From Streptomyces yangpuensis (GTDB lineage Bacteria > Actinomycetota > Actinomycetes > Streptomycetales > Streptomycetaceae): a DNA stretch of 64,000 nucleotides. Below are positions 1-64,000 of this stretch, one piece after another. A model generated the notes under the pieces. It was not told where the DNA came from. It worked only from the letters and a program-made list of their open reading frames with translations, and searched no databases. The position numbers and the translations under genes are program-made. The DNA lies in assembly GCF_001005295.1 (NCBI RefSeq), contig NZ_LBMK01000004.1, positions 264,651-328,650 on the forward strand. The letters are read 5' to 3'. Each line of letters begins with the position of its first letter. The first letter of the stretch is position 1.

Positions 1-39
1 GCGGTCGCGGTGGCTCCCCCTCCGGGCCACCGCGACCGC
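1..39. terminator. Strong hairpin terminator after afsS
   Basis: A 14-bp perfect inverted repeat: 1-14 (GCGGTCGCGGTGGC) pairs with 26-39, with an 11-nt loop. It lies 75 bp past the afsS stop codon, so it probably ends the afsR-afsS transcript. The stem may extend beyond the window edge. Confidence 0.75.
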
Positions 40-40
40 C

Positions 41-100
41 GCTCCCCCGTTGCTCCCCCGATTTCCCCCCGAGCCCCGTTTCCCCCGTGGGCTCCCCCGT
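41..100 (-). repeat. Array of G-tracts in the afsS 3' untranslated region
   Basis: Read on the minus strand, six runs of four to six G (at 44-48, 55-59, 65-70, 74-77, 82-86 and 94-98) recur every 8-12 nt, five of them as CGGGGGA. The array lies between the afsS stop and its terminator. Such spacing could allow a G-quadruplex in RNA or DNA; this is inference. No coding frame is supported here. Confidence 0.6.
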
Positions 101-114
101 GCTTCGTGCGGCTG

Positions 115-306
115 TTACGGGCGCGGACCGGACGCGTGGTTGTCCAGCGTCTGGATCTCCTCGCCCGCGGCCTGGTCGTCCGTCGGCGGCTTGATCTCGA
201 TGCCCGACGCGTGGTTGTCCAGGGTCTCGATCTCGACGCCCGAGGCGTGGTTGTCGAGCGGCTTGATGGTGCCGTCGTTCGGCAGGATGTTCTCGTTCGT
301 CGTCAT
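115..306 (-). CDS. afsS: AfsS, small sigma-like activator of secondary metabolism
   Basis: A 63-residue protein, the same length as S. coelicolor AfsS. ATG at 306 has AGGAGA seven bases upstream; longer in-frame readings lack such a site. The sequence is built of repeats: LDNHASG occurs three times (about residues 17-23, 29-35 and 54-60), each preceded by an acidic or threonine-rich stretch. A fourth, degenerate unit (PPTDDQAAG) sits between copies two and three. In AfsS the T-x-LDNH repeats are the known hallmark. In S. coelicolor AfsR activates afsS, and AfsS raises expression of pathway-specific antibiotic regulators; its biochemical action is not settled. Here it follows afsR directly on the same strand, with a SARP-type box and promoter in between and a strong terminator after it. 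Confidence 0.92.
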   Translation of the reverse strand: MTTNENILPNDGTIKPLDNHASGVEIETLDNHASGIEIKPPTDDQAAGEEIQTLDNHASGPRP

Positions 307-414
307 CGGTTCTCCTGGTGGATGGGTGGGACCCGTTCGGCGATTCCCCCGATGACCGCCGAACGGGTGTTCCTTCCAAACGGCCCGGATGTCCCCCGAC
401 GCACCGGGTCGATG

Positions 415-452
415 CACCTATCGTGCCGTTCGGCGATAAACGAACGATGAAC
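415..452 (-). promoter_or_regulatory. afsS promoter with AfsR/SARP direct-repeat box
   Basis: On the minus strand two 11-bp direct repeats, GTTCATCGTTC (452-442) and GTTTATCGCCG (441-431), are followed 8 bp later by a -10-like GATAGG (422-417). SARP regulators are known to bind direct repeats with 11-bp spacing placed 8 bp before the -10, so the layout fits AfsR activation of afsS. The GTTCATC unit also resembles PHO-box repeats; PhoP is reported to compete with AfsR at this promoter in S. coelicolor. The site is predicted from pattern only. Confidence 0.75.
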
Positions 453-472
453 GCCTCATTCAGCAGGCGTTC
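449..472. terminator. Hairpin after afsR overlapping the AfsR box
   Basis: GAACGCCT (449-456) and AGGCGTTC (465-472) form a perfect 8-bp stem with an 8-nt loop, 8 bp past the afsR stop. It could end or attenuate the afsR transcript. It overlaps the distal afsS promoter repeat by four bases. Confidence 0.5.
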
Positions 473-479
473 TTGCAGG

Positions 480-3400
480 TCAGGCGGCGATCTCCGTGGC
501 CAGCAGGGTCTGCACCTCGGACAGTTCGGCCGAACCGAGCTGCTGGAAGACGGCCTCCGCGTCCCGCCAGCACGCCCGCGCCCGGTCCGTCTGCCCCAGC
601 CGTCGCAACGCCTTGCCCAGCACGGTCAGCACGGTCGCGCGCCGCCACTCCCCGCCGATGCCGCGCAGCGCGATGGCCTGCTCGGCGTGCGCGGCGGCCA
701 GCGTGGGCCGGCGCGCCGCGAGATGGGCGACGGCCAGCCGGAAGTGGGTCACGCCCTCCCACAGCGGCTGCCGGTTGTCGTGGAAGAGCGCCAGGGCCTC
801 GGTGAGCTGCGCGAGGGCCTCGCCGAGCCGGCCCGCCTGGGTGAGCGCGATGCCGAGCGCGTAGCGGCCGTTGGCCAGGCGCAGGGACAGGCCCATCCGG
901 TCGTAGATCGCGATGCCCTGCTGCGCGAGGTCTATGGCGCTGGTGAGGCGGCCCAGTTCCACGTGGATGCGGGACAGGTTGCACAGGGCGCTCGCCTCGC
1001 CGACGTTGTTGGCGTCGGCGCGGAAGTTCTGGATGGCCTCCAGCAGGTACCGCTCGCCGTCCGCGTGGCGTCCCTCGTAGAGCGCGATGATCCCGCGGTC
1101 GTTGGGCGCCCAGCAGCTGGGCAGCGGGTCGCCGGCCTCGCGGGCCAGGACCGTGGCCTGGCGGGCCTCGTCGTCGGCCTCGGCGAAGCGGCCGGCGACC
1201 AGGTGGACGTTGGTGAGGGTGGTGCGGGCGCGGCCCTCGGCGTACGGGTCCTTGGCGGCCTGGGCGGCGTCGCGCAGGGCGGTCGCGGCGGACTCGTACT
1301 GCTTGGAGTTGGCCCCGGACTCGGCCAGGTCCTTGGCCGCCCACAGCAGGTCCACGGCCCGGCGCAGCACCGGGGAGTCGCCGCCCCGTACGGAGGCCTG
1401 CCGTACACAGGCAAGCAGCGGGCCGGCCTCCGCGTACAGCCAGTCCAGGGCGGCGCGCGGCGCGGCGAAGACCAGCCCGGGGTAGTGGGTGTCGGACAGG
1501 TGCGCGGGCAGCCGGTCGCCGGGGCGTTCCAGGGCGTACACCCCGGAGGCGGTGGCCAGGTAGAAGTCCAGGAGGCGGTCCAGGGCCGCCTCGCGCCCGC
1601 TCGGCGGCTGCTCGTCGCGCTCGGCGCAGGCACGCGCGTAGAGGCGTACGAGGTCGTGGAAGCGGTAGCGGCCGGGGGCGGCGGACTCCAGGAGGGAGCA
1701 GTCGACCAAAGCCTCCAGGAGGTCCTCGGTGTCGTACTCGGGCAGGTCGAGGACGGCGGCGGCCGCGGACAGCGAGATGTCGGGGCCGTCGGCGAGGCCG
1801 AGGAGGCGGAAGGCGCGCTGCTGGGCCGGCTCCAGCTGGCCGTAGCCGAGCTCGAAGGTGGCCTTGACGGCGAGGTCGCCGGCCTGGAGCTCGTCGAGGC
1901 GGCGGCGTTCGTCGGCGAGCTTGGCGGCGAGGACGGAGACGGTCCAGGTGCGGCGGGCCGCGAGCCGGGAGGCGGCGATGCGGATGGCCAGCGGAAGGAA
2001 CCCGCAGGCGCCGACGACGTCGAGGGCGGCCTGGCGTTCGGCGCCCACGCGCTCCTCGCCGACGATGCGGGTGAAGAGCTGGAGGGCCTCCTCGGGGCTC
2101 ATCACGTCGAGGTCGACGAGATGGGCCCCGGCGAGGCCCGCCATGCGGACGCGGCTGGTGACGAGCGCGGCGCAGCCGGCGGTGCCGGGCAGCAGCGGAC
2201 GGACCTGGGCGGCGTCGCGGGCGTTGTCGAGGAGGACCAGGACGCGGCGGCCGTCGAGGGTGGAGCGGTAGAGCGCGGCCCGTTCGGCCGGGGAGTCGGG
2301 GATGGCGGTGTCGGGGGTGCCGAGCGCGCGCAGGAAGGACCCGAGGACGGCCTCCGGTTCGGCGGGGCGGGCGTCGGTGCCCTGGAGGTCGACGTAGAGC
2401 TGGCCGTCGGGGAAGTGCGGGCGGGCGGCGTGGGCGACGTGGACGGCGAGGGTGGTCTTGCCGACGCCGCCGATGCCGGCGAGCGCGGAGACGGCCATGA
2501 CCTGGTCCTGGGCGCCACCGGAGAGGATCGTGCCGAGTTCGGTGACGAAGCCGGCGCGGCCGGTGAAGTCGGGTACGGTCGCGGGCAACTGGGCGGGCCT
2601 CACGTGAGCGGCGGTGGCGGCCGGGGTGGAATCTTCGGCGCGGGCCAGATCGGCGTCGGCGTTCAGGATGCGCTGCTGGAGGGCGGCCAGCTCGGGGCGC
2701 GGGTCGACGCCGAGTTCGTCGGCGAGGAGGCGTCGGGTGTCGGCGTACACGGCGAGGGCCTCGGCCTGCCGCCCGCTGCGGTAGAGGGCGAGCATGAGCA
2801 GCTCGCGGAGCCGTTCGCGCAGCGGGTGGGCGGCGGTGAGGGCGGTGAGCTCGGAGACGGCCTCGGCGTGGTGGCCGATCTCCAGGTCGAGGTCGAGGCG
2901 GGTCTCCAGCAGCGTCAGGCGCCATTCGGTGAGCCGGGTGCGCTCGGTCTCGGCGTGCGGGCCGGGGACCCCGGCGAGCGGTTCGCCCTCCCACAGGTCG
3001 AGGGCGCGGGCCAGGAGCGTGCGGGCGAGGGAGCGGTCCCCGGCGGCTCGGGCGCTCTCGGCGTCGGCGGCGAGGCTGCGGGCGACGCCGAGGTCGAGGG
3101 TGGCGGCGGAGCGCAGCCGGATGGCGTAGCCGCCGGACTCGGTGACGAGGAGGCCGGGGTCGACGACCTTGCGCAGGCGGGAGGCGTAGGTGCGGATGGT
3201 GGCGAGGGCCTGCTGCGGGGGGTCCTCGCCCCAGATGGCGTCGATCAGCTCGGGTGCGGTGGCGGTACGGCCGTCGCGCAGCAGGAGTACGGCGAGCAGG
3301 GCGCGCTGCTGCGGGGTGCCGGGGGGCAGCGCCTCGGCCCCCCGCCAGGCCCGCACGGGCCCGAGCACGGCGAACCGGGACTCGCGGTCGGTGTCCGGCG

Positions 3401-3746
3401 CGGTGTCGCCTGCGGTGTCGCCTGCGGCGGGCTCGGCGGTGTCCCGGGCGGGGCCTGTGACGGTGGACCTCGCGGTGCCGGGCGCGGCTGCGGGCCGGGC
3501 TTGGCCTGCGGCGGTGGCGGCGGTGGCGGCGGTGTCCCGGGCGGGGCGGCCCGCGGCGCCGGGTGCCGAGGTGGTGGGGGCTGCCGTGCCGGCGGCGGGG
3601 CCATGGCCGACGGCGGGCATCCGGCCGGGGGTGGTACCGGCGGGGGCCGGAGGCGGTACGGGACCGGCGGGGCGGGTGGGGCCGGCTTCGGGCGCGCGGG
3701 CCTCGGGGTGTTTCCGCGGGTGCGGGATGGCCGGTACGCCGTCCAT
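480..3746 (-). CDS. afsR: AfsR, SARP-NB-ARC-TPR global regulator
   Basis: A 1088-residue transcriptional activator. Residues 1-120 are low-complexity Ala/Pro/Thr. An OmpR-type winged helix follows (about 124-220, starting FAVLGPVRAW), then a bacterial transcriptional activator domain (about 225-370). An NB-ARC ATPase comes next, with Walker A GIGGVGKTT near residue 425 and Walker B VLVLLDNARD. TPR-like helices fill the C-terminal third. This order is that of S. coelicolor AfsR (993 residues), which is phosphorylated by AfsK and switches on afsS. The start at ATG 3746 is supported by a G-rich ribosome site (AGGGGGGAC), and the beginning MDG resembles AfsR; an in-frame start 25 codons upstream has no such site. 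The long N-terminal extension makes it larger than the reference. No TTA codon was seen. Downstream afsS confirms the assignment. Confidence 0.95.
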   Translation of the reverse strand: MDGVPAIPHPRKHPEARAPEAGPTRPAGPVPPPAPAGTTPGRMPAVGHGPAAGTAAPTTSAPGAAGRPARDTAATAATAAGQARPAAAPGTARSTVTGPARDTAEPAAGDTAGDTAPDTDRESRFAVLGPVRAWRGAEALPPGTPQQRALLAVLLLRDGRTATAPELIDAIWGEDPPQQALATIRTYASRLRKVVDPGLLVTESGGYAIRLRSAATLDLGVARSLAADAESARAAGDRSLARTLLARALDLWEGEPLAGVPGPHAETERTRLTEWRLTLLETRLDLDLEIGHHAEAVSELTALTAAHPLRERLRELLMLALYRSGRQAEALAVYADTRRLLADELGVDPRPELAALQQRILNADADLARAEDSTPAATAAHVRPAQLPATVPDFTGRAGFVTELGTILSGGAQDQVMAVSALAGIGGVGKTTLAVHVAHAARPHFPDGQLYVDLQGTDARPAEPEAVLGSFLRALGTPDTAIPDSPAERAALYRSTLDGRRVLVLLDNARDAAQVRPLLPGTAGCAALVTSRVRMAGLAGAHLVDLDVMSPEEALQLFTRIVGEERVGAERQAALDVVGACGFLPLAIRIAASRLAARRTWTVSVLAAKLADERRRLDELQAGDLAVKATFELGYGQLEPAQQRAFRLLGLADGPDISLSAAAAVLDLPEYDTEDLLEALVDCSLLESAAPGRYRFHDLVRLYARACAERDEQPPSGREAALDRLLDFYLATASGVYALERPGDRLPAHLSDTHYPGLVFAAPRAALDWLYAEAGPLLACVRQASVRGGDSPVLRRAVDLLWAAKDLAESGANSKQYESAATALRDAAQAAKDPYAEGRARTTLTNVHLVAGRFAEADDEARQATVLAREAGDPLPSCWAPNDRGIIALYEGRHADGERYLLEAIQNFRADANNVGEASALCNLSRIHVELGRLTSAIDLAQQGIAIYDRMGLSLRLANGRYALGIALTQAGRLGEALAQLTEALALFHDNRQPLWEGVTHFRLAVAHLAARRPTLAAAHAEQAIALRGIGGEWRRATVLTVLGKALRRLGQTDRARACWRDAEAVFQQLGSAELSEVQTLLATEIAA

Positions 3747-3842
3747 CTGTCGTCCCCCCTGCCTTCCGTCGGTGTAAGGGTCAGTCTGCCCTGTCTCGCG
3801 CGAACACGTCAGCCCGTCCATGACCGATCACCGACCAACTAG

Positions 3843-3857
3843 CTGACGGTTCGTCAG
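3843..3857. promoter_or_regulatory. CTGACG-N3-CGTCAG operator, site 1
   Basis: A perfect 15-bp palindrome, CTGACGGTTCGTCAG, in the 132-bp gap between the divergent afsR and amidohydrolase genes, 21 bp before the amidohydrolase ATG. Matching sites lie at 13449, 15353, 39377 and 43354. The symmetry and length fit a TetR-family operator, and the position suits repression of the amidohydrolase gene. The regulator is unknown. Confidence 0.75.
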
Positions 3858-3878
3858 ATCGGCGCTACCGTATGAGCC

Positions 3879-5111
3879 ATGGAGACCTTCCCGGAGATCA
3901 TCTCGGTGGACGACCACACGGTTGAGCCCCCCCACGTCTGGCAGGACCGGCTCCCGTCCAAGTACCGGGACATCGGTCCCCGCATCGTCCGCGCCCCGCT
4001 CAAGGAAATGACCTTCCTCGGCGGCAAGTTCGCCCCCGTCATGGGAGCCCGCGGCGACGACGGCCCGATCGGCGACTGGTGGGTGTACGAGGACCTGCAC
4101 CGGCCGCTCACCCGGCTCGACACCGCCGTCGGGTACGACCGCGACGAGATCAAACTGGAAGTCATCACCTACGAGCAGATGCGCCCCGGCTCCTTCTCGG
4201 TTCCCGACCGGTTGGCCGACATGGACGTCAACCACGTCCAGTCTGCGCTCTGTTTCCCCACCTTCCCCCGATTCTGCGGCCAGACCTTCACCGAGGCCAA
4301 GGACCGTGAGCTGGGGCTCCTCGGCGTACGGGCCTACAACGACTGGATGGTGGAGGAGTGGTGCGGCCCCGACGCCCGGGGCCGTCTCATCCCGCTCACC
4401 CTCGTCCCGCTCTGGGACGCCCGGCTCGCCGCCGCCGAGGTCCGCCGCAACGCGGCGCGCGGCGTGCGCGCGGTCGCCTTCTCGGAGATACCTCCGCACC
4501 TGGGCCTGCCCTCGATCCACACCGACGAGTGGGACCCCTTCCTCCAGGCGTGCGACGAGACCGGCACGGTCGTCGCCATGCACATCGGATCCTCGTCCCG
4601 CATGCCGTCCACCTCCGCGGACGCCCCGCCCGCGGTCGGCTCCACCATCACCTTCGCCAACTGCTGCTTCTCCATGGTCGACTGGCTGATGAGTGGCAAA
4701 TTCGAACGCTTCCCCAACCTGAAGATCATGTATGCGGAGGGCCAGATCGGCTGGATCCCGTACATCCTCGAGCGCGCCGACGTGGTCTGGGAGGAGAACC
4801 GCGGGTGGGGCGGGGTCGCGGACAAGGTGCTCCGGCCGCCGTCCGAGCTTTTCGCCGGGCATGTCTTCGGCTGTTTCTTCGACGACGCCTTCGGCCTGAA
4901 GAACCTCGACTCGATCGGCGTCGGCAACGTCCTCTACGAGACCGACTACCCCCACTCCGACTCGACCTGGCCGAAGTCCCGCGAGGTCGGCGAGGCGCAG
5001 ATGGGCCACCTGGCCCCGGACGTGGTGGACCGCATCGTGCGCGGCAACGCGATCGACCTGCTCGGCCTCACCCCGGACGGCCTCTGGCCGGGACCGGGCT
5101 CGCCCGCCTGA
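3879..5111 (+). CDS. Amidohydro_2-type metal-dependent hydrolase
   Basis: A 410-residue protein of the amidohydrolase 2 family (TIM-barrel hydrolases and decarboxylases). Visible signatures are the N-terminal SVDDHTVEPPHVW (the DxH motif in its DDHxxEPP form), a mid-protein stretch MHIGSSSR, and the C-terminal ETDYPHSDSTWP typical of this family's last metal or active-site loop. The substrate cannot be read. Family members often act on ring-cleaved or carboxylated aromatic or terpenoid-like acids. The start ATG at 3879 has no clear ribosome site. A perfect CTGACG-type operator lies 21 bp upstream, linking it to the oxidoreductase operons at 13.5-19.9 kb. It is divergent from afsR. Confidence 0.8.
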   Translation: METFPEIISVDDHTVEPPHVWQDRLPSKYRDIGPRIVRAPLKEMTFLGGKFAPVMGARGDDGPIGDWWVYEDLHRPLTRLDTAVGYDRDEIKLEVITYEQMRPGSFSVPDRLADMDVNHVQSALCFPTFPRFCGQTFTEAKDRELGLLGVRAYNDWMVEEWCGPDARGRLIPLTLVPLWDARLAAAEVRRNAARGVRAVAFSEIPPHLGLPSIHTDEWDPFLQACDETGTVVAMHIGSSSRMPSTSADAPPAVGSTITFANCCFSMVDWLMSGKFERFPNLKIMYAEGQIGWIPYILERADVVWEENRGWGGVADKVLRPPSELFAGHVFGCFFDDAFGLKNLDSIGVGNVLYETDYPHSDSTWPKSREVGEAQMGHLAPDVVDRIVRGNAIDLLGLTPDGLWPGPGSPA

Positions 5112-5144
5112 TCCCCTGGCGCCGGCCTGATCCCCTGGCGCCGG
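5107..5144. repeat. 19-bp perfect tandem duplication at the amidohydrolase stop
   Basis: Two head-to-tail copies of a 19-bp unit (CCTGATCCCCTGGCGCCGG) at 5107-5125 and 5126-5144. The first copy contains the amidohydrolase stop codon, so the unit duplicated just past the gene end. Each copy includes GGCGCC palindromes. Confidence 0.7.
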
Positions 5145-5160
5145 CCGAGGTGCCGGCTCG

Positions 5161-5583
5161 TCAGCCGGCCGGATCGACTGCGGGACCGGCCCAGCCGCCC
5201 GGCCGCCCGGCCTCCGCCGCCTCGTGGAGCGTGCCGCAGATCCCGTGGACGAGGAGGACGGCGAAGAGCAGCCACACCCGGCCGGCCGAGTCGAGCAGGC
5301 ACAGGGCGGGCAGCAGCGCGGCCACCACGAGGCAGGAGGCCACGAGCAGGGGCCGGCGCGGCAGCCGGTCGGCGAGCACCCCCAGGGCGGGCCCGGCGAG
5401 CACCGGCGCCCACAGGGCGAAAACCGTCAGGGCCGCGAGGCTGTCCGAGCCGGTGAGCGACGTGACCCAGATCCCGGCCACCAGCCACATCGCCGTCGTG
5501 CCGAACCCGGACACCACGACCCCGGCCAGGTGGATCCCCGCATTGCGGTCCCGCAGGGCCCGTCCGCTTCCCCAGTCGCCCAC
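5161..5583 (-). pseudogene. Truncated MFS transporter (N-terminal fragment)
   Basis: The frame encodes 140 residues with about four hydrophobic helices and the MFS loop-2/3 signature GVLADRLPRRPLL, so it is the N-terminal third of a roughly 400-residue, 12-helix transporter. Similarity appears to end near LHEAAEAG, after which a Gly/Pro-rich tail runs to the stop. The rest of the transporter is absent downstream, where the amidohydrolase gene ends. A GTG start at 5583 lacks a convincing ribosome site. Best read as a decayed remnant. A short membrane protein that is still expressed cannot be excluded. Confidence 0.65.
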
Positions 5584-5640
5584 GGGGCCAGCCTGCTGCC
5601 AAGGCCTGCCCGCGCGGATCGGTCACCTTCCCTGGGCGTG

Positions 5641-5690
5641 CCCGCTCCACGACGGGCCGCCCGGTGCGGGTGTGCCCGTCGTGGAGCGGG
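5641..5690. terminator. 17-bp perfect inverted repeat
   Basis: CCCGCTCCACGACGGGC (5641-5657) is repeated inverted at 5674-5690 around a 16-nt GC-rich loop. It lies downstream of the acetyltransferase gene and upstream of the MFS remnant. It is probably an intrinsic terminator without a U tract, as is common in Streptomyces. The long arms could also be a recombination scar. Confidence 0.6.
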
Positions 5691-5824
5691 TGGACAGGTG
5701 ACTCGTTCCTCATGGCTGCCGGAGCACTTCACATGCAGGAGCAGGGAGTTTGCGGCTGCGGTGCAGGAGGCCAGGAAACGACCGTGGTCGGCGCTGCCGA
5801 TGGCGCCCTTCGAGGCTTGCGAGG

Positions 5825-6433
5825 TTACGCCGGTGTGGTGTGGGTGAAGCCGAGAGAGGTGAGTCCTTCGGATTGGCACAGCCGGTCGGAGGCGCCGCCG
5901 ACCTGGGTCTGGAGGAGCTGGTAGGCGGCGCCGTGAGACTGACCCCAGTGCATCGCTGCCTGCCACAGGACGCGGCCCAGGCCCTGTCCTCGGGTCTCGG
6001 GCAGGACAGCGAAGTACTGGGGCATCAGCTGGGGGTAACCGATGGCGTCAGGACATACGTCCATGGGGCCGATCGCGCCCACGATGCGGTCCTCGATGGC
6101 GGCAGCGAGGACCGGGCCGCACCGGCCGGCCTGCATCTGGGTGTGGAGGAAGGGCAGGCCATCGCCCGTCATGGCCTCGGCGAACGGGGCGAAGGTCTCC
6201 TGCACGGCGGCCGACCAGGCGGTGACGGGTCGGACCGGGCCGTCTGGGGTGGGGCAGGGGCCGACGGTGAAGTCCTTCAGCTGGATGCGGGTGCCGTGCG
6301 GGTGTGCGGTCTCGGGGCCGAGGGGGCGTACGACCCGGGCGCCCGCCACGTCGCGCATGGAGGCGAGCTTCGCGGCCAGTTCGGCGGCCTCCTCCACGAC
6401 GGTGTCGCGGAGCCCGTAGGCGAAGACCTTCAC
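5825..6433 (-). CDS. GNAT-family N-acetyltransferase
   Basis: A 202-residue acyl-CoA-dependent acetyltransferase of unknown substrate. The acetyl-CoA-binding motif A is visible in the C-terminal half as AVLPETRGQGLGRVLW, followed by helix and strand elements ending in LTSLGFTHT. The first 90 residues hold no recognisable catalytic motif and may bind substrate. The GTG start at 6433 has no strong ribosome site. The 70-residue gene lies just upstream on the same strand (21-bp gap), so the two may be co-transcribed. The pair is divergent from the XRE/TPR regulator, with a 17-bp palindrome between. Confidence 0.8.
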   Translation of the reverse strand: MKVFAYGLRDTVVEEAAELAAKLASMRDVAGARVVRPLGPETAHPHGTRIQLKDFTVGPCPTPDGPVRPVTAWSAAVQETFAPFAEAMTGDGLPFLHTQMQAGRCGPVLAAAIEDRIVGAIGPMDVCPDAIGYPQLMPQYFAVLPETRGQGLGRVLWQAAMHWGQSHGAAYQLLQTQVGGASDRLCQSEGLTSLGFTHTTPA

Positions 6434-6454
6434 AGTGCCAGTGCACGCATCGCA

Positions 6455-6667
6455 TCACGACACCATCCGGAAGGACCCGATGGCATTCCGGGCCTGCTGC
6501 GAGCAGCGGGGGCAGACACAGGGCGGGTAGCGACCCGGATTCTCCGGAACCACAGGGCCCTCGCCCACGCGTACCTCCGTGAGAGGCCCCCACGTCTGGC
6601 CGGAGTCGCGGGAGACCCGCAACGTCATCCGTACGTCGTCCTGTCTGTTCGCCATGGCCAGGAGCAT
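6455..6667 (-). CDS. Small hypothetical protein with CxCPRC motif
   Basis: A 70-residue protein of unknown function. It ends with a PPCVCPRC segment, where closely spaced cysteines could bind zinc, and contains a RVSRDSGQTWG stretch that I recall from small Streptomyces proteins of unknown role. An alternative start (MANRQDD) lies four codons in; neither start has a clear ribosome site, so the mRNA may be leaderless. It lies upstream of the GNAT gene on the same strand and divergent from the XRE/TPR regulator. The TTACCCAA/TTGGGTAA palindrome lies in its promoter region. Confidence 0.6.
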   Translation of the reverse strand: MLLAMANRQDDVRMTLRVSRDSGQTWGPLTEVRVGEGPVVPENPGRYPPCVCPRCSQQARNAIGSFRMVS

Positions 6668-6703
6668 CGCGATCCGCGAGCCCGGCCAGAAAGGCCAAGC
6701 GGA

Positions 6704-6720
6704 TTACCCAACTTGGGTAA
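6704..6720. promoter_or_regulatory. 17-bp perfect palindrome between divergent genes
   Basis: TTACCCAA-C-TTGGGTAA is a perfect odd-centred palindrome in the 111-bp space between the 70-residue gene (minus) and the XRE/TPR regulator (plus). It is unusually A/T-rich for this genome. It is a likely operator for the adjacent regulator or for a second factor; no published motif is recognised. Confidence 0.65.
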
Positions 6721-6778
6721 CATCACCCTCGGTTGACCAAGTGCAGCGATCCGTAGTCCTCATGCCGGAGCGTGCCCG

Positions 6779-8128
6779 ATGCTCGAGCCATCTCGCTCGA
6801 AGGAACTCCCGGTCAGCCTGCTTACGGACCCAATGATGATCGAGGCATGCCAGGTCAGAGACTTCGGCCGCATCTTTCAGCTGGTCAAGGCACGAGCAGG
6901 CATCTATCCGTCGATGGTCGCGCGTCGCTGCGACCTGACTCCGAGCCGCGTGGGCGAGGTGATCGCTGGACGGCGGCAGCTGCTGCACATGGACGTGATC
7001 GAACGGATCTCTGACGGACTGCGCATCCCTGGACGCATGCTCGGCCTTGCCCGACGCTCCTGGGAGACGCCGCCCAGCTTGGCGGTCACGTCCCGCGAAC
7101 CGGCCGAGGTCCTGGCCCCCTCAGCCGTCGAACCACTGGCCGCCGGACTACCGGGGGCGGACGTCGACAGCATCCTCGCCCTGGCGGCCGAGCGGGGTCT
7201 CGGCGCCTCGACGCTGGACGCGCTGCATTCGTCGATCGCGGACTACTGGCGCCGGGACGACGAGCACGGTGGCGAGACCTTACGGCCGGCGGTCGTCGGC
7301 CAGCTCAGATACGTCGTGGATCTCCTCAAGGAGCAGCGTCCGGCTCCTCTGCGGGACGGCCTGCACGGCATCGCAGCCGAGCTGGCCCGGCTCACCGGAT
7401 GGACTTACTTCGACGCCCGCCAGTACAACCAGGCACGGGCCTACTTCACCGAATCCCTTGGACTGGCCAAGGCCATCGACGACCGCCAGTTCATGGCCAA
7501 CGTCCTCGCCTGCATGAGCCTCCAGGCCACCTACCAGGACAAGCCCGGAGACGCCCTCGCACTCGTCACAGCCGCCCAGGACCAGGCCCGAACGGCCGCG
7601 GGGACGACGCCGCGCGTGCTGGCCATGCTCGCGATGCGCGAAGCCTTCGCCCACGCCACCCTCGGCAACCACGGCGCGACCCACACCGCGATCTCGGAAG
7701 CCCATACCCACTTCGGACGGATCAGCTCCGGTGATCCGGACCCGGCCTGGGTCGGCTACTTCGACGAGCCGAAGCTGATCGTGGACACCGGCATCGCGCA
7801 CGGCCGCCTGGGCGAATCCGCCCTTGCCGAACCCCTCATCGCGGACGCCCTCCGCCACGAACACGCATCGAACCACCGAGGCCGAGCCTTCCACGCCTTC
7901 TGGCTCGCCCGCACCCAGCTCCAACGCGGCAAACTCGACGAGGCGTGCCATACGGCCATGGACGCCCTCGCCCCGGCAGCGGCCGTCAGCTCGCAACGAG
8001 TCGCCGGCCACCTCCGGGAGTTCTACGAGCAGCTGGAGCCCTTCCGCCGGGAACCGGCCGCGGTGGCATTCGAGGCCCGGCTCCGGGAAGTGCTGCCCCG
8101 TCAGGTCAGCGGATCGCCTCGTCCATGA
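6779..8128 (+). CDS. XRE helix-turn-helix regulator with TPR-like C-terminus
   Basis: A 449-residue regulator. An XRE-type helix-turn-helix is near residues 30-85 (MVARRCDLTPSRVGEVIAGR). The rest is helical with TPR-like repeats (ARAYFTESLGLAKAIDD and similar), the layout of Streptomyces HTH-TPR proteins thought to sense a small ligand or peptide. ATG 6779 has GGAG eight bases upstream; an internal MM at residues 19-20 is a weaker alternative. A TTA leucine codon at 7280-7282 is in frame (residue 168), so translation should depend on the bldA tRNA and be favoured late in growth. Its 3' end overlaps the convergent NUDIX gene by 23 bp. The palindrome at 6704 is its likely operator. Confidence 0.8.
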   Translation: MLEPSRSKELPVSLLTDPMMIEACQVRDFGRIFQLVKARAGIYPSMVARRCDLTPSRVGEVIAGRRQLLHMDVIERISDGLRIPGRMLGLARRSWETPPSLAVTSREPAEVLAPSAVEPLAAGLPGADVDSILALAAERGLGASTLDALHSSIADYWRRDDEHGGETLRPAVVGQLRYVVDLLKEQRPAPLRDGLHGIAAELARLTGWTYFDARQYNQARAYFTESLGLAKAIDDRQFMANVLACMSLQATYQDKPGDALALVTAAQDQARTAAGTTPRVLAMLAMREAFAHATLGNHGATHTAISEAHTHFGRISSGDPDPAWVGYFDEPKLIVDTGIAHGRLGESALAEPLIADALRHEHASNHRGRAFHAFWLARTQLQRGKLDEACHTAMDALAPAAAVSSQRVAGHLREFYEQLEPFRREPAAVAFEARLREVLPRQVSGSPRP

Positions 8129-8639
8129 GGACGTAGAGCAGCCCGACGAGGGAGCCGCTGCTGACGATCTCCCGCCGGTCGATCATGCCCCGGACGTCTG
8201 CCAGCGGGATCCACTCGATCCGGTCCGACTCGTTCTTCTCGGTCGGCGGACCCTCGTACGTCGCTCCGTCGGCCCGGAAGACGTGGTGCTGGGAGTCGGT
8301 GATGCCGTTGGCCGGTTCGGCGTAGAGCAGCGGCTTGACGGGACCGGGACGCCAGCCGGTCTCCTCCAGCACCTCACGGGCTACTGCGTCTGCAGGTGTC
8401 TCGCCCTCCTCGACCAGGCCCATGGGCAGCTCCCACGCCCACGCGTCCGTGATGAAGCGGTGCCGCCACATCATCAGCACCTCGCGGCGCTCGTTGACGA
8501 CGGCGGCCACGGCCAGGTGTCGAAGCTTGACGACGTGGTGTTCCCAGCGGTTCCCGTCCGGCGTCTCGACGTCGGTGAGCCACAGGTTCACCCAGCTGTT
8601 CTCGTAGATCGGACGTTCCCCGTGGATCTTCCACTGCAT
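8106..8639 (-). CDS. NUDIX hydrolase (ADP-ribose pyrophosphatase-like)
   Basis: A 177-residue NUDIX enzyme. The complete Nudix box is visible (GLVEEGETPADAVAREVLEE then TGW), matching GX5EX7REUXEEXGU, so Mg-dependent diphosphate hydrolysis is likely. The preceding ELPMG and the N-terminal WVNLWLTDVETPDG resemble the ADP-ribose and NDP-sugar pyrophosphatase branch, though the substrate is inferred only. ATG 8639 follows a purine-rich GAGAGGGG. The gene is convergent with the XRE/TPR regulator and their coding ends overlap by 23 bp. Confidence 0.85.
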   Translation of the reverse strand: MQWKIHGERPIYENSWVNLWLTDVETPDGNRWEHHVVKLRHLAVAAVVNERREVLMMWRHRFITDAWAWELPMGLVEEGETPADAVAREVLEETGWRPGPVKPLLYAEPANGITDSQHHVFRADGATYEGPPTEKNESDRIEWIPLADVRGMIDRREIVSSGSLVGLLYVLMDEAIR

Positions 8640-8688
8640 TGCTGCGGCCCCTCTCGATCGACCTCCAGCATCGCAGAGAGGGGGGCGG

Positions 8689-8877
8689 TCAGGGCGGGGT
8701 TCGGCCGGGAGTCATCGGCGGCGGGCCGTCCGCGATGCCGGCGCTCTCCGTGGCGCTCGCGGCGCTCGGGGTGTCCTCGGTGCCGAACGCGGTGGAGGGG
8801 AGCTGGAGGGTTCCCACGATCGCGGCCACTGCCGCCGCGGCGACGATGGATATCCGGTGCTTGCCTGTGAATCGCAA
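8689..8877 (-). CDS. Small secreted peptide, 62 residues
   Basis: A TTG start at 8877 follows GAGAGGG. The protein has a basic N-terminus (MRFTGKHR), a hydrophobic stretch rich in Ala/Val/Ile to about residue 24, and a possible signal-peptidase site after TAFG. The mature part would be only about 30 residues, Ser/Thr/Pro-rich. It shares a 234-bp divergent promoter region with the secreted protease at 9112. Function is unknown. The non-ATG start makes the call moderate. Confidence 0.45.
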   Translation of the reverse strand: MRFTGKHRISIVAAAAVAAIVGTLQLPSTAFGTEDTPSAASATESAGIADGPPPMTPGRTPP

Positions 8878-9111
8878 GTGTTCGTTGCCCTCTCGTCAAG
8901 ATTCTCCTTCCGCGGGCCCGCGCGACGGCGGGGGCGGCGAGAATCGAAGTGATGATAGGTCAGGCGGTCAAAGAGCTTGCGATGGGCCCGAGTTGACGGG
9001 CGCGGGTGGACTGCTGGGGGTGACGGACCGGCTACGCAGGGGTCGTCACGTGCCTTGCACCCGGCCCTGCGGGCAAGGCATGCTTCGCCAGGGCAAAGCG
9101 GAAGGATCATC

Positions 9112-9963
9112 ATGCCGGTGGACAAGCGGAGCGTCGTGACGGCGGTGCTGTGTGGGGTGGCGGCGCTGGGGGCTTCCGCGGCGGTCGCGAAGCTCGCGCC
9201 GCCGCCCGAGGCGACCGCGCCCGTACGGGCGAAGGCCGCGCAGCCCTCCCTCTCACCGACGGCTCCCTCGCGCTCGCACGCGCCGAAGCCCCAGCTGTCC
9301 GGGCAGCCCGGGATCACCCTGCCGCCGGGCGTCACGCCCCCGCCGGGCGGCCCCGCCGCCTTCACCGGCGCCCTGTTCACCAACGGCCTGGGCAGCGACC
9401 ACTTCTGCACCGCCACCGTGGTGCAGAGCCCCGGCCGCAACCTCATCGTCACCGCCGGGCACTGCCTGCTCGCCGGGAAGCAGGGCGACGGGACCGCCGT
9501 CTTCGCGCCCGCCTACGCCAACGACACCGCCCCGTACGGCACATGGAAGATCGAGGAGGTCTTCGAGGACGAGCGCTGGGCCGAGGGTACGGACGACGAC
9601 TACGACCTCGCCTTCGCCACGCTCGCCCCCGACGCCCAGGGCCGCTCGATCGAGGACGTGACCGGCGCGGCCGTACTCGACACCACGGGCCGGACCGGCG
9701 AGGAGGTCACCGTCACCGGCTACCCCGCCGACCGCAAGATCCCCCGCACCTGCACGGCGACCGCGGTCCGCGAGAGCGCGACCCAGCAGCGCTTCGACTG
9801 CGCGGACTTCCCGGGCGGCACCAGCGGCAGCGCGTGGATCGCCCGCGACGGCAAGATCGTCGGCATCCTCACGGGCGGCGACACCGACGACGTCTCGACC
9901 AGCACGGTCCTGGGCGACTACGCGGCCTCCCTCTACACCAGGGCCACCACCAAGACCCCCTAG
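9112..9963 (+). CDS. Secreted trypsin-like serine protease
   Basis: A 283-residue exported protease of the chymotrypsin/V8 clan. ATG 9112 has GGAAGGA nine bases upstream. A signal peptide covers roughly residues 1-28 (VVTAVLCGVAALGASAAVA), and a Pro/Ser-rich linker runs to about residue 80. The catalytic triad is visible: His117 in TAGHC, Asp165 in DDYDLAF and Ser238 in GGTSGSAW. Cysteines near His117 and in RTC/FDC could form two disulfides. It would act outside the cell on proteins, or cleave glutamyl bonds if V8-like. It is divergent from a small secreted peptide and convergent with the 103-residue gene. Confidence 0.88.
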   Translation: MPVDKRSVVTAVLCGVAALGASAAVAKLAPPPEATAPVRAKAAQPSLSPTAPSRSHAPKPQLSGQPGITLPPGVTPPPGGPAAFTGALFTNGLGSDHFCTATVVQSPGRNLIVTAGHCLLAGKQGDGTAVFAPAYANDTAPYGTWKIEEVFEDERWAEGTDDDYDLAFATLAPDAQGRSIEDVTGAAVLDTTGRTGEEVTVTGYPADRKIPRTCTATAVRESATQQRFDCADFPGGTSGSAWIARDGKIVGILTGGDTDDVSTSTVLGDYAASLYTRATTKTP

Positions 9964-9999
9964 AGCTCCGGCGCCCGCCGGTACGGGGCTCGTTCGGGG

Positions 10000-10311
10000 C
10001 TACTGCCAGAAGATCCGCTCGATGACGATCTGCGGTTCGGCGGTGCGATGGACGAAGGTGTAGCGCAGCCAGCCGTGGCCCCGGTCGAAGTAGAGGATGT
10101 GGGCGCCGCGGGGGTCGGTGGAGCGGACCGGCTCGATGCTCACCTTGGTGGTGTCGAGGTGGTCGTCACGGTAGGGATGCCGTGACGTCTTCAGCTCCGT
10201 GATCGCGTCGGTGATCAGATCCCGTACCTCGGCGGGCAGGGTGTCGCGGTATTCGGAGGCCAGCTTGGTCCAGTCCGCGGCCCACGGCGGGCCGGTGAAC
10301 TCTGCGCTCAC
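10000..10311 (-). CDS. Small protein, second gene of a putative toxin-antitoxin-like pair
   Basis: A 103-residue protein that starts at GTG 10311 and overlaps the upstream stop as GTGA, so translation is coupled. It reads like a compact RelE/ParE-type fold: an N-terminal helix (LPAEVRDLITDAITELK), then beta strands ending RYTFVHRTAEPQIVIERIFW. This similarity is by eye only. No catalytic residues can be assigned. With the DUF6247-like gene just upstream it forms a two-gene unit resembling type II toxin-antitoxin operons. Confidence 0.5.
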   Translation of the reverse strand: MSAEFTGPPWAADWTKLASEYRDTLPAEVRDLITDAITELKTSRHPYRDDHLDTTKVSIEPVRSTDPRGAHILYFDRGHGWLRYTFVHRTAEPQIVIERIFWQ

Positions 10312-10652
10312 TCGCCGGGTCCCAGCGCGGCCACCCGGTGGTGGATGCGCGATGCCTCTTCCAGCAGGTCCCTGGCCTTGTCGGGGTCCGCGCACTCGGC
10401 CGCCCGCTGTTCCAGATCACGTACGTGGTGGTCGAGGTGGGGGTCCCGGGCGATCGCGTACTCGCCCCACCAGCGGGCCAGAAACGCCGGCGCCGCCCCG
10501 ATGTCGTAGGTGTCGGCGACCTTCGCCCGCCAGTTGGCCTCGAAGTCGTCCAGGAGCTGCGGAGCGTGGGCGGCGATCGCCGCCCGCACTGCGGGAATGC
10601 TGCGCTCGGGCATCGGGGGGACACCGTGGGCGGGCCTCGGGGCGGTGGTCAT
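10308..10652 (-). CDS. DUF6247-like protein, first gene of a putative toxin-antitoxin-like pair
   Basis: A 114-residue helical protein. ATG 10652 has GAGGAA about seven bases upstream. The pattern PERSIPAVRAAIAAHAPQLL followed by DDFEANW and a charged C-terminus (DPDKARDLLEEASRIHHRV) resembles actinobacterial DUF6247 proteins, often found before a RelE-like partner. It overlaps the downstream gene by 4 bp. As the first gene of a coupled pair it would be the antitoxin, but no DNA-binding motif is obvious. Confidence 0.55.
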   Translation of the reverse strand: MTTAPRPAHGVPPMPERSIPAVRAAIAAHAPQLLDDFEANWRAKVADTYDIGAAPAFLARWWGEYAIARDPHLDHHVRDLEQRAAECADPDKARDLLEEASRIHHRVAALGPGE

Positions 10653-10768
10653 CAGCGCTTCCTCTTCCGGTAGGCGCCCTCCACGATAGTGCGCCGGGCG
10701 CGGCCCCGTGAGGACTGGCCGGATCCGTCCGAGGGAAATCCACCCGCTGGGGCGGCCCCGGGGCGGGG

Positions 10769-11212
10769 TCAGGGGAGGAGGCCCAGGTGGATGGGTTCGG
10801 GCAGGGGGTTGTTGAGGAGGTCCGCGAGGCGGGGTGGCCATACCGGTTCGCCCAGGGCGGCCAGGCGTTCCGCCGAGAGCCACTGCCAGTGGATGCCGGG
10901 GGACTCCAGGACCGGTTCCCGGTGCGGGCCCGTGGTGACGTAGATGTGCTCGTGCTGGCGCACCGGTACGCCCTGGTGCGTGAAGTCGTGCTCCCACGTG
11001 CACAGCAGGCGCTCCGGCTCCAGGTCGGTCCACCCGGTCTCCTCGCGCAGCTCGCGCCGCACGCAGTCCTCGGGGCTCTCGCCGGGGTCGATCCCGCCGC
11101 CGGGCGGCAGCCAGTGGATGCCCACCTCCACGTTGTCCTCGCGGAAGAGGAACACCGACCCGGCGGGGGACAGGATGACAACGCGTGCCGCGTGACGTGG
11201 AGTTCGCCTCAT
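10769..11212 (-). CDS. NUDIX hydrolase
   Basis: A 147-residue single-domain NUDIX enzyme. The box GGGIDPGESPEDCVRRELRE then ETGW is complete, so a Mg-dependent nucleoside-diphosphate-type hydrolase is predicted. The small size and the RVVILSPAGSVFLFRED opening resemble MutT/8-oxo-dGTP or general housecleaning members. ATG 11212 lacks a strong ribosome site. Upstream, CGGTTTCGG (11235-11243) and CCGAAACCG (11262-11270) form a 9-bp inverted repeat that may be regulatory. The next gene upstream is a broken histidine kinase. Confidence 0.82.
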   Translation of the reverse strand: MRRTPRHAARVVILSPAGSVFLFREDNVEVGIHWLPPGGGIDPGESPEDCVRRELREETGWTDLEPERLLCTWEHDFTHQGVPVRQHEHIYVTTGPHREPVLESPGIHWQWLSAERLAALGEPVWPPRLADLLNNPLPEPIHLGLLP

Positions 11213-11368
11213 CGATTCAGAGTACGTCGGTGATCGGTTTCGGGGGACGGGCTTGCGTCCACCGAAACCGGACCCCGAAGCCGGCGGTCTCCCTACGCCG
11301 CGGCCGGGGCCGGGGCCGGGGCCGGCGACAGGCGGGCCGCACGCACCGCCGGGCAGAGGCCGGCCGGC

Positions 11369-11860
11369 GTGCCGACCACCAGGGTCGCGGCGGAGCCGGC
11401 GGACCAGGCGGGGCTCGCGGCCGCCGAGCTGGCTGCCTGCCCGCAGGAGGGCCTGACGGTCGGACGGACCTTCGCGCCGCTGACGGTGACCGGCGACCGG
11501 GTGCTGCTGGGCCATCTGCTGCGCAACCTGCTGACGAACGTGGTGCGTCACAACCGTGCGGAGGGCCGGATCTCCGTCTCCACCTCCGCGGACGGGGAAC
11601 TGACGGTGTCGAACACCGGTCCGGTGATCGATCCTGTGGATGTGCCGGCGCTCCTGGAGCCCTTCCGCAGGCGGGCCGAGCGGCAGCACACCGCAGGTGA
11701 GGGCGCCGGACCGGGCCTGTCGATCGCCGCGTCGACCGTCCGGGCGCACGAGGCGGAGCTGAGGGCCGCGGCCAATCCGGGACAGGGGGGTGGCCTGACG
11801 GTCCGTGTCCGGTTCCCCGTGCCCGGCGTGGCGCGCACAACGCGGACAAACCAGCTCTGA
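11369..11860 (+). pseudogene. Truncated sensor histidine kinase (C-terminal ATPase part only)
   Basis: The frame encodes the HATPase_c half of a two-component kinase. It has an N-box-like HLLRNLLTNVVRHN, SNTGPVIDP in the G1 position, LLEPFRR, and a G2-like AGPGLSIAAS. There is no phospho-acceptor His domain, HAMP or membrane segment, and upstream DNA in the same frame is only low-complexity GGGGCC repeats (about 11300-11330). Intact kinases are over 350 residues, so this 163-residue piece is a 5'-truncated remnant. No response regulator is adjacent. Confidence 0.75.
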
Positions 11861-11886
11861 TGGTGCGCTGATGTACGGTCGGTTGA

Positions 11887-12705
11887 ATGAGCAAGCACGC
11901 CCGAGCACGCTCCCGCCCCGCCCGTACGAACCGCCGTACGAACCGCCGTGCGGCCCGCCGCGCCGTCCTCGCCGCCGCTCTCGGCCTGGTGACCTTCACC
12001 GCGGGATGGGCGTATGTCGCCCACGACCCGGACCGGGCCGCGGGCGCGGCGCAGGCCAGTACGGACTCCCGCCCGCAGCCCGTGGACCGGGTGGCGCGCG
12101 ACGTCCCGCGGTCGCCCACGCAGGGCCTGACCGGGATCAGTGAACGGACCCGGGCGCGGATCCCGGCCGAGTCCCGCCAGCTGATCCTGGTGACCGGCCG
12201 GGCCGTGGACTCCTCGGAGTCGACCGCCACCCTGTACACCCGTCCCGAGGCCGGGGCCGACTGGGTCAAGGCGGAGAGCTGGCCGGCGCGCAACGGCGCG
12301 AGGGGCTGGTCCACGGAGCGCACGTACGGCGACCTGACCTCGCCGCAGGGCGTCTTCGCGCTCACCGACGCGGGCGGGCTGCTGTCCCCGCCGCCGGGTA
12401 CACGGCTCCCCTACGACGAGGACCGGGGCTTCGTCGCCACCGGCCGCGGGGTGAACGGGGAGTCCCTGGTGGGGTCCTTCGACTATGTCGTCGCCATCGA
12501 CTTCAACCGCCGTCCGGGCCACTCCCCGCTGGACCCGGTCAAGCCGGACGGCGAGGACAAGGGCGGCAACATCTGGCTCCACGTGGACCACGACGGCCCT
12601 TCCCAGGGCTGCGTCGGCATCCCCAAGGAGGCCATGCGCAAGGTCCTGGAAACCCTGGACCCGGCGGCGAAGCCGGTCATCGTGATGGGGCCGGAAGGGT
12701 TCTGA
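11887..12705 (+). CDS. Secreted L,D-transpeptidase (YkuD/ErfK type)
   Basis: A 272-residue exported protein. It has an arginine-rich N-terminus and one hydrophobic export segment (about 27-45, AVLAAALGLVTFTAGWAYV), then a catalytic domain with the motif HVDHDGPSQGCVGIP. Cys242 is the likely nucleophile and the upstream His the base. This matches L,D-transpeptidase-like proteins that make 3-3 peptidoglycan cross-links, or related DUF members whose activity is unproven. The N-terminus has a tandem repeat (ARTNRRTNRRAARRA). Its stop lies 9 bp from the convergent PIN-domain gene. Confidence 0.8.
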   Translation: MSKHARARSRPARTNRRTNRRAARRAVLAAALGLVTFTAGWAYVAHDPDRAAGAAQASTDSRPQPVDRVARDVPRSPTQGLTGISERTRARIPAESRQLILVTGRAVDSSESTATLYTRPEAGADWVKAESWPARNGARGWSTERTYGDLTSPQGVFALTDAGGLLSPPPGTRLPYDEDRGFVATGRGVNGESLVGSFDYVVAIDFNRRPGHSPLDPVKPDGEDKGGNIWLHVDHDGPSQGCVGIPKEAMRKVLETLDPAAKPVIVMGPEGF

Positions 12706-12714
12706 AGGGCCCGG

Positions 12715-13092
12715 TCAGTCGCCCAGGTCCAGGACGCGGACCGGCTCTCCCTCCCAGCGCTTGGGGAAGGTGGTGGCGACGATCGCTCCGTCGGGACGTT
12801 CGGGTGTGGGCTGGGCCGCGTGCTGGGTGTGCGCCGCGGCCCAGGTCTCCAGGCGCGCCAGTGCCAGTGCGGCAGGCAGGTCCAGGTCGAGGATGGTGAT
12901 GCCCGGCAGGGCGGCCAGGTGCTCGGCCGTGCCGTGCCGGGCGCGGTCCGCCTCGACCAGTGCGCAGGAAGGCGCGTAAAGGAACCAGCCGGCCTCGGCA
13001 TGCGCGCGGTGGATGAGCCGCGACGCGAGGACGTTGCCCTGCCCTGCTGCGAGCATCGCTGTCTCGTCCAGCACGATGTGCGTTTCCGTCAC
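12715..13092 (-). CDS. PIN-domain toxin-like ribonuclease (VapC-like)
   Basis: A 125-residue PIN-like protein. Acidic residues are placed as in the family: Asp9/Glu10 in VLDETAML, Glu47 in ALVEADRA and a late Asp in RPDGAIVATT. The expected activity is metal-dependent RNA cleavage. It is the second gene of an operon: its ATG overlaps the stop of the antitoxin-like gene as ATGA. The short length and the AHTQHAAQ region differ from classic VapC, so a divergent subgroup is likely. Convergent with the L,D-transpeptidase gene. Confidence 0.72.
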   Translation of the reverse strand: MTETHIVLDETAMLAAGQGNVLASRLIHRAHAEAGWFLYAPSCALVEADRARHGTAEHLAALPGITILDLDLPAALALARLETWAAAHTQHAAQPTPERPDGAIVATTFPKRWEGEPVRVLDLGD

Positions 13093-13346
13093 CGGCCCCT
13101 CGCCTCCGCCAGGCGCCGGTCCAACTCCGTGTCCAGGTCCCTCTGCTGCGACGAGGACGGGTCGTAGCCGTTCCAGGCGTGCAGCGCGGCGCGTGCCCGT
13201 TCAGCCCGTTCGGCTCGCTCCGCCGGAGTGAGCAGCGTCTCGGCGAGACGGGCCAGGTACGCGCGCAGCGACAGCCCCTCGGCCGCGGCTATGGCGGCGA
13301 GTCTGTCCTTGGCTTCCTCGGGGATGCGGATGTTGGCGTCGGCCAT
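13089..13346 (-). CDS. Antitoxin of the PIN-domain module
   Basis: An 85-residue protein starting at ATG 13346 with GGAAGGAG eight bases upstream. The start IRIPEEAKDRLAAIAAAEGL followed by SLRAYLARL is typical of ribbon-helix-helix VapB/FitA-like antitoxins. The charged C-terminus would wrap the toxin. It overlaps the PIN gene by 4 bp. A 24-bp perfect hairpin palindrome 26 bp upstream is a good candidate for the autoregulatory operator. Confidence 0.72.
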   Translation of the reverse strand: MADANIRIPEEAKDRLAAIAAAEGLSLRAYLARLAETLLTPAERAERAERARAALHAWNGYDPSSSQQRDLDTELDRRLAEARGR

Positions 13347-13371
13347 GAGCGTGCTCCTTCCCATGGCGAAA

Positions 13372-13395
13372 GGGTACGGGTACGCACCCGTACCC
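13372..13395. promoter_or_regulatory. Palindromic operator of the PIN toxin-antitoxin operon
   Basis: GGGTACGGGT (13372-13381) and ACCCGTACCC (13386-13395) are perfect 10-bp inverted arms around ACGC, directly upstream of the antitoxin gene. RHH antitoxins typically bind such sites to repress their own operon. The inner repeat GTACGGGTACG gives extra half-site symmetry. Confidence 0.7.
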
Positions 13396-13448
13396 GCAAG
13401 GGACGCGCCTGCGCGGGCGGCCCCGTCGGATACCCCCCTCCCTCTTGT

Positions 13449-13463
13449 CTGACGGGCCGTCAG
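13449..13463. promoter_or_regulatory. CTGACG-N3-CGTCAG operator, site 2
   Basis: Perfect palindrome CTGACGGGCCGTCAG, 61 bp before the LLM oxidoreductase start. It has the same arms as the sites at 3843, 15353 and 39377. Predicted operator for the 13525-15268 operon. Confidence 0.75.
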
Positions 13464-13524
13464 GTACCACGATGGCCCGGCACCGATAGGACGAATCGGC
13501 AGACGAAGGCGAGGCGGGCCCGCC

Positions 13525-14472
13525 ATGGCGCGCGTGTTTCCGGAAGGTCGGCTGGTCTACGGGATGCAGCTCCCGGTCCAGTCGCAGAGCACCCTCTACG
13601 CCGAGCCCTGGGAGGCGGCGGCCGGGGCCCGCGATCTCGCCGAGATCGCGCGGGCCGCCGACCGGTCGGGCTTCGGATACCTGGCCACCTGCGACCACGT
13701 GGCGATCCCGCGGCGGCTCGCGGGGCCGATGAGCACCGTCTGGTACGACCCGGTGGCCACCCTGTCCTTCCTCGCCGGGATCACCGAGCACGTGCGGCTG
13801 ATGAGCCACGTGGCGATCCTCGGCCTGCGCCACCCGCTGATCAGCGCCAAGCAGTACGCCACCCTCGACCACCTCTGCGGCGGCCGGCTGATCCTCGGGG
13901 TCGGCGCCGGTCACGTCCAGGAGGAGTTCGAGGTCCTCGGCGTGGACTTCGCGCGCCGCGGAGCCGCCCTCGACGAGACCCTGGACGCGCTGCGGGCGGC
14001 GCTGGGCCCCGAGGAGTACCCGGAGTTCGAGGGCGGGCTGTTCTCCTTCAGGGACCTCGGGCAGCTGCCGCGGCCCGCCCAGGAGCGGATCCCCGTCTGG
14101 GTGGGCGGCTCCTCGCCCGCGGCCGTCCGCCGGGCCGCCGTCCGCGGGGACGGCTGGCTCCCGCAGGGCGACCCGCGCGAGAAGCTCCCGGCGCAGATCG
14201 CCCGTATCGCGCGGCTGCGCGCCGAGGCCGGCGTCACCGGACCCTTCGAGGTCGGCGCGATCACCGAGGCGCTGTACGTCGGCGAGCCCGGCTGGGACAC
14301 CGGCCGCCGCACCCTCACCGGCAAGGCGGAGGCGCTCGCCGAGTCCCTGCGCGAGTACCGGGCGCTCGGCGTGGACCAGATCCAGGTCCGCTTCCGCAGC
14401 CGTGACCGCGCCGAACTCGTCGACCAGATCACCGCCTTCGGGGCCGAAGTGGCCCCGTACCTCAATGACTAG
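13525..14472 (+). CDS. LLM-class F420-dependent oxidoreductase
   Basis: A 315-residue luciferase-like TIM-barrel enzyme. Seen are LATCDHVAIPRR, the central LDHLCGGRLILGVGAGHVQE typical of F420-binding LLM proteins, and IPVWVGGSSPAAVRRAA. It should transfer hydride between reduced deazaflavin F420 and an unknown carbonyl or enone substrate; FMN use cannot be excluded. It is the first gene of an operon with an SDR 10 bp downstream. A perfect CTGACG operator precedes it. FbiC, which makes the F420 chromophore, is encoded 22 kb away. Confidence 0.8.
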   Translation: MARVFPEGRLVYGMQLPVQSQSTLYAEPWEAAAGARDLAEIARAADRSGFGYLATCDHVAIPRRLAGPMSTVWYDPVATLSFLAGITEHVRLMSHVAILGLRHPLISAKQYATLDHLCGGRLILGVGAGHVQEEFEVLGVDFARRGAALDETLDALRAALGPEEYPEFEGGLFSFRDLGQLPRPAQERIPVWVGGSSPAAVRRAAVRGDGWLPQGDPREKLPAQIARIARLRAEAGVTGPFEVGAITEALYVGEPGWDTGRRTLTGKAEALAESLREYRALGVDQIQVRFRSRDRAELVDQITAFGAEVAPYLND

Positions 14473-14482
14473 GAGCACGGGC

Positions 14483-15268
14483 ATGGGCAAGCTGGACGGC
14501 CGCGTCGTCATCATCACCGGTGCGGCGCGCGGCCAGGGCGAGCAGGAGGCCCGGCTCTTCACGGCCGAGGGCGCGAAGGTGCTCCTCGGGGACGTGCTGG
14601 ACGAGCAGGGCGCGGCCGTGGCCAAGGAGATCGGCGAGGACCGGGCCCGGTACGTACGGATGGACGTGAGCCGGGAGGAGGACTGGGCGGCGGCCGTCGC
14701 CGCCGCGAAGGAGTCCTTCGGCCGGATCGACGGCCTGGTCAACAACGCGGGCATCCTGCGCTTCAACGAGCTGACGGCGACCCCGCTGGAGGAGTTCCAG
14801 CAGGTGGTCCAGGTCAACCAGGTCGGCGCCTTCCTCGGCATCAAGTCGGTGGCGCCCGAGATCGAGGCGGCCGGCGGCGGCACCATCGTCAACACCTCCT
14901 CCTACACCGGCCTGACGGGCATGGCGTACGTCGGAACCTACGCCGCGACGAAGGCGGCGATCCTCGGCCTGACCCGGGTCGCCGCGCTGGAGCTGGCGGC
15001 CAAGGGGATCCGGGTCAACGCGATGTGCCCGGGCGCGGTGGACACCCCGATGGCCAATCCGGGGCTGCTGGACCCCGAGAACATGACCGACGAGGCCCGC
15101 GAGGCGATGGCGGAGCTCTACCGGCGGGTGGTCCCGATGGGGCGGGTGGGCCGGCCGGAGGAGATCGCCCGGCTGGCGCTCTTCCTGACCGGCGAGGACT
15201 CCTCGTACATCACCGGCCAGCCGTTCGTCATCGACGGCGGCTGGATGGCGGGCGTCAGCATCCTGTAG
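14483..15268 (+). CDS. Short-chain dehydrogenase/reductase, hydroxysteroid-dehydrogenase-like
   Basis: A 261-residue classical SDR. The cofactor motif TGAARGQG is at residues 12-19, then NNAG, the catalytic Ser in the NTSSYTG region and YAATK as the YxxxK pair. The end (GQPFVIDGGW) is also classical. By eye it is close to 3-alpha/20-beta-hydroxysteroid dehydrogenase of Streptomyces, so oxidation of a bulky secondary alcohol with NAD(H) is the best guess. ATG 14483 has AGGAGC 10 bases upstream, and the 10-bp gap to the LLM gene implies co-transcription. A hairpin beginning at its stop codon probably ends the operon. Confidence 0.85.
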   Translation: MGKLDGRVVIITGAARGQGEQEARLFTAEGAKVLLGDVLDEQGAAVAKEIGEDRARYVRMDVSREEDWAAAVAAAKESFGRIDGLVNNAGILRFNELTATPLEEFQQVVQVNQVGAFLGIKSVAPEIEAAGGGTIVNTSSYTGLTGMAYVGTYAATKAAILGLTRVAALELAAKGIRVNAMCPGAVDTPMANPGLLDPENMTDEAREAMAELYRRVVPMGRVGRPEEIARLALFLTGEDSSYITGQPFVIDGGWMAGVSIL

Positions 15269-15290
15269 CGGCCGGCGGCAGCGGCCGCTA
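15266..15290 (+). terminator. Terminator of the LLM-SDR operon
   Basis: TAGCGGCCG (15266-15274) and CGGCCGCTA (15282-15290) form a perfect 9-bp stem with a 7-nt loop. The stem starts with the SDR stop codon itself. The next operon's degenerate operator begins 1 bp further on. Confidence 0.65.
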
Positions 15291-15291
15291 G

Positions 15292-15306
15292 CTGATGGAG
15301 TGTCAG
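15292..15306. promoter_or_regulatory. Degenerate CTGACG-type operator, upstream partner site
   Basis: CTGATGGAGTGTCAG keeps 10 of the 12 arm bases of the CTGACG-N3-CGTCAG consensus. It lies 61 bp centre-to-centre before the perfect site at 15353, about six helical turns, so repressor looping or cooperative binding is possible. Confidence 0.45.
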
Positions 15307-15352
15307 GTATTGACGCTCCCGGCCCCGCGGTGGAACAGTCGGGACATCGAAT

Positions 15353-15367
15353 CTGACGACACGTCAG
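15353..15367. promoter_or_regulatory. CTGACG-N3-CGTCAG operator, site 3
   Basis: Perfect palindrome CTGACGACACGTCAG, extended by one more pair (T...A) on each side, ending 13 bp before the GTG start of the LLM monooxygenase. The closeness to the start suggests the bound regulator blocks initiation. Confidence 0.78.
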
Positions 15368-15380
15368 AAAACAGAGGACG

Positions 15381-16511
15381 GTGAACCCCTTGGAATTCGG
15401 GCTCTTCGTGCAGGGATACGTGCCAGAGGCGCGGTCCAAGGTCGACCCCGAGGCAGAGCACAAGGCGCTGGTCGAGGAGACCGAGTACGTCATCCAGGCC
15501 GACAAGTCCGGCTTCAAGTACGCCTGGGCCTCCGAGCACCACTTCCTGGAGGAGTACTCGCACCTGTCGGCGAACGAGGTGTTCCTCGGCTACCTCGCGC
15601 ACGCCACCGAACGCATCCACCTCGGCTCCGGCATCTTCAACCCGCTCGCCCCGGTGAACCACCCGGTCAAGGTCGCCGAGAAGGTCACCATGCTCGACCA
15701 CCTCTCCAAGGGCCGCTTCGAGTTCGGCACCGGCCGCGGCGCGGGCAGCCACGAGATCCTCGGCTTCCTGCCCGGCATCGAGGACATGAACGGCACCAAG
15801 GAGATCTGGGAGGAGACCATCGCGGAATTCCCCAAGATGTTCCTCCAGGAGGAGTACGAGGGGTTCCAGGGCAAGCACTGGTCGCTGCCGCCGCGGAAGG
15901 TCTTCCCCAAGCCGTACGGCAAGGCCCACCCGGCCATGTGGTACGCCGCCGGGTCGCCGTCCTCCTACGCGATGGCGGCGAAGAAGGGCCTCGGCGTGCT
16001 GGGCTTCAGCGTGCAGAAGGTCTCCGACATGGAGTGGGTCCTCGACCAGTACAAGACGGCCATCAGGGAGGCGAAGGCCATCGGCGCCTTCGTCAACGAC
16101 AACGTGATGGTCACCTCCACCGCCATCTGCGCCGAGACCCACGACAAGGCCGTCGAGATCGCGGTCAACGCCAACATGAACCGCTTCCAGTCGCTGGTCT
16201 TCCGCTACCACGACACCTTCCCGCGGCCCGAGGCGATCCCGCAGTGGCCCGAGACCCTCCCCGAGTACAACGCGGAGATCATCGAGCTGCTGATCGCCGA
16301 GGAACTCCTCATCTGCGGCGACCCGTCGGAGGTCCGGGCCCAGTGCAAGCGCTGGGAGCAGGCGGGCGCGGACCAGCTCTCCTTCGGTCTGCCGACCGGT
16401 GTCTCGTACGAGGACACGATGACCACGATCAAGCTCATCGGCGAGCACGTGATCCCGGAGATAGACACGGACCCGGTGCACCGCACCACGCGGTTCCGCG
16501 AGGCCGCGTAG
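15381..16511 (+). CDS. LLM-class flavin-dependent monooxygenase (luciferase alpha-like)
   Basis: A 376-residue bacterial-luciferase-family enzyme. Typical stretches are SGFKYAWASEHHFLEEY (the EHH motif of alkanal-monooxygenase-like proteins), IHLGSGIFNPLAPVNHP, LDHLSKGRFEFGTGRGAGS and HPAMWYAAGSPSSYAMAA. It likely uses reduced FMN and oxygen to oxygenate an unknown substrate. The GTG start at 15381 follows AGAGGA at short spacing. It opens an operon with an amidohydrolase and an aldehyde dehydrogenase, under a perfect CTGACG operator and a degenerate upstream one. Hairpins follow the gene. Confidence 0.83.
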   Translation: MNPLEFGLFVQGYVPEARSKVDPEAEHKALVEETEYVIQADKSGFKYAWASEHHFLEEYSHLSANEVFLGYLAHATERIHLGSGIFNPLAPVNHPVKVAEKVTMLDHLSKGRFEFGTGRGAGSHEILGFLPGIEDMNGTKEIWEETIAEFPKMFLQEEYEGFQGKHWSLPPRKVFPKPYGKAHPAMWYAAGSPSSYAMAAKKGLGVLGFSVQKVSDMEWVLDQYKTAIREAKAIGAFVNDNVMVTSTAICAETHDKAVEIAVNANMNRFQSLVFRYHDTFPRPEAIPQWPETLPEYNAEIIELLIAEELLICGDPSEVRAQCKRWEQAGADQLSFGLPTGVSYEDTMTTIKLIGEHVIPEIDTDPVHRTTRFREAA

Positions 16512-16576
16512 CCCTGCGGGGGCTCGGCCGCCCCAGTACGGGGACGGCGTCTTCCCGGACCGCCGTCCCGAACCTG

Positions 16577-16653
16577 CCCCGGCCGGGCGGCCACCGGCCG
16601 GGGCGGGCGTGGCTCCGGTGCTGGGACTCCGCCCCAGCAGCGGAGCCACGCCC
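16577..16653. terminator. Nested hairpins inside the operon
   Basis: CCCCGGCCGG (16577-16586) pairs with 16594-16603. Immediately after, a 13-bp arm (16605-16617, GGGCGTGGCTCCG) pairs with 16641-16653 and encloses GCTGGG/CCCAGC. They lie in the 181-bp gap between the LLM and amidohydrolase genes, 40 bp before the next ATG. They may be partial terminators or RNA-stability elements that lower expression of the last two genes. Confidence 0.6.
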
Positions 16654-16692
16654 GCGCAGGGGGCCAAAGCCAGGCAAAGGAGAAGGGACGTC

Positions 16693-18432
16693 ATGCTCGA
16701 CCACCTGATCAAGGGCGCGACCGTCGTGGACGGCACAGGCGCCCCCGCCCGCGTCGCGGACCTCGGCATACGCGACGGCCGCATCGCCGTCATCGCCGCA
16801 CCCGGCACCGTCACCGAAGAGGCCCGCACCAGCGAGGACGCCACCGGCCTCGTCCTCACCCCCGGCTTCGTCGACCCGCACACGCACTACGACGCCCAGC
16901 TCTTCTGGGACCCCTACGCCACCCCCTCCATGAACCACGGCGTCACCACCGTCGCCGGCGGCAACTGCGGCTTCACCCTCGCCCCGCTCAACCCGGACCG
17001 CCCCGAGGACGCCGACTACACCCGCCGCATGATGAGCAAGGTCGAGGGCATGGCCCTGGCGGCCCTGGAGGAGGGCGTCGACTGGAGCTGGTCCACCTTC
17101 GGCGAGTACCTCGACGCCCTGGAGGGCCGGATCGCCGTCAACGCCGGATTCATGGTCGGGCACTGCGCCCTGCGCCGCCACGTCATGGGCGAGGACGCGG
17201 TCGGCGGACAGCCCACCCCCGAGCAGATGCAGCAGATGCTCGACCTCCTCCACGACGCCATGGACGCCGGCGCCTGGGGCCTGTCCACCACCCAGTCCGC
17301 CACCCACTCCGACGGCGCGGGCGCCCCCGTAGCCTCCCGGCACGCCCGGCCCGCCGAACTGCTCGCGCTCTCCCGCGCGGTCGGCGACCACGAGGGCACC
17401 CAGCTGGAGGCGATCGTCGCCGGCTGCCTCGACCGGTTCTCCGACGAGGAGATCGACCTCTTCGTCGACATGAGCGCCGCCGCCGGCAGGCCCCTGAACT
17501 GGAACGTCCTCACCATCGACGCCGCCGTCCCCGAACGCGTCCCGCGCCAGCTGGCGGCCGGCGAACGCGCCCGCAAGGCCGGCGGCCGCATCGTCGCGCT
17601 GACCATGCCGATCCTCACGCCCATGAACATGTCGCTCGGCACCTTCTGCGCGCTCAACCTCATCCCCGGCTGGGGCGAGATCCTCGGCCTGCCCGTCCCC
17701 GAGCGGATCGCCAGGCTCCGCGACCCCGACGTACGCGCCGAGATGCTGCGCCGCGCCGACAGCAAGGAGGCCGGAGTCTTCCGGCGCCTCGCCGACTTCG
17801 GCCGCTACGTCATCGGCGACACCTACAGCAAGGAGAACGAGGGGCTCTCCGGGCGGGTCGTGAACGACATCGCCGCCGAACGCGGCCAGGACCCCTTCCA
17901 GGCCCTGGTGGAGATCTGCGCCAACGACGAACTGCGCACCGTGCTCTGGCCGATGCCCACCGACAACGACCCGGCGAGCTGGGCCCTGCGCGCCGAGACC
18001 TGGCAGCACGAGGACGTCATGCTCGGCGGCTCCGACGCCGGCGCGCACCTGGACCGGATGTGCGGTGCCCCGTACACGACCCGCTTCCTCGGCGACTGCC
18101 TGCGCGGCCGCAAGCTGGTGCCGCTGGAACAGGCCGTACGGATGCTCACGGACGACCCGGCCCGGCTGTTCGGACTGCGCGAGCGCGGCCGCCTCGCCGA
18201 GGGCTACCACGCGGACCTGGTCCTCTTCGACCCCGAGCGGATCGAGGCGGGCCCGGCCACCCTCGTCCACGACCTGCCCGGCGACAGCCCCCGGCTGGAC
18301 GCGCGGGCCATCGGCATCGTCTCCGTACGGGTCAACGGCGTCGAGACCGTCCGCGACGACGAGGTGACCGGGGCCGTCCCCGGCATCGTGCTCCGGTCGG
18401 GCCGGGACACCAGGACGGTGAGCACCCGATGA
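16693..18432 (+). CDS. Amidohydro_3-type hydrolase (N-acyl-D-amino-acid deacylase-like)
   Basis: A 579-residue metal-dependent amidohydrolase. The N-terminal small beta domain reads LIKGATVVDGTGAPARVADL, followed by the metal-binding GFVDPHTHYD (His63, His65), MVGHCALRR, and the C-terminal MLGGSDAGAH with the final metal Asp; PARLFGLRERGRLAEGYHADLVLFDP closes the sandwich domain. The family includes D-aminoacylases, but many members in catabolic clusters have other cyclic amide or ester substrates. ATG 16693 has AAGGAGAAGGG upstream. Its stop overlaps the aldehyde dehydrogenase start by 4 bp. Confidence 0.82.
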   Translation: MLDHLIKGATVVDGTGAPARVADLGIRDGRIAVIAAPGTVTEEARTSEDATGLVLTPGFVDPHTHYDAQLFWDPYATPSMNHGVTTVAGGNCGFTLAPLNPDRPEDADYTRRMMSKVEGMALAALEEGVDWSWSTFGEYLDALEGRIAVNAGFMVGHCALRRHVMGEDAVGGQPTPEQMQQMLDLLHDAMDAGAWGLSTTQSATHSDGAGAPVASRHARPAELLALSRAVGDHEGTQLEAIVAGCLDRFSDEEIDLFVDMSAAAGRPLNWNVLTIDAAVPERVPRQLAAGERARKAGGRIVALTMPILTPMNMSLGTFCALNLIPGWGEILGLPVPERIARLRDPDVRAEMLRRADSKEAGVFRRLADFGRYVIGDTYSKENEGLSGRVVNDIAAERGQDPFQALVEICANDELRTVLWPMPTDNDPASWALRAETWQHEDVMLGGSDAGAHLDRMCGAPYTTRFLGDCLRGRKLVPLEQAVRMLTDDPARLFGLRERGRLAEGYHADLVLFDPERIEAGPATLVHDLPGDSPRLDARAIGIVSVRVNGVETVRDDEVTGAVPGIVLRSGRDTRTVSTR

Positions 18433-19892
18433 CCGCTCAGCCCCTGTACATCGGCGGCGAGTGGGTGGAGCCGGCCGGCGGCCACTACGACGTGGTCAAC
18501 CCGGCCGACGAGTCGGTGGTCGGGCTCGCCCCCGAAGCCTCCCGCGCCCAGGTCGCCGACGCCGCGCGCGCCGCGGCCGAGGCCTTCGAGAGCTGGTCGC
18601 GCACGACGCCGCAGGCCCGCGCGGAGATCCTCGACCGGGCCGCGGACATCATGCAGCGGGAGTTCGAGCCGTGGACGGCGCTCGCGCAGGCGGAGACGGG
18701 CGCGCCGACCGGTATCGCCCGCGGCATGCAGGTCGGTGTCGGCGTCGCGCGCTTCCGGCGGTACGCCAAGGGCGCCCTGGAACCCGTCGAGAAGGGACTG
18801 CCACCGCAGGTCACGGAGGCCGGCCCGATGGGCGGGGCGAGCATCCTGGGTGCGCTGGAGGTCCGCCAGCCGGTCGGCGTGGTCACCTGCATCACCTCCT
18901 ACAACAACCCGTGGGCGAACCCGGCCGGCAAGGTCGCCCCCGCCCTCGCCATGGGCAACACGGTCGTCGTCAAACCGGCCCCGCAGGACCCGCTGTCGGT
19001 GTTCCGGATGGCGCAGGCGCTCCACGAGGCCGGGGTCCCGGCGGGCGTGGTCAACGTCGTGTCCGGGCAGTCGGTGGAGGTCGGCGAGGCCGCCGTGGAC
19101 TCCCCGTACGTGGACATGGTGTCCTTCACCGGCTCCACCGGCGTCGGACAGCGCATCGCCGAGGTCTGCGGCCGCACGATGAAGCGGCAGCTGATGGAAC
19201 TGGGCGGCAAGGGCGCCGCGATCCTCTTCGAGGACGCCGACCTGGACGCGGCGGTGAGGGGCATCGGGACCACCTTCTCCTTCTACTCCGGCCAGATCTG
19301 CACCGCCCCGACCCGGGTGATCGTCCACCGGTCGGTGTACGAGCGGCTGATCGAGAAGCTCACCGGCTACCTGGCCTTCATGAAGGTCGGCGACCCGGCG
19401 GCGCCCGGGACCGTGGTCGGCCCGGTGATCTCGGCGGCGCACCGCGACCGCGTGGAGTCGTATGTCGAGCTGGGCAGGAAGGAGGGCGCGCGGATCGCGT
19501 ACGGCGGCGAGCGTCCGGTGGTCGGGGACGGGCGGGGCTTCTACGTCGCGCCGACCCTGCTCGTGGACTGCACCAACGACATGCGGGTCGTCCGCGAGGA
19601 GATCTTCGGCCCGGTCGTCGTGGTCGTCCCCTTCGACGGCGACGAGGACGAAGCGGTCCGGCTGGCCAACGACAGCGACTTCGGCCTGCTGAGCTATGTG
19701 TGGTCCGGCGACTCGGCACGCGCCTTGCGCGTGGCGCGGCGGCTGCGCGCGGGCGGCGTCGGCGTGAACACCATCGGCCGCAACATGGAGGCCCCCTTCG
19801 GCGGCTTCAAGCGCAGCGGGGTCGGCCGGGACGTCGGCTCGTACGCCCTGCACGCCTACAGCGAGATCCAGTCGATCGTCTGGACGACGTAG
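18429..19892 (+). CDS. Aldehyde dehydrogenase
   Basis: A 487-residue NAD(P)-dependent aldehyde dehydrogenase. The Rossmann segment includes SFTGSTGVGQRIAE, the general base lies in MELGGKGAAILFEDAD, and nucleophile Cys291 in SGQICTAPTRV; EEIFGPVVVV and PFGGFKRSGVGRD are also present. All catalytic residues look intact, so oxidation of an aldehyde from the preceding monooxygenase or hydrolase steps is plausible. The ATG overlaps the amidohydrolase stop (ATGA), and a 17-bp-stem terminator follows. A SYNNPW stretch, where many relatives have a T/P-rich substrate loop, may mark its own specificity group. Confidence 0.9.
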   Translation: MTAQPLYIGGEWVEPAGGHYDVVNPADESVVGLAPEASRAQVADAARAAAEAFESWSRTTPQARAEILDRAADIMQREFEPWTALAQAETGAPTGIARGMQVGVGVARFRRYAKGALEPVEKGLPPQVTEAGPMGGASILGALEVRQPVGVVTCITSYNNPWANPAGKVAPALAMGNTVVVKPAPQDPLSVFRMAQALHEAGVPAGVVNVVSGQSVEVGEAAVDSPYVDMVSFTGSTGVGQRIAEVCGRTMKRQLMELGGKGAAILFEDADLDAAVRGIGTTFSFYSGQICTAPTRVIVHRSVYERLIEKLTGYLAFMKVGDPAAPGTVVGPVISAAHRDRVESYVELGRKEGARIAYGGERPVVGDGRGFYVAPTLLVDCTNDMRVVREEIFGPVVVVVPFDGDEDEAVRLANDSDFGLLSYVWSGDSARALRVARRLRAGGVGVNTIGRNMEAPFGGFKRSGVGRDVGSYALHAYSEIQSIVWTT

Positions 19893-19901
19893 TCCGCGCG
19901 C

Positions 19902-19940
19902 CGGATCCGGCCGGGGGCGGGTGGCCCCCGGCCGGATCCG
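19902..19940. terminator. Bidirectional terminator
   Basis: A 17-bp perfect stem, CGGATCCGGCCGGGGGC (19902-19918) with 19924-19940, and a 5-nt loop between the convergent aldehyde dehydrogenase and 595-residue genes. Confidence 0.85.
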
Positions 19941-19942
19941 TG

Positions 19943-21730
19943 TCATGCCTGCGGGGTGCACGGGGGCTCGCGGTAGCCGAGGGCCACGGCCAGCTCGTTG
20001 TTGCCGCCGTCGAAGACGGCGAAGGCTTTGGGGTCCTCCGTCTCCAGCCGTTGCAGGGCGGCGGCCGCCCGGTCCCGGGGCGGGCCGTCGTCGTCGGGCA
20101 GCCGCCACGTGAAGTAGAGCGACCCGCCGGTGCCGGGAGGCGGGGCGGACGGCTTGTACCTGAGCAGTACCACCGTCGTGTCCGGGTCCTGCCAGTCGGT
20201 GGAGACCCAGCTCGGTGCGAGTTCCCACCGGGAGGTCAGGTCGGGCCGGTCGCGCAGGCCCGCAGCGATCAGCCGGGCGGTGCTGCGGGCCGGCCAGCAC
20301 CAGGAGTGGTCCTGTCCGGCGCGCGCGAGCTCGGCATCGTAGGCGGCGGCGTCGAAGCGGTACGCCGGTGGCGTCGGGCCGACCGCCCCGCGCCAGCCGT
20401 CCCACACCACCTCGTCGCCGTCCCGGCGGATCGTCACGTACAGCGCTCCGCAGCAGCCCTCGGTGCAGTACGCCTCACAGAGCTGCACCTCGCGCGGCTC
20501 CCGTGCGGCGCGCAGCCGGCCGCTGTCGAGCAGGTACTCGGGCGAGTGGGCCCGGCCTTTGCCGAACAGCGCGGGGACGAGCGGAACCCCGTCGACGAGG
20601 ATCCGGGTCTCGACGGCGGAGGAGTCCGCCGGACCGTGGACGACGGCCAGCTCCCACCGAGGTGGGTCCCCGGCGTCGGAGCGGGCGAAGGGGAGGTGCC
20701 GGTTGCGCCGGAACCAGTCCGCCCGCCGGTCGCCGGGTACGGGTTCCGGCGCGGCCGGGGGCAGTTGCCGGTCCAGGGCGTCGAGCAGGGCCCGGCGCCG
20801 TCCGGGCCGCCAGTTCAGCAGGGCGGCGGGGCCGCTGTGCAGGTCGAGGGCGGTCGAGAGGAGCAGCGCCTGGTGGTCCGGGGTCGGCGGCAGCCGGTCC
20901 GCCTGCCGGACCAGGGTCTCGTACACGGTCTGGGCGGGCAGGTAGTCGAGGATGTCGGCGCGGGCGTCCCGCTGGTCGGCCATCCGGTGCAGCAGCCGGC
21001 CGGTCAGCGCGAGCAGGTCGGCGTCCTGCGGCCCGTCCAGGAGCAGCCCGTGCAGGTCGGCGGCCTCGGCGATGCGCCGGCCGAGCCACAGGGCCCGGTC
21101 CTCGTCCGGCAGGGACAGCAGGGCGGACCGGATGGCCCCCACGTCGCCGGTGGTGATCGCGTCGGTCAGCGATGTCAGTTCCCCGGACCGGTCGCGGTGG
21201 CGGATGACCAGCAGGGCGGCCGCCTGCCGGTCGAGCGGGTCGAGGGCGGCGCCCGCGGCGTCCGCCAGGCCGCTCAGCATGCCGAGGGTGGTGAGGCAGG
21301 GCACGTCCTCGGGTTCGCCGAGGCGGATCATCAGGGCCATGCCGACACAGACGGCCGCCACGTCCGTGCCGGTGCGGATCAGGTGCCGGGCGGTCAGCCG
21401 GGCGGCGGCCTCGTCGGTCAGGGCGAGCCGTGCGGTGTGCGCGCGCAGGGTGCGGTGGGGCATGGCCAGTTCCGCGGCCCGCCGGTGGACGGCGTCGGCG
21501 GCCCGTACCGGGTCGGGGTCTGCGAGGAGGGGGGTGAGGGCGTCGGTGACTTCGTCCTGCGCCTGTTGCCAGGTCAGGTTCTCGCGGCTGGGCTCGGACG
21601 GCCCGTCGGGCAGGGGATAGCCCCTCCGCGGGATCCGGCCGTCCGGCTCGATGCCGTGGCGGAACAGGGCGTAGTCGTAGAGGGAGGTCGTCCGGGAGGG
21701 GAGCGCCTGGCGCTCTTCGCGGGCGCTCAC
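19943..21730 (-). CDS. Uncharacterised 595-residue protein
   Basis: I do not recognise the family. The protein is soluble, with no signal or membrane segment. The first 300 residues are Ala/Leu/Arg-rich and helical, like HEAT- or TPR-type solenoids. The C-terminal half is mixed alpha/beta with conserved-looking elements: ILVDGVPLVPALFGKG, a cysteine cluster CEAYCTEGCCGALYV (four Cys in 11 residues, perhaps metal-binding), SWCWPARSTARLIAAGL and GSLYFTWRLPDDDG. The codon bias is that of a real gene. It is convergent with the aldehyde dehydrogenase and lies downstream of the AlkC-like gene on the same strand with a 54-bp gap. Confidence 0.7.
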   Translation of the reverse strand: MSAREERQALPSRTTSLYDYALFRHGIEPDGRIPRRGYPLPDGPSEPSRENLTWQQAQDEVTDALTPLLADPDPVRAADAVHRRAAELAMPHRTLRAHTARLALTDEAAARLTARHLIRTGTDVAAVCVGMALMIRLGEPEDVPCLTTLGMLSGLADAAGAALDPLDRQAAALLVIRHRDRSGELTSLTDAITTGDVGAIRSALLSLPDEDRALWLGRRIAEAADLHGLLLDGPQDADLLALTGRLLHRMADQRDARADILDYLPAQTVYETLVRQADRLPPTPDHQALLLSTALDLHSGPAALLNWRPGRRRALLDALDRQLPPAAPEPVPGDRRADWFRRNRHLPFARSDAGDPPRWELAVVHGPADSSAVETRILVDGVPLVPALFGKGRAHSPEYLLDSGRLRAAREPREVQLCEAYCTEGCCGALYVTIRRDGDEVVWDGWRGAVGPTPPAYRFDAAAYDAELARAGQDHSWCWPARSTARLIAAGLRDRPDLTSRWELAPSWVSTDWQDPDTTVVLLRYKPSAPPPGTGGSLYFTWRLPDDDGPPRDRAAAALQRLETEDPKAFAVFDGGNNELAVALGYREPPCTPQA

Positions 21731-21784
21731 CGGGCGGGGTGGGACTCGATTCCGTAGGTCATGCCCCGCAGCATGCCGCAGTGA

Positions 21785-22873
21785 TCATCCGGCGTCCAGC
21801 GAGAAAACGGCCTCGCCGCGGACGCGGCCGTTGACCTGGAGCTGCACCAGGTGCTCGCCCGAGTGGTAGCGGCGGGTGGTGATCGGCTTGAAGGAGTGCC
21901 GCCTGGTGCCGGAGAGGGTCTCGCCGGGGGCCAGGGCGCGGGTGACCAGCTTGAACACCTTCGGGGTGCGGGTGCCGTTCGCCTTGGTGTGGTGCACGAC
22001 GTAGTCGATCACCAGCTCGGCGGGGAGCTCGCCGGTGTTGGTCACCGCGTAGTCGAAGACGAGGTACTCCCCGACGGCGACGCGCGGCGTGGTGACCACC
22101 GGCCCGTGCACGCTGACCGGTACGTCCGGGGCGTGGCCCAGGAGGGTCAGCGCCTCGGGCCGGCCGGCCTTGATCAGGGTGCGCAGCCCGTGCCGTACGA
22201 CGCGGTCCGTCGTGCCGGCGGGCTCGGCCAGCCAGCGGGCCGCCGTGCCGACGGCGAGGTCGGGGTGGTCGCGGCTGATGTCGTTGAGGTGGTTGGAGAC
22301 GGAGCGGCGCACGTACTCGGACGGGTCACGGTGGAGGGCGTCCAGCACGGGCAGGGCGGGGCGCGGGTCGGCGACGAACGCGGGGAGCTGCGGGGCCCAC
22401 GGCAGCCGGGGCCGCGTGCCCTCGCTGGCGAGACGCCGTACGTGCGGGTCGGGGTCCTCGGTCCACGTCCGTACGACGGCCAGGGCGCGGCCCGGGTCGG
22501 CGCGCAGGAAGGGCCGTACCGCGGATTCGGCGGTGAGCCGGGGGGTCAGGTCGTGCAGCAGTTCCAGCCCGGGCTCGAAGACCTCCAGCCCGCGGACGGC
22601 GACGGCCTCGTTGACGGGGAAGGTCATCCACCCCTCGAAGGCGGGCTCGGCGAGGGCGGTGCGGACGACGGCCTCGAAGCCGGGCCAGTCCTCGGGGAGG
22701 TCGGCGAGCACGGCGTCGCGGATCGCGGCGACCCGCCCGCTGTACGTCAGACCGTCGAGCGCGGCGGCGCGGGCGGTCAGGGCGGGCGCGGACCGGCGCC
22801 CGCCCGCCCGGGCCAGCAGCCGGGCGAGGGTGGTGACGGTGTCCGCGCTGAGGAGCTCATCGGCCGTGGGCAT
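21785..22873 (-). CDS. AlkC-like DNA alkylation repair protein
   Basis: A 362-residue protein. Residues 1-235 form helical HEAT-like repeats (WPGFEAVVRTALAEPAFEGW, DPHVRRLASEGTRPRLPWAP, EYVRRSVSNHLNDISRDHPD) as in the AlkD/AlkC glycosylase family. The last 110 residues are beta-rich (VVTTPRVAVGEYLVFDYAV then TNTGELPAEL), fitting the C-terminal Ig-like domain of AlkC. AlkC enzymes remove 3-methyladenine-type bases without base flipping. The acidic catalytic residue cannot be assigned by eye. ATG 22873 opens it; a lipoprotein gene precedes on the same strand. Confidence 0.78.
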   Translation of the reverse strand: MPTADELLSADTVTTLARLLARAGGRRSAPALTARAAALDGLTYSGRVAAIRDAVLADLPEDWPGFEAVVRTALAEPAFEGWMTFPVNEAVAVRGLEVFEPGLELLHDLTPRLTAESAVRPFLRADPGRALAVVRTWTEDPDPHVRRLASEGTRPRLPWAPQLPAFVADPRPALPVLDALHRDPSEYVRRSVSNHLNDISRDHPDLAVGTAARWLAEPAGTTDRVVRHGLRTLIKAGRPEALTLLGHAPDVPVSVHGPVVTTPRVAVGEYLVFDYAVTNTGELPAELVIDYVVHHTKANGTRTPKVFKLVTRALAPGETLSGTRRHSFKPITTRRYHSGEHLVQLQVNGRVRGEAVFSLDAG

Positions 22874-22925
22874 GGGGCCAGTCTCGCGGATCGCGTACCC
22901 GGGCGGGCCGTTCCGGGCGGCGTTC

Positions 22926-23603
22926 TCAGTGGTCCTTGTAGTAGTCCGTGAGGACGCAGCCCTTCACCAGGGCCGGTTCCTTGCGGAAGCCGCTCGGCGG
23001 CTTGAAGTCCGGGTGGCAGTTGAGCATGAGCAGTCCGGCCTGCGGCTGGAGCAGGGCGCTCATGCTGTCCGCGTCCTGGGACCCCATGGCGAAGTCCTGG
23101 CCGACGACGATGCCGCCGTCGGGGTTCCCGCCGTTGCCCTTCTTCGCCATCTCCGCCTTGAAGGCCGTCTGGAAGGCCTTCGCGTCCTTGTACAGGAGGA
23201 TCGTGGTGCGGTTCTGCCTGCCGCAGTAGCCGGTCTCCGTCACGCCGGCGGCCTTGTCGAACTCTGCGTTCGGGCCCGTCGGTCCGTCCTCGCCGTTGTC
23301 GGCGCTGACCTGGCGGCAGTCGGTGAAGCCGCCGATGAACCGGGCGGCCGCGGCCATGGTGCCCGCCTTCGGCAGCTTCTGGAACGCGGTGCCGTCCTTG
23401 GGCGCGTTCCCGTTGACCCCGCCGTTCTTGGTGGGGTTCTCCAGGGTGCCCTCGTGGGCACCGCCGTCGGTGCCTGGGCCCGTGCCGGTGTCGGAGCCGA
23501 TGCCGCCGAGGGTCTGGTCCTCACCGCCGCCGCAGGCGGTGAGGGTGAGCAGGGCCGTGACGGCCGCTGCCGATGCGAGCAGTTTCGTGGTGCGCGTGCG
23601 CAT
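22926..23603 (-). CDS. Secreted lipoprotein of unknown function
   Basis: A 225-residue lipoprotein. ATG 23603 has GGGGGAG seven bases upstream. The signal peptide ends in the lipobox LTLTAC (Cys24), predicting lipidation and anchoring at the outer face of the membrane. A Gly/Thr/Asp-rich linker follows, then a domain with four cysteines (DCRQV, GYCGRQN, LNCHPDF, KGCVLTD) that may form two disulfides. No family is recognised. It is divergent from the amino-acid permease across a 328-bp, relatively A/T-rich region. Confidence 0.72.
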   Translation of the reverse strand: MRTRTTKLLASAAAVTALLTLTACGGGEDQTLGGIGSDTGTGPGTDGGAHEGTLENPTKNGGVNGNAPKDGTAFQKLPKAGTMAAAARFIGGFTDCRQVSADNGEDGPTGPNAEFDKAAGVTETGYCGRQNRTTILLYKDAKAFQTAFKAEMAKKGNGGNPDGGIVVGQDFAMGSQDADSMSALLQPQAGLLMLNCHPDFKPPSGFRKEPALVKGCVLTDYYKDH

Positions 23604-23931
23604 GGTGACTCCCCCGTGCATGATCTTGAACCGCGGCGACTCTAGGCCGGTGGTCATGCGCGCGGCAAACCGGTCCCATGCGCCGTTACCACTGGTCACC
23701 GCAAAGTCACGAGGGAAACTTTGAAAAAGTGCAAATCGGACATGCCTGCGGTTTCCGTATGGTGAAAGCCTGCTGGCTGGCCCTGTTGAACCATCGTTGG
23801 ATGCCTGGATGAACCTTGCATTAAGCACTTGTGAACTGTCTCGACCTCAAGATTCCAAGGCTTCGGAGGCCTTTCCCTTCCGGACTTCGATCCTCCAGAT
23901 GTGGAAAACGCAGCATCTAACGTCCTGACCC
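23604..23931. other. Long A/T-richer intergenic leader before the permease gene
   Basis: 328 bp between the divergent lipoprotein and permease genes; no coding frame is supported. It is clearly less GC-rich than its neighbours (for example AAACTTTGAAAAAGTGCAAA near 23718 and TTGCATTAAGCACTTGTGAA near 23817). A UUCG-capped hairpin candidate (AAGGCTTCGGAGGCCTT) lies near 23858. The permease ATG has no ribosome site in front. Promoters for both genes are expected here, and a structured 5' leader is possible. Confidence 0.5.
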
Positions 23932-25482
23932 ATGACTCAGCTGGACGTTCGGCCTCAGGCCGGAGACACGGTAAGCGGCGTGGCCGGGGGCGTACGCGGC
24001 AAGGGACTCGGCGGCAATTCCGTCGGGCTCGTGGGCAACGCCGTCATCGGCGTATCGACGGTCGCCCCCGTCTACTGCCTGACGGCCACACTCGGTCCCA
24101 CGGTCAGCGAGGTCGGCGTCCAGATGCCGGCCATCTTCCTGGCCGGATTCATCCCCATGCTGCTGGTGGCCTTCGCCTACCGCGCCCTGAACAAGGCGGT
24201 CCCCGACTGCGGCACCTCCTTCACCTGGTCGGTCAAGGCCTTCGGCCCCCGCGTCGGCTGGATGTGCGGCTGGGGCCTGCTGGTCGCCACGGTCGTCGTG
24301 CTCTCCAACCTCGCCGGCGTGGCCACCAACTTCTTCTATCTCCTCGTGGGCGAACTGACCGGCAGCGCCGACCTCGCCGCGCTGGACGACAACAAGTTCG
24401 TCCACATCCTCACCACCCTGGTCTTCATCGCGATCGCCACCGCGATCAGCTACCGCGGCATCACCGCCACCAAGTGGGTCCAGTACGTCCTGGTCGGCCT
24501 TCAGCTCACGGTGCTGGCGATGTTCGCCTACCTGGCCATCACCAAGTCCGACGAGGTCGCGGGCTCGCTCGCCTTCTCGTGGTCCTGGATGAACCCCTTC
24601 GCCGTCGAGTCGCTCGCCGCCTTCACGGCCGGCCTCTCCCTCTCGATCTTCATCTACTGGGGCTGGGACGCCTGTCTGTCCGTCAACGAGGAGAGCGTCG
24701 GCAGCGCCAAGACGCCCGGCCGCGCCGCGATGCTCGCCATGGTCGTCATCGTCGCCTCGTACCTGGTCGTCGCCATCGCCGCCCAGATGTACGCCGGTGT
24801 CGGCACCGAGGGCAACGGCCTCGGCAACGAGCAGACCGCGGACAACGTTTTCGCCGCCCTCGCCGAGCCGATCATGGGCTCCGGTCTCGGGGTGCTGCTC
24901 TTCGTCGCGGTCCTGGCCTCCGCCGCCGCGAGCCTGCAGACCACCTTCATCCCGGTGGCGCGCACGGTCCTGTCGATGAGCACCTACGAAGCCCTGCCGT
25001 CCTCCTTCGCCAAGGTCCACCCCCGCTTCAAGACCCCGGGCCGCGCCACCGTCATGGCGGGCATCGCCACCGGCGTCTTCTACGCGGTGATGACACTGGT
25101 CAGCGAGAACGTCCTGATCGACACGATCTACGCCCTCGGCCTCATGATCTGCTTCTACTACTCGATCACGGCCTTCGCCTGCGTCTGGTTCTTCCGCGCG
25201 GACCTGCGCTCCTCGGCCCGCGACCTCCTGGTGAAGGGCATCCTGCCGGGCATCGGCGGCCTCATGCTCGCCGCGGTCTTCTGCCAGACGATGTACGACA
25301 TGTGGGACCCGGCCTACGGCTCCGGCTCGTCGCTCTTCGGCGTGGGCAGCGTCTTCATCATCGGAGTGGGCCTGCTCCTCCTGGGCGTGGTCGTCATGCT
25401 GATCACCCAGCGCCGCAGCCCGGCCTTCTTCCGCGGCGAGGTCCTGACGAAGTCCACCCCGGCGCTGGTGGTCGAGGACTGA
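23932..25482 (+). CDS. APC-superfamily amino-acid permease
   Basis: A 516-residue integral membrane transporter with about 12 hydrophobic helices. The opening GLGGNSVGLVGNAVIGVSTV then APVYC and the helix-2 region IFLAGFIPMLLVAFAYRALN are typical of the amino acid-polyamine-organocation superfamily. ALNKAVPDCGTSFTWSVKAF, WGWDACLSVNEE and the late TPGRATVMAGIATGVFYAVM also fit. It should import amino acids or amines with a proton; the substrate is not readable. The ATG lacks a standard ribosome site, so it may be translated from a structured or leaderless mRNA. A 14-bp-stem terminator follows. Confidence 0.88.
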   Translation: MTQLDVRPQAGDTVSGVAGGVRGKGLGGNSVGLVGNAVIGVSTVAPVYCLTATLGPTVSEVGVQMPAIFLAGFIPMLLVAFAYRALNKAVPDCGTSFTWSVKAFGPRVGWMCGWGLLVATVVVLSNLAGVATNFFYLLVGELTGSADLAALDDNKFVHILTTLVFIAIATAISYRGITATKWVQYVLVGLQLTVLAMFAYLAITKSDEVAGSLAFSWSWMNPFAVESLAAFTAGLSLSIFIYWGWDACLSVNEESVGSAKTPGRAAMLAMVVIVASYLVVAIAAQMYAGVGTEGNGLGNEQTADNVFAALAEPIMGSGLGVLLFVAVLASAAASLQTTFIPVARTVLSMSTYEALPSSFAKVHPRFKTPGRATVMAGIATGVFYAVMTLVSENVLIDTIYALGLMICFYYSITAFACVWFFRADLRSSARDLLVKGILPGIGGLMLAAVFCQTMYDMWDPAYGSGSSLFGVGSVFIIGVGLLLLGVVVMLITQRRSPAFFRGEVLTKSTPALVVED

Positions 25483-25516
25483 CCCCCGTGCCGAACGCAC
25501 CCGCCGAGTCATCCCC

Positions 25517-25551
25517 GCGGCCCCGGATCGATCCCCCCGATCCGGGGCCGC
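25517..25551. terminator. Bidirectional terminator
   Basis: GCGGCCCCGGATCG (25517-25530) pairs perfectly with 25538-25551 across a 7-nt loop, between the permease and the convergent HigA-like gene. Confidence 0.85.
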
Positions 25552-25575
25552 CGGCGTCCCCGGCGGCCGTTCCGC

Positions 25576-25917
25576 CTACCCGAGGAGGTACTGCTCGTCC
25601 CCGAATTCGGCCACGATCTTGAGCTTGCCGCCGAGGGCGCGTACGTAGGCGGCGAGGGTCTCGACCTCGCTGCGTGCGAGCTCCCCGTTCTCGATCCGGG
25701 AGACCCGGGCCTGGGTGACTCCCATGGCCTCGGCCACCTGGACCTGCGTGGTGTGCTGTCGCTTGCGTACTTCGGCCAGTCGGTGCGCGCGGACGACGGC
25801 GATCATCTCGGCCGCGCCGCGGTCGATCTCCGCCCGTTCGGCGGGGGAGAAGCCGAAGTCCTCGACGACGTCCTCCCAGCGGGCGGCCCGCGCAGAGCCG
25901 TCGGGTGTCTGTGTCAT
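25576..25917 (-). CDS. HigA-like XRE antitoxin
   Basis: A 113-residue protein with a complete XRE helix-turn-helix in its second half (HTTQVQVAEAMGVTQARVSR then IENGE), preceded by a helical segment (ERAEIDRGAAEMIAVVRAHRL). It is the second gene of an operon: its ATG at 25917 overlaps the stop of the HigB-like gene by 4 bp. Toxin-first order is characteristic of higBA modules. It should neutralise the toxin and repress the shared promoter. Confidence 0.82.
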   Translation of the reverse strand: MTQTPDGSARAARWEDVVEDFGFSPAERAEIDRGAAEMIAVVRAHRLAEVRKRQHTTQVQVAEAMGVTQARVSRIENGELARSEVETLAAYVRALGGKLKIVAEFGDEQYLLG

Positions 25918-26285
25918 GGTGTGTCCTCCTCCGATTGCGTCAGGTAATCCTCGTACGCCTTCTCGGCCCGGGGAATCGCGGACCGGTACCAGCCCTGCCA
26001 GTCGCCGGCCTTGTCTCCGCCGACGAGGAACACCGCTCGTCGCAGCGGGTCGAATACGAACAGCAGCCGGACTTCGGTACCCCCGGACGATCCGGGGCGC
26101 AGCTCCTTGAGATTGGCCAACCGGGATCCTCTGATGGTGTCCACGAAGGGGCGACCCATGGCTGGACCCTCGTGCCTCAGCGCCGTGATGGCCTTGCTGA
26201 TCTGAATCAGCGTGGGCCGGTCGTCCCGCCGCAGGCTGTGCAGCCAGGAAAGAGCAGGCTCCACGATGATCACGTCCCAGTCCAC
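25914..26285 (-). CDS. HigB-like (RelE superfamily) toxin
   Basis: A 123-residue protein of the phage Gp49/HigB type. Typical segments are LSWLHSLRRDDRPTLIQISK (first helices), GRPFVDTIRGSRLANLKELR, and EVRLLFVFDPLRRAVFLVGG then DKAGDWQGWY. Such toxins cleave mRNA on the ribosome; the basic residues in the LKELRPG and VRLLF strands fit. The GTG start at 26285 has a strong GGGAGGGAAGG just upstream. It is followed by the HigA-like antitoxin with a 4-bp overlap. Confidence 0.82.
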   Translation of the reverse strand: MDWDVIIVEPALSWLHSLRRDDRPTLIQISKAITALRHEGPAMGRPFVDTIRGSRLANLKELRPGSSGGTEVRLLFVFDPLRRAVFLVGGDKAGDWQGWYRSAIPRAEKAYEDYLTQSEEDTP

Positions 26286-26300
26286 GAACCTTCCCTCCCG

Positions 26301-26328
26301 AGTATGACAGGTGCGGCATATTACGCAA
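26301..26328 (-). promoter_or_regulatory. Predicted promoter of the HigBA-like operon
   Basis: On the minus strand TTGCGT (26328-26323), a 16-bp spacer and CATACT (26306-26301) resemble a housekeeping -35/-10 pair, placed 16-43 bp before the GTG start. The region is A/T-richer than the coding DNA. Confidence 0.45.
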
Positions 26329-26420
26329 GTGTTGTATGGGTGTGGGGGTGGATGGAAGGGAGTCACTCCAAAGGGGTGGGCGGGTGGTGACCCGGGGACG
26401 GGGGGGTCGTTGGGACGGGC

Positions 26421-26717
26421 ATGACTGTCATGAAGCGCACCCTTGCCGCCCTGGTCCTGTCCGGGGGCGCCGCCCTCGCACTCGTTCCCGCCGCGCACGC
26501 CGCCGACGAGCCGTCCGCGGCGACCGGGGCGGCGCCGCTCGTCGGACGCGTCGTCGAGATCGCCGACCACCCCGCGCAGACCGTCCAGGACACGAAGACG
26601 GCGGTCGCGGTGACCCAGGGCGCGGTCGGCTCCGCCGCGAAGGCGACCGACAGCTCACTCGGGGGTGCGGGGTCGGCCCTGGACGCCGGGCTGCCGAAGA
26701 CCCCGAAGGTCGACTGA
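26421..26717 (+). CDS. Small secreted Ala-rich protein
   Basis: A 98-residue exported protein (or 95 residues if translation starts at the second Met, 26430). The signal peptide MKRTLAALVLSGGAALALVP ends at an AHA-type cleavage site. The mature part is Ala/Thr/Val-rich and lacks cysteines and aromatic residues. Small proteins of this kind are common in Streptomyces and have no assigned role. No operon partner. A short low-GC promoter region separates it from the divergent HigB-like gene. Confidence 0.55.
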   Translation: MTVMKRTLAALVLSGGAALALVPAAHAADEPSAATGAAPLVGRVVEIADHPAQTVQDTKTAVAVTQGAVGSAAKATDSSLGGAGSALDAGLPKTPKVD

Positions 26718-26793
26718 TCCCGGCCGGTACGGGCAGCGGTACGGCGGCCGGAGGCGTTCGTCGCCGGGCACGGGATCGGTCCTCGGTCCTCTC

Positions 26794-26915
26794 TCAGGGC
26801 CGCCGGCGCGGGGCGTCGTAGTCCGGGCCGTCCGGGCCAGGGAAGTGGAACGGCATGCCGAGGTGGTCCGCCAGGGCGCGGCCCGCCTCGGTGGCGGCCT
26901 TGAGGGGATTTCGGC
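26794..26915 (-). pseudogene. 3'-end remnant of an unidentified gene
   Basis: The minus frame ending at TGA 26794-26796 reads NPLKAATEAGRALADHLG then MPFHFPGPDGPDYDAPRRP, with strong third-position G/C. No ATG, GTG or TTG start exists between this coding-like stretch and the next upstream stop, and the G/C bias fades beyond about 26905, where the divergent reductase promoter begins. It looks like the last 35-40 codons of a gene whose front was lost. The family was not identified. Confidence 0.4.
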
Positions 26916-26966
26916 CGCCCGCACGCGGACGGAATGGCTCCGCAAGCAGCGGAAGTTGCAGGTCAC

Positions 26967-27584
26967 ATGACGACCGACAGACTTACCGATGCTGACCGTT
27001 CGTTCCTCTTCGTCCTCGGCAGCTCCCGCCCGGACGGCAATACCGAGATCCTCGCCCGGGCGGCGGCCGAGCAGCTGCCCGCCGACATTCCGCAGTGCTG
27101 GGTGGACCTGGCGAAGGACCCGCTGCCCGACTTCCAGGACGGCCGCCACGAGGACGGGACCTGGCCGGTGGGCGGGCGCGAGGAGGAGCTGCGCCGGCTC
27201 ACCCTGGAGGCCACCGACATCGTGATCGCCTCGCCCCTGTACTGGTACACCGTCTCGGCGAACACCAAGCGCTACCTCGACTACTGGTCCGGCTGGCTCG
27301 GTGTTCCCGGCCTGGACTTCAAGAAGCGGATGGCCGGCCGCACCCTGTGGGGCGTCACGGCGATGGCCGAGGAGGACGAGGCCCGCGCCGACGGGCTGAT
27401 CACCGCCCTCAACCACTCCGCGGCCTACCTGGGGATGCGCTTCGGCGGGGTCCTGCTCGGCAACGGCTCCCGCCCCGGCCAGGTGCGGAACGACGAGCGC
27501 GCGATCACCCGCGCCAAGACCTTCTTCGCACGCGAGGCCCCGCTCGCCCGGTTCCCCGGCGAGGAGGAGACCGGGGAGCGGTGA
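26967..27584 (+). CDS. NADPH-dependent FMN reductase / flavodoxin-like oxidoreductase
   Basis: A 205-residue flavodoxin-fold protein. The flavin phosphate loop is visible as LGSSRPDGNTEIL near residue 17, then IVIASPLYWYTVSANTKRYL with the typical SPLYW turn, and TLWGVTAMAEEDE. These fit the NAD(P)H-dependent FMN reductase family, which supplies reduced flavin or reduces quinones. ATG 26967 has a weak GCAGGT site. It could in principle feed the LLM monooxygenase with FMNH2, but this is inference because it is not in the same operon. Confidence 0.78.
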   Translation: MTTDRLTDADRSFLFVLGSSRPDGNTEILARAAAEQLPADIPQCWVDLAKDPLPDFQDGRHEDGTWPVGGREEELRRLTLEATDIVIASPLYWYTVSANTKRYLDYWSGWLGVPGLDFKKRMAGRTLWGVTAMAEEDEARADGLITALNHSAAYLGMRFGGVLLGNGSRPGQVRNDERAITRAKTFFAREAPLARFPGEEETGER

Positions 27585-27596
27585 CCGCGCCGCCGT

Positions 27597-27845
27597 TCAG
27601 CGGGTGGCGGTGACGCCGCCCAGGAACGCGGTCCAGACGTCCGGGGTGACGGCCAGCTCGGGGCCGGCCGTCACCTTGGAGTCCCGGACGTGCACGGCGC
27701 CGGGGCAGGCGGCGACCTCGACGCAGCTGTCGCCTTCGCTGCCGCTGTACGTGGACTTGTGCCAGGAGAGGGCGACCTCGACGCAGCTGTCGCCGTCGCC
27801 GCTGCTGTAACTGCTCTTGAACCACCGCAGCCGGGAGCTCTTCAC
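27597..27845 (-). CDS. DUF397 protein with duplicated core
   Basis: An 82-residue DUF397 protein. Its GTG start overlaps the stop of the upstream XRE regulator (GTGA). The family motif appears twice: FKSSYSSGDGDSCVEVA and HKSTYSGSEGDSCVEVA, then VHVRDSKVTAGPELAVTPDV and a WTAFLGGV end. At DNA level a segment of about 60 bp is repeated (27711-27733 versus 27771-27793 are near identical). Single-copy members have about 60-70 residues, so this one gained an internal duplication. DUF397 proteins are encoded beside XRE-DUF5753 regulators (WhiJ-type systems) and are thought to modulate them. Confidence 0.85.
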   Translation of the reverse strand: MKSSRLRWFKSSYSSGDGDSCVEVALSWHKSTYSGSEGDSCVEVAACPGAVHVRDSKVTAGPELAVTPDVWTAFLGGVTATR

Positions 27846-28678
27846 AGGGATCCTCGCCTTCGCATCAACAGGCCGGCGGTGTCCGCCGGATTGAGGGCCT
27901 GGATGCGAAGTTTGGCATACCGGAGGTGGAGGAGGCTGAGGTCCTTCGGGTCGGTCAGCACACGGCCCGACTGCTGTCCCTCGCTGTATCCCATCCATTC
28001 GTGGTCCTGGGTTTCGAGGAGTTGGAAGGCGCCTCCGAGACCGGCGTGTTCGGGGCTGACCAGCGGCATGATCTGCAGGTCCACGTTGGGCAGTCGACCG
28101 CACTCCAGCAGGTGGTCGATCAGCTGGCGGCTCACCTCCGGGCCACCGGTCTGCCTCAGGATCACCGCCTCGTCGATGATGAAGCTGAAGACGGTGTAGG
28201 GGGTGCGGCAGAGCAGCCGCTGGCGCTCCAGCCTGGCTGTGATGCGCTCCTCGACCTCCTCGAAGGCGGGCGGCGGCAGGACGGCGTCCACCAGTGCCCG
28301 GGCGTACGATTCGGGCTGGAGCAGGCCAGGGACGGACCGGCACTCGTAGGTGTTGAGGATGACGGCGCCCTCCTCCAACTCCGCCCACCGGCGAAACCAT
28401 GAGGCAAGGCCGCGCCGGCGCGTCAGCTGCTTCGCGGCGATGTCGATGACGCCGAAGGTGTCCAGGACCGCTTCCGTCTTGTTCACGAACTTCTGCGACG
28501 GGTGGCGGCGGCCCTGCTCGACCGAGCCGACGTACTGCACCGAGTACCCGATCAGCGGCGCCAGCTGCTCCTGGGTCAGGCCGGCGCGTTTGCGGGAGGC
28601 CTTGACCGTCTCGCCGAAGCTGCGCAGGTTGTCGTCCGGCTCGACCTCGCCGTCACCGCTGTCCTCGGCACTCACCAT
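27842..28678 (-). CDS. XRE-DUF5753 (WhiJ-type) regulator
   Basis: A 278-residue regulator. An N-terminal helix-turn-helix (GLTQEQLAPLIGYSVQYVGS then VEQGRRHPS) is followed by the DUF5753 ligand or partner domain (ECRSVPGLLQPESYARALVD, EAVILRQTGG, LQIMPLV, FQLLETQDHEWMGYSEGQ). ATG 28678 has GGGGAGGTGACC upstream. It is coupled to the DUF397 gene by a 4-bp overlap and divergent from an anti-sigma-type ATPase, the classic Streptomyces triad linked to development. A 29-bp inverted repeat in the divergent gap is a likely operator. Confidence 0.88.
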   Translation of the reverse strand: MVSAEDSGDGEVEPDDNLRSFGETVKASRKRAGLTQEQLAPLIGYSVQYVGSVEQGRRHPSQKFVNKTEAVLDTFGVIDIAAKQLTRRRGLASWFRRWAELEEGAVILNTYECRSVPGLLQPESYARALVDAVLPPPAFEEVEERITARLERQRLLCRTPYTVFSFIIDEAVILRQTGGPEVSRQLIDHLLECGRLPNVDLQIMPLVSPEHAGLGGAFQLLETQDHEWMGYSEGQQSGRVLTDPKDLSLLHLRYAKLRIQALNPADTAGLLMRRRGSL

Positions 28679-28736
28679 GGCGGTCACCTCCCCGACAGGA
28701 AGGTTCACGCACCGTGACTCCGCCTGTCCAGGGAAC

Positions 28737-28765
28737 GGACTCGTACAGTTGGTTTGTACGAGTCC
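28737..28765. promoter_or_regulatory. Inverted-repeat operator of the XRE/DUF397/ATPase triad
   Basis: GGACTCGTAC (28737-28746) and GTACGAGTCC (28756-28765) are perfect 10-bp arms around a 9-nt A/T-rich centre, midway between the divergent XRE and ATPase genes. Likely bound by the adjacent XRE protein. Confidence 0.65.
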
Positions 28766-28808
28766 GGGTGGTGTTGAACGAGCCTGCTCGGGCGGGATGT
28801 TGGCGCCC

Positions 28809-29255
28809 ATGACCGCACCTTCCGGCCGCGCCCGGACCCTCGTACGCGTGTTCACTCAGCGTTTCACCAGCACCCGCCGCGGGGCCCGGCTCGCACGGCA
28901 GCTGGCCCTCGTCGAGCTCGACGCGTGGGGCTTCCCCGAATCCACCGGCCTGTCCGCGGACACCGGGCTCCTCGTGGCCGAGCTCGCCGCCAACGCCGTC
29001 CGCCACGGCCGCGTTTCGGGACGGGACTTCGAGCTGAAGCTGACGCTCCTGGAGGACGTCCTGCGCATCGAGGTCTCCGACGCCCGCCGCGACCGCCGCC
29101 CGGCGGTGCAGCCGCACGCGTACGGGGCGGAGTCCGGCTACGGCCTGCGCATCGTGGACGCCGTCGCCACCGACTGGGGCGTCACGGACCGCATCGTCGG
29201 CAAGACGGTCTGGGCCGAGCTGGCCCGGAGGCGCCCCCCTGCGGAGCCCTTCTAG
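28809..29255 (+). CDS. RsbW-like histidine-kinase-type ATP-binding protein
   Basis: A 148-residue single HATPase domain. The N box is visible in LLVAELAANAVRHGRVSGRD, the G1 region as LRIEVSDARRDRRP, and the G2 region as SGYGLRIVDAVATDWG. There is no His acceptor domain, so it belongs to the RsbW/SpoIIAB-like group of ATPases common beside XRE-DUF5753 genes. An in-frame ATG at 28797 is an alternative start. It is divergent from the XRE/DUF397 genes, sharing their control region. Confidence 0.85.
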   Translation: MTAPSGRARTLVRVFTQRFTSTRRGARLARQLALVELDAWGFPESTGLSADTGLLVAELAANAVRHGRVSGRDFELKLTLLEDVLRIEVSDARRDRRPAVQPHAYGAESGYGLRIVDAVATDWGVTDRIVGKTVWAELARRRPPAEPF

Positions 29256-29324
29256 GGGGTGGATAAGCTCCGCCTGCCCGTCGTGTGAGGGACACAGGAC
29301 GAGGACGGCTGAGCTGGGGGCTCC

Positions 29325-32300
29325 ATGAGATTGCTGCCGATGGGCAGAAGAGTGCGCGAGAGACCGGGGAGGGGCAGGGCCGCGGTCGCCTCCGGGGCCC
29401 TGCTGCTCTCCGTACTGGCGTCGTTCACCGGTCAGGCGGGGGCCGCCGCCGCGGCGACGCAGCCGCCCGCCGCCACGGCCACCACCGCCTCACCGCAGTC
29501 CGGCGCGTCCGTCGCCACCGCCCCCGAGGCGGGCCCCACGGCCGCCGCGCCGAAGAAGGATCCGGCGGGAGACCGCGAGGCCGTCCTGAGCTCGCTCCAG
29601 CAGAGCGGCCAGGCCGCCGGCGCCTGCCCGACGGCCCTGCAGCCGAGCACGATCGTCACCTGTGCGGTCGAGGCCAACACGACGGCGTCCTTCTCCTTCG
29701 CGGTGCCCGCACCGGACGTGCTCGTCCTGCAGCTCGCCACCTCGCCCGGCATCCTCCGGCCCAAGCTGGTGTCGCCCACGGGCGCCACCGTGACCTGCGA
29801 GCACGTGCGCGGCTCGGGGGACTACACCTACGGGGCGTTCCGCTGCCCCGCCGCCCAGGCGGGCACCTACACGATGAAGGTCGAGAACGGCACGGGTTCG
29901 CAGACCTCGATCTGGACCTCGTACCTGCCGCTGGCCTCGTCCACGACCTGCACCACCGTCGCTCCAGCCGACCGCAGGCTCGGCGCGCCCAAGGTGTTCC
30001 AGGGCTCGCTGCCGGCCGGCTCGGCGGGTGACTGCTACGCGCTGGGCCTGGCCGCGAACGATGTACTGCGCAGCTACTCCTCCTCGAAGGAGGTCCACCA
30101 CAGCGTCTACGACGCGACCGGCAAGCAGATCTGCGCCAGTGGCTACGACTGGCTGAACACCGAGAGCGCCGCGCTCGACTGCAAGCTCACCGGAACCGCG
30201 CCGTTCCGGATGATGGCGGTCCGCTCGGACGGTGCGAGCCAGCAGGCCTACGACCTCACCCTGGCCCGTCTTTCCCGGCCCGAGGGCTGCGCGCTGGTGG
30301 AGCCGCAGGCGTTCGGGGTCTCCCCGGACCTGACCGCCACCGCACGCTGCCGGATCCTGCGGGTCGCCCAGCCCGCCTGGCACTCCTTCGGCCCCGTCGC
30401 CTCCGGTACGGCCCCTGCCGGAACGCTGTTCGACGCGGCCGGTGCCGCAGTACCCGGACTCTGCCAGTACGGCGCGTGCGACCTGCCCGCCGGAGACCAC
30501 ACGTGGGCGGCCACTCCCAGGCCCGAGGCCCCCACCGCCTTCGGCATGGCCTTGCACTCCGCCAAGGAGACCCGCGGCTGCACCGCCACCCACGACAACG
30601 GTCTCGTCGCCGGGGCGGCGACCGGCACCTTCGGTGGCCCCGGGCAGAAGCTGTGCCTGAGCCTGCCGACCGCCTCGGGCAAGGGCGTGTACCTGCTGGA
30701 CCGGACGCCCGCCGGCGGGAAGGCCGTCAGCGCGGTGGTGTACGACGCGGCCGGCCTCAAGCAGTGCGAGTACTCCGGCTACTACCCCGTCTGCAAGCTG
30801 ACCGGTACCGCGCCCTTCCGGGCCGTCCTGACCGGCACTCCGGCACAGGCCTACGGCCTGGCGGTCCACCGGACCGGTGAGCCCGCGGGGTGCGCGTCCT
30901 GGCCGCGGACCGGCTTCGACGGATCGGCCGGAGCGGAGGTCTCGCTGACCGCCGACGGCCGGCAGTCCTGCCTGAGCCTGCCCGCCGACCAGCACTCGCC
31001 GGCCGAGGTGCTGGCCTACTCCCAGCCCGTCGGCCGGGAGGGAGCGACCTTCTATGTCGCCGACGCCGCGGGCAACGTCGCGTGCCTCGGCGGCGCCGTC
31101 CTGCCGTGCCCCCTGACCGTCGGTACCCCGTACACCGTGATGCTGGTCGGCGGGGCCGACACCTACAAGCTGGCACGGCGCGACGTCTCGGCGGCGGCGA
31201 ACTGCACCGCCCCGGTGTCGACGAAGGTCGGCGGCCAGGCCGTGCCCTTCGACCTGACCTCGCCGCTCGACGCGCGCTGCGTGCGGATCACCGGCGCCAC
31301 CACCGACAAGTTCTGGCTGAGCGCCCGGACGGCCGGCGTCAGGGACGACCCCTCAGCGACGCTGCAGGTGGTCGACTCCGGCGGCAGGTTCCTGTGCCGG
31401 CAGTACGCCGTCGCCTGCCGGGTCACCGGATCCACGTCGTACGTCGCGATCGTCCACACCGAGAACCACGCGGGCAAGCCGGTCCACGCCGACGTGGACA
31501 CCTGGAAGGTCGGCACGTCCGCGGGCTGGGTGCCCGAGTGCACCGCGAACCGGATCTCGGCGGACGGCTTCCCCGAGCGCAGCGGAGTGCTGACGCAGGC
31601 CTCCACCGCCTACTGCGCGGTCGTCGACATGAAGCCCTCGCAGAGTTTCGGCGTGACCGGACACAGCACGTCCAACGACCTCGCCAGCCCCGCCACCCCC
31701 GAACTGAGCCTGCTCGGCGCCCAGGGATGGGAAGGCTCCGGTACCTCGTCCGGGTACCGGTGCGAGGGCGGGTTCAGCACCCGGTGCTCGGTCGAGAGCG
31801 GCGCGAAGGCGGGCCAGGCCGTGCTGATGCTGAGCGCGGCCAGGACCGTCCTGCCGGTCGAGTTCACCATGCGGGGATCCTGCATCACGGTGTGCAGCGG
31901 GCCGCAGCAGCCGGCCCCGTGGGTGACCTCCATCAGCCCGGCGACCGGGCCCGCCGGGACGTGGAACCAGGCGGTCGTCCACGGGGTGGACCTCACCCTC
32001 GGCTCCTACCTCCAGCTGATGCCGAGCGGCTCGCAGTTCGCCGGCGGCCCCTACCTGAAGCCGCTCTCGGTGAGCCCTGACGGGACCTCGATGAAGGTTC
32101 TCGTGGACGCGACCGGCCTGCAGCCCGGCCTGTACGACGTGGGCCTCTACATCGGGCACCGGATCACCAAGGCGTACACGGTGACGGCGCCGACGACCGC
32201 CACCGAGAGCCGGTTCGTGCCGCACGGCCCCGCGCGGTTCCTGGACACCCGTGACGGTACGGGTGCGAAGAAGGAGCGGGTCGGTCCGGGCGGGGTCGTC

Positions 32301-33320
32301 ACCCTGCAGGTCGCGGGCGTCAAGGGCATCCCGGCGACGGGGGTCACGGCCGTCGTGATGAACGTGACCGCGGTGCAGCCGACCGAGGCGGGACACGTGA
32401 TGGTCTACCCGAACGGGCAGCCCAGGCCCTCGGTGTCGAACCTCAACTTCTCGCCGGGGCAGATCGTGCCGAACCTGGTGACGGTGCCGGTGCTGAACGG
32501 CAAGGTCGACCTGCGCAACAACGCGGGGTCGGTGGACCTGATCGCCGACGTCACCGGCTACTACACGGACAAGGCCGGTGCCGGCTCCGCGCTGAACCCG
32601 GTCACGCCCGCGCGGTTCCTGGACACCCGTGACGGCACGGGTGCGACCAAGCAGCGGGTCGGTCCGGGCGGGGTCGTCACCCTCCAGGTCGCCGGTGTGA
32701 AGGGCGTCCCGGCGAGCGGGGTCACTGCGGTGGTCATGAACGTGACCGCCGTCCACCCGACCGAGTCCGGACACGTCACCGTCTACCCCAACGGGCAGGC
32801 GGCACCGGGGGTGTCGAACCTCAACTTCACGCCCGGACAGATCGTCCCCAACCTGGTGACGGTGCCGGTCGTGAACGGCAAGGTCGACCTGCGCAACAAC
32901 TCCGGTTCGGTGGACCTGATCGCCGATGTCACCGGCTACTACGCGGCCGAGGGGTCGGGCTTCTCGGCCGGTGCGCCGATCCGGCTCCTCGACACCCGTG
33001 ACGGGACCGGCGCCCGCGCCGGAGCCGTCCGCGGGGGCAGCATCGTCAGTCTGCAGGTGGCCGGGGTCGAGGGCGTGCCGCTGACGGGAGTGACCGCGGT
33101 GGTCCTGAACGTCACCGTCACCAACCCGACGGAGGCGGGCCACCTGATCGTCCACCCGCACGGGACCGGACGGCCGGGCGTCTCGAACCTCAACTTCACG
33201 GCCGGGCAGACCGTCTCCAACCTGGTGGTCGTCCCCGTCGTGGACGGCCGGGTGACGTTCTACAACAACTCCGGCTCGACCGACGTGATCGCCGACCTGA
33301 ACGGCTGGTTCACGGCCTGA
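29325..33320 (+). CDS. Giant secreted protein with three C-terminal RFLDTRDGTG modules
   Basis: A 1331-residue exported protein. A signal peptide spans about residues 20-42 (AAVASGALLLSVLASFTGQA), then a Thr/Ala/Pro-rich linker. Residues 95-850 hold many beta-type repeats with paired cysteines and recurring phrases (VYDATGKQICAS, CKLTGTAPFR, LTGTAPFRAVLTGTPAQAYG). An IPT/TIG-like segment (VTSISPATGPAGTWNQAVVH) follows near 860. Three tandem modules of about 115 residues close the protein, each with (R)(F/L)LDTRDGTGA, VTLQVAGVKG, VTAVVMNVTAV, SNLNF and DVTGYY. The protein at 56334 carries the same module. Function is unknown; an extracellular or wall-surface structural or binding role is likely. 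ATG 29325 has a GGGGG ribosome site. Confidence 0.78.
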   Translation: MRLLPMGRRVRERPGRGRAAVASGALLLSVLASFTGQAGAAAAATQPPAATATTASPQSGASVATAPEAGPTAAAPKKDPAGDREAVLSSLQQSGQAAGACPTALQPSTIVTCAVEANTTASFSFAVPAPDVLVLQLATSPGILRPKLVSPTGATVTCEHVRGSGDYTYGAFRCPAAQAGTYTMKVENGTGSQTSIWTSYLPLASSTTCTTVAPADRRLGAPKVFQGSLPAGSAGDCYALGLAANDVLRSYSSSKEVHHSVYDATGKQICASGYDWLNTESAALDCKLTGTAPFRMMAVRSDGASQQAYDLTLARLSRPEGCALVEPQAFGVSPDLTATARCRILRVAQPAWHSFGPVASGTAPAGTLFDAAGAAVPGLCQYGACDLPAGDHTWAATPRPEAPTAFGMALHSAKETRGCTATHDNGLVAGAATGTFGGPGQKLCLSLPTASGKGVYLLDRTPAGGKAVSAVVYDAAGLKQCEYSGYYPVCKLTGTAPFRAVLTGTPAQAYGLAVHRTGEPAGCASWPRTGFDGSAGAEVSLTADGRQSCLSLPADQHSPAEVLAYSQPVGREGATFYVADAAGNVACLGGAVLPCPLTVGTPYTVMLVGGADTYKLARRDVSAAANCTAPVSTKVGGQAVPFDLTSPLDARCVRITGATTDKFWLSARTAGVRDDPSATLQVVDSGGRFLCRQYAVACRVTGSTSYVAIVHTENHAGKPVHADVDTWKVGTSAGWVPECTANRISADGFPERSGVLTQASTAYCAVVDMKPSQSFGVTGHSTSNDLASPATPELSLLGAQGWEGSGTSSGYRCEGGFSTRCSVESGAKAGQAVLMLSAARTVLPVEFTMRGSCITVCSGPQQPAPWVTSISPATGPAGTWNQAVVHGVDLTLGSYLQLMPSGSQFAGGPYLKPLSVSPDGTSMKVLVDATGLQPGLYDVGLYIGHRITKAYTVTAPTTATESRFVPHGPARFLDTRDGTGAKKERVGPGGVVTLQVAGVKGIPATGVTAVVMNVTAVQPTEAGHVMVYPNGQPRPSVSNLNFSPGQIVPNLVTVPVLNGKVDLRNNAGSVDLIADVTGYYTDKAGAGSALNPVTPARFLDTRDGTGATKQRVGPGGVVTLQVAGVKGVPASGVTAVVMNVTAVHPTESGHVTVYPNGQAAPGVSNLNFTPGQIVPNLVTVPVVNGKVDLRNNSGSVDLIADVTGYYAAEGSGFSAGAPIRLLDTRDGTGARAGAVRGGSIVSLQVAGVEGVPLTGVTAVVLNVTVTNPTEAGHLIVHPHGTGRPGVSNLNFTAGQTVSNLVVVPVVDGRVTFYNNSGSTDVIADLNGWFTA

Positions 33321-33339
33321 GGATCCCGCGGAAGTGAAC

Positions 33340-33375
33340 CGGGGCCCGTCCGATCGCACGATCGGACGGGCCCCG
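33340..33375. terminator. Bidirectional terminator
   Basis: CGGGGCCCGTCCGAT (33340-33354) pairs perfectly with 33361-33375 across a 6-nt loop, between the giant secreted protein gene and the convergent LLM gene. Confidence 0.88.
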
Positions 33376-33397
33376 CCGCTGTACGGGAGCGGGGAGG

Positions 33398-34258
33398 TCA
33401 GAGGTACCGGGCGAATTCGTCCAGGGCGCGGAGGATTTCCGGCTCGGGGGCCGAGGGGAGCTGGAGGACGACCTCCTCGATGCCGAGGTCGGCGTAGTGC
33501 GCGAGCTTGCCCGGGCTGGGGTGGACCGCGTACGGGACCACCTGGAGGGTCTTCGGGTCGCGTCCGGCGGTCTCCCAGACCTGCCGCAGCACCGGGAGGG
33601 ACTCGGTGAGGCCGCCACCGCCGATCGGGAGCCAGCCGTCGGCATGGTCGGCGACGGCGGCGAACAGCTTCGGGCCGGCCGCGCCGCCGATCAGGGTGCG
33701 GGGGCCGTGCAGGAGGGAGCCGGGGCCGAGTTCGCGCGGGGCCTGGGCCGGCTTCGGATGGGCGCTGCTGGCCCGGACGGAGCAGAACTGGCCCACGTAC
33801 GCCGTCGGCTCGGGGGCCCACAGGGCGCGCATCAGGGCCATCCGGTCGCGGACCAGGTCGCGGCGCGTGCGCCACTCGACTCCGTGGTCGGCGGCCTCCT
33901 CCACGTTCCAGCCGTAGCCGACGCCCAGGGTGAAACGGCCGCCGGAGAGGTGGTCGAGGGTCGCGACCTGCTTCGCGAGGGCGATCGGATCGTGCTGGGC
34001 GATCAGGCTGATGCCGGTGCCGAGCCGCAGGCGTTCGGTGACCGCGGCGGCCTGGCCGAGGGCGACGAAGGGGTCCAGGGTGCGCCCGTACATGTCGGGG
34101 AGTTCGCCGCCCATCGGGGCGGGGGTCTCGCGGGAGACCGGGATGTGGGTGTGCTCCGGCAGGTAGAGGCCCGAGAATCCGCGCTCCTCCAGGACGCGGG
34201 CGAGACGGACGGGGGAGACGGTGCGGTCGGTGAGGAAGACGGTCGTGGCGATCCGCAT
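33398..34258 (-). CDS. LLM-class F420-dependent oxidoreductase
   Basis: A 286-residue luciferase-like enzyme of the F420 branch. Seen are FSGLYLPEHTHIPVSRETP, RLRLGTGISLIAQHDPI, LDHLSGGRFTLGVGYGWNVE and LIGGAAGPKLFAAVADHADG then WLPIG. The shape matches the TIGR03619-like group. It should use F420 with an unknown substrate. ATG 34258 lies 11 bases after GGAGGTG; in-frame GTG codons at 34264 and 34270 are alternatives. Unlike the LLM genes at 13525 and 15381, it has no CTGACG operator. It lies 1.7 kb downstream of fbiC on the same strand. Confidence 0.83.
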   Translation of the reverse strand: MRIATTVFLTDRTVSPVRLARVLEERGFSGLYLPEHTHIPVSRETPAPMGGELPDMYGRTLDPFVALGQAAAVTERLRLGTGISLIAQHDPIALAKQVATLDHLSGGRFTLGVGYGWNVEEAADHGVEWRTRRDLVRDRMALMRALWAPEPTAYVGQFCSVRASSAHPKPAQAPRELGPGSLLHGPRTLIGGAAGPKLFAAVADHADGWLPIGGGGLTESLPVLRQVWETAGRDPKTLQVVPYAVHPSPGKLAHYADLGIEEVVLQLPSAPEPEILRALDEFARYL

Positions 34259-34351
34259 GGGCACTGGCACCTCCGAGACGTGGGAACGCCACGGTACGGG
34301 CTGAGCCCGTGATTGTTGAGGGGGCGTCAGGTGCCTGGGGCGGGGTGCCGG

Positions 34352-35758
34352 TCAGCCGCGCGGGTAGCGGGCCAGCCAGCCGGGAGAGGAGGCGGAGCCG
34401 GAGGCCGAGGGGCCGTGCAGGGCCGGGCCCTGGGTCATCTCCAGGGCGAAGTCGTCGCACAGCTCCAGGAGCGTGGCGCGGCCTTCGAGCTCCGCGAGCC
34501 AGGCGGGCGGGAGGGCGGTCTCGCCGTGGAGCGCGCCGAGCAGGGCCCCGCACAGGGCGCCGGCGGAGACGGAGTCGCCGCCGTGGTTGACGGCGAGGCG
34601 CAGGCCGTGGGCGATGTCCTCGGCGACCAGGGCGCAGTAGACGGCGACGGCGAGGGAGTGCGTGGCGTCGCGGGCCTCGGGTGCGGCGTCGCCGGGGGAG
34701 AGCGCTTCGACGGCGTCGGGGCCGGGCGGGCCCTGGGTGACGGCCGCCGTGGCCCGCTGGAGGGCGTCGGTGACGGGCTGGTGGCCGGGGCGGGCGCCCA
34801 GCAGTCCCAGGGCGCGCTGGACGGCGGCGTCGAGGGAGTCGCCGCGGATCAGGCCGTGGACGATGACGGCGAGGGCGCCGGCCGAGAGGTGGGCGGTGGG
34901 ATGGCCGTGGCTCTGCGCGGCGCACTCGACGGTGAGCTGGAGGACGAGGGCGGGCTCCCAGCCGACCAGCAGGCCGAAGGGGGCCGAACGGGCGGCTGCG
35001 GCCGCGCCGCGGGCGGCCGGGTTCTTGGGCTGGTCGAGGGTGGCGAGGACGTCGTCGCCGAAGCCGGTCAGGCAGGCGCGGTCGGGGTCGCGGCGGGCGT
35101 AGAGCCATTCCTGCTGCGCGAGCCAGCCGTTGTCCTCGCGGCGCTCGTCGGGGCCCCAGTCGTGCTGGGTCGCCGCCCAGCGGCGGTACGCGCGGTGGAC
35201 GTCGGTCGGCGGGTGCCAGGCGCCGGTGTCCCGGCGTACGTGGGCCCGGATCAGCCCGTCCACGGTGAAGAGGGTGAGCTGCGTGGCGGCGGTGACCCGG
35301 CCGCGGCGACCGTGGGCGACGGCGGGTCCGGTCAGGCCGTCGGGGCCGTGGGCGGCGGGTGCGGTCAGGCCGTCGGGGCCGTGTGCGGCGCGGATGGCGT
35401 CGAGGGAGAGGCCTGCGAGGGGCGCGCCGAGGGCGTCGCCGAGGGCCGCGCCGAGAAGCGTGCCGCGGATCCGGCTACGGAAGTCCTGCTGCTCGACCCG
35501 CCCCCAGAGCCCGGTGACGATCCCCCGCCCCAGGGTCCTGCCTCCGGCAGGGCCGGCAGGGCCGGCAGGGCCGGCAGGGTTGTCCGCCGGGCCCTGGCCT
35601 CCGGCCGGGGCGGGGCCGCCCGTGCCGCTTGCCGGGCTGGAGGCGTTCGGTGTGCCCGTGAGGCTGTGGCCTGCCGGGCCTGCCGGGCCGTCGGCCGTCG
35701 CGGGAACACCGCCGGCCGTGTTGTCGTTCGTACCGATCACGTCGTCCACCCCCGGCAC
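34352..35758 (-). CDS. Degenerate ADP-ribosylglycohydrolase-family protein
   Basis: A 468-residue protein of the DraG/ARH fold. A low-complexity Pro/Ala/Gly head (about 90 residues) precedes the fold start IRGTLLGAALGDALGAP; the protein ends with the family segment NHGGDSVSAGALCGALLGAL. Two metal-binding motifs are altered. The DDTQMT seen in active enzymes is here AATQLT (TAATQLTLFTVDGL), and the GDSDS/GDTDT motif is GDSVS. The two-Mg site should therefore be missing, pointing to an ADP-ribose-binding pseudoenzyme. An 11-residue tandem duplication (AHGPDGLT twice) sits before the altered motif. The GTG start at 35758 follows a G-rich tract. Confidence 0.75.
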   Translation of the reverse strand: MPGVDDVIGTNDNTAGGVPATADGPAGPAGHSLTGTPNASSPASGTGGPAPAGGQGPADNPAGPAGPAGPAGGRTLGRGIVTGLWGRVEQQDFRSRIRGTLLGAALGDALGAPLAGLSLDAIRAAHGPDGLTAPAAHGPDGLTGPAVAHGRRGRVTAATQLTLFTVDGLIRAHVRRDTGAWHPPTDVHRAYRRWAATQHDWGPDERREDNGWLAQQEWLYARRDPDRACLTGFGDDVLATLDQPKNPAARGAAAAARSAPFGLLVGWEPALVLQLTVECAAQSHGHPTAHLSAGALAVIVHGLIRGDSLDAAVQRALGLLGARPGHQPVTDALQRATAAVTQGPPGPDAVEALSPGDAAPEARDATHSLAVAVYCALVAEDIAHGLRLAVNHGGDSVSAGALCGALLGALHGETALPPAWLAELEGRATLLELCDDFALEMTQGPALHGPSASGSASSPGWLARYPRG

Positions 35759-35932
35759 CGCGCCCCCCGCTGACCAGTCCGTCCGATGCCCGGTGTCCCT
35801 GTCCGTACCCGCCGAGCATGCGAATCCGCACTGTAGTGGACAGGAACGATCGAAACCGGAAGCGGAACGGCATGCGGCCGGAATACGAACAGTTCCGGCC
35901 GCAGCCGCCCCCTCCGGCGCCCTCCGACGCGC

Positions 35933-38524
35933 TCAGTCCAGTACGGGCAACAGCTCCGGCAGGTGGCCGTCCGAGGCGCGGGCCGCCTGCTGCCGTTCCG
36001 GCGGGACCTCCCCGTACAGCGTCGTGCGGGGCTTCGCGGGACGGCCCGCCGCCTCGGCCACCGCCACCAGGTCCCGGACCGACTTGTACGAGCCGTAACT
36101 CGACCCCGCCATACGGGAGATGGTCTCCTCCATCAGCGTCCCGCCGAGATCGTTCGCACCCGAGCGCAGCATCTCGGCCGCGCCCTCGGCCCCCAGCTTC
36201 ACCCAGCTCGTCTGGATGTTGGGGATGTGCGGGTGCAGCAGGATCCGCGCCATCGCCGTCACCGCCCGGTTGTCGCGGACCGTCGGGCCGGGCCGGGAGA
36301 TGCCCGCCAGGTACACGGGCGCGTTGGTGTGGATGAAGGGCAGGGTGACGAACTCCGTGAAGCCGCCCGTCCGCTGCTGGATGCGGGCCAGCGTGCGGAA
36401 GTGGCCGAGCCAGTGCCGCGGCTGGTCCACGTGCCCGTACATCATCGTGGACGAGGAGCGGATCCCGAGCTCGTGCGCGGTGGTGACGACGTCGATCCAG
36501 TCAGCCGTCGGCAGCTTGCCCTTGGTCAGGACCCAGCGCACCTCGTCGTCCAGGATCTCGGCCGCCGTCCCCGGGATCGAGTCCAGGCCGGCCTCCTTGG
36601 CCGCCGTCAGCCAGTCCCGTACGGACATGCCCGTGCGGGTCGCGCCGTTGACGACCTCCATCGGCGAGAAGGCGTGCACGTGCATGCCCGGCACCCGCTG
36701 CTTCACGGCCCGCGCGATGTCGAAGTACGCCGTCCCGGGCAGGTCGGGGTGGATGCCGCCCTGCATGCACACCTCGACCGCGCCGACGTCCCAGGCCTGG
36801 GCGGCCCGGTCGGCGACCTGGTCGAGGGAGAGGGTGTAGGCGTCCGCGTCCGTGCGGCGCTGCGCGAAGGCACAGAAACGGCAGCCGGTGTAACAGACGT
36901 TGGTGAAGTTGATGTTCCGCGTGACGATGTAGGTGACGTCGTCGCCGACGACGGACCGGCGCAGGTCGTCGGCGATCCGGCACAGGGCGTCGAGGGCCGG
37001 TCCGTCCGCGTGCAGCAGGGCCAGGGCCTGGGCGTCGGTCAGCCTCTCCGGGTCGTGGGCGGCCTGCGCGAGGGCGGCCCGTACGTCCGTGTCGATACGT
37101 TCGGGGACCATGCCGGGGGCCGCGGCCTCGCGCAGGGCCTCCCAGTCGCCGTAGACGTGGTCGAAGTCCTCGCGCCGGTCGGTGGTGCGGCCCTCGGTGT
37201 CGATGCTGGCGTGCAGGTCCGTACGGCCGGTGCCGCTGCCACCGTACGCGGCGAAGCCCTCGTCGGGCTCCTGCCAGGGCCGGCCCTCGACGGTCGCGGA
37301 CTCCTCCGCCAGACCCGTGTCCGCGTCGGCCAGCGCCCGTACGTGCGGCAGCAGCCGCGGGTCCAGCCAGGGCTCGCCGCGCTGGAGGAACTCCGGGTAG
37401 ATCGTGAGGCGTTCGCGCAGCTCGAAGCCGGCGGCGGCGGTCCGCGCGGCCAGTTCCTCGATGTGCGGCCAGGGGCGTTCGGGGTTGACGTGGTCGGGGG
37501 TCAGCGGCGAGACGCCGCCCCAGTCGTCGATGCCCGCGCCGATGAGCAGGGCGTACTCGGCGTCCACCAGGTTCGGCGGGGCCTGGATGCGGGCGCTCGG
37601 GCCCAGGATGTGGCGGGCGACGGCGACGGCGGCGGCCAGCTCCTCCAGCTCCGCGTCCGGCATGCCGCGCATGGCGGTGTCCGGCTTGGCGCGGAAGTTC
37701 TGGACGATGACCTCCTGGATGCCGTGGTAGCTGCGCTGGATGCGGCGCAGCTCGAAGAAGGCGTCGGCCCGCTCCGCGTACGTCTCCCCGATGCCGATCA
37801 GGACGCCGGTGGTGAAGGGGACGTTGGAGCGGCCCGCGTCCTCCAGGACGCGCAGCCGCACGGCTGGTTCCTTGTCGGGGGAGCCGTGGTGGGGGCCGCC
37901 GGGCTCGGACCACAGGCGGGTGGCGGTGGTCTCCAGCATCATGCCCATGGAGGGGGCGACGGGCTTGAGGCGCTGAAGCTCGGACCAGGACAGGACGCCG
38001 GGGTTGAGGTGCGGGAGGAGCCCCGTCTCCTCCAGGACCCGGATGGCCATGGCGCGGACATAGGCGAGGGTGTCGTCGTAGCCGTGCGCGTCGAGCCACT
38101 CGCGGGCCTCGGGCCAGCGGTCCTCGGGACGGTCGCCCAGGGTGAAGAGGGCCTCCTTGCAACCCATCGCCGCGCCCTTGCGGGCGATGTCGAGGACCTC
38201 GTCGGGGGAGAGGTACATCCCGTGGCCGTCCCGGCGGAGTCTGCCGGGGACGGTGACGAAGGTGCAGTAGTGGCACTTGTCGCGGCACAGGCGGGTGAGG
38301 GGGATGAAGACCTTGCGCGAGTACGTGATGACGCCAGGCCGCCCGGCCGCGGCGAGCCCGGCGTCCCGGACGCGGGCGGCGGAGGCGGCGAGGTCCCGCA
38401 GGGCCTCGCCGCGCGCCTGGAGGAGCACGGCCGCCTCGGCCGCGTCGAGCGCGACGCCGTCTCGGGCCCGTCGCAGCGCCCGGCGCATCGCGTTTTCGGT
38501 CGGAGCCTCACTCGGAGTGGTCAT
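35933..38524 (-). CDS. fbiC: FbiC, 7,8-didemethyl-8-hydroxy-5-deazariboflavin (FO) synthase
   Basis: An 863-residue fusion of CofH- and CofG-type radical SAM enzymes. It makes the FO chromophore of coenzyme F420 from tyrosine and 5-amino-6-ribitylamino-uracil. Both 4Fe-4S motifs are visible: CRDKCHYC at Cys80/84/87 and CYTGCRFC at Cys544/548/551. The length matches actinobacterial FbiC. An SDR under a CTGACG operator lies just upstream on the same strand (40-bp gap). Its presence agrees with the F420-type LLM and Ddn-like enzymes encoded in this window. ATG 38524 has no strong ribosome site. Confidence 0.95.
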
Positions 38525-38564
38525 GGGGCGAGCATACGATCCGACGTCCCGGGGCAGGAGAGGG

Positions 38565-39347
38565 TCATCTCATCAGCTCACCGGCGTTGACCAGCAGTGA
38601 TTGGCCGGTAATCGCCCGGGCGCGGTCGGAGGCGAGGAAGACCGCGGCGTCGGCGACGTCCCCGTCGGTGGCGAGATCGGGCAGCGCCATGCGCTCGGCG
38701 AGACGGGCGTGCACCTCGGCCTCGGGGACGCCCTCGGTGTGCGCCGTGAAGGTGACGAAGGCCTGTACGGGCGGCCCCCACATCCAGCCGGGCAGCACGG
38801 TGTTGACGCGGATCCGGTGCGGGCCGAGCTCGCGGGCCATGGAGTACATGGCGGAGGTCAGCGCCCCCTTGGAGGCGGCGTAGGCGGCCTGCTGCACCTC
38901 GTTGGGCGCGGCGACGGCGGACTGCGTCCCGATGATGACCACGGATCCGCCGCGTTCCTTGAGGGCGGGCAGACAGGCCCGGGTCATGCGCAGGGTGCCC
39001 AGCAGGTTGACGTCGATGATCTGCTGCCAGGTCCCGAAGTCGGCGTCCTCCAGCCCGCCGAAGTACGAGTCCCACGCGGCGACGTGCACGACGGCGTCGA
39101 CGCCTCCGAACCGTTCCACGGCCAGGGCGGCGAGGGCCTCGCACTGTGCCTCGTCGCCGATGTCGGTCGGCCGGTGGGCGGTGCGGGCGCCGGCGGGGTC
39201 GATCTCGGCGGCGGACTTGGCGAGGTTCGCCTCGGTCCGCGCCCCGAGCACGGCGTTCCCGCCGTCCCGCACGACGGCGGCGGCCACCTGATGCCCGAGC
39301 CCGGCCCCGACGCCGGAGACGATGACGGTCTTCCCTCGCAACAGCAC
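38565..39347 (-). CDS. Short-chain dehydrogenase/reductase
   Basis: A 260-residue SDR. The cofactor motif is [10 protein letters not shown] near residue 10 (TGxxxGxG with Ser for Thr). NAG is replaced by VHVAAWDS; the catalytic Ser is in IIGTQSA and Tyr/Lys in AYAASKGAL. The VAAWDS variation and [12 protein letters not shown] in the substrate loop mark a subfamily different from the SDR at 14483. GTG 39347 has GGAGG eight bases upstream, better than the longer reading. A perfect CTGACG operator ends 29 bp before the start, placing the gene in the predicted regulon. It could be co-transcribed with fbiC. Confidence 0.83.
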
Positions 39348-39376
39348 GGCGTACCTCCAGGCGGACGCGGCCACAT

Positions 39377-39391
39377 CTGACGGTCCGTCAG
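39377..39391. promoter_or_regulatory. CTGACG-N3-CGTCAG operator, site 4
   Basis: Perfect palindrome CTGACGGTCCGTCAG, 29 bp upstream of the SDR GTG, in the 193-bp divergent gap between the SDR and the lipid-kinase homologue. Confidence 0.75.
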
Positions 39392-39540
39392 GCTACGGTG
39401 TGGCCGCGCGGGTGTGAAGGGGTCCGGATCCGCCGAGCGGCGGGTCGACGGTGGGGGGTGTTCGGGGGATGATCGGATGGAACGCGCCCCGGCGGGAGCG
39501 GTAGGCCGCGCCGGGGCCCCGGTCGGAGGACGTGAGGACC

Positions 39541-40875
39541 ATGTCGCTCTCGCACCCTGTCGGCGGCGCGCCCGGGCGCGCCCGGCTGTTCGCCCTGCTG
39601 GCGCTGGTCTGTGCGCTGGGCGCACTGGTGGTGCTGGTGGTGGCCGGCGCCGGCGGCGGGCTGATCGTCGTCCTGGTCGGGGCGGCCGGTACGGTCCTCG
39701 CCGCCATGGGCGCCTGGTGGCTGGTGGCCCACCGCGGCCTGGTCCGGGCCGCCGGGACCGTGCTGGTCGTGGCCGCGCCGGTGGCCGTCCTCGTCCTCTA
39801 CGCCCGGGCCGACCTGTGGCCCACGGCGCTGTCCGCCCTCGTGCTGTGGGCCGCCGCCGGGGTGTGCGCGCGGACCGCACTGCGCGCGGCGCGGCCACCC
39901 GCCGGCATGCGGGCGGTCGCCTCCGACCCGCCCCGCCACCCGGTGCTGATCATGAACCCGAAGTCCGGCGGCGGGAAGGTCGGCCGCTTCGGCCTCGTCG
40001 AGAAGGCCGAGGCGCTCGGCGCCCGGGTGCTGCTGCTCGACCCGGAGGTCGTCACCGACGTCGCCGCCCTCGCCCGCCGGGCGGTCGCCGAGGGGGCGGA
40101 CCTGCTCGGCGTGGCGGGCGGCGACGGCACCCAGGCCCGGGTGGCCGAGGTGGCGGCAGAGCACGGCCTGCCGTTCCTGGTGATCTCCGCGGGGACCCGC
40201 AACCACTTCGCCATGGACCTCGGGCTGGACCGCGAGGATCCGTCCCAGTGCCTCGACGCCCTGACGGACGGCGAGGAGCTCAGGATCGACCTGGGCGTCG
40301 TGGGCGGCCGCGCCTTCGTGAACACCGCCTCCTTCGGTGTCTACGCGGAGGTCGTGCAGCGCCCGGAGTACCGGGACGCCAAGGCGGACTCGGCGCTGAG
40401 CGCCCTGCCCGACCTGCTGCTCGGGTACGCCGGCCGCGCGCTCGAAGCGACCACCGACGACACGCGCCTGGAAGCCCAGCAGGCGCTGCTGATCAGCAAC
40501 AACCCCTACTCCTCACCGGAACCCATGGCCGTCGGCGCCCGCCGGGCACGCCTCGACCAGGGCGTGCTGGGCGTCATCGGGATCCGGGTGAACAACGCCG
40601 CCCAGGCGGCCGACGTCGCGCTGCGGGGCCCGCGGGCGGCGGGCCTGCACGTCCTGACCTCCCGGCGGGCCGTCGTCGCATCGGACGCGGAGAGCATCCC
40701 CGTCGCCGTGGACGGGGAGGCCCTGACCCTGCCCACGCCGGTCACCTGCGCCATCCGTCCGGGCGCCCTGCGCGTACGGGTGCCGCGGGGGCGGCCGGGC
40801 GCTCCGGCGGGCGCTCCGCCCCTGCGGTGGCGCGAGGTCCTCGCACTGCTCCTCGACCGGCCGTCGCCGCGGTGA
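39541..40875 (+). CDS. Membrane protein with diacylglycerol-kinase-type catalytic domain
   Basis: A 444-residue protein. Residues 15-115 hold about four hydrophobic helices (LFALLALVCALGALVVLVVA and others). The rest is a DAGK/sphingosine-kinase-like domain with LIMNPKSGGGKVGRFGL (nucleotide loop), GVAGGDGTQARVAEVA (GGDGT motif) and ISAGTRNHFAMDLGLDRED. It should phosphorylate a membrane lipid using ATP; the substrate is unknown. ATG 39541 lies after GGAGGACGTGAGGACC, with an in-frame GTG three codons earlier as an alternative. It is divergent from the SDR gene, so the CTGACG site could affect both. Confidence 0.83.
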   Translation: MSLSHPVGGAPGRARLFALLALVCALGALVVLVVAGAGGGLIVVLVGAAGTVLAAMGAWWLVAHRGLVRAAGTVLVVAAPVAVLVLYARADLWPTALSALVLWAAAGVCARTALRAARPPAGMRAVASDPPRHPVLIMNPKSGGGKVGRFGLVEKAEALGARVLLLDPEVVTDVAALARRAVAEGADLLGVAGGDGTQARVAEVAAEHGLPFLVISAGTRNHFAMDLGLDREDPSQCLDALTDGEELRIDLGVVGGRAFVNTASFGVYAEVVQRPEYRDAKADSALSALPDLLLGYAGRALEATTDDTRLEAQQALLISNNPYSSPEPMAVGARRARLDQGVLGVIGIRVNNAAQAADVALRGPRAAGLHVLTSRRAVVASDAESIPVAVDGEALTLPTPVTCAIRPGALRVRVPRGRPGAPAGAPPLRWREVLALLLDRPSPR

Positions 40876-41044
40876 CGCGCTGACGGGTCGGTGCCGGGTC
40901 GTACCTGGGCCGCGCTCGCCCGGGATGCCCGGCCCGCCGCGCGGCCTCACAATGAGCCTTACCCGGTGTCGCCGTTGCGGTGCTTCCGCAGTTCCCGCAG
41001 TTCCCGCTGGTCGTGGTTGTGGTCGTGGCGGATAGGAGACAGCA

Positions 41045-41296
41045 GTGAAGGACCTCAAGTTCGAGCAGAAGAGTTCCCTTTCTCGCCTAGAGGCCGCCGA
41101 TCAGCTGTCCGCGCTCGCGGAGGCGCTGCGGCACGGCGGCAACGTCGAACTGCGACTCGGCCCCGGCACGATGACCCTGCGGGTCCCCGACGAACTCCGT
41201 ACCGAGATCGAGGTCGAGGTCGGCGACGGGGAGATCGAGATGGAGATCGAGCTGAAGTGGCCCACCGCGGGGTCCGGAGCCGGAGCCGCGTCGTAG
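41045..41296 (+). CDS. Amphi-Trp domain small protein
   Basis: An 83-residue protein. MKDLKFEQKSSLSRLEAADQ followed by LSALAEALRHGG and LRVPDELRTEIEVEVGDGE fits the amphi-Trp domain, a small alpha/beta fold of unknown role with a conserved Trp (here KWPT). The GTG start at 41045 has AGGAGA seven bases upstream. The C-terminal GSGAGAAS tail is low complexity. Its TAG stop shares one base with the GTG of the following membrane protein, so the two are co-translated. Confidence 0.75.
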   Translation: MKDLKFEQKSSLSRLEAADQLSALAEALRHGGNVELRLGPGTMTLRVPDELRTEIEVEVGDGEIEMEIELKWPTAGSGAGAAS

Positions 41297-41952
41297 TGGC
41301 CTCGGACCACGGTCCGGAGCCGGGGCCGCAGCCGGGCCCGTGGGGCCGGCCGGAGCCCGCCGGGGAGCCGGGTCCCGGCCCCGGCGCGGAGCCGCGTCCC
41401 GGCCCCGGTGCGGAGCCGCGTCCCGGGCCCCGCCCGGAGGCCCTGCGGGAGGCTTCGTACGAGGCCTCCGCGGAAGCCTCCGAGGAGGTCCGCGGCGACT
41501 ACGCGGGGGCCGTCTACGGCTCGCTGCTCGCCGCCTCCGTCATCGTCGGCGCCGGCTCGCTCGGCTCGTTCCCGCGGCTGCACCTCGTCATCCTGCTGCT
41601 GGGCACCGCCGTCGTCTTCTGGGCCGCCCACGTCTTCGCCCGCCATTTCGGGGCCCGCCTGGCGGGCCGGCTCAGCTGGCGCGTGATCCGGCGCACCGCG
41701 CGGGAGGAGCGCCCGATCATCGAGGCGGCCGTCCCGCCGGCCCTCGCCGTGGCCGTCAGCCCGCTGTTCGACCTGGGGCCGCAGGGCATCATCTGGCTGG
41801 CCCTCCTGACCGCCCTGGCCGGTCAGGTCGGCTGGGCGACAGTGGCGGCCTACCGCGCCGGCGCGTCGCGCCGCTTGATGGCGGTCGCCGGTGTGGTCAA
41901 CCTGTTCCTCGGGCTGCTCATCGTGCTGCTCAAAGCCGGGCTCCAGCACTGA
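41296..41952 (+). CDS. Membrane protein with Pro-rich repeat head
   Basis: A 218-residue membrane protein. The GTG start at 41296 overlaps the upstream stop (TAGTG). The first 55 residues are a Pro/Gly/Glu repeat (GPGPGAEPRPGPGAEPRPGP), followed by an acidic EASAEASEEVRGD segment. The rest has about five hydrophobic helices (GSLLAASVIVGAGSLGSF, LVILLLGTAVVFWAAHVFA, and others) with a charged loop HFGARLAGRLSWRVIRRTAR. No transporter or enzyme signature was seen. Its end overlaps the convergent aminotransferase gene by 23 bp. Confidence 0.7.
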   Translation: MASDHGPEPGPQPGPWGRPEPAGEPGPGPGAEPRPGPGAEPRPGPRPEALREASYEASAEASEEVRGDYAGAVYGSLLAASVIVGAGSLGSFPRLHLVILLLGTAVVFWAAHVFARHFGARLAGRLSWRVIRRTAREERPIIEAAVPPALAVAVSPLFDLGPQGIIWLALLTALAGQVGWATVAAYRAGASRRLMAVAGVVNLFLGLLIVLLKAGLQH

Positions 41953-43249
41953 GGGCCCACGGCCCGCCGTGGTCGCCGCCCGGCGTCGCGGCGTACTCCG
42001 CCAGGGCCGCGCCGAGGCGGCCCACGCCCTCGGCGATCTCGTGCGGGGTGTGCGTCGTGAAGGACAGGCGCAGCGTGCGGGAGTCCGGGGTGCCCGTGTG
42101 GAAGGGGGCACCCGGGACGAAGGCGACGCCGTGCGCCACGGCCGTCCGCAGCAGGGCCGTCGCGTCGTACTCCTTCGGGAGCCGGGCCCAGACGAACATG
42201 CCGCCCTCGGGCAGGTTCCAGTCGTGGTCCGCCGGGAGGGTCCGGCTCAGGGCGCTCTGCAGGGCGTCGCGCCGCTCGCGGTAGGCGGTGCGCACGGCGG
42301 CTATGTGCGCGTCCAGGTCCACCGTCGCGAGGTAGTGCGCCGCGGCCAGCTGGTCGACCGTCGAGGTGTGCAGGTCCGCCGCCTGCTTCGCGACCACCGC
42401 GGCCCGCAGGAGCGCCGCCGGCGCACGGAGCCAGCCCAGGCGCAGCCCCGGCGCCATGATCTTCGAGAAGCTGCCCAGCAGGGCCGTACGGTCCTCCGCG
42501 CCCGGGTGCGCGGCGAGCCACGGGACGTCGTCGCCCTCGTAGCGCAGGTCCCCGTACGGGTCGTCCTCCACCAGCCACAGGCCGAGCCGGGCCGCGATGT
42601 CCGCGACCGCCGCCCGGCGGGCGGCCGGCAGGGTGCGGCCCGTCGGGTTCTGGAAGGTGGGGATCGTGTAGAGCAGCTTCGGCCGTTCCCGCGCGACGAG
42701 CTCGGCGAGCGCGTCCGGCAGCAGGCCCTCCTCGTCGCAGGGCACGGCCACCACGCGGGCTCCCGCCAGCCGGAAGCACTGGAGGGCGGCGAGGTAGGTG
42801 GGGTTCTCGACCAGCACCACGTCGCCCGGTTCGATCAGGGCCGCGGTGATGAGGGTGAGGGCCTGCTGGGAGCCGGAGGTGACGAGTACGTCGTCCGCGC
42901 CGGTCGGCAGCCCGCGCGCCGTGGCCCGCGCCGCGACGGCGGCGCGGAGCTCGGGCGCACCCTCGGTGGTCGAGTACTGGAGCGCGCGGCGCGCCGACAG
43001 CGCGAAGGCGGCGTCGTACGCGGCGCGCAGGCCCTCGGTGTCGAAGAGTTCGGGCGCGGGGAGGCCGCCGGCGAAGGAGATGATCCCGGGCCGCTGGGTG
43101 AGCGCGAGGATCTCTCGTACGGGGGAGCCCTCGACCGAGGTGGCGCGGGCGGCGAACGCGGGCGGCGGTGCCGAGGCAGCGGCGGTGGCGGTGGTGGCGC
43201 CGGTGGTCGTGGTCGTTGCGGTGACGGCAGCGGCAGCGGCAGCGGGCAC
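41930..43249 (-). CDS. PLP-dependent aminotransferase, class I/II
   Basis: A 439-residue fold-type I aminotransferase of the 2-aminoadipate/valine-pyruvate transaminase-like group. The Schiff-base lysine is Lys263 in LLGSFSKIMAPGLRLGW. The PLP-phosphate and ring-binding motifs VTSGSQQALTLI, NPTYL, IPTFQNPTGRTL and VEDDPYGDLRYEGDD are intact. The first 35 residues are Ala/Thr-rich. The GTG start at 43249 has GGAGGAGC directly upstream. No GntR DNA-binding domain is present, so it is an enzyme, not an MocR regulator. The coding ends of this gene and the membrane protein gene overlap tail to tail. Confidence 0.86.
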   Translation of the reverse strand: MPAAAAAAVTATTTTTGATTATAAASAPPPAFAARATSVEGSPVREILALTQRPGIISFAGGLPAPELFDTEGLRAAYDAAFALSARRALQYSTTEGAPELRAAVAARATARGLPTGADDVLVTSGSQQALTLITAALIEPGDVVLVENPTYLAALQCFRLAGARVVAVPCDEEGLLPDALAELVARERPKLLYTIPTFQNPTGRTLPAARRAAVADIAARLGLWLVEDDPYGDLRYEGDDVPWLAAHPGAEDRTALLGSFSKIMAPGLRLGWLRAPAALLRAAVVAKQAADLHTSTVDQLAAAHYLATVDLDAHIAAVRTAYRERRDALQSALSRTLPADHDWNLPEGGMFVWARLPKEYDATALLRTAVAHGVAFVPGAPFHTGTPDSRTLRLSFTTHTPHEIAEGVGRLGAALAEYAATPGGDHGGPWALSAGARL

Positions 43250-43353
43250 GGGAGCTCCTCCGGGAGACGGGTGCGCGCAGCGTAGCGAGAGAAACGTGTA
43301 GATGGCATGGATGTGTCGGAGTGTGGACGCGGCGCCGCCCGCCCTCTCCCGAT

Positions 43354-43368
43354 CTGACGCCACATCAG
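43354..43368. promoter_or_regulatory. CTGACG-N3-CGTCAG operator, site 5 (one mismatch)
   Basis: CTGACGCCACATCAG matches the consensus except for one base in the right arm. It ends 13 bp before the EthD-like ATG, the same spacing as at 15353. Confidence 0.65.
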
Positions 43369-43381
43369 CTAGACCGGTCCC

Positions 43382-44245
43382 ATGACGACAGGAGAGCAGG
43401 ACCCGCGCCAGGACGCCGGCACCCGCGTCGACGACTATGCCGCGCTGGCGGCCGTCGGCCCCTACGGAGTCCGCCCCGGCCATGCGCTGATCACCATGGT
43501 CGAGCCGCACCCGGGCCACGAGTACGCGTACAACCGCTGGTACGAGGACGACCACTACTACGCGGGCGCGATGGCCATGCCCTGGATGTACGCCGGCCGC
43601 CGCTGGGTGGCCACCCGTGAACTCCAGGAGCTGCGCTACCCGGAGAAGTCGGCCGTCGCCCAGCCGGTCACCGCCGGCTGCTACATATCGACGTACTGGG
43701 TCACCGAGGGCCGCTACGACGAGCACATGAAGTGGACCGTCGGCATCAACCAGCGGCTGAATCGCGACGGCCGCGTCTATCAGGACCGGACCCACGTCTT
43801 CACGGCCTTCCAGGACCACGCGGCGACCGTCTACCGCGACGGCGCCGCCGGCCCGCGGGACTACCACGCGCTCGACTACCCGTACGCCGGGCTGGTGGTG
43901 CAGGTGGTCGACGCCGACGGCCCCGAGCAGCGGGCCGAGTTGCTGGAGTGGCTGCGCTCACGGGCCCTGCCGAAGCGGCTGCACGGCTCCCCGGCGGCGA
44001 TGGTGACCGTCTTCCGGCCGACGCCGCTGCCCGGTGACCGGATGACGTACGTCAAGCAGGTGGAGGGGGTCGACACGCGCCTCACGCTGCTGTGGTTCCT
44101 GGAGGAGGACCCCCGGACCTGCTGGGACCGGTTCCGGGGACTGGACGCGGAGGTCGCGGAGGCGGGACTGGGGCGGGTGGAGCTCGTGGCTCCGTTCATC
44201 CCGACGGTGCCGGGGACCGACCGGTACGTCGATCAGCTGCGCTGA
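43382..44245 (+). CDS. EthD-like dimeric alpha/beta-barrel protein
   Basis: A 287-residue soluble protein. Two halves look like ferredoxin-type dimeric barrels: HALITMVEPHPGHEYAYNRW then YEDDHYYAGAM in the first, and YAGLVVQVVDADGPEQRAEL in the second. The NxWYExxH pattern recalls EthD, a helper protein of unknown chemistry in ether-degrading P450 clusters. No cofactor motif is seen, so an auxiliary catabolic or small-molecule-binding role is likely. There is no clear ribosome site. A near-perfect CTGACG operator lies 13 bp upstream, and an 8-bp hairpin follows the stop. Confidence 0.6.
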   Translation: MTTGEQDPRQDAGTRVDDYAALAAVGPYGVRPGHALITMVEPHPGHEYAYNRWYEDDHYYAGAMAMPWMYAGRRWVATRELQELRYPEKSAVAQPVTAGCYISTYWVTEGRYDEHMKWTVGINQRLNRDGRVYQDRTHVFTAFQDHAATVYRDGAAGPRDYHALDYPYAGLVVQVVDADGPEQRAELLEWLRSRALPKRLHGSPAAMVTVFRPTPLPGDRMTYVKQVEGVDTRLTLLWFLEEDPRTCWDRFRGLDAEVAEAGLGRVELVAPFIPTVPGTDRYVDQLR

Positions 44246-44253
44246 CGCGGGCA

Positions 44254-44273
44254 TGGCCGAGCCCCCTCGGCCA
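44254..44273 (+). terminator. Terminator after the EthD-like gene
   Basis: TGGCCGAG (44254-44261) pairs with CTCGGCCA (44266-44273) around CCCC, 9 bp past the stop codon. Confidence 0.7.
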
Positions 44274-44305
44274 GGACGGCGGACCGGTCGAGAGGGCTCC
44301 AGTCA

Positions 44306-44406
44306 GTGGTGCAGGTGGTGCGGGTAGTGCAGGTGGTGCGAGTGGTGCCTGTCGTGCTGGTGGTGCTTTGGGTGGTGCAGGTGGTGCTTGGGGTGGTGGT
44401 GCGGCA
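44306..44406. repeat. Imperfect GGTGC-type tandem repeat
   Basis: About 100 bp of G/T-rich DNA built from GTGGTGC units with spacers CAG, CGA, CTG, TTT or TTG (for example GTGGTGCAGGTGGTGC). It lies between the EthD-like gene's terminator and the stop of the DUF397 gene. Frames through it encode only low-complexity Thr/Cys or Val, so it is treated as non-coding. Confidence 0.65.
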
Positions 44407-44423
44407 GGGGCGCGTCGAGGTCT

Positions 44424-44633
44424 TCAGACCATGCGTCCCAGCCGGCCTTCGGTCACATCGGCGACGAACGAGGTCCACGAGCCGGGCGCGAAAGTGAGGG
44501 ACGGACCGTCCTGCACCTTCGAGTCACGTACGGCGATCGACTCCACCACAGGGGACTTGACCTCGACGCAGGCGCCGTTGGCGGAGTAGGAGGACTTGAC
44601 CCAGTTGTCGGTGGCGCCCTGGCGAATAGCCAT
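44424..44633 (-). CDS. DUF397 protein
   Basis: A 69-residue single-copy DUF397 protein. The motif reads NWVKSSYSANGACVEVKSP followed by IAVRDSKVQDGPSLTFAP and a WTSFVADV end. ATG 44633 has GGAGAGAAAC directly upstream. It lies 199 bp downstream of the XRE-DUF5753 gene on the same strand, the usual partner arrangement, though without the translational coupling seen at 27845. Confidence 0.85.
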   Translation of the reverse strand: MAIRQGATDNWVKSSYSANGACVEVKSPVVESIAVRDSKVQDGPSLTFAPGSWTSFVADVTEGRLGRMV

Positions 44634-44832
44634 GTTTCTCTCCGGTGAGCGAGTAGTTCCGGTGTCTTGTCGGCCATTTCCGGCTGACCTGATCGACGCT
44701 ACCCGCAGCTCCTGACGGGTGAAGGAAGCATTCACCCGACCGAGTGGCATATTCCATTCAAGCCTTCTGTGGCTGGGGATCGACGGTGTACGGTGCCGCC
44801 CCTTCGACCGTCCAGCCCCATGCGTCACAGGA

Positions 44833-45717
44833 CTATTCACCCTTGTCGGCATATTGGGCGATGATCCGCAGGATGAACTCGCGTGTCTGGTCCACACCCA
44901 GGGCCTGGGCGCGCAGGTGCTCGTACATCACGCTGTACTTCTGGACGTCGTTGGCCTTCTCCAGGTACAGGTCGCTCGTCACGCCCTCGATGTAGACGAC
45001 CGTCGAGTCGGACGCGTCCGGGAACTCCAGGATCGCGTACTGGCCGTTCACGCCGGGGTGCGCGCCCAGCTCGAACGGCATGACCTGCACCGTGACGTGC
45101 GGCTGCTCCGACTGCTCTATCAAGTACTCCAGCTGCCGGGTCATCAGCTGGGCGTCACCCACGTGCCGGCGCAGCGCGGCCTCGTCGATGACCGCCCACA
45201 GGCGCAGCGGGCCGAGGTCCGGATTGTTGTTCTCGGTCTCGGAGAGCCGCTTCTGGCGGTGCATCCTGACCTGGACGCGCTTGTCCACATCGGCCGGGGC
45301 GGTCTCCGGCCACGCGCCGCGGACGAGGGCCTGGGCGTACTCCGTGGTCTGGAGCAGGCCCGGGATCACCAGGGGTTCGTACGTGCGCAGGCTGGCGGCG
45401 TCGGTCTCCAGCCCGATGTAGACGCTGTAGGGGATGTCGCCGAAGGCGTGCCACCAGCCCTGCTGGCGGGAGTCCTTCGCCATCTGCATCAGGGAGTCGA
45501 TCAGCCGGCGGTCCTCGACCTCGTACACGTCGCACAGATCGCGGACGTCGCGCTGGCTGATCGAACGGCGGCCGTTCTCGAGTCGGCTGATCTTCGACTG
45601 GGAGACGAGGAGGCGCTCGGCGACCTGTTCGGCCGTCATGCCCTTGTCCTCGCGGAGCTTGCGCAGCTCCATTCCGAGTCGGCGGCGTCGGACGGTGGGA
45701 TTGACATTGGACGCCAC
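44833..45717 (-). CDS. XRE-DUF5753 regulator (SCO4441-like)
   Basis: A 294-residue regulator. The helix-turn-helix is at about residues 14-60 (MTAEQVAERLLVSQSKISRL then ENGRR), and the DUF5753 domain follows (WWHAFGDIPYSVYIGLETDA, EPLVIPGLLQTTEYAQALVR, VTVQVMPFELGAHPGVNGQY). The GTG start at 45717 has GGAGGTG ten bases upstream. From memory it corresponds to the regulator near SCO4439-SCO4441 in S. coelicolor, adjacent to the spore-wall carboxypeptidase gene, and may control it. The next gene upstream on the same strand encodes the GPP34 protein. Confidence 0.85.
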   Translation of the reverse strand: MASNVNPTVRRRRLGMELRKLREDKGMTAEQVAERLLVSQSKISRLENGRRSISQRDVRDLCDVYEVEDRRLIDSLMQMAKDSRQQGWWHAFGDIPYSVYIGLETDAASLRTYEPLVIPGLLQTTEYAQALVRGAWPETAPADVDKRVQVRMHRQKRLSETENNNPDLGPLRLWAVIDEAALRRHVGDAQLMTRQLEYLIEQSEQPHVTVQVMPFELGAHPGVNGQYAILEFPDASDSTVVYIEGVTSDLYLEKANDVQKYSVMYEHLRAQALGVDQTREFILRIIAQYADKGE

Positions 45718-45899
45718 GTGAACGGCACCTCCGCCTTCTTCTGTCGTGTTCTGTCGTGCAGCTGTCTCTCTGCGTGTCTGATGTTCAGCAGACTGCCACC
45801 GAAGCGGGCGGCGGCGCTGGGGAACGGCAGGGAAAACACAGACGCGCGGGGCGGCGGAGCCGGCGGACCGGCCCCGTCACCCCGCGCGCTGGCGGTTCT

Positions 45900-45952
45900 G
45901 TGCGGTGGCGCTGCTGTGCGGTGGTGGAGCTGTGCGGTGGTGGAGCTGTGGA
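45900..45952. repeat. Short tandem repeat GTGCGGTGGTGGAGCT
   Basis: In the 282-bp gap between the GPP34 and XRE genes, a 16-bp unit is repeated twice, with a third degenerate copy (GTGCGGTGGCGCTGCT) before it. The rest of the gap shows no supported gene. Its left part (about 45735-45790) carries repeated TGTCGTG/CTGTC elements near the XRE start. Confidence 0.5.
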
Positions 45953-45999
45953 ACAGGGGTGGGGACCCCGGACCGTGTCCGGGCCCCACCGGCGGTGGA

Positions 46000-46734
46000 T
46001 CAGTGCGCGGCCACGCGTGCCATCGCACCCGTGCGGCGCGGCTGCAGCGGGACGCCGCCCGCCGCGGGCCGGGCCGGCGGTGCCGGTGCGCGGTCCCGGC
46101 GTGGCTGTGCGGCCACACCGTTCTGGACGTCCATCACGGCGTGCGCCACGAGTCCGCCCATCGGGTCGTGCCTGATCAGGTCCCGCAGGCGGGATCTGGA
46201 CGAGCGCCCCTCGTTGCCGGGGTACAGGTGCTTGCCGAGTCCGACCGCGTGGGCCAGTGCGGCGAGCGCCGCGGTCCGCGGGTCCGGCGGTACGCCGGTG
46301 CGGATCGCACTGTCGAGCCGGGCTCGGATCTCCCGGCTGATGTCCGTGTCGGTCGCCTGGTAGCGAGTCGTCGGCAACACCCCGCACATTTGTCCCGCGA
46401 CGGCGTGGACCATGCCGCAGCGCTCCAGGTGCGCGAGGTAAATCTGACGAAGCCCCAGCCGGGGTCCGCCGATCCAGTGGACGGCCCGTACCGGGCTGCC
46501 GCGCCTGCGCAGCAGTTCCAGTGCGGAGTCCAGAGTCGGATCTCCTGTCGGCCGTGGCATCACCACGGCGATACGATCCCCATCAGGGGCTATCCGTCCT
46601 GCCAGAGCCAGCTCCACTAGCTGTGCCCCGGCCAGGCCGAGGTCGAGCGACTGCGGCTGCGCCGTGGTACCCGTGGCCGGGTCCAAGGCGAGCAGCAGAA
46701 GCTCCTCCGGAATTGTTCTGCGGCTCCTGCCCAT
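46000..46734 (-). CDS. GPP34 (GOLPH3/VPS74-like) family protein
   Basis: A 244-residue protein. The N-terminus TIPEELLLLALDPATGTTAQ is the hallmark of bacterial GPP34 proteins, followed by LGLAGAQLVELALAGRI and a helical C-terminal half. Eukaryotic GOLPH3 binds phosphoinositide; the role of bacterial members is unknown, although they are often next to developmental regulators in Streptomyces. ATG 46734 has GGGGAGGC upstream. The last 35 residues are basic and Pro-rich. It is divergent from the carboxypeptidase gene and precedes the XRE regulator on the same strand. Confidence 0.82.
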   Translation of the reverse strand: MGRSRRTIPEELLLLALDPATGTTAQPQSLDLGLAGAQLVELALAGRIAPDGDRIAVVMPRPTGDPTLDSALELLRRRGSPVRAVHWIGGPRLGLRQIYLAHLERCGMVHAVAGQMCGVLPTTRYQATDTDISREIRARLDSAIRTGVPPDPRTAALAALAHAVGLGKHLYPGNEGRSSRSRLRDLIRHDPMGGLVAHAVMDVQNGVAAQPRRDRAPAPPARPAAGGVPLQPRRTGAMARVAAH

Positions 46735-46919
46735 CCATGCCTCCCCGCGTGGATGAGTGACAGGGTGACGCCTCTCACATTCATCTGTCGAGAGCGCGTG
46801 GCCGGTTTGTGGGGGAACCCGCAGCTATGTCGTTCTCGTCTGGCACGGGGGCGATGCTCTCTAGACGGGACACTGTTAGACATTCGGACAGCCGAACACG
46901 GCGGCGATGAGGAGGAGCG

Positions 46920-49514
46920 GTGGCGGGCGAGTCCCCCGACAAGTCGGTAGATGAAGGAACGCCGGGGGCGGCGGAGTCGTCCGCGCAGTGCGACCCGAGG
47001 GTGTCGGTGTTCCGGCCGAGGGAATCCGAGGACGGTGCCGTGGTCGCCCGTAAGGGCGAAAGTGGCGCGGAGCCTGTGGTTCCGGCCGAGGCCGATGCCG
47101 AGCCTGTGGTTCCGGCCGAGGCCGATGCCGAGCCTGTGGTTCCGGCCGAGGCCGATGCCGAGCCTGAGGTCGCGGCCGACGCGGAGGCCGAAGTCGAGGC
47201 CGATGCGGACGCTGACGCCGAGGCCGGCGGGCGGGATGCGTTGCGCGAGGCGGTGGCGGCCTGGGTCGCCACGACGGAGGCACCTGGGCCGGACGACGCC
47301 AAGCCTTCCGCTTCCGGCTCCGCCGCTCCCGAGCCGGAGCCTGCGGCCGAGGCCGGCGGGACTGCGTCCCGTACGGCGGGGTCCGGCCCGGCGTCGGCCA
47401 AGCCGTCGGCCGAGGCCGAGGGGACTGCGTCCCGTGCGGCCGCTTCCGGTTCCGCTTCCGCGGGTACGGCCGAGCCGTCGGCCGAAGCGGACGGGACTGC
47501 GTCCCGTACGGCGGGGTCCGGCTCGGCGAAGCCGTCTGAGCCGGCCGGGCCGAAGGCTGCGGCTCCGGCCGCGGACGGCGAGCGTACGGCCGTGTTCCGT
47601 GCGGTGAAGCCGGGCTCCGGCGGGGCGGAAAAGCCGTCGGCTGAGGCCGAGGGGACTGCGTCCCGTACGGCGGCGAAGCCGTCGGCCGAGACCGAGGCAG
47701 CCGGTTCCGCTTCTGCGGAGCCGAAGGCTGCGGCTCCGGCCGCGGACAGCGAGCGCACCGCTGTGTTCCGTGCGGTGAAGCCCGGCTCCGGCGCGGCGGT
47801 CAAGCCGTCGGCCGAGGCCGACAAGGGCGGTTCCGCTTCGGTGGAGCCGAAGGCGGCGGCGGACAGTGAGCGCACCGCCGTGTTCCGGGTGCCCAAGGTG
47901 GACACGGTGAAGCCCGAGGGCGGGCAGAAGCCGAAGCCCACCCTCGCGAGGCCGGCTTCCGCATCGGCTTCCGCTTCCGCTCCGTCGACGGCTCCGGTTC
48001 CCGCCGACCAGGACGCCGACAGCGAGCGCACCGCCGTCTTCCGCGCCCCCAAGCCCAGCACCTTCGTGCCGCTGCGCACCGACGGTGACGGCACGGCCGA
48101 GGCGAAGCCGAAGCCGAAGACCCCGGTTCCGCCGCCCCCGCCGACCCCGTCGGCCTCCGCGGCGGCCGCCACCGAGCGGTTCGACCGGAGCGACCAGAGC
48201 GAGCGGACCACGCAGCAGCCGCTGCCGCCCAAGCCGCCGCTCGACATGCTGGCGGACCTGACGAACAACCCGCCCCCGCCGCCGAGCCCGCTGCGCACCG
48301 CCGTCCGCCGGTTCAAGATCTACGCGCCGCTCGTCGTGCTCCTGGCGGTCATCCTGGCCGTCGTGCAGCTCGTACGCCCGCTGCCCGAGCCGAAGCTCGT
48401 GATGACCGCGAAGTCCTCGTACACCTTCGAGGGCGCCGCGCCGCAGCTGCCCTGGCCCACCGAGGGACAGGCGTACATGGCGGCCGCCGGCCTCGGCACG
48501 CTCGGCCAGTCCGGCGAGCAGAAGCCGGTGCCGATCGCGAGCGTCACCAAGTCGATGACGGCCTACATCATCCTGCGCGACCACCCCATAAAGAAGGGTG
48601 AGCAGGGCGCGATGATCGACGTCGACAAGACGGCCGAGACCGAGGGCAAGAAGAACGACTCCGTCAACAACGAGTCCACCCTCGACACGGTCAAGGAGGG
48701 CGACAAGATCTCCGAGTACGACGCGATCGCCGCCCTCATGATCCCGTCGGCCAACAACATCGCGCGGCTCCTCGCGCGCTGGGACTCCGGTTCCCAGGAG
48801 GCGTTCGTCAAGAAGATGAACGACACCGCCAAGGAACTCGGCATGACCAACACCACGTACACGGACCCCTCGGGTCTGGACGCGACCACGGTCAGCACCG
48901 CCGAGGACCAGGTGAAGCTGGGTCTGAAGCTGGTCGAGATCGAGACGCTGCTCGACATCACCAAGAAGCCGAACTGGGTCGACCCGTCCGGCAAGAGCTG
49001 GCGCAACTGGAACGGTCTGACCGGACCCAGCGGTGCGCTCGGCATCAAGACCGGTACGACGACGAAGGCGGGCGGAAACCTGCTCTTCGCCGCGCAGAAG
49101 AAGATCGGCAACACCAACCAGCTGATCGTCGGAGCGGTTCTCGGCCAGCACAAGCCGTCGATCATCGACACCGTGCTCGCGGCGAGCAAGCAGCTGATGA
49201 CCGGTACGCAGAAGGCCCTCGAAGGCGCGACCGTCGTCAAGAAGGGTGACGTCGTCGGCTACGTCGACGATGGGCTCGGCGGCCGGACGCCGGTCGTGGC
49301 CACCGCCGACGTGCAGGCGATCGGATGGGCGTCGCTGACCGTGACCGTGAAGCTGGCGGACGGCGGGAGCAAGATGCCGCAGACCGCGACGGCCGGCACC
49401 GAGGTCGGCATGCTGACCGTCGGCGAGGGCGCCAGCCAGGTCAAGGTGCCGGTGGCGCTCAAGAGCGACCTGGCCTCGCCGGGCATCGGCAGCAAGCTGA
49501 CGCGCATCGGCTGA
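46920..49514 (+). CDS. D-alanyl-D-alanine carboxypeptidase with long repetitive cytoplasmic tail
   Basis: An 864-residue low-molecular-mass penicillin-binding protein. Residues 1-460 are disordered and Ala/Glu/Pro-rich. They contain three exact EPVVPAEADA copies and four ERTAVFR motifs, in the forms (G/S)ERTAVFR(A/V). One membrane helix follows (about 465-487, APLVVLLAVILAVVQLV), so the tail is cytoplasmic. The extracellular peptidase S11 domain has Ser541-x-x-Lys544 (SVTK), Ser610-A-Asn612 and Lys710-T-G. It trims the terminal D-Ala of peptidoglycan. The likely counterpart, SCO4439, is reported to act in spore-wall maturation. The GTG start follows GGAGGAGC. The ERTAVFR threonines resemble kinase or FHA recognition sites (inference). 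Confidence 0.9.
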   Translation: MAGESPDKSVDEGTPGAAESSAQCDPRVSVFRPRESEDGAVVARKGESGAEPVVPAEADAEPVVPAEADAEPVVPAEADAEPEVAADAEAEVEADADADAEAGGRDALREAVAAWVATTEAPGPDDAKPSASGSAAPEPEPAAEAGGTASRTAGSGPASAKPSAEAEGTASRAAASGSASAGTAEPSAEADGTASRTAGSGSAKPSEPAGPKAAAPAADGERTAVFRAVKPGSGGAEKPSAEAEGTASRTAAKPSAETEAAGSASAEPKAAAPAADSERTAVFRAVKPGSGAAVKPSAEADKGGSASVEPKAAADSERTAVFRVPKVDTVKPEGGQKPKPTLARPASASASASAPSTAPVPADQDADSERTAVFRAPKPSTFVPLRTDGDGTAEAKPKPKTPVPPPPPTPSASAAAATERFDRSDQSERTTQQPLPPKPPLDMLADLTNNPPPPPSPLRTAVRRFKIYAPLVVLLAVILAVVQLVRPLPEPKLVMTAKSSYTFEGAAPQLPWPTEGQAYMAAAGLGTLGQSGEQKPVPIASVTKSMTAYIILRDHPIKKGEQGAMIDVDKTAETEGKKNDSVNNESTLDTVKEGDKISEYDAIAALMIPSANNIARLLARWDSGSQEAFVKKMNDTAKELGMTNTTYTDPSGLDATTVSTAEDQVKLGLKLVEIETLLDITKKPNWVDPSGKSWRNWNGLTGPSGALGIKTGTTTKAGGNLLFAAQKKIGNTNQLIVGAVLGQHKPSIIDTVLAASKQLMTGTQKALEGATVVKKGDVVGYVDDGLGGRTPVVATADVQAIGWASLTVTVKLADGGSKMPQTATAGTEVGMLTVGEGASQVKVPVALKSDLASPGIGSKLTRIG
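47071..47160 (+). repeat. Three exact 30-bp tandem repeats inside the carboxypeptidase gene
   Basis: Positions 47071-47100, 47101-47130 and 47131-47160 are identical (AGCCTGTGGTTCCGGCCGAG then GCCGATGCCG) and encode EPVVPAEADA. A fourth, diverged copy begins at 47161. Unit identity at DNA level implies recent expansion, so copy number may differ between strains. Confidence 0.9.
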
Positions 49515-49570
49515 CCGGCCGACCGGCCGACCGACTGAGCGGCCGCCCGGCCGACCGACCGGCTGGCCGC

Positions 49571-49714
49571 CGTCCGTGGCCGTCCTCGGACGGCCACGGA
49601 CGCCGCAGTGAGAGCGCTGATCCGGCGCCCCGGGCAACCCCGGGGCGCCGGTGCGCGTCTAGCGAGTGTCCGCCCGGTCCGCCGGCCGGACGCGACAGGG
49701 CCCAGGCCCTGTCG
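49571..49714. terminator. Three consecutive hairpins after the carboxypeptidase gene
   Basis: First, CGTCCGTGGCCGTCC (49571-49585) with 49588-49602. Second, CCGGCGCCCCGGG (49622-49634) with 49639-49651. Third, CGACAGGGCC (49693-49702) with GGCCCTGTCG (49705-49714). All arms are perfect. They fill the 258-bp gap before the next gene together with short CCGGCCGA repeats (49515-49560). A strong insulating terminator array is likely. Confidence 0.8.
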
Positions 49715-49772
49715 TCGGACCCGGGACGCGCGGACGCGTGCCGGTGGGATCCATGTGTTGGGGAGTGCGGCA

Positions 49773-51698
49773 GTGACCACCGCTGAGCAGCAGGGCAGGC
49801 GCGGAGCAGCCGTCCCGTCGGCAGCCGGTGGCGGCCCGGGCCGTGGCGCCCTGCCGCCGCAGCAGGGGCAGCAGGGGCAGCAGGGGCAGCAGGGGCAGCA
49901 GGAGCCGCCGGAGGGGCCCCCGCGGCGCACCCGTAGCCGCGTCCTCGATCCGCTGCGCCGCCACCCGGTGGCCGTCGCCACCGTGGTCGCGGCCGTGCTG
50001 CACGTCGTCTGGTTCCTCGCCTTCGCCAACAGCGGCGGTGACCTCGCCGCGCAGGACGCCTGGGCGGAGTTCGTGGGCCGGCATCCCGACTCGGCCTACA
50101 ACCTCGCCTGGTACGGCGGCATGCATCCCGTCTCGTACAGCGTGGTCTCGCCGTACCTCATGCACATGCTCGGCGTACGGACCACGATGATGATCGCGGG
50201 CACCGTCTCGGCCGGGCTCCTCGCCCTGATCCTGACCCGCTGCCGCGGGGCCGTGCGGGAGCCGCTGTGGCCCGCGCTGGCGGGGGCGTACGGGCTGTTC
50301 TGCAACGCGCTCTCGGGCCGGGTCACCTTCGGTCTCGGTGCGATGTTCGCCCTCGGCGCGGTCGCGGCGGTCTTCTGCTGGCCCCGCAAGTGGGCGCGGC
50401 GGCGCTGGGCGAAGGCCGCGGTCGCGGCCCCGCTGGCCGGGATCGCGACCGCCGCCAGTCCCGTCGCGGGCCTGTTCCTCGGGGTGGTCGCGGCCGCGCT
50501 GTTCCTGAGCCGGCGGCGCCCCGGTGCGTACGCGCTCGGGCTGGCGCCGGTGGCCGTGGTCGGGCTGTCGGCCTGGCTCTTCCCGTTCTCCGGGACCCAG
50601 CCGATGAAGATCGGTTCGGCGGGGCTGCCGTTCCTGTTCGGGCTGCTGATCTTCTTCCTCGTGCCGCGGCGCTGGAAGACGGTCCGGATCGCCGCCGCGG
50701 TCTACGCCCTCGGGGTCTTCCTGACCTGGGCGATCGACTCCCAGGTCGGCTCGAACGTCACCAGGATGGTGATGCTGTTCGGCGGCGCCGTGCTGCTCGC
50801 GGCCCTCCCGTACGAGGTCCCGCGCTCGCGGCGGTGGTACGGGGTGCTGCTCGCGTTCGTCGGGCTGAACGCCTGGATCACCACCAACAGCATCACGGAC
50901 ATCGTCCGCACCACCCCGGTGGCCGCCTGGAACCGGGAGCTGGCCCCGCTCGTGGACCAGCTCCAGAAGGCCGGCGCGGACCGCGGCCGGGTCGAGGTGG
51001 TGCCCGTCAGCAGCCACCGCGAGTCCTCCGCCTTCCCCTCGTACGTGAACCTCGCGCGCGGCTGGAACCGGCAGGCCGACCTGGAGCGCAACCCGCTCTT
51101 CTACGACGACACCCTCACCGCCGACAGCTACCGGGCGTGGCTGGAGCGCTGGGCCGTGCACTACGTGGTGCTGCCGGCCGACAAACCCGATTCGGGCGGC
51201 GAGGACGAGGCGAAACTGGTGCGCGCGGGGCTCCCGTACCTCCAGCAGGTGTGGGGCGACGCGAACTGGCAGCTCTTCAAGGTCGACGCGCCGGCGAACC
51301 TGGTGAGGGGGCCGGCGAGCGTGGTGCGGGCGGGCGCCGACCAGCTGGTCATCGACGTGAAGCAGGCCGGGCGGGTGCTGGTGCGGATCCCGCACTCGCC
51401 GTGGCTGGGGCTGGTGGACGCGGCCGGGAAGCCGGTGCCGCCGCCGCAGGAGACCGCGGAGTCCAAGGCGCGGGGTGCCGTGCCGAAGGAGTTCGCGAAC
51501 ACGGCCGGCTGCCTGTTCAAAGCGCTCCCGGACGGTGAGGGCGACGTGTGGACCGAGCTGCTGGTCCCGGGGCCGGGGGAGTACCGCGTGGCGGGGAAGT
51601 ACCAGCTGCCGCGAGGCACGCCCTGCCCGGAGGAGGTCATCCGGGCGGCGTTGGGAGCGCCGGAACGTCCGGCTTCGGCGACCGGCTCGACTCCTTGA
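49773..51698 (+). CDS. Large polytopic membrane protein of unknown function
   Basis: A 641-residue membrane protein. The GTG start at 49773 has GGGGAG at good spacing. The head has a (QQG)n tract from a CAGCAGGGG repeat. About ten helices cover residues 65-360, with a conserved-looking luminal loop GGDLAAQDAWAEFVGRHPDS then AYNLAWYGGMHPVSYS. The last 270 residues are extracytoplasmic (REL...VVPVSSHRESSAFPSY, RGWNRQADLERNPLFYDD, YVVLPADKPDS). The layout resembles GT-C-fold glycosyltransferases or related exported-polymer enzymes, but no catalytic Asp pair can be confirmed; simple annotation as MFS is unlikely. Likely transcribed alone after the triple hairpin. Confidence 0.7.
   Translation: MTTAEQQGRRGAAVPSAAGGGPGRGALPPQQGQQGQQGQQGQQEPPEGPPRRTRSRVLDPLRRHPVAVATVVAAVLHVVWFLAFANSGGDLAAQDAWAEFVGRHPDSAYNLAWYGGMHPVSYSVVSPYLMHMLGVRTTMMIAGTVSAGLLALILTRCRGAVREPLWPALAGAYGLFCNALSGRVTFGLGAMFALGAVAAVFCWPRKWARRRWAKAAVAAPLAGIATAASPVAGLFLGVVAAALFLSRRRPGAYALGLAPVAVVGLSAWLFPFSGTQPMKIGSAGLPFLFGLLIFFLVPRRWKTVRIAAAVYALGVFLTWAIDSQVGSNVTRMVMLFGGAVLLAALPYEVPRSRRWYGVLLAFVGLNAWITTNSITDIVRTTPVAAWNRELAPLVDQLQKAGADRGRVEVVPVSSHRESSAFPSYVNLARGWNRQADLERNPLFYDDTLTADSYRAWLERWAVHYVVLPADKPDSGGEDEAKLVRAGLPYLQQVWGDANWQLFKVDAPANLVRGPASVVRAGADQLVIDVKQAGRVLVRIPHSPWLGLVDAAGKPVPPPQETAESKARGAVPKEFANTAGCLFKALPDGEGDVWTELLVPGPGEYRVAGKYQLPRGTPCPEEVIRAALGAPERPASATGSTP
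49860..49903 (+). repeat. CAGCAGGGG tandem repeat (poly-QQG)
   Basis: Four exact CAGCAGGGG units and a fifth, CAGCAGGAG, encode QQGQQGQQGQQGQQE in the cytoplasmic head of the membrane protein. Slippage-prone and probably variable in length without shifting the frame. Confidence 0.85.
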
Positions 51699-51792
51699 TT
51701 TCTTTACGTTCCGGTCCGGGTGCGTTGCTCCGTATATATGCATACGATCCCAGTAGTCCGATTGGGTGCTTCCTGAGGGAGTTGACGACGGG

Positions 51793-51999
51793 ATGAACAA
51801 AGAGCAGAAGCGGGACGTCCGGGCGGCCATCGCGAAGGCGCAGGAGACCACCTCCCAGCCGCCCCGCCCCCCGGGCCACGGCTTCGACGGTCCTGTACGG
51901 AGCAAGGTCAAGGGCGGACTGCACACGAAGGCCGATCTCAAGCGGGCCGGCACTCCGCAGGGTGACCGCATCGGCGAACGCACCAGCGGCCTGAGCTGA
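51793..51999 (+). CDS. Small uncharacterised basic protein
   Basis: A 68-residue soluble protein, rich in Lys, Arg, Gly and Gln (MNKEQKRDVRAAIAKAQETT at the start, KADLKRAGTPQGDRIGERTS near the end). There are no cysteines or hydrophobic segments. I do not recognise a family. ATG 51793 has a modest purine stretch before it. The upstream 94 bp contain an A/T-rich run (CGTATATATGCATACG) that may be its promoter. A GC hairpin follows at 52035. Confidence 0.55.
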   Translation: MNKEQKRDVRAAIAKAQETTSQPPRPPGHGFDGPVRSKVKGGLHTKADLKRAGTPQGDRIGERTSGLS

Positions 52000-52034
52000 C
52001 CCCGCAGTCGCAGGGGTCGCATCCGCGATGGCGC

Positions 52035-52062
52035 AGCCCTTCCGGCCCCGGCCGGGAGGGCT
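52035..52062 (+). terminator. Hairpin after the small basic protein gene
   Basis: AGCCCTTCCGGCC (52035-52047) pairs with GGCCGGGAGGGCT (52050-52062) with one G-T wobble, 36 bp past the stop. Confidence 0.6.
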
Positions 52063-52228
52063 TCGAGCGCCCTGAGTCATGGGCCGGCCGGGAGCGGGCC
52101 GGGCCGGGCCCGGCGCGTCGGGCGGGTCCGATCCGGACCGGCACAGCTCGATTACGGCCGGATCTCGCGGGATCAGGCCGGATCCCGCCGCTCACCCGCC
52201 CGGGCGGGCCGATTACCGTGACCTGACC

Positions 52229-53566
52229 ATGAACGAGATGCAGCGCGGAGCGCGGCTGCGGCCCCGCCTGCGGCTGCCGGCCTGGACCTCGACCCTGACC
52301 TGGAAGGCCGCGGTCTTCATCACCCTGATGTGCTGCGGGCTCGCCGCGCTGCTCGGGTGCCTCGTGCACGGTGCCATGACCCGCCAGACCGTCGGCACGG
52401 CGCGCGAGAAGGCGCTCACCAAGCTGGAGCGGAGCATCCAGGGGTACGAGACCGGCGCGCGCCTGCCCCGGGGCGAGGGCATCGACCCCGCGGGCCTGCC
52501 CCCGGGGCTGCACGCCATGGCGCGCGGCGGGAAACGCGGCACGGAGGTCGGCACGCACCGCGGGCGCCCCGTGATGTGGGCGGCCGCGCCCGCCGAGGAC
52601 GGCACCGCGATCGCGGTGTTCGTGGACTTCCGCGGAGCCGAGCGGACCATCCTCAACCTCGACCGCGCCATCCTCGGCTCCTCGGGCCTCGCCATCGGCG
52701 TCACCCTCCTCATCGGCGCGGCCGGCGTCACCCGGATCACCCGGCGGCTGCACGTGACCGCGCAGGTGGCCCGCCGGATCAGCGCCGGCGACCTGGACGC
52801 CCGGGTCGGCGACGCACCCCGCAACAAGGACGAGGTGGCGGCGGTCTCCCGGGCCCTGGACACCATGGCCTCCTCGCTCCAGCGCAAGCTGGAGGCGGAG
52901 CAGCGGTTCACGGCGGACGTCGCCCACGAGCTCCGCACCCCGCTGACCGGCCTGAACGCGGCAGCCGAGCTGCTGCCGCCGGGGCGCCCGGCCGAGCTCG
53001 TACGGGACCGGGTGCGGGCGATGCGCGCGCTGACCGAGGACCTGCTGGAGATCTCCCGCCTGGACACGCGCAGCGAACGCGTGGAGCTGGACACGCACGA
53101 CCTGGCCGACCTGGCGGCCCGCACGATCCGCGCGTCCGGGACGGACACGGCCCTGACGGTGCTGGCCTCCCCGCGGGTGGAGACGGACCGGCGCCGCCTG
53201 GAGCGGATCCTGGGCAACCTCGTGGCCAACGCGCACAGGCACGGTGCCGCCCCGGTCACGGTGACGGTGGACGGCCCGACGCTGACGGTGACCGACGCGG
53301 GGCCGGGCTATCCGGAGTACCTGATCGCGAACGGCCCGCAGCGGTTCCGTACCGAGGGCACGAACAAGGGCCACGGGCTGGGCCTGACCATCGCCGTCGG
53401 CCAGGCGCAGGTCCTCGGCGCCACCCTCGCCTTCCGAAACCGGGCGGAGGGCGGCGCCGAGGCCCGCGTCACGCTCCCAGAGCCCGCAGCACCGGCAGCA
53501 ACTGAGCCTCCTCCCGGTCGAGATGGGCTTCCAGCTCCCGGCTCATGCGCTCGACCCGCTCGCTGA
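52229..53566 (+). CDS. Orphan sensor histidine kinase
   Basis: A 445-residue two-component sensor. One helix lies near residues 30-50 (VFITLMCCGLAALLGCLV) and a second near 150-170 (GLAIGVTLLIGAAGVTRI), enclosing an extracellular sensor of about 100 residues. A HAMP region (RRISAGDLDARVGDAPRNKD) follows, then the acceptor His233 in VAHELRTPLTGL and an ATPase domain with RILGNLVANAHRHG, DAGPGYPEY and GHGLGLTIA. No response regulator gene is adjacent, so its partner is unknown. The last 33 codons overlap the convergent reductase-hemerythrin gene by 98 bp; the tail after VTLPEP is Pro-rich and probably not structured. Confidence 0.83.
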   Translation: MNEMQRGARLRPRLRLPAWTSTLTWKAAVFITLMCCGLAALLGCLVHGAMTRQTVGTAREKALTKLERSIQGYETGARLPRGEGIDPAGLPPGLHAMARGGKRGTEVGTHRGRPVMWAAAPAEDGTAIAVFVDFRGAERTILNLDRAILGSSGLAIGVTLLIGAAGVTRITRRLHVTAQVARRISAGDLDARVGDAPRNKDEVAAVSRALDTMASSLQRKLEAEQRFTADVAHELRTPLTGLNAAAELLPPGRPAELVRDRVRAMRALTEDLLEISRLDTRSERVELDTHDLADLAARTIRASGTDTALTVLASPRVETDRRRLERILGNLVANAHRHGAAPVTVTVDGPTLTVTDAGPGYPEYLIANGPQRFRTEGTNKGHGLGLTIAVGQAQVLGATLAFRNRAEGGAEARVTLPEPAAPAATEPPPGRDGLPAPGSCARPAR

Positions 53567-54359
53567 ACCCCTCGCCGAACCTCTCGCCGGCGGCCGGCCC
53601 GCTGCCGGGCCCGGTCGCGTCCAGGGCCCGTACGAGCTCCTCCTGAAGCCGTGCGATGACGCGGTGCTCGGCGTCGACACGGCGGAAGAACTCCCTCATC
53701 TGCGGATGCTGTTGCTCCAGGTACGGGAAGAGCCCCGCGTCCTCGCTGCGGTGGTGGAACTCCAGGGTGTGGCAGAACGCCAGGCAGTGCTGGCGCAGTT
53801 GGAGCCCGAGCGAGGCCGCCCCGTCCTCCCGGGCGCCCGCCTCCCGCGCGCCGTCCGCCGCGAGCTCCCGTACGTGGGCCAGCTGCGCCCGCAGCCAGCC
53901 GTGCACGCTCAGCAGCTTCCCGGCGATCCCGCCCTCCTCCTCGGGGGCCTCGTGCGTGCGCTGCAGCGCCACGACGGGGATCACCCGCGCGGTGCGCTCC
54001 TGGTACTCCCCGTACCCGGGCTCGGCACGGACGACCTGCGCGAACAGCTCGTCGCGCCGAGCCCCGGCGGCGGGCACGGCGACCGCCTCGTACTCCTCGG
54101 TCCCGGTCTCGACCTGGACGAGGGGGCGGGCGAGGAGATTGTGGTACCAGGCGGGGTGCCGGTCGGCCCCGGCGGCGGACGCGACGACGAGCGGCGTGCC
54201 GCCGTCGTCGCGCAGGAACCCGAGGGGGACGGTGTGCGGCGTGCCGGACCTGGCGCCGGTGGTGGTGAGAAGGAGCAGCTCGGCCCCTTCGAAGGGCCCG
54301 CCGACCTTGCCGGCGTTGGCCCTGAACTCTGCGATGACGTTCTCGTTGAAAGATGACAC
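53469..54359 (-). CDS. Deazaflavin (F420)-dependent reductase fused to a hemerythrin domain
   Basis: A 296-residue fusion. Residues 1-135 match the Ddn/FDOR-B family of F420-binding split barrels: LLLTTTGARSGTPHTVPLGF, GTPLVVASAAGADRHPAWYH, NLLARP and VPAAGARRDELFAQVV. Residues 145-296 are a hemerythrin-type four-helix bundle with metal-site candidates in VHGWLR, FCHTLEFHHRSEDAGLFPYL, EHRVIARLQEEL and HLDREEAQLLPVL. The fusion suggests F420H2-driven reduction linked to oxygen or NO sensing through a di-iron site (inference). It is convergent with the histidine kinase, with a 98-bp coding overlap. Confidence 0.82.
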   Translation of the reverse strand: MSSFNENVIAEFRANAGKVGGPFEGAELLLLTTTGARSGTPHTVPLGFLRDDGGTPLVVASAAGADRHPAWYHNLLARPLVQVETGTEEYEAVAVPAAGARRDELFAQVVRAEPGYGEYQERTARVIPVVALQRTHEAPEEEGGIAGKLLSVHGWLRAQLAHVRELAADGAREAGAREDGAASLGLQLRQHCLAFCHTLEFHHRSEDAGLFPYLEQQHPQMREFFRRVDAEHRVIARLQEELVRALDATGPGSGPAAGERFGEGFSERVERMSRELEAHLDREEAQLLPVLRALGA

Positions 54360-54554
54360 GGAGTGTGGATGTCCTCACGGTGTGTGCGTGCGTGCGACGG
54401 CAGCGTCTACAACCGAGGGAGATCACCCGTAGCCGGTGGCGTATGTGCCCATGGGCCCGGTCCTTCACAAGCAGGTGCCTGCCCAACCACCGCCCGGCCC
54501 ACATCTCAGTAGGCGGCGTCACGCGACACGTGCGCCATCCAACCACAACGCGAA

Positions 54555-54589
54555 GAGGACCCCCAGCCGTTTTACGGCGGGGGGTCCTC
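54555..54589 (-). terminator. Terminator of the tRNA-Arg gene
   Basis: GAGGACCCCC (54555-54564) pairs with GGGGGTCCTC (54580-54589). An inner GCCGT/ACGGC stem with a TTT loop completes a long hairpin 5 bp past the tRNA 3' end. Confidence 0.88.
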
Positions 54590-54594
54590 GACTG

Positions 54595-54667
54595 TGCCCT
54601 CGGCAGGATTCGAACCTGCGACACCGGCTTTAGGAGAGCCGTGCTCTATCCCCTGAGCTACGAAGGC
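54595..54667 (-). tRNA. tRNA-Arg (anticodon CCT)
   Basis: A 73-nt tRNA read on the minus strand. The acceptor GCCTTCG pairs with CGAGGGC (one G-T), discriminator A. The anticodon stem CGGCT/AGCCG encloses CTCCTAA, giving anticodon CCT for AGG codons. The T arm contains GGTTCGAATCC. CCA is not encoded. AGG is a rare codon in Streptomyces, and the 3' ends of such tRNA genes are common integration targets. Confidence 0.95.
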
Positions 54668-54861
54668 GGGCGTGGCCTCGGCGGAGACCGCCTCGTGACC
54701 GCTGACAGCCTAGCGGATCACCCTGCCCGCGGTCGCCCCGATTGCGGTGCGGTTCGGCTTCGCCCTGACGTCCCGTCGGCGGGGCGTCGCGCGGTGTGGC
54801 CGACCTCACCCCTCGGTGGATCGTTGCTGCCGGGTGTCGGACGTCGGATATCGTCCCTGCG

Positions 54862-56232
54862 GTGAAGCTCATACCCATACTCACCCGGCGGACGTCCGCC
54901 GCGCCGGCCACGGAGCCGGCCGCGGCGTCGGGTGCCCGGCTCGGCTGGCTCGACGCGCTGCGCGGCATCGCCGCCCTGATCGTGGCACTTCACCACTTCG
55001 ACGTCCTGCGGATGCTGCCCTTCGGGGGCGCCGTCTGGCGGAACTTCGACATGGGCCTGTTCGGCGTCATGCTCTTCTTCATCGTCAGCGGCTACATCAT
55101 CCCCGCCTCCCTGGAGCGGCGGGGAGACGTCCGCGGCTTCTGGATCGGCCGGATCTTCCGGATCTACCCGGCCCTGATCGCCGCCTTCGTCCTGTCGATG
55201 ATGATCCTGCCGGCCGGGGACGGGTCGGTCGCGCTGCTGCGCACCGGTGACAACCTGGCCTCGCTGGTGGCGAACGGCCTGATGCTGCAGGACCTGCTCG
55301 GCGTGATCAACGGCATGAACGTCACCTGGACGCTCTGCTACGAGATGGTCTTCTACTTCCTCGTCACCGCCCTGTTCACCCGCGGTCTGCACCGGCACAG
55401 CGCACCGATCGCGGTCGGCCTGGCCGGCCTGGCGCTGGTGACCGGTACGGCCGTCGGCACCCAGCTGCTGAACGCGGAACTCGGCTCGACCCGCATGCTC
55501 CTGCTGATCGTCACGCCGGTCGTCCTCGTGGGCCTCGCCGGTGTGCTCAGCGGCAACCGCACGCTGACCGGGGTGGGCGCCCTGCTGCTCGGCGGCATCG
55601 GCCTGGTCCTGGTCACGCTGAACGGCCGGGCCCCCGCCTTCGAGACCTGGATGATCTTCTCGACGATGTTCGCCGGTACGGTCGTCTACCGGGCGCAGCA
55701 CGGGCAGCTCGGCCGGGTCCCGGCCCTGCTCGCCTGCGGGTTCGTCGTCGTCGCGGGTGCGCTGGCCGGCCGGCTCTACAACCACGGCAAGGTCCTCGAC
55801 CTGACCTGGTCCTCCGGCTGGAAGGCCTGGTCGGTGGCCTACCTGGCGGCGTGGGCGCTCTTCGCCGTCGGTTTCCTCCTGCGCAGGCGCCGCTTCCCGA
55901 AGGTGCTGACCTGGCTCGGCGCCATCAGCTTCTCCGTCTACCTGCTGCACATCCCGCTGCTGCGCACCATCGAGCCGCTGCTGGGCATTCCGCCGCAGCC
56001 GTCCTCGACGCTCGGCAGGATCGCCTGGACGGCGATCTTCCTCGGTGTCGTGGTGGCCGTCAGCCACCTGATGTACCACCTGGTCGAGATGCCGATGCAG
56101 CGCCTGGGCCGGCGCGTGCAGAAGGCGGTGGAGCGGCGTCGTCCGGCGGACCGGCCCGCGGCCCCGGCCCCGACCGCGTCCGCGACCAGTGCCGAGCCCG
56201 AGCCCGCCCTCTCGGGCCCCCGGGCCGACTGA
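54862..56232 (+). CDS. Acyltransferase 3 (OafA/YrhL-like) membrane protein
   Basis: A 456-residue membrane acyltransferase. The family start LGWLDALRGIAALIVALHHF contains the catalytic-type His in the first helix (ALHHFD). RIFRIYPALIAAFVLS follows, with the arginine pair typical of Acyl_transf_3, and about ten helices end in ISFSVYLLHIPLL. Such enzymes O-acetylate sugars or polyketides at the membrane from acetyl-CoA. The GTG start at 54862 lacks a ribosome site; a longer in-frame reading from 54796 is possible. The last 40 residues are Pro/Ala-rich. A 19-bp-stem terminator follows. Confidence 0.86.
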   Translation: MKLIPILTRRTSAAPATEPAAASGARLGWLDALRGIAALIVALHHFDVLRMLPFGGAVWRNFDMGLFGVMLFFIVSGYIIPASLERRGDVRGFWIGRIFRIYPALIAAFVLSMMILPAGDGSVALLRTGDNLASLVANGLMLQDLLGVINGMNVTWTLCYEMVFYFLVTALFTRGLHRHSAPIAVGLAGLALVTGTAVGTQLLNAELGSTRMLLLIVTPVVLVGLAGVLSGNRTLTGVGALLLGGIGLVLVTLNGRAPAFETWMIFSTMFAGTVVYRAQHGQLGRVPALLACGFVVVAGALAGRLYNHGKVLDLTWSSGWKAWSVAYLAAWALFAVGFLLRRRRFPKVLTWLGAISFSVYLLHIPLLRTIEPLLGIPPQPSSTLGRIAWTAIFLGVVVAVSHLMYHLVEMPMQRLGRRVQKAVERRRPADRPAAPAPTASATSAEPEPALSGPRAD

Positions 56233-56252
56233 GCCAGGCTCCCCGGAGCGGG

Positions 56253-56295
56253 CCGTGCCCCGGAACCAGCCTGTGCGGCTGGTTCCGGGGCACGG
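56253..56295. terminator. Bidirectional terminator, 19-bp stem
   Basis: CCGTGCCCCGGAACCAGCC (56253-56271) is perfectly inverted at 56277-56295 with a 5-nt loop, between the acyltransferase and the convergent secreted repeat protein gene. Confidence 0.92.
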
Positions 56296-56333
56296 TCGTA
56301 CGGGCGGCCGGGGCCGCTCGGTGAGGGCGGGGG

Positions 56334-58004
56334 TCAGTCCTTCTCGTAGAAGCCGAACATGTCGACGACGAGGTGCGTGCGGTCCCAGCCGCGGTTCCAG
56401 AAGTCGATGACGCCGGTGGCTCCGGTGCTCGCCTGGACCAGGTTCGGTACGGTCTCGCCCTTCGTCCAGTTCAGGTTGGAGGAGTTCGGCGGGGTCGGCC
56501 ACTTCGCGGTCTCGTTCAGGTACTGCGCCCAGGTGTTCGGGTCCGGGGCGACCGTGAGGTGCCCGCTGCCCTGGGTGTCGGTGACCGTGGTGTTCAGGAC
56601 GAACGCCGTGACCGTCGGGTCGCCGTCCGACAGCGGCAGCCAGCGGTAGTCCTGCCCCTCGACCGGGAAGTCCCACTCGCGCGAGTCGTGCAGACGCGTC
56701 GGCGGCGTCGGGATGTAGGAGGCCTTGCTGCCGGGGCTGTAGTAGCCGACGACGTCCACGATGACGTCGGCCGGGTCCCAGGCGCCGTTGCGGATGTTGA
56801 TCCTGCCGTCGGAGCCCACCGGGACGATCACCGAGTTCGCGATGGTCTGACCGGCCTTGAAGTTCACGTTCGACGTGCCCGGCGCCGCCTGCCCGCTCGG
56901 GAAGACGGTCAGGTGCCCCGCGCCGCGGGGGGCCGTGACGGTGACGTTGAGGGCCACGGCGGTGACGCCGCTCGCCGGGACCGCGCCGTTGCCGGCGACC
57001 TGGAGTCCGAACGTGCTCTGCCCGGCGACCTGACCCCAAGTGCCCTGGCCCGTACGGCTGTCTGCGATACGGAACGGGTTCAGTGAGGTGTAGCCGCCGG
57101 CGCTGGCGGAGGGGCTGAAGTAGCCGGTGACGTCCGCGAGCAGGTCGACGTCGCCGTAGCTGCGGTTGACGAGCTCGACGTAGCCGTCCGCACCGACCGG
57201 CACGATGGTCATGTTCGGCACGGTCTGACCCGCGACGAAGTTGACGTTCGAGGTGGTCGGCTGCTCCGTGCCCGACGGGTAGGCGGTGATGTGGCCGCCG
57301 GAACGGGGGCTGACGACGGTGATGTTGAGCGCCACGGCGGTCGCGTCGGCCGGGATGCCGCTGTTGCCGCCGACCTTCACGCGGGCCACGCCGTACGGGG
57401 AGACCGGGCGGTTGGTGCCGCCGATTCCGGACCGGGTGTCGAGCAGCCGGGTCGGAGTGTGCGGGGTGAACTTCGAGCCGAGGGACTGGACCTCGACGCT
57501 GTTGGTGGCGGTCACGTTGTTGTTCTGGTCGGTCAGAGTGACCGTGACCTTGTGCTTTCCGACCTCGGCGAAGGTGTGCTTCGAGGTCAGGAGCTTCGTC
57601 CTGGTGACGTGCTCGGTGTCGGTCTTCCCGTCGCCCCAGTCGATGTCGACCCGGACGGGGGTGTCGACGCCGGTGGTGACCTGGGACGCGAGGCTGATGC
57701 CGCGCGCGGTGGTGGCCGTGGCGCGCAGGTCGACCGCGAGGCCGGCGTTGTCCTTCGCGGCTCCCGCGGTCCCCGCAGCTCCCGCGGCCTGAGCGGCCGC
57801 CGCCTTGCCGGTCGTACGGACCGTGCGCTCGGCCGGGCTGTGGAAGACGGCGGACTTCGCCGCTGCCGCCTTCGCGGCTTCCACCTGGGCGGAGACGCTC
57901 CCCTGGCGCTCCGCGGGCTGGTCGGCGGCCTGGGCCGCGGTCGGTACGAAGCCGATGGCTGCCGCTACGACGGCAGCCGAGATCATGACGCGGTGTCGGT
58001 GCAC
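56334..58004 (-). CDS. Secreted PKD-domain protein with three C-terminal repeat modules
   Basis: A 556-residue exported protein. The GTG start at 58004 follows AAGGGGGG; a signal peptide covers residues 7-27 (MISAAVVAAAIGFVPTAAQA). An Ala-rich region is followed by a PKD-like beta domain (VDIDWGDGKTDTEHV, HTFAEVGKHKVTVTLTD). Three modules of about 115 residues follow, with TRLLDTRSGIGG, VTAVALNVTV, GHLTVFPSG, SNVNFKAGQT and DVVGYYSP, the same module as in the 29325 protein; the third copy is diverged (TRLHDSREWDF). It probably binds or decorates the cell surface; function unproven. Confidence 0.8.
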   Translation of the reverse strand: MHRHRVMISAAVVAAAIGFVPTAAQAADQPAERQGSVSAQVEAAKAAAAKSAVFHSPAERTVRTTGKAAAAQAAGAAGTAGAAKDNAGLAVDLRATATTARGISLASQVTTGVDTPVRVDIDWGDGKTDTEHVTRTKLLTSKHTFAEVGKHKVTVTLTDQNNNVTATNSVEVQSLGSKFTPHTPTRLLDTRSGIGGTNRPVSPYGVARVKVGGNSGIPADATAVALNITVVSPRSGGHITAYPSGTEQPTTSNVNFVAGQTVPNMTIVPVGADGYVELVNRSYGDVDLLADVTGYFSPSASAGGYTSLNPFRIADSRTGQGTWGQVAGQSTFGLQVAGNGAVPASGVTAVALNVTVTAPRGAGHLTVFPSGQAAPGTSNVNFKAGQTIANSVIVPVGSDGRINIRNGAWDPADVIVDVVGYYSPGSKASYIPTPPTRLHDSREWDFPVEGQDYRWLPLSDGDPTVTAFVLNTTVTDTQGSGHLTVAPDPNTWAQYLNETAKWPTPPNSSNLNWTKGETVPNLVQASTGATGVIDFWNRGWDRTHLVVDMFGFYEKD

Positions 58005-58565
58005 CGGTCCCCCCTTGGTATTGAACTGGTTCAGAAAGTGAAGCGCGTTCAAGGTACGCATAGTCGCCGGTCGATGCGAACGTATTTTCGATACGCGTGA
58101 ACGCCTTGCCGATGGGGACGACGGGGCGTGCGTGCCGGTTGCACCGAAAGTGATCGAGTTTGATCGCGGGGGTTCTCGCTGGCGAGTGAGGGCGTCCGCG
58201 GCGTCCGGGGCGTTCGGGGTGCCTGGTGTCCGGTTCGGGGTGGTTCCGCCCGTCGCCCGGGGGTCGGTTTCGAGCCGTTCGGATGTGGCTTGAACGACTG
58301 GGGTGCGCTGGCGGGAAATGGCCGCCCGGCGGTGACGTACGCCAGGGTACGGCGGAGCCTGGTCGAGGGACCACGGGGTCGAGCCCGCCCCGCCCCTCCG
58401 GCGACTTCAGCACGCGATCTTGACCCACGCCCCGTCCCTGGACGACTGTGGCGCGGATCGGCTGGTGGGCGTGAGCGCCGTAGGGGGCCGGCCGGGCCGC
58501 TGCTTAGGCTGACCATGGGTCAATCCGGATCCGGGTCAGGGTCCATGGAACGAGGAGAAACACTG
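58005..58565. other. 561-bp intergenic region between divergent genes
   Basis: No coding frame with Streptomyces codon bias and a start was found. The left end (58005-58110) is A/T-richer, with an inverted CGTAT/ATACG repeat at 58081-58095 around TTTCG, probably the promoter area of the secreted repeat protein gene. The middle is GC-rich and featureless. The right end carries TGACC-ATG-GGTCA at 58510 and the fabH-like ribosome site. Confidence 0.6.
58510..58522. promoter_or_regulatory. TGACC-ATG-GGTCA palindrome upstream of the FabH-like gene
   Basis: A 13-bp site with perfect 5-bp arms, 43 bp before the ATG of the ketosynthase III gene. Its arms differ from the CTGACG regulon motif. It is a candidate operator for the two-gene lipid unit. 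Confidence 0.45.
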
Positions 58566-59504
58566 ATGGTCGGGTCCCGCGTCCTTTCCTTCGGCCACTA
58601 TCAGCCGTCGAAGGTGTTGACCAACGCCGATCTGGAGCAAATGGTCGAGACCACTGATGAGTGGATTCAGAGCCGGGTCGGGATCAGGACCCGCCGGGTG
58701 GCCGCCGCGGACGAGTCGGTTTCGGACATGGCGGCGAAGGCCGCAGCACACGCTCTGGCCAATGCCGGGCTGACCGGAGCGGACATAGATTTCGTCATCG
58801 TGGCCACCTGCACCGCGCAGGACCGCTCTCCCAACATGGCGGCCCGCGTCGCGGCGGCCGTCGGCGCCAGGTCCCCGGCCGCGATCGACGTGAACACGGC
58901 CTGCTCTGGATTTCCGCACGCGCTGGCGCTGGCGGACCAGAGCATCCGGACCGGTTCCGCGACCAAGGCCCTCGTCATCGGCGTGGAGAAGCTGACGGAC
59001 TTCGCCGACTGGACCGACCGCACCACCTGCGTCCTCGTCGGCGACGGAGCCGGCGCGGCCGTCGTGGTCGCCTCCGAGGAGTCCCTGGTCAGCCCGGTCG
59101 TGTGGGGATCCGTACCCGAGATGGGGCACGCCGTCCGCATCGAGGCGCCGTCCCACACCTTCTCCCAGGAGGGGCAGTCGGTGTACCGCTGGGCCACCAC
59201 CGCCCTGCCGAAGGTCGCGCTCCAGGTGTGCGAGCGGGCGGGCGTCAAGCCCGAGGACCTGGGCGGCGTCGTCCTGCACCAGGCCAACCTGCGGATCATC
59301 GAGCCCCTGGCCCGCAAGATCGGCGCGGTCAACGCCGTCATCGCCAAGGACGTCGTCGACTCCGGCAACACCTCGGCCGCCAGCATCCCGCTCGCGCTCT
59401 CCAAGCTCGTGGAGCGCGGCGAGATCGCGAAGGGAGCCCCCGTGCTGCTCTTCGCGTTCGGCGGCGGCCTGTCCTACGCCGGCCAGATCATCCACTGCCC
59501 GTGA
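58566..59504 (+). CDS. 3-oxoacyl-ACP synthase III (FabH-like)
   Basis: A 312-residue ketosynthase III. The catalytic triad is complete: Cys113 in VNTACSGF, His238 in VLHQANLRII and Asn268 in DSGNTSAASIP, matching E. coli FabH Cys112/His244/Asn274. The N-terminal TTDEWIQSRVGIRTRR is also standard. It condenses an acyl-CoA starter with malonyl-ACP. ATG 58566 has GAGGAGAA upstream. No fabD, acpP or fabF gene is beside it, so it is not the housekeeping fatty-acid cluster; a starter-unit or specialised-metabolite role with the following thioesterase is likely. Confidence 0.88.
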   Translation: MVGSRVLSFGHYQPSKVLTNADLEQMVETTDEWIQSRVGIRTRRVAAADESVSDMAAKAAAHALANAGLTGADIDFVIVATCTAQDRSPNMAARVAAAVGARSPAAIDVNTACSGFPHALALADQSIRTGSATKALVIGVEKLTDFADWTDRTTCVLVGDGAGAAVVVASEESLVSPVVWGSVPEMGHAVRIEAPSHTFSQEGQSVYRWATTALPKVALQVCERAGVKPEDLGGVVLHQANLRIIEPLARKIGAVNAVIAKDVVDSGNTSAASIPLALSKLVERGEIAKGAPVLLFAFGGGLSYAGQIIHCP

Positions 59505-59518
59505 CCGGGACGGACGAC

Positions 59519-60274
59519 ATGACCACGGTGAAGTCCTCCTCCGCCGCCCCCTGGTGGCCGCTGCTGCGGCTGCGGGAGGCGGCCGCGCCCAGGCTGCGCC
59601 TGCTGGTGTTCCCGCACTCCGGCGCCGGCCCCAACACCCTCTTCCCCCTCGTCGATCCGCTGCCCGACGACGTCGAGGTGCTCGGACTGTCGCTGCCCGG
59701 CCGGGAACGCCGCTTCGGCGAGACCCCCGGCTGCCGTCTCGACGAGGTGCTGGACTCCGTCACCGACGAGGTGCTCGGCCGGGACCCGCTGCCCACCGTG
59801 GTCTTCGGCCACAGCCTCGGGGCGCTCCTCGCGACCCGCGCCGCGCAGCTCCTCGGCCCGCACTGCCGCGCCGCCGTCGTCAGCGGCCAGGTACCCGGGC
59901 GGACCCGGCGCCGGGCCCACGCCACCAGCACCCAGGAGGACGCCGTCCGGCTGCTGCGGGACGGCGGCGGCACCCCGGACTGGGTCCTGCAGGACCCGGA
60001 CATGCTCGCCCACGTCACGCGCGTCCTGCGCGCCGACCTCGACCTCGGCCGGGAGGCCGCCGTCGGGTTCGAGGACGTGCGTCTTGACGTGCCCCTGCAC
60101 GTCATCGGGGGCACGGCCGATCCGCTGGTCCCGCACGAGCCGCTCGACGGCTGGGCCGAGCACACGACCGGCCCCTGCTGGGTCCGCCGCTTCGACGGCG
60201 ACCACTTCTTCCTCCTCGCCGACGCGCACCGCGGCGCCGTCGTGGACATCCTGCGCGAGGCCCTCGCGCACTGA
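59519..60274 (+). CDS. Type II thioesterase
   Basis: A 251-residue alpha/beta hydrolase of the type II (editing) thioesterase group found with polyketide and peptide synthases. Nucleophile Ser99 is in FGHSLGALLA and the catalytic His229 in GDHFFLL; LLVFPHSGAGPN (oxyanion region) and LSLPGRERRFGE are typical. An in-frame GTG at 59501 overlaps the ketosynthase stop (GTGA) and may be used instead of ATG 59519; either way the genes are coupled. It would clear mis-primed acyl groups or release short acyl chains. Confidence 0.87.
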   Translation: MTTVKSSSAAPWWPLLRLREAAAPRLRLLVFPHSGAGPNTLFPLVDPLPDDVEVLGLSLPGRERRFGETPGCRLDEVLDSVTDEVLGRDPLPTVVFGHSLGALLATRAAQLLGPHCRAAVVSGQVPGRTRRRAHATSTQEDAVRLLRDGGGTPDWVLQDPDMLAHVTRVLRADLDLGREAAVGFEDVRLDVPLHVIGGTADPLVPHEPLDGWAEHTTGPCWVRRFDGDHFFLLADAHRGAVVDILREALAH

Positions 60275-60370
60275 TCCTCACTGGTCCGCACCGGCGGCCG
60301 CCGCGCCCCCGGACGGCCCGCGAGGGCGTACGGGCGGCGGCCCCGGAGCCTCCAGCGGCCCGGGAGGATG

Positions 60371-61648
60371 TCAGGGCCGGATGATCCGGACCTGGTAGCT
60401 GCCGTCGCGCAGTTCGCCCACCACCGAGATGCTGATGCCGGCCTTGTCGTCGGTGAAGGTCTCACCCGGCCGGAACGGGGCGTCCGACAGCTCGGCGTGC
60501 ACGTTGGGCCGACGGGTGCAGCCGCCGCTCGCGCTCGAACTGTCCGACACGGTCACGGGGCCCTGCCCGGTGTCCACGTCGGAGTCCACCTTGTAGATGA
60601 GGACGCCGGGCTGGCAGACGGCCTCGTCGTTGCCGGCCCGGGTCCGCACCTCCACGGCGTACCCGGCGCTCTCCGACAGCGGGACGAACGCCAGCTTCAT
60701 GCCGCCCTCCGCCGCCAGCGGGGTCAGGACGTGGTCGCTCGTACCGGACTTCGACGCACAGGAGATCTGGGTGCTGTCCAGCCAGCCGAGCTTCCACTTG
60801 TGCCAGCCCATCAGGTCGTTGTTGGCGCCCCAGTCCTCGCTCATGATGTCCCAGTGCCCGACCGTGTTCCCGCCGTCGGAGGTGTAGAGGTCGGGCAGCC
60901 CGAAGACGTGCCCGTTCTCGTGCGGCAGCACCCGGTAGCCGGTCTCCCGGTAGGTCCCGGAGCCGTCGTCCTGCCGGCTGTAGACGAAGGACGTGTTGGA
61001 CAGCGGCACCCCGTCGGCCGTCGGCGCCTCGCCGTTGCCCGAGAAGGTCACCGACAGCACGGTGTCCAGGGCGGACGGCCCGGCGTTCGGCGTGACCAGG
61101 ATGTTGACCAGGTCGTACCGGCTGAAGTCCACCTCGGAGTCGGCGGCCTTCGCGATGTGCTCGACGAGCTGCCGGTAGCCCGGCTCGTACGAGGACCCGC
61201 GCTCGATCCCGTACGCCGCGAACGGCATCGGCATCCGCAGCCAGGTCCCTATGGGCGCCTCGGCCCGGTAGGTCAGGCGGCCGTAGGAACTGGTGCGGAA
61301 CCAGTCGGAGGTCTGCGGGAAGAACTCCGCCAGCCGGTCCAGCGCCGTGCCCTCGCCCTTGGCGTCGGGGAAGTCGATCATCAGGTTCAGTGCCCGGACC
61401 TCTCCCGTCGAGCGCGAGTACCCGGGCGGGGTCGGCATGCCCTCGGACATCTGCACGCCCATCGTCCCGGCGATCCGGCACGGCGCGAGCGCCGATTCGA
61501 CGGTCGTGGCCACCGGTCCGGCCGCGGACTGACCGCGTCCGGATATCCCCGTGCTCGCGGTCGCCGTGACCCCGATCGCCAGCGCGGTCAGGCCGATGTA
61601 CGCGCCGGTGAGGTGTGGTCTGCGTATCCGGCGGCGGGTCTGCGTCAT
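60371..61648 (-). CDS. Secreted M6-family metalloprotease
   Basis: A 425-residue exported protease (immune-inhibitor-A-like M6). The signal segment is at about residues 13-34 (LTGAYIGLTALAIGVTATAS). The zinc motif is H243-ENG-H247 (LPHENGHVFGLPDLY), followed by WDIMSEDWGANNDLMGWHKW, characteristic of M6. C-terminal beta strands include four or more cysteines (ISCASK, AVCQPG, GGCTRR). It should act outside the cell on proteins. It is divergent from the TetR gene across a 273-bp region. Confidence 0.88.
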   Translation of the reverse strand: MTQTRRRIRRPHLTGAYIGLTALAIGVTATASTGISGRGQSAAGPVATTVESALAPCRIAGTMGVQMSEGMPTPPGYSRSTGEVRALNLMIDFPDAKGEGTALDRLAEFFPQTSDWFRTSSYGRLTYRAEAPIGTWLRMPMPFAAYGIERGSSYEPGYRQLVEHIAKAADSEVDFSRYDLVNILVTPNAGPSALDTVLSVTFSGNGEAPTADGVPLSNTSFVYSRQDDGSGTYRETGYRVLPHENGHVFGLPDLYTSDGGNTVGHWDIMSEDWGANNDLMGWHKWKLGWLDSTQISCASKSGTSDHVLTPLAAEGGMKLAFVPLSESAGYAVEVRTRAGNDEAVCQPGVLIYKVDSDVDTGQGPVTVSDSSSASGGCTRRPNVHAELSDAPFRPGETFTDDKAGISISVVGELRDGSYQVRIIRP

Positions 61649-61808
61649 GGAGCTCGCCCTCGGGTCCGCGGCAGCCGGCCGTGTCCGGTCTGCGCCCTGT
61701 GCGATTCACCCTCCGCCGGGCGCGCCGCGCCCGCGCGCCGGGAGAGGCCAAACGGTGAGGGGCGGCCCTCGGCGGCGTGACCCGGCTCACACGAGGGAGT
61801 GAAATAAC

Positions 61809-61869
61809 CGGGGATCGGTTCCCCGTTTGTACGTGAGTCCCCGCCAAGCGGGGAACGGCTCCCCGTTTG
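61809..61869. promoter_or_regulatory. Two direct copies of a palindromic operator before tetR
   Basis: CGGGGA-TCGGT-TCCCCG then TTTG (61809-61829) and CGGGGA-ACGGC-TCCCCG then TTTG (61849-61869) are each palindromic and repeat at exactly 40 bp, nearly four helical turns. They precede the tetR start by about 50 bp and are probable autoregulatory sites for the TetR protein. Confidence 0.75.
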
Positions 61870-61921
61870 GGGGGCGGCCCGTACCGCCCGATCCGACCAC
61901 CGCCCCAGGGAGGCCCCGGAG

Positions 61922-62659
61922 ATGAAGCGCCCCGCCCCGACCGCCCCGACCGCCCCGGCGGCCCCGACCGCCCCGACCGCCCCGGCGGCCCCGGAGGCCG
62001 GCCGGGCCTGCGGCGCCCACGCCGCCCGCGCGGGCGCCGCACCGCGACCGCGCGCCGACGCCGTCCGCAACCGCGAGCGGATCCTGGCGGCGGCCCGCGA
62101 GGCCTTCGTCGAGTTCGGCTCGGCGGCCCCCCTCGACGAGGTGGCCCGGCGGGCGGGCATCGGCAACGCCACCCTCTACCGGCACTTCCCCGACCGCGAC
62201 ACCCTCGTCCACCACGTCGTGCTCTTCACGACCGAGCGGGTCACGGCCTCGGCCGAGGCCTCACTCGCCGAGGAGCCGGACGCCTTCGCCGCGCTGTGCC
62301 GGTTCACGCACGCCGCCGCCGACGAGCGGATCGGCGCCCTGTGCCCGATGCTCGCCGACGGCTTCGACCAGGACCACCCCGAACTCCTGGCGGCGCGCAC
62401 CGCGTTGGCGGAGGCCGTCGAGACTCTGCTGGCCGCGGGGCAGGAGTCCGGACTGGTCCGCGCGGACATCGGCGTCGGCGACCTGATGGTCGCCCTCTCC
62501 CAGCTCAGCCGCCCCCTCCCGGGCACCGCATGCTTCGACACCGACCGCTTCGCCCACCGTCATCTCCAGCTCTTCCTCGACGGGCTGCGGGCCCCGGCCC
62601 GCTCCGAACTCCCCGGTTCCGCCGCCACGTTGGAAGACCTGACGCTGAAAACCATGTGA
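61922..62659 (+). CDS. TetR-family repressor
   Basis: A 245-residue regulator. A Pro/Ala/Thr repeat head (APTAPAAPTAPTAPAAP) of about 40 residues is unusual. The TetR helix-turn-helix follows (RILAAAREAFVEFGSAAPLD then EVARRAGIGNATLYRHF), then a helical ligand domain. It sits directly upstream of an MFS efflux gene, 62 bp away on the same strand, so it very likely represses that pump and itself through the two palindromes upstream and releases on drug binding. The head repeat may be cleaved, or simply a disordered extension. Confidence 0.88.
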   Translation: MKRPAPTAPTAPAAPTAPTAPAAPEAGRACGAHAARAGAAPRPRADAVRNRERILAAAREAFVEFGSAAPLDEVARRAGIGNATLYRHFPDRDTLVHHVVLFTTERVTASAEASLAEEPDAFAALCRFTHAAADERIGALCPMLADGFDQDHPELLAARTALAEAVETLLAAGQESGLVRADIGVGDLMVALSQLSRPLPGTACFDTDRFAHRHLQLFLDGLRAPARSELPGSAATLEDLTLKTM

Positions 62660-62721
62660 CACCGCAAAAGCTTACGAACTAGCATTTTTCAGTCATTCCG
62701 CACAGTGAAGTGGGTATCCCC

Positions 62722-64000
62722 ATGCCGAAAACAGCCGCGACACCCGTGTCGGCTGCCGATCCCAGCCGCTGGAAGGCGCTCGTCTTCATAGCCCTGGCCC
62801 AGCTGATGGTCGTCCTCGACGCGACCATCGTGAACATTGCCCTGCCCTCCGCCCAGACCGACCTCGGCATCTCCGACGGCAACCGCCAGTGGGTCATCAC
62901 CGCGTACGCGCTGGCCTTCGGCGGACTGCTCCTCTTCGGCGGCCGCATCGCCGACAAGTGGGGCCGCAAGAACGCCTTCGTCGTCGGTCTCGTCGGTTTC
63001 GCCCTGGCCTCCGCGCTCGGCGGCGCCGCGAACGGCGAGGCCATGATGCTCGGCGCCCGCGCCCTCCAGGGTGCCTTCGGCGCGCTGCTCGCACCGGCGG
63101 CCCTCTCCCTGCTCGCGGTGATGTTCACCGACGCCAAGGAGCGCGCCAAGGCCTTCGGCATCTACGGCGCGATCGCGGGCGGCGGCGGCGCCGTCGGCCT
63201 GATCCTCGGCGGCTTCCTCACCGAGTACCTCGACTGGCGCTGGACCTTCTTCGTCAACATCCCCTTCGCGGTCGTCGCGGCCGTGGGCGCCTGGATGGTC
63301 ATCCGCGAGCCCGCCGGCTCCCGCAACCGCGCCCCGCTGGACATCCCCGGCGTGCTCCTGTCCACCACCGGTCTCGTGGCCCTGGTGTACGGCTTCACCC
63401 GCGCGGAGTCGGCCGGCTGGTCGGACACGGTCACCGTGGCCATGTTCGTCGCCTCGGCGGTCCTGCTCGCGGCGTTCGTCTTCGTCGAGTCCAAGGTGAA
63501 GTCCCCGCTGCTGCCCCTGCGCGTCCTGCTGGAGCGCAACCGCGGCGGCGTCTACCTCTCGCTCGGCCTGGCCGTCATCGCGATGTTCGGCCTGTTCCTC
63601 TTCCTCACCTACTACCTGCAGGTCGTGAAGGGCTTCTCGCCCGTCAAGACCGGCTTCGCCTTCCTGCCGATGATCGCGGGCATGATCCTGGGCTCCACCC
63701 AGATCGGTGCCCGCCTGATGACCCGTGTCGCGCCGCGCCTGCTGATGGGCCCGGGCTTCCTGGTCGCCGCGGCCGGCATGCTGCTCCTGACCCAGCTGGA
63801 GGTCGGCTCCTCCTACCCGGCGCTGATCCTGCCGGCGCAGCTGCTGCTCGGCCTCGGTATGGGCACGGCCTTCATGCCGGCCATGTCCCTGTCCACGCAC
63901 GGGGTGAACCCGGCCGACGCCGGTGTCGCCTCCGCCATGGTCAACACCTCGCAGCAGGTCGGCGGCGCCATCGGTACGGCGCTGCTGAACACCATCGCCG
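62722..64000 (+). CDS. MFS drug efflux transporter, DHA2 (14-helix) type, partial
   Basis: The gene runs off the right edge; 426 codons are present. FIALAQLMVVLDATIVNIAL is the DHA2 (EmrB/QacA) motif D1, then RQWVITAYALAFGGLLLFGG, RIADKWGRKNAF (motif A) and GAIAGGGGAVGLILGGFLTE (motif C, antiporter). It should export drugs or metabolites by proton antiport. ATG 62722 has a weak ribosome site. The promoter region between tetR and this gene is A/T-rich (AGCTTACGAACTAGCATTTT). Regulation by the upstream TetR is expected. Confidence 0.9.
   Translation, partial: MPKTAATPVSAADPSRWKALVFIALAQLMVVLDATIVNIALPSAQTDLGISDGNRQWVITAYALAFGGLLLFGGRIADKWGRKNAFVVGLVGFALASALGGAANGEAMMLGARALQGAFGALLAPAALSLLAVMFTDAKERAKAFGIYGAIAGGGGAVGLILGGFLTEYLDWRWTFFVNIPFAVVAAVGAWMVIREPAGSRNRAPLDIPGVLLSTTGLVALVYGFTRAESAGWSDTVTVAMFVASAVLLAAFVFVESKVKSPLLPLRVLLERNRGGVYLSLGLAVIAMFGLFLFLTYYLQVVKGFSPVKTGFAFLPMIAGMILGSTQIGARLMTRVAPRLLMGPGFLVAAAGMLLLTQLEVGSSYPALILPAQLLLGLGMGTAFMPAMSLSTHGVNPADAGVASAMVNTSQQVGGAIGTALLNTIA

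Follow-up and report, generated by a model that had tools for sequence, protein, structure and literature searches.

A threonine motif repeated in the tail of an SCO4439-type carboxypeptidase of Streptomyces yangpuensis is conserved across the genus and has a counterpart in PknB

In Streptomyces coelicolor, SCO4439 influences the crosslinking of the spore wall, resistance to heat and acid, swelling at germination and sensitivity to glycopeptides (PMC4751497), and the SCO4439 papers available do not explain how the protein is switched or placed. A gene of this type lies in a 64,000-nucleotide stretch of Streptomyces yangpuensis DNA (NZ_LBMK01000004.1, positions 264,651 to 328,650; hereafter the window), and its product carries a long cytoplasmic tail with several repeated motifs. 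The question that this locus raises is what such a tail does on a wall-trimming enzyme. The features considered in this study, in window coordinates, are as follows.

44833-45717, minus strand: HTH/DUF5753 regulator, the next gene after the GPP34 neighbour
46000-46734, minus strand: GPP34 (GOLPH3-like) neighbour, divergent, counterpart of SCO4440 by synteny (PMC12402492)
46920-49514, plus strand: CDS of the putative S11 DD-carboxypeptidase, SCO4439-type, GTG start, TGA stop, 864 aa
46920-46949, plus strand: conserved N-terminus (M/V)AGESPDKSV, invariant in 16 aligned sequences
46992-47021, plus strand: DPRVSVFRPR, motif-like copy with Val replacing Thr
47070-47159, plus strand: three EPVVPAEADA units (aa 51, 61, 71), a strain-specific recent expansion
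47358-47672, plus strand: region carrying GTASR(T/A)A four times (aa 147, 168, 192, 245)
47580-47600, plus strand: ERTAVFR copy 1 (aa 221)
47751-47771, plus strand: ERTAVFR copy 2 (aa 278)
47868-47888, plus strand: ERTAVFR copy 3 (aa 317)
48024-48044, plus strand: ERTAVFR copy 4 (aa 369)
48057-48077, plus strand: STFVPLR, counterpart of ERTS(K/Q/T)FV(A/P)L(K/R) in other Streptomyces, with STFVPL invariant in 16 aligned sequences
48201-48284, plus strand: juxtamembrane ERTTQQPLPPKPPLDMLADLTNNPPPPP
48288-48371, plus strand: predicted transmembrane helix (aa 457-484), beginning at the RTAVRRFK stretch, placed from a low-confidence model and the sequence
48513-49112, plus strand: Peptidase S11 domain (SVTK at 48540, SAN at 48747, KTG at 49047)

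Judged by sequence, the CDS is the orthologue of SCO4439. Its product runs from an N-terminal low-complexity tail through a transmembrane helix to the S11 domain with its SxxK, SxN and KTG motifs, and the same tail-TM-S11 layout and the adjoining divergent GPP34 gene are described for SCO4439 (Rioseras 2016, PMC4751497). DD-carboxypeptidase activity has been reported for SCO4439 in that paper and is putative for the S. yangpuensis protein. At E <= 1e-40 the enzyme has a match in 120 of 121 Streptomyces genomes, in a few of them partial or paralogous, and class-wide in 23 of 197 genomes, of which 16 were Streptomyces and 7 were not. The tail, composed to 65% of A/P/S/E/G, evolves fast and is probably disordered. 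The structure model of the protein was given no weight, since its mean pLDDT was 42 and the catalytic domain was poor as well.

The repeats in this tail are of two different ages. The coordinates in the CDS bear out the four (G/S)ERTAVFR copies (preceded by S in three and G in one) and the three identical EPVVPAEADA units of a preliminary description of this locus, which took repeat identity as a sign of recent expansion. That holds for EPVVPAEADA alone, which is a recent, strain-specific DNA expansion: its three 30-base units agree at every base, and the exact string is absent from the other 27 clade representatives. It fails for ERTAVFR, whose four copies differ at synonymous DNA sites and are therefore not fresh DNA copies, so that a recent DNA expansion is ruled out for them. 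In 2000 shuffled versions of the tail, the most frequent 7-mer was present twice in 48 versions and three times in a single one, against four in the real tail. Four further elements had been passed over in the preliminary description, namely GTASR(T/A)A in its four copies, the motif-like DPRVSVFR close to the N-terminus, the conserved juxtamembrane ERTTQQPLPP, and STFVPLR.

Sequence comparison places ERTAVFR within a motif of greater age, (D/S)-x-(P/R)-T-x-x-(F/L)-(K/R), and conservation in orthologues, whose absence would have counted against the preliminary description, was found. The motif occurs in 28/28 close-clade tails (147 copies against 2.7 in shuffled tails, 54-fold; one to eight per tail) and in 84/88 other Streptomyces tails (205 against 5.5, 37-fold; 0-5 per tail), with DQPTTMLK, DQPTAVFK and DQPTTALK as the forms outside the clade; it was not found in the remaining 4 of the 88 nor in several other genera. 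A Ser-centred version stays at chance or below it, with 1 copy against 5.8 shuffled in the clade and 7 against 6.1 in the other tails. With the other positions held fixed (n=323), the central residue is T in 319, A in 2, P in 1, V in 1 and S in none. Position +3 varies only slightly more (F 246, L 73, I 3, others 5). The motif-like copy near the N-terminus has Leu, Val or Phe instead of Thr in 43 of the 44 representatives having it, and a second motif, ERTSxFVxL(K/R), is less strict about its Thr (T 70, A 10, P 2, S 1). Compared with eight orthologues, nonsynonymous difference was 8.4% in motif codons and 50.8% in the remaining tail, a comparison that may still be biased by the aligner towards pairing motif copies that match. 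It replaced a first codon comparison among motif copies, which was dropped as circular because the copies had been picked by exact protein match.

Within the S. yangpuensis genome, the carboxypeptidase gene alone held at least two T[AT]x[FL][KR] sites among 698 genes (17 with one, 680 with none), called by a simple script in 864 kb that included the window. The preliminary description had suggested looking for ERTAVF in other membrane proteins; exact ERTAVFR is carried by no other gene of this genome, and a relation to PknB appears only with the generalised motif. Looser genome scans gave 9 matches (reversed control 4), four of them the window's own copies, and 15 matches (reversed control 6), five of them SRTQ(V/I)LR copies in a paralogue; the remaining five and ten, respectively, were single and in various frames. 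A scan for DQPT-x-x-(F/L)-K in ten genomes chosen for carrying DQPT-type motifs yielded 15 matches in 9 of them, all beside the carboxypeptidase by coordinates. The apparent restriction of this pattern to the carboxypeptidase gene was discarded as a product of its narrowness, since PknB escapes a pattern restricted to a T-centred codon at +2 with Lys at +4.

The match between the carboxypeptidase motif and the PknB juxtamembrane segment is new here. Streptomyces PknB, a PASTA kinase named from a PDB search in which M. tuberculosis PknB was the best match, has DQPTTALR in the segment that joins its kinase domain to the membrane. All 20 Streptomyces PknBs extracted have T-x-x-hydrophobic-(K/R) there, exactly DQPTTALR in 11. 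A search of 121 genomes for DQPTTAL(K/R) gave 87 matches (reversed control 0), and the 72 that were assigned fell in pknB (47) and the carboxypeptidase (25), with none in other genes. In S. yangpuensis itself the two are not identical (SERTAVFR on the enzyme, DQPTTALR on PknB). A prediction set beforehand, that PknB would keep the basic +4 residue where the carboxypeptidase keeps T-x-x-L-(K/R), failed in 9/9 PknBs; the basic +4 is missing from PknB in 17/17 non-Streptomyces examined, including genera whose carboxypeptidase keeps it, and the motifs on kinase and target do not change together across genera. A literature search did not find DAERTSLL as a juxtamembrane sequence of M. tuberculosis PknB; one passage gave TSLLSSAAGNLSGPR. 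The shared motif suggests that wall trimming may be tied to the wall-sensing kinase PknB.

With reference to known phosphosites, the logo given for PknA-dependent sites of M. tuberculosis has acidic -3, Pro -1, Leu +3 and Lys/Arg +4 (PMC7164672). DQPTTMLK and DQPTTALK fit it at -3, -1, +3 and +4, i.e. at most positions, and lack its Pro +2. The window's copies fit less well because their -3 residue is Ser or Gly, their -1 residue Arg and their +3 residue Phe; their acids sit at -2 and -4, not at -3, and they agree with the logo in Asp -4 and Arg +4. An acid upstream of the Thr, a hydrophobic +3 and a basic +4 are all present in the motif, as is the preference for Thr over Ser, and FHA domains are described as specific for phosphothreonine (PMC3146460). 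Neither of two Streptomyces phosphoproteome papers names a carboxypeptidase in its main text.

Our preferred reading, to which we assign a probability of about 0.6, is that the tail displays several copies of a putative phosphothreonine motif, acidic-x-(P/R)-T-x-x-(F/L)-(K/R). A PknB-type PASTA kinase would phosphorylate Thr both in the tail and in the juxtamembrane segment of the kinase itself, and an FHA-domain protein would bind these phosphothreonines and keep the carboxypeptidase close to the kinase and to the peptidoglycan machinery. The S. yangpuensis genome encodes ten FHA domains, two within 8 kb of pknB, which we take to be FhaA and FhaB from their resemblance and their place in the gene cluster; a presumed GarA homologue, named by resemblance and with ETTSTIS in place of ETTSVFR, is a third candidate reader. 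The earlier idea, that the repeated Thr serve Ser/Thr kinases or FHA proteins on a wall-trimming enzyme, is partly supported, by orthologue conservation and the PknB match.

Partial precedents exist. In Mycobacterium, the phosphorylated juxtamembrane domain of M. tuberculosis PknB binds FhaA (PMC12077195), a likeness in membrane-proximal cytoplasmic segment, Thr sites, FHA reader (proposed here) and peptidoglycan control; there the segment is on the kinase, whereas in Streptomyces a like motif stands also, in several copies, on a peptidoglycan-trimming enzyme. MurJ (MviN)-FhaA and CwlM-FhaA of M. tuberculosis are PknB-phosphorylated wall proteins around an FHA hub, as proposed here, but MurJ is a proposed lipid II flippase with a pseudokinase domain, for which a repeated-motif tail is not described in the text available (PMC6180346). 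The GarA/OdhI ETTSVFR site, as in the GarA phosphopeptide ...VETTSVFR (PMC4322841), shares the local E-x-T-x-V-F-R sequence, and PknG recruits an FHA protein through several Thr in a disordered N-terminal extension (PMC8546545, PMC5448819, PMC4322841), though these are metabolic regulators, not wall enzymes.

Docking is the alternative that survives best, and we consider it rather unlikely: the motif would be an unphosphorylated peptide for a non-FHA partner (such as the substrate-docking groove of a kinase, a divisome protein or a tip protein), its Thr kept for fit. The N-terminal DPR(L/V/F)(S/A/T)V(F/L)R copy, which retains the core without Thr, and the near fixity of the hydrophobic +3 accord with it, but the internal Thr (319/323) hardly yields even to Val or Ser, an unusual constancy for a residue that matters for shape alone, and the motif partly matches a published phosphosite logo. 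It seems quite improbable that the tail is phosphorylated, whether by PknB or by a different Streptomyces kinase, but has no reader, with the phosphates altering only charge and tail dynamics; multiple sites in variable number would suit this and bulk charge has been raised as an option for StkP (PMC12077195), yet an FHA reader would select a hydrophobic +3 and Thr over Ser, and bulk charge would not be expected to preserve an octapeptide.

Neutral, functionless turnover of a low-complexity repeat is disfavoured and very improbable. It could draw on the fast divergence of the Ala/Pro/Ser/Glu-rich linkers, on the clean EPVVPAEADA expansion and on complementation by the enzyme without its tail, but linkers change while motif codons stay, and genus-wide conservation far exceeds the shuffles. 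In S. coelicolor the complementing fragments are those with TM and catalytic domain (PMC4751497), and the tail is therefore dispensable for the phenotypes scored. This complementation, the failed PknB co-variation and the N-terminal copy without Thr were counted against our best explanation. The transcriptional-regulator label (CDD PHA03307) in the SCO4439 papers, whose available text describes no Thr motif, rests on a published CDD assignment (PMC4751497) and has scarcely any probability, given the composition of the tail and no Pfam match at E <= 1 in aa 1-531, nor any DNA-binding domain found there.

Returning to the proposed phosphorylated, FHA-read tail, we tentatively consider that PknB and the carboxypeptidase may form a dedicated Streptomyces module, in which a phosphothreonine code, strictest as DQPTTAL(K/R), is placed on just these two membrane proteins among the assigned matches, in many copies on the enzyme, and one FHA reader would cross-link both. 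If this is so, sensing of uncrosslinked wall would directly position the enzyme that lowers crosslinking. A kinase link, if true, would also supersede the regulator-domain label, which the tail sequence does not support, and the motif common to PknB opens a direct and cheap test of the link from kinase to carboxypeptidase.

The gene considered here encodes an S11 DD-carboxypeptidase and is located in the window as follows:

46920-49514, + strand, carboxypeptidase CDS, 864 residues

The Peptidase_S11 domain was recognized with an E value of 7.7e-34 (Pfam), the catalytic motifs are SVTK, SAN and KTG, and the layout consists of a long N-terminal tail, one transmembrane (TM) helix and the S11 domain. 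A, P, S, E and G constitute 65% of the tail, a composition that makes disorder probable. Divergent from the carboxypeptidase gene lies a GPP34/GOLPH3-like gene (46000-46734, - strand), followed by a gene for an HTH/DUF5753 regulator; a GOLPH3-domain gene is likewise described as adjoining the enzyme gene in SCO4439-SCO4440 (PMC12402492). Since synteny and domain layout agree, we took the window gene as the orthologue of SCO4439, a spore-wall DD-carboxypeptidase whose tail was labelled by its authors a putative transcriptional regulator domain, with a given similarity of 44% in Streptomyces (PMC4751497). A run of 8-base CGGCCGAC-like repeats (49508-49571) begins at the carboxypeptidase stop codon, and a 696-aa ORF downstream (49608-51698, + strand) has no Pfam match at E <= 0.01. 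Elsewhere in the window, a 378-base unit occurs in tandem at 32229-32946 (1.9 copies, 87%).

It was observed that 120 of the 121 Streptomyces genomes harbor a match to the enzyme at E <= 1e-40, this being a partial match or a paralogue in a few cases, and one named-genome scan gave near full-length matches at 37 Streptomyces loci, some of which are cut by contig ends. For the tail analysis, we only considered tails of more than 150 aa with an intact 5' end (n = 138), truncated or shorter tails and paralogues being dropped, and catalytic-part similarity reduced these to 116, comprising 28 from the clade of the window (>= 73% identity to it) and 88 from other Streptomyces. SERTAVFR is the prevailing motif form in the clade, and DQPT(A/T)x(F/L)(K/R) was found in 78 of the 88 others, most commonly as DQPTTMLK (34), DQPTAVFK (31) and DQPTTALK (20). 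With regular expressions that were composed after the tails had been seen, and of which only the -3/+3/+4 pattern matches an independent published logo, an acidic residue at -3, -2 or -1 followed by T-x-x-hydrophobic-basic gave 147 copies in 28/28 clade tails (shuffled mean 2.7), and (D/E)xxTxx-hydrophobic-basic gave 205 copies in 84/88 other tails (5.5 shuffled). The latter pattern is rare in the clade (8 copies in 6 tails) because the acid there sits at -2 and -4. Ser-centred versions (1 vs 5.8 shuffled in the clade, 7 vs 6.1 in the others) and reversed patterns (2 vs 2.8 and 9 vs 5.5, respectively) stayed near or below chance, and with all other motif positions fixed, the central residue was T in 319 cases, A in 2, P in 1, V in 1 and S in none. 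Compared with eight orthologues, the motif codons displayed 8.4% nonsynonymous and 31.6% synonymous differences, against 50.8% and 17.9%, respectively, in the rest of the tail. We conclude that a conserved short linear motif is really present in the carboxypeptidase tail.

Further conserved motifs were also noticed. ERTS(K/Q/T/R)FV(A/P)L(K/R) was detected in 70/88 others, 5/28 clade tails and all five further paralogues read, with a less fixed threonine (T 70, A 10, P 2, S 1), and the related (S/T)xFVxL(K/R) in 27/28 clade tails. A juxtamembrane ERT(T/K/R)QQPLPP is harbored by 27/28 clade and 62/88 other tails.

The ERTAVFR and EPVVPAEADA repeats named in the preliminary description are all present in the window tail, and its reading of repeat identity as recent expansion holds for the latter but not for the former. 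The EPVVPAEADA units have identical DNA, and none of the 27 other clade representatives contains the exact string, which marks a recent local expansion. Between the ERTAVFR copies the DNA varies, at synonymous positions only; copy 2 follows copy 1 at a distance of 171 bases within a diverged tandem duplication. A motif-like DPRVSVFRPR (46992-47021) has a hydrophobic residue at the place of the Thr in the other copies.

Beyond this gene, the paralogue L002 (G000:C8:103150-107376 in the genome of the window, 856-aa ORF, - strand) is a second S11 carboxypeptidase built on the same plan and has a motif version of its own, its tail carrying five copies of SRTQ(V/I)LR in addition to ERTSRFVALK. The 40 loci read outside Streptomyces, which represent 14 genera of the same family, have other flanks (DSPTTALR, DAETRLLR, AEPTMTLR, DSRTTMLR). 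T-x-x-(F/L/M)-(K/R) is enriched in tails of the coded genera g3 (18 vs 0.6 shuffled, 6 tails) and g14 (38 vs 1.5, 9 tails), scarce in g7 (4 vs 0.5, 8 tails), and had a count of zero in carboxypeptidase tails of g4, g6, g8, g16 and g17.

In the own-genome sample used for motif rarity (800 kb plus the window, 698 called genes, half from around FHA genes, contig C3), DQPTTALR was found in one of five kinase-like genes:

G000:C3:296160-298196 (L299:6160-8196), - strand, PknB orthologue, Pkinase and four PASTA domains

Its closest solved structure is M. tuberculosis (Mtb) PknB (E 1.6e-114), two FHA genes lie less than 8 kb away, and the octapeptide is placed after the kinase domain and before the membrane helix. 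About 10 residues past it, another Thr motif recurs, with a TS(M/L)(M/L)PP-like sequence. Another FHA protein of this genome (L216, contig C11), which by resemblance we take to be GarA-like, has ETTSTIS where mycobacteria have ETTSVFR. Among the 28 PknBs extracted from 30 loci, juxtamembrane T-x-x-hydrophobic-(K/R) occurred in 20/20 from Streptomyces, exactly as DQPTTALR in 11, and in 0/8 from other genera. A search of the 121 evenly drawn Streptomyces genomes for DQPTTAL followed by (A/C)(A/G) gave 87 matches in 68 genomes (reversed control, 0). All 25 Lys-ending matches lie, by coordinates, <= 700 bases upstream of a carboxypeptidase domain; 19 were also read in frame, four of these being assigned by coordinates. 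The pknB gene takes 47 of the remaining 62, 8 of them by coordinates, and no third gene appeared among the 72 assigned matches, which leave aside 13 Arg-ending and 2 CA-ending ones.

A prediction was fixed beforehand that, with one reader for both motifs, genera with T-x-x-L-(K/R) tails would keep the basic residue in PknB. It failed: 0/9 PknBs of g3, g11, g14 and g15 have it, their sites being TTVLP, TTMLP, TTAMP, TSILP, TAVMP or similar, and one of the nine genomes (G179) has a carboxypeptidase tail without the motif. The sequences thus do not seem to bear out long-term co-evolution of the two motifs. Only T-x-x-hydrophobic is common to both proteins beyond Streptomyces, and the close likeness is therefore a Streptomyces feature.

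With reference to published phosphosites, an Mtb PknA-depletion phosphoproteome showed enrichment around phospho-Thr of acidic residues at -1, -3 to -6 and +7, Pro at -1 and +2, Leu/Val at +3 and Lys/Arg at +4 (PMC7164672). DQPTTMLK/DQPTTALK agree with this logo at -3, -1, +3 and +4 and disagree at +2; the window DSERTAVFR agrees at -4 and +4, and at +3 merely as a hydrophobic residue. The GarA phosphopeptide ends in VETTSVFR (PMC4322841). In the juxtamembrane domain of S. pneumoniae StkP, 0/7 phosphothreonines are reported to match the predicted StkP substrate motif, and therefore motif match or absence cannot settle phosphorylation. Against phosphorylation, no carboxypeptidase is mentioned in the main text of either the S. 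rimosus or the S. albus phosphoproteome paper. Among open-licence main texts, DQPTTMLK, DQPTAVFK, SERTAVF and DQPTTALK gave no match, only ETTSVFR papers being matched.

Other observations also count against a tail-based kinase reading. The SCO4439 mutant was complemented by TM plus catalytic-domain fragments, given as 'data not shown' (PMC4751497), and the N-terminal DPR(L/V/F)(S/A/T)V(F/L)R copy, without central Thr in 43 of the 44 representatives having it, is left unexplained by phospho-docking; its role might be that of a pseudosubstrate or of a docking site in its own right.

Putative kinase/FHA sites, as proposed in the preliminary description, are the best reading of the motif threonines. 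The PknB PASTA domain is a proposed sensor of uncrosslinked peptidoglycan, and Mtb FhaA binds phosphorylated CwlM and MurJ (PMC6180346) and is stated to be bound by the phosphorylated PknB juxtamembrane domain (PMC12077195). Threonines in the disordered PknG N-terminus dock the FHA protein GarA (PMC8546545), to which we liken the carboxypeptidase tail, known here from sequence only. In the simplest model, the tail would be another such docking strip, with avidity from several motif copies, and would put a D-Ala-removing enzyme beside a PknB/FHA hub. The kinase/FHA idea now has a specific candidate kinase, PknB.
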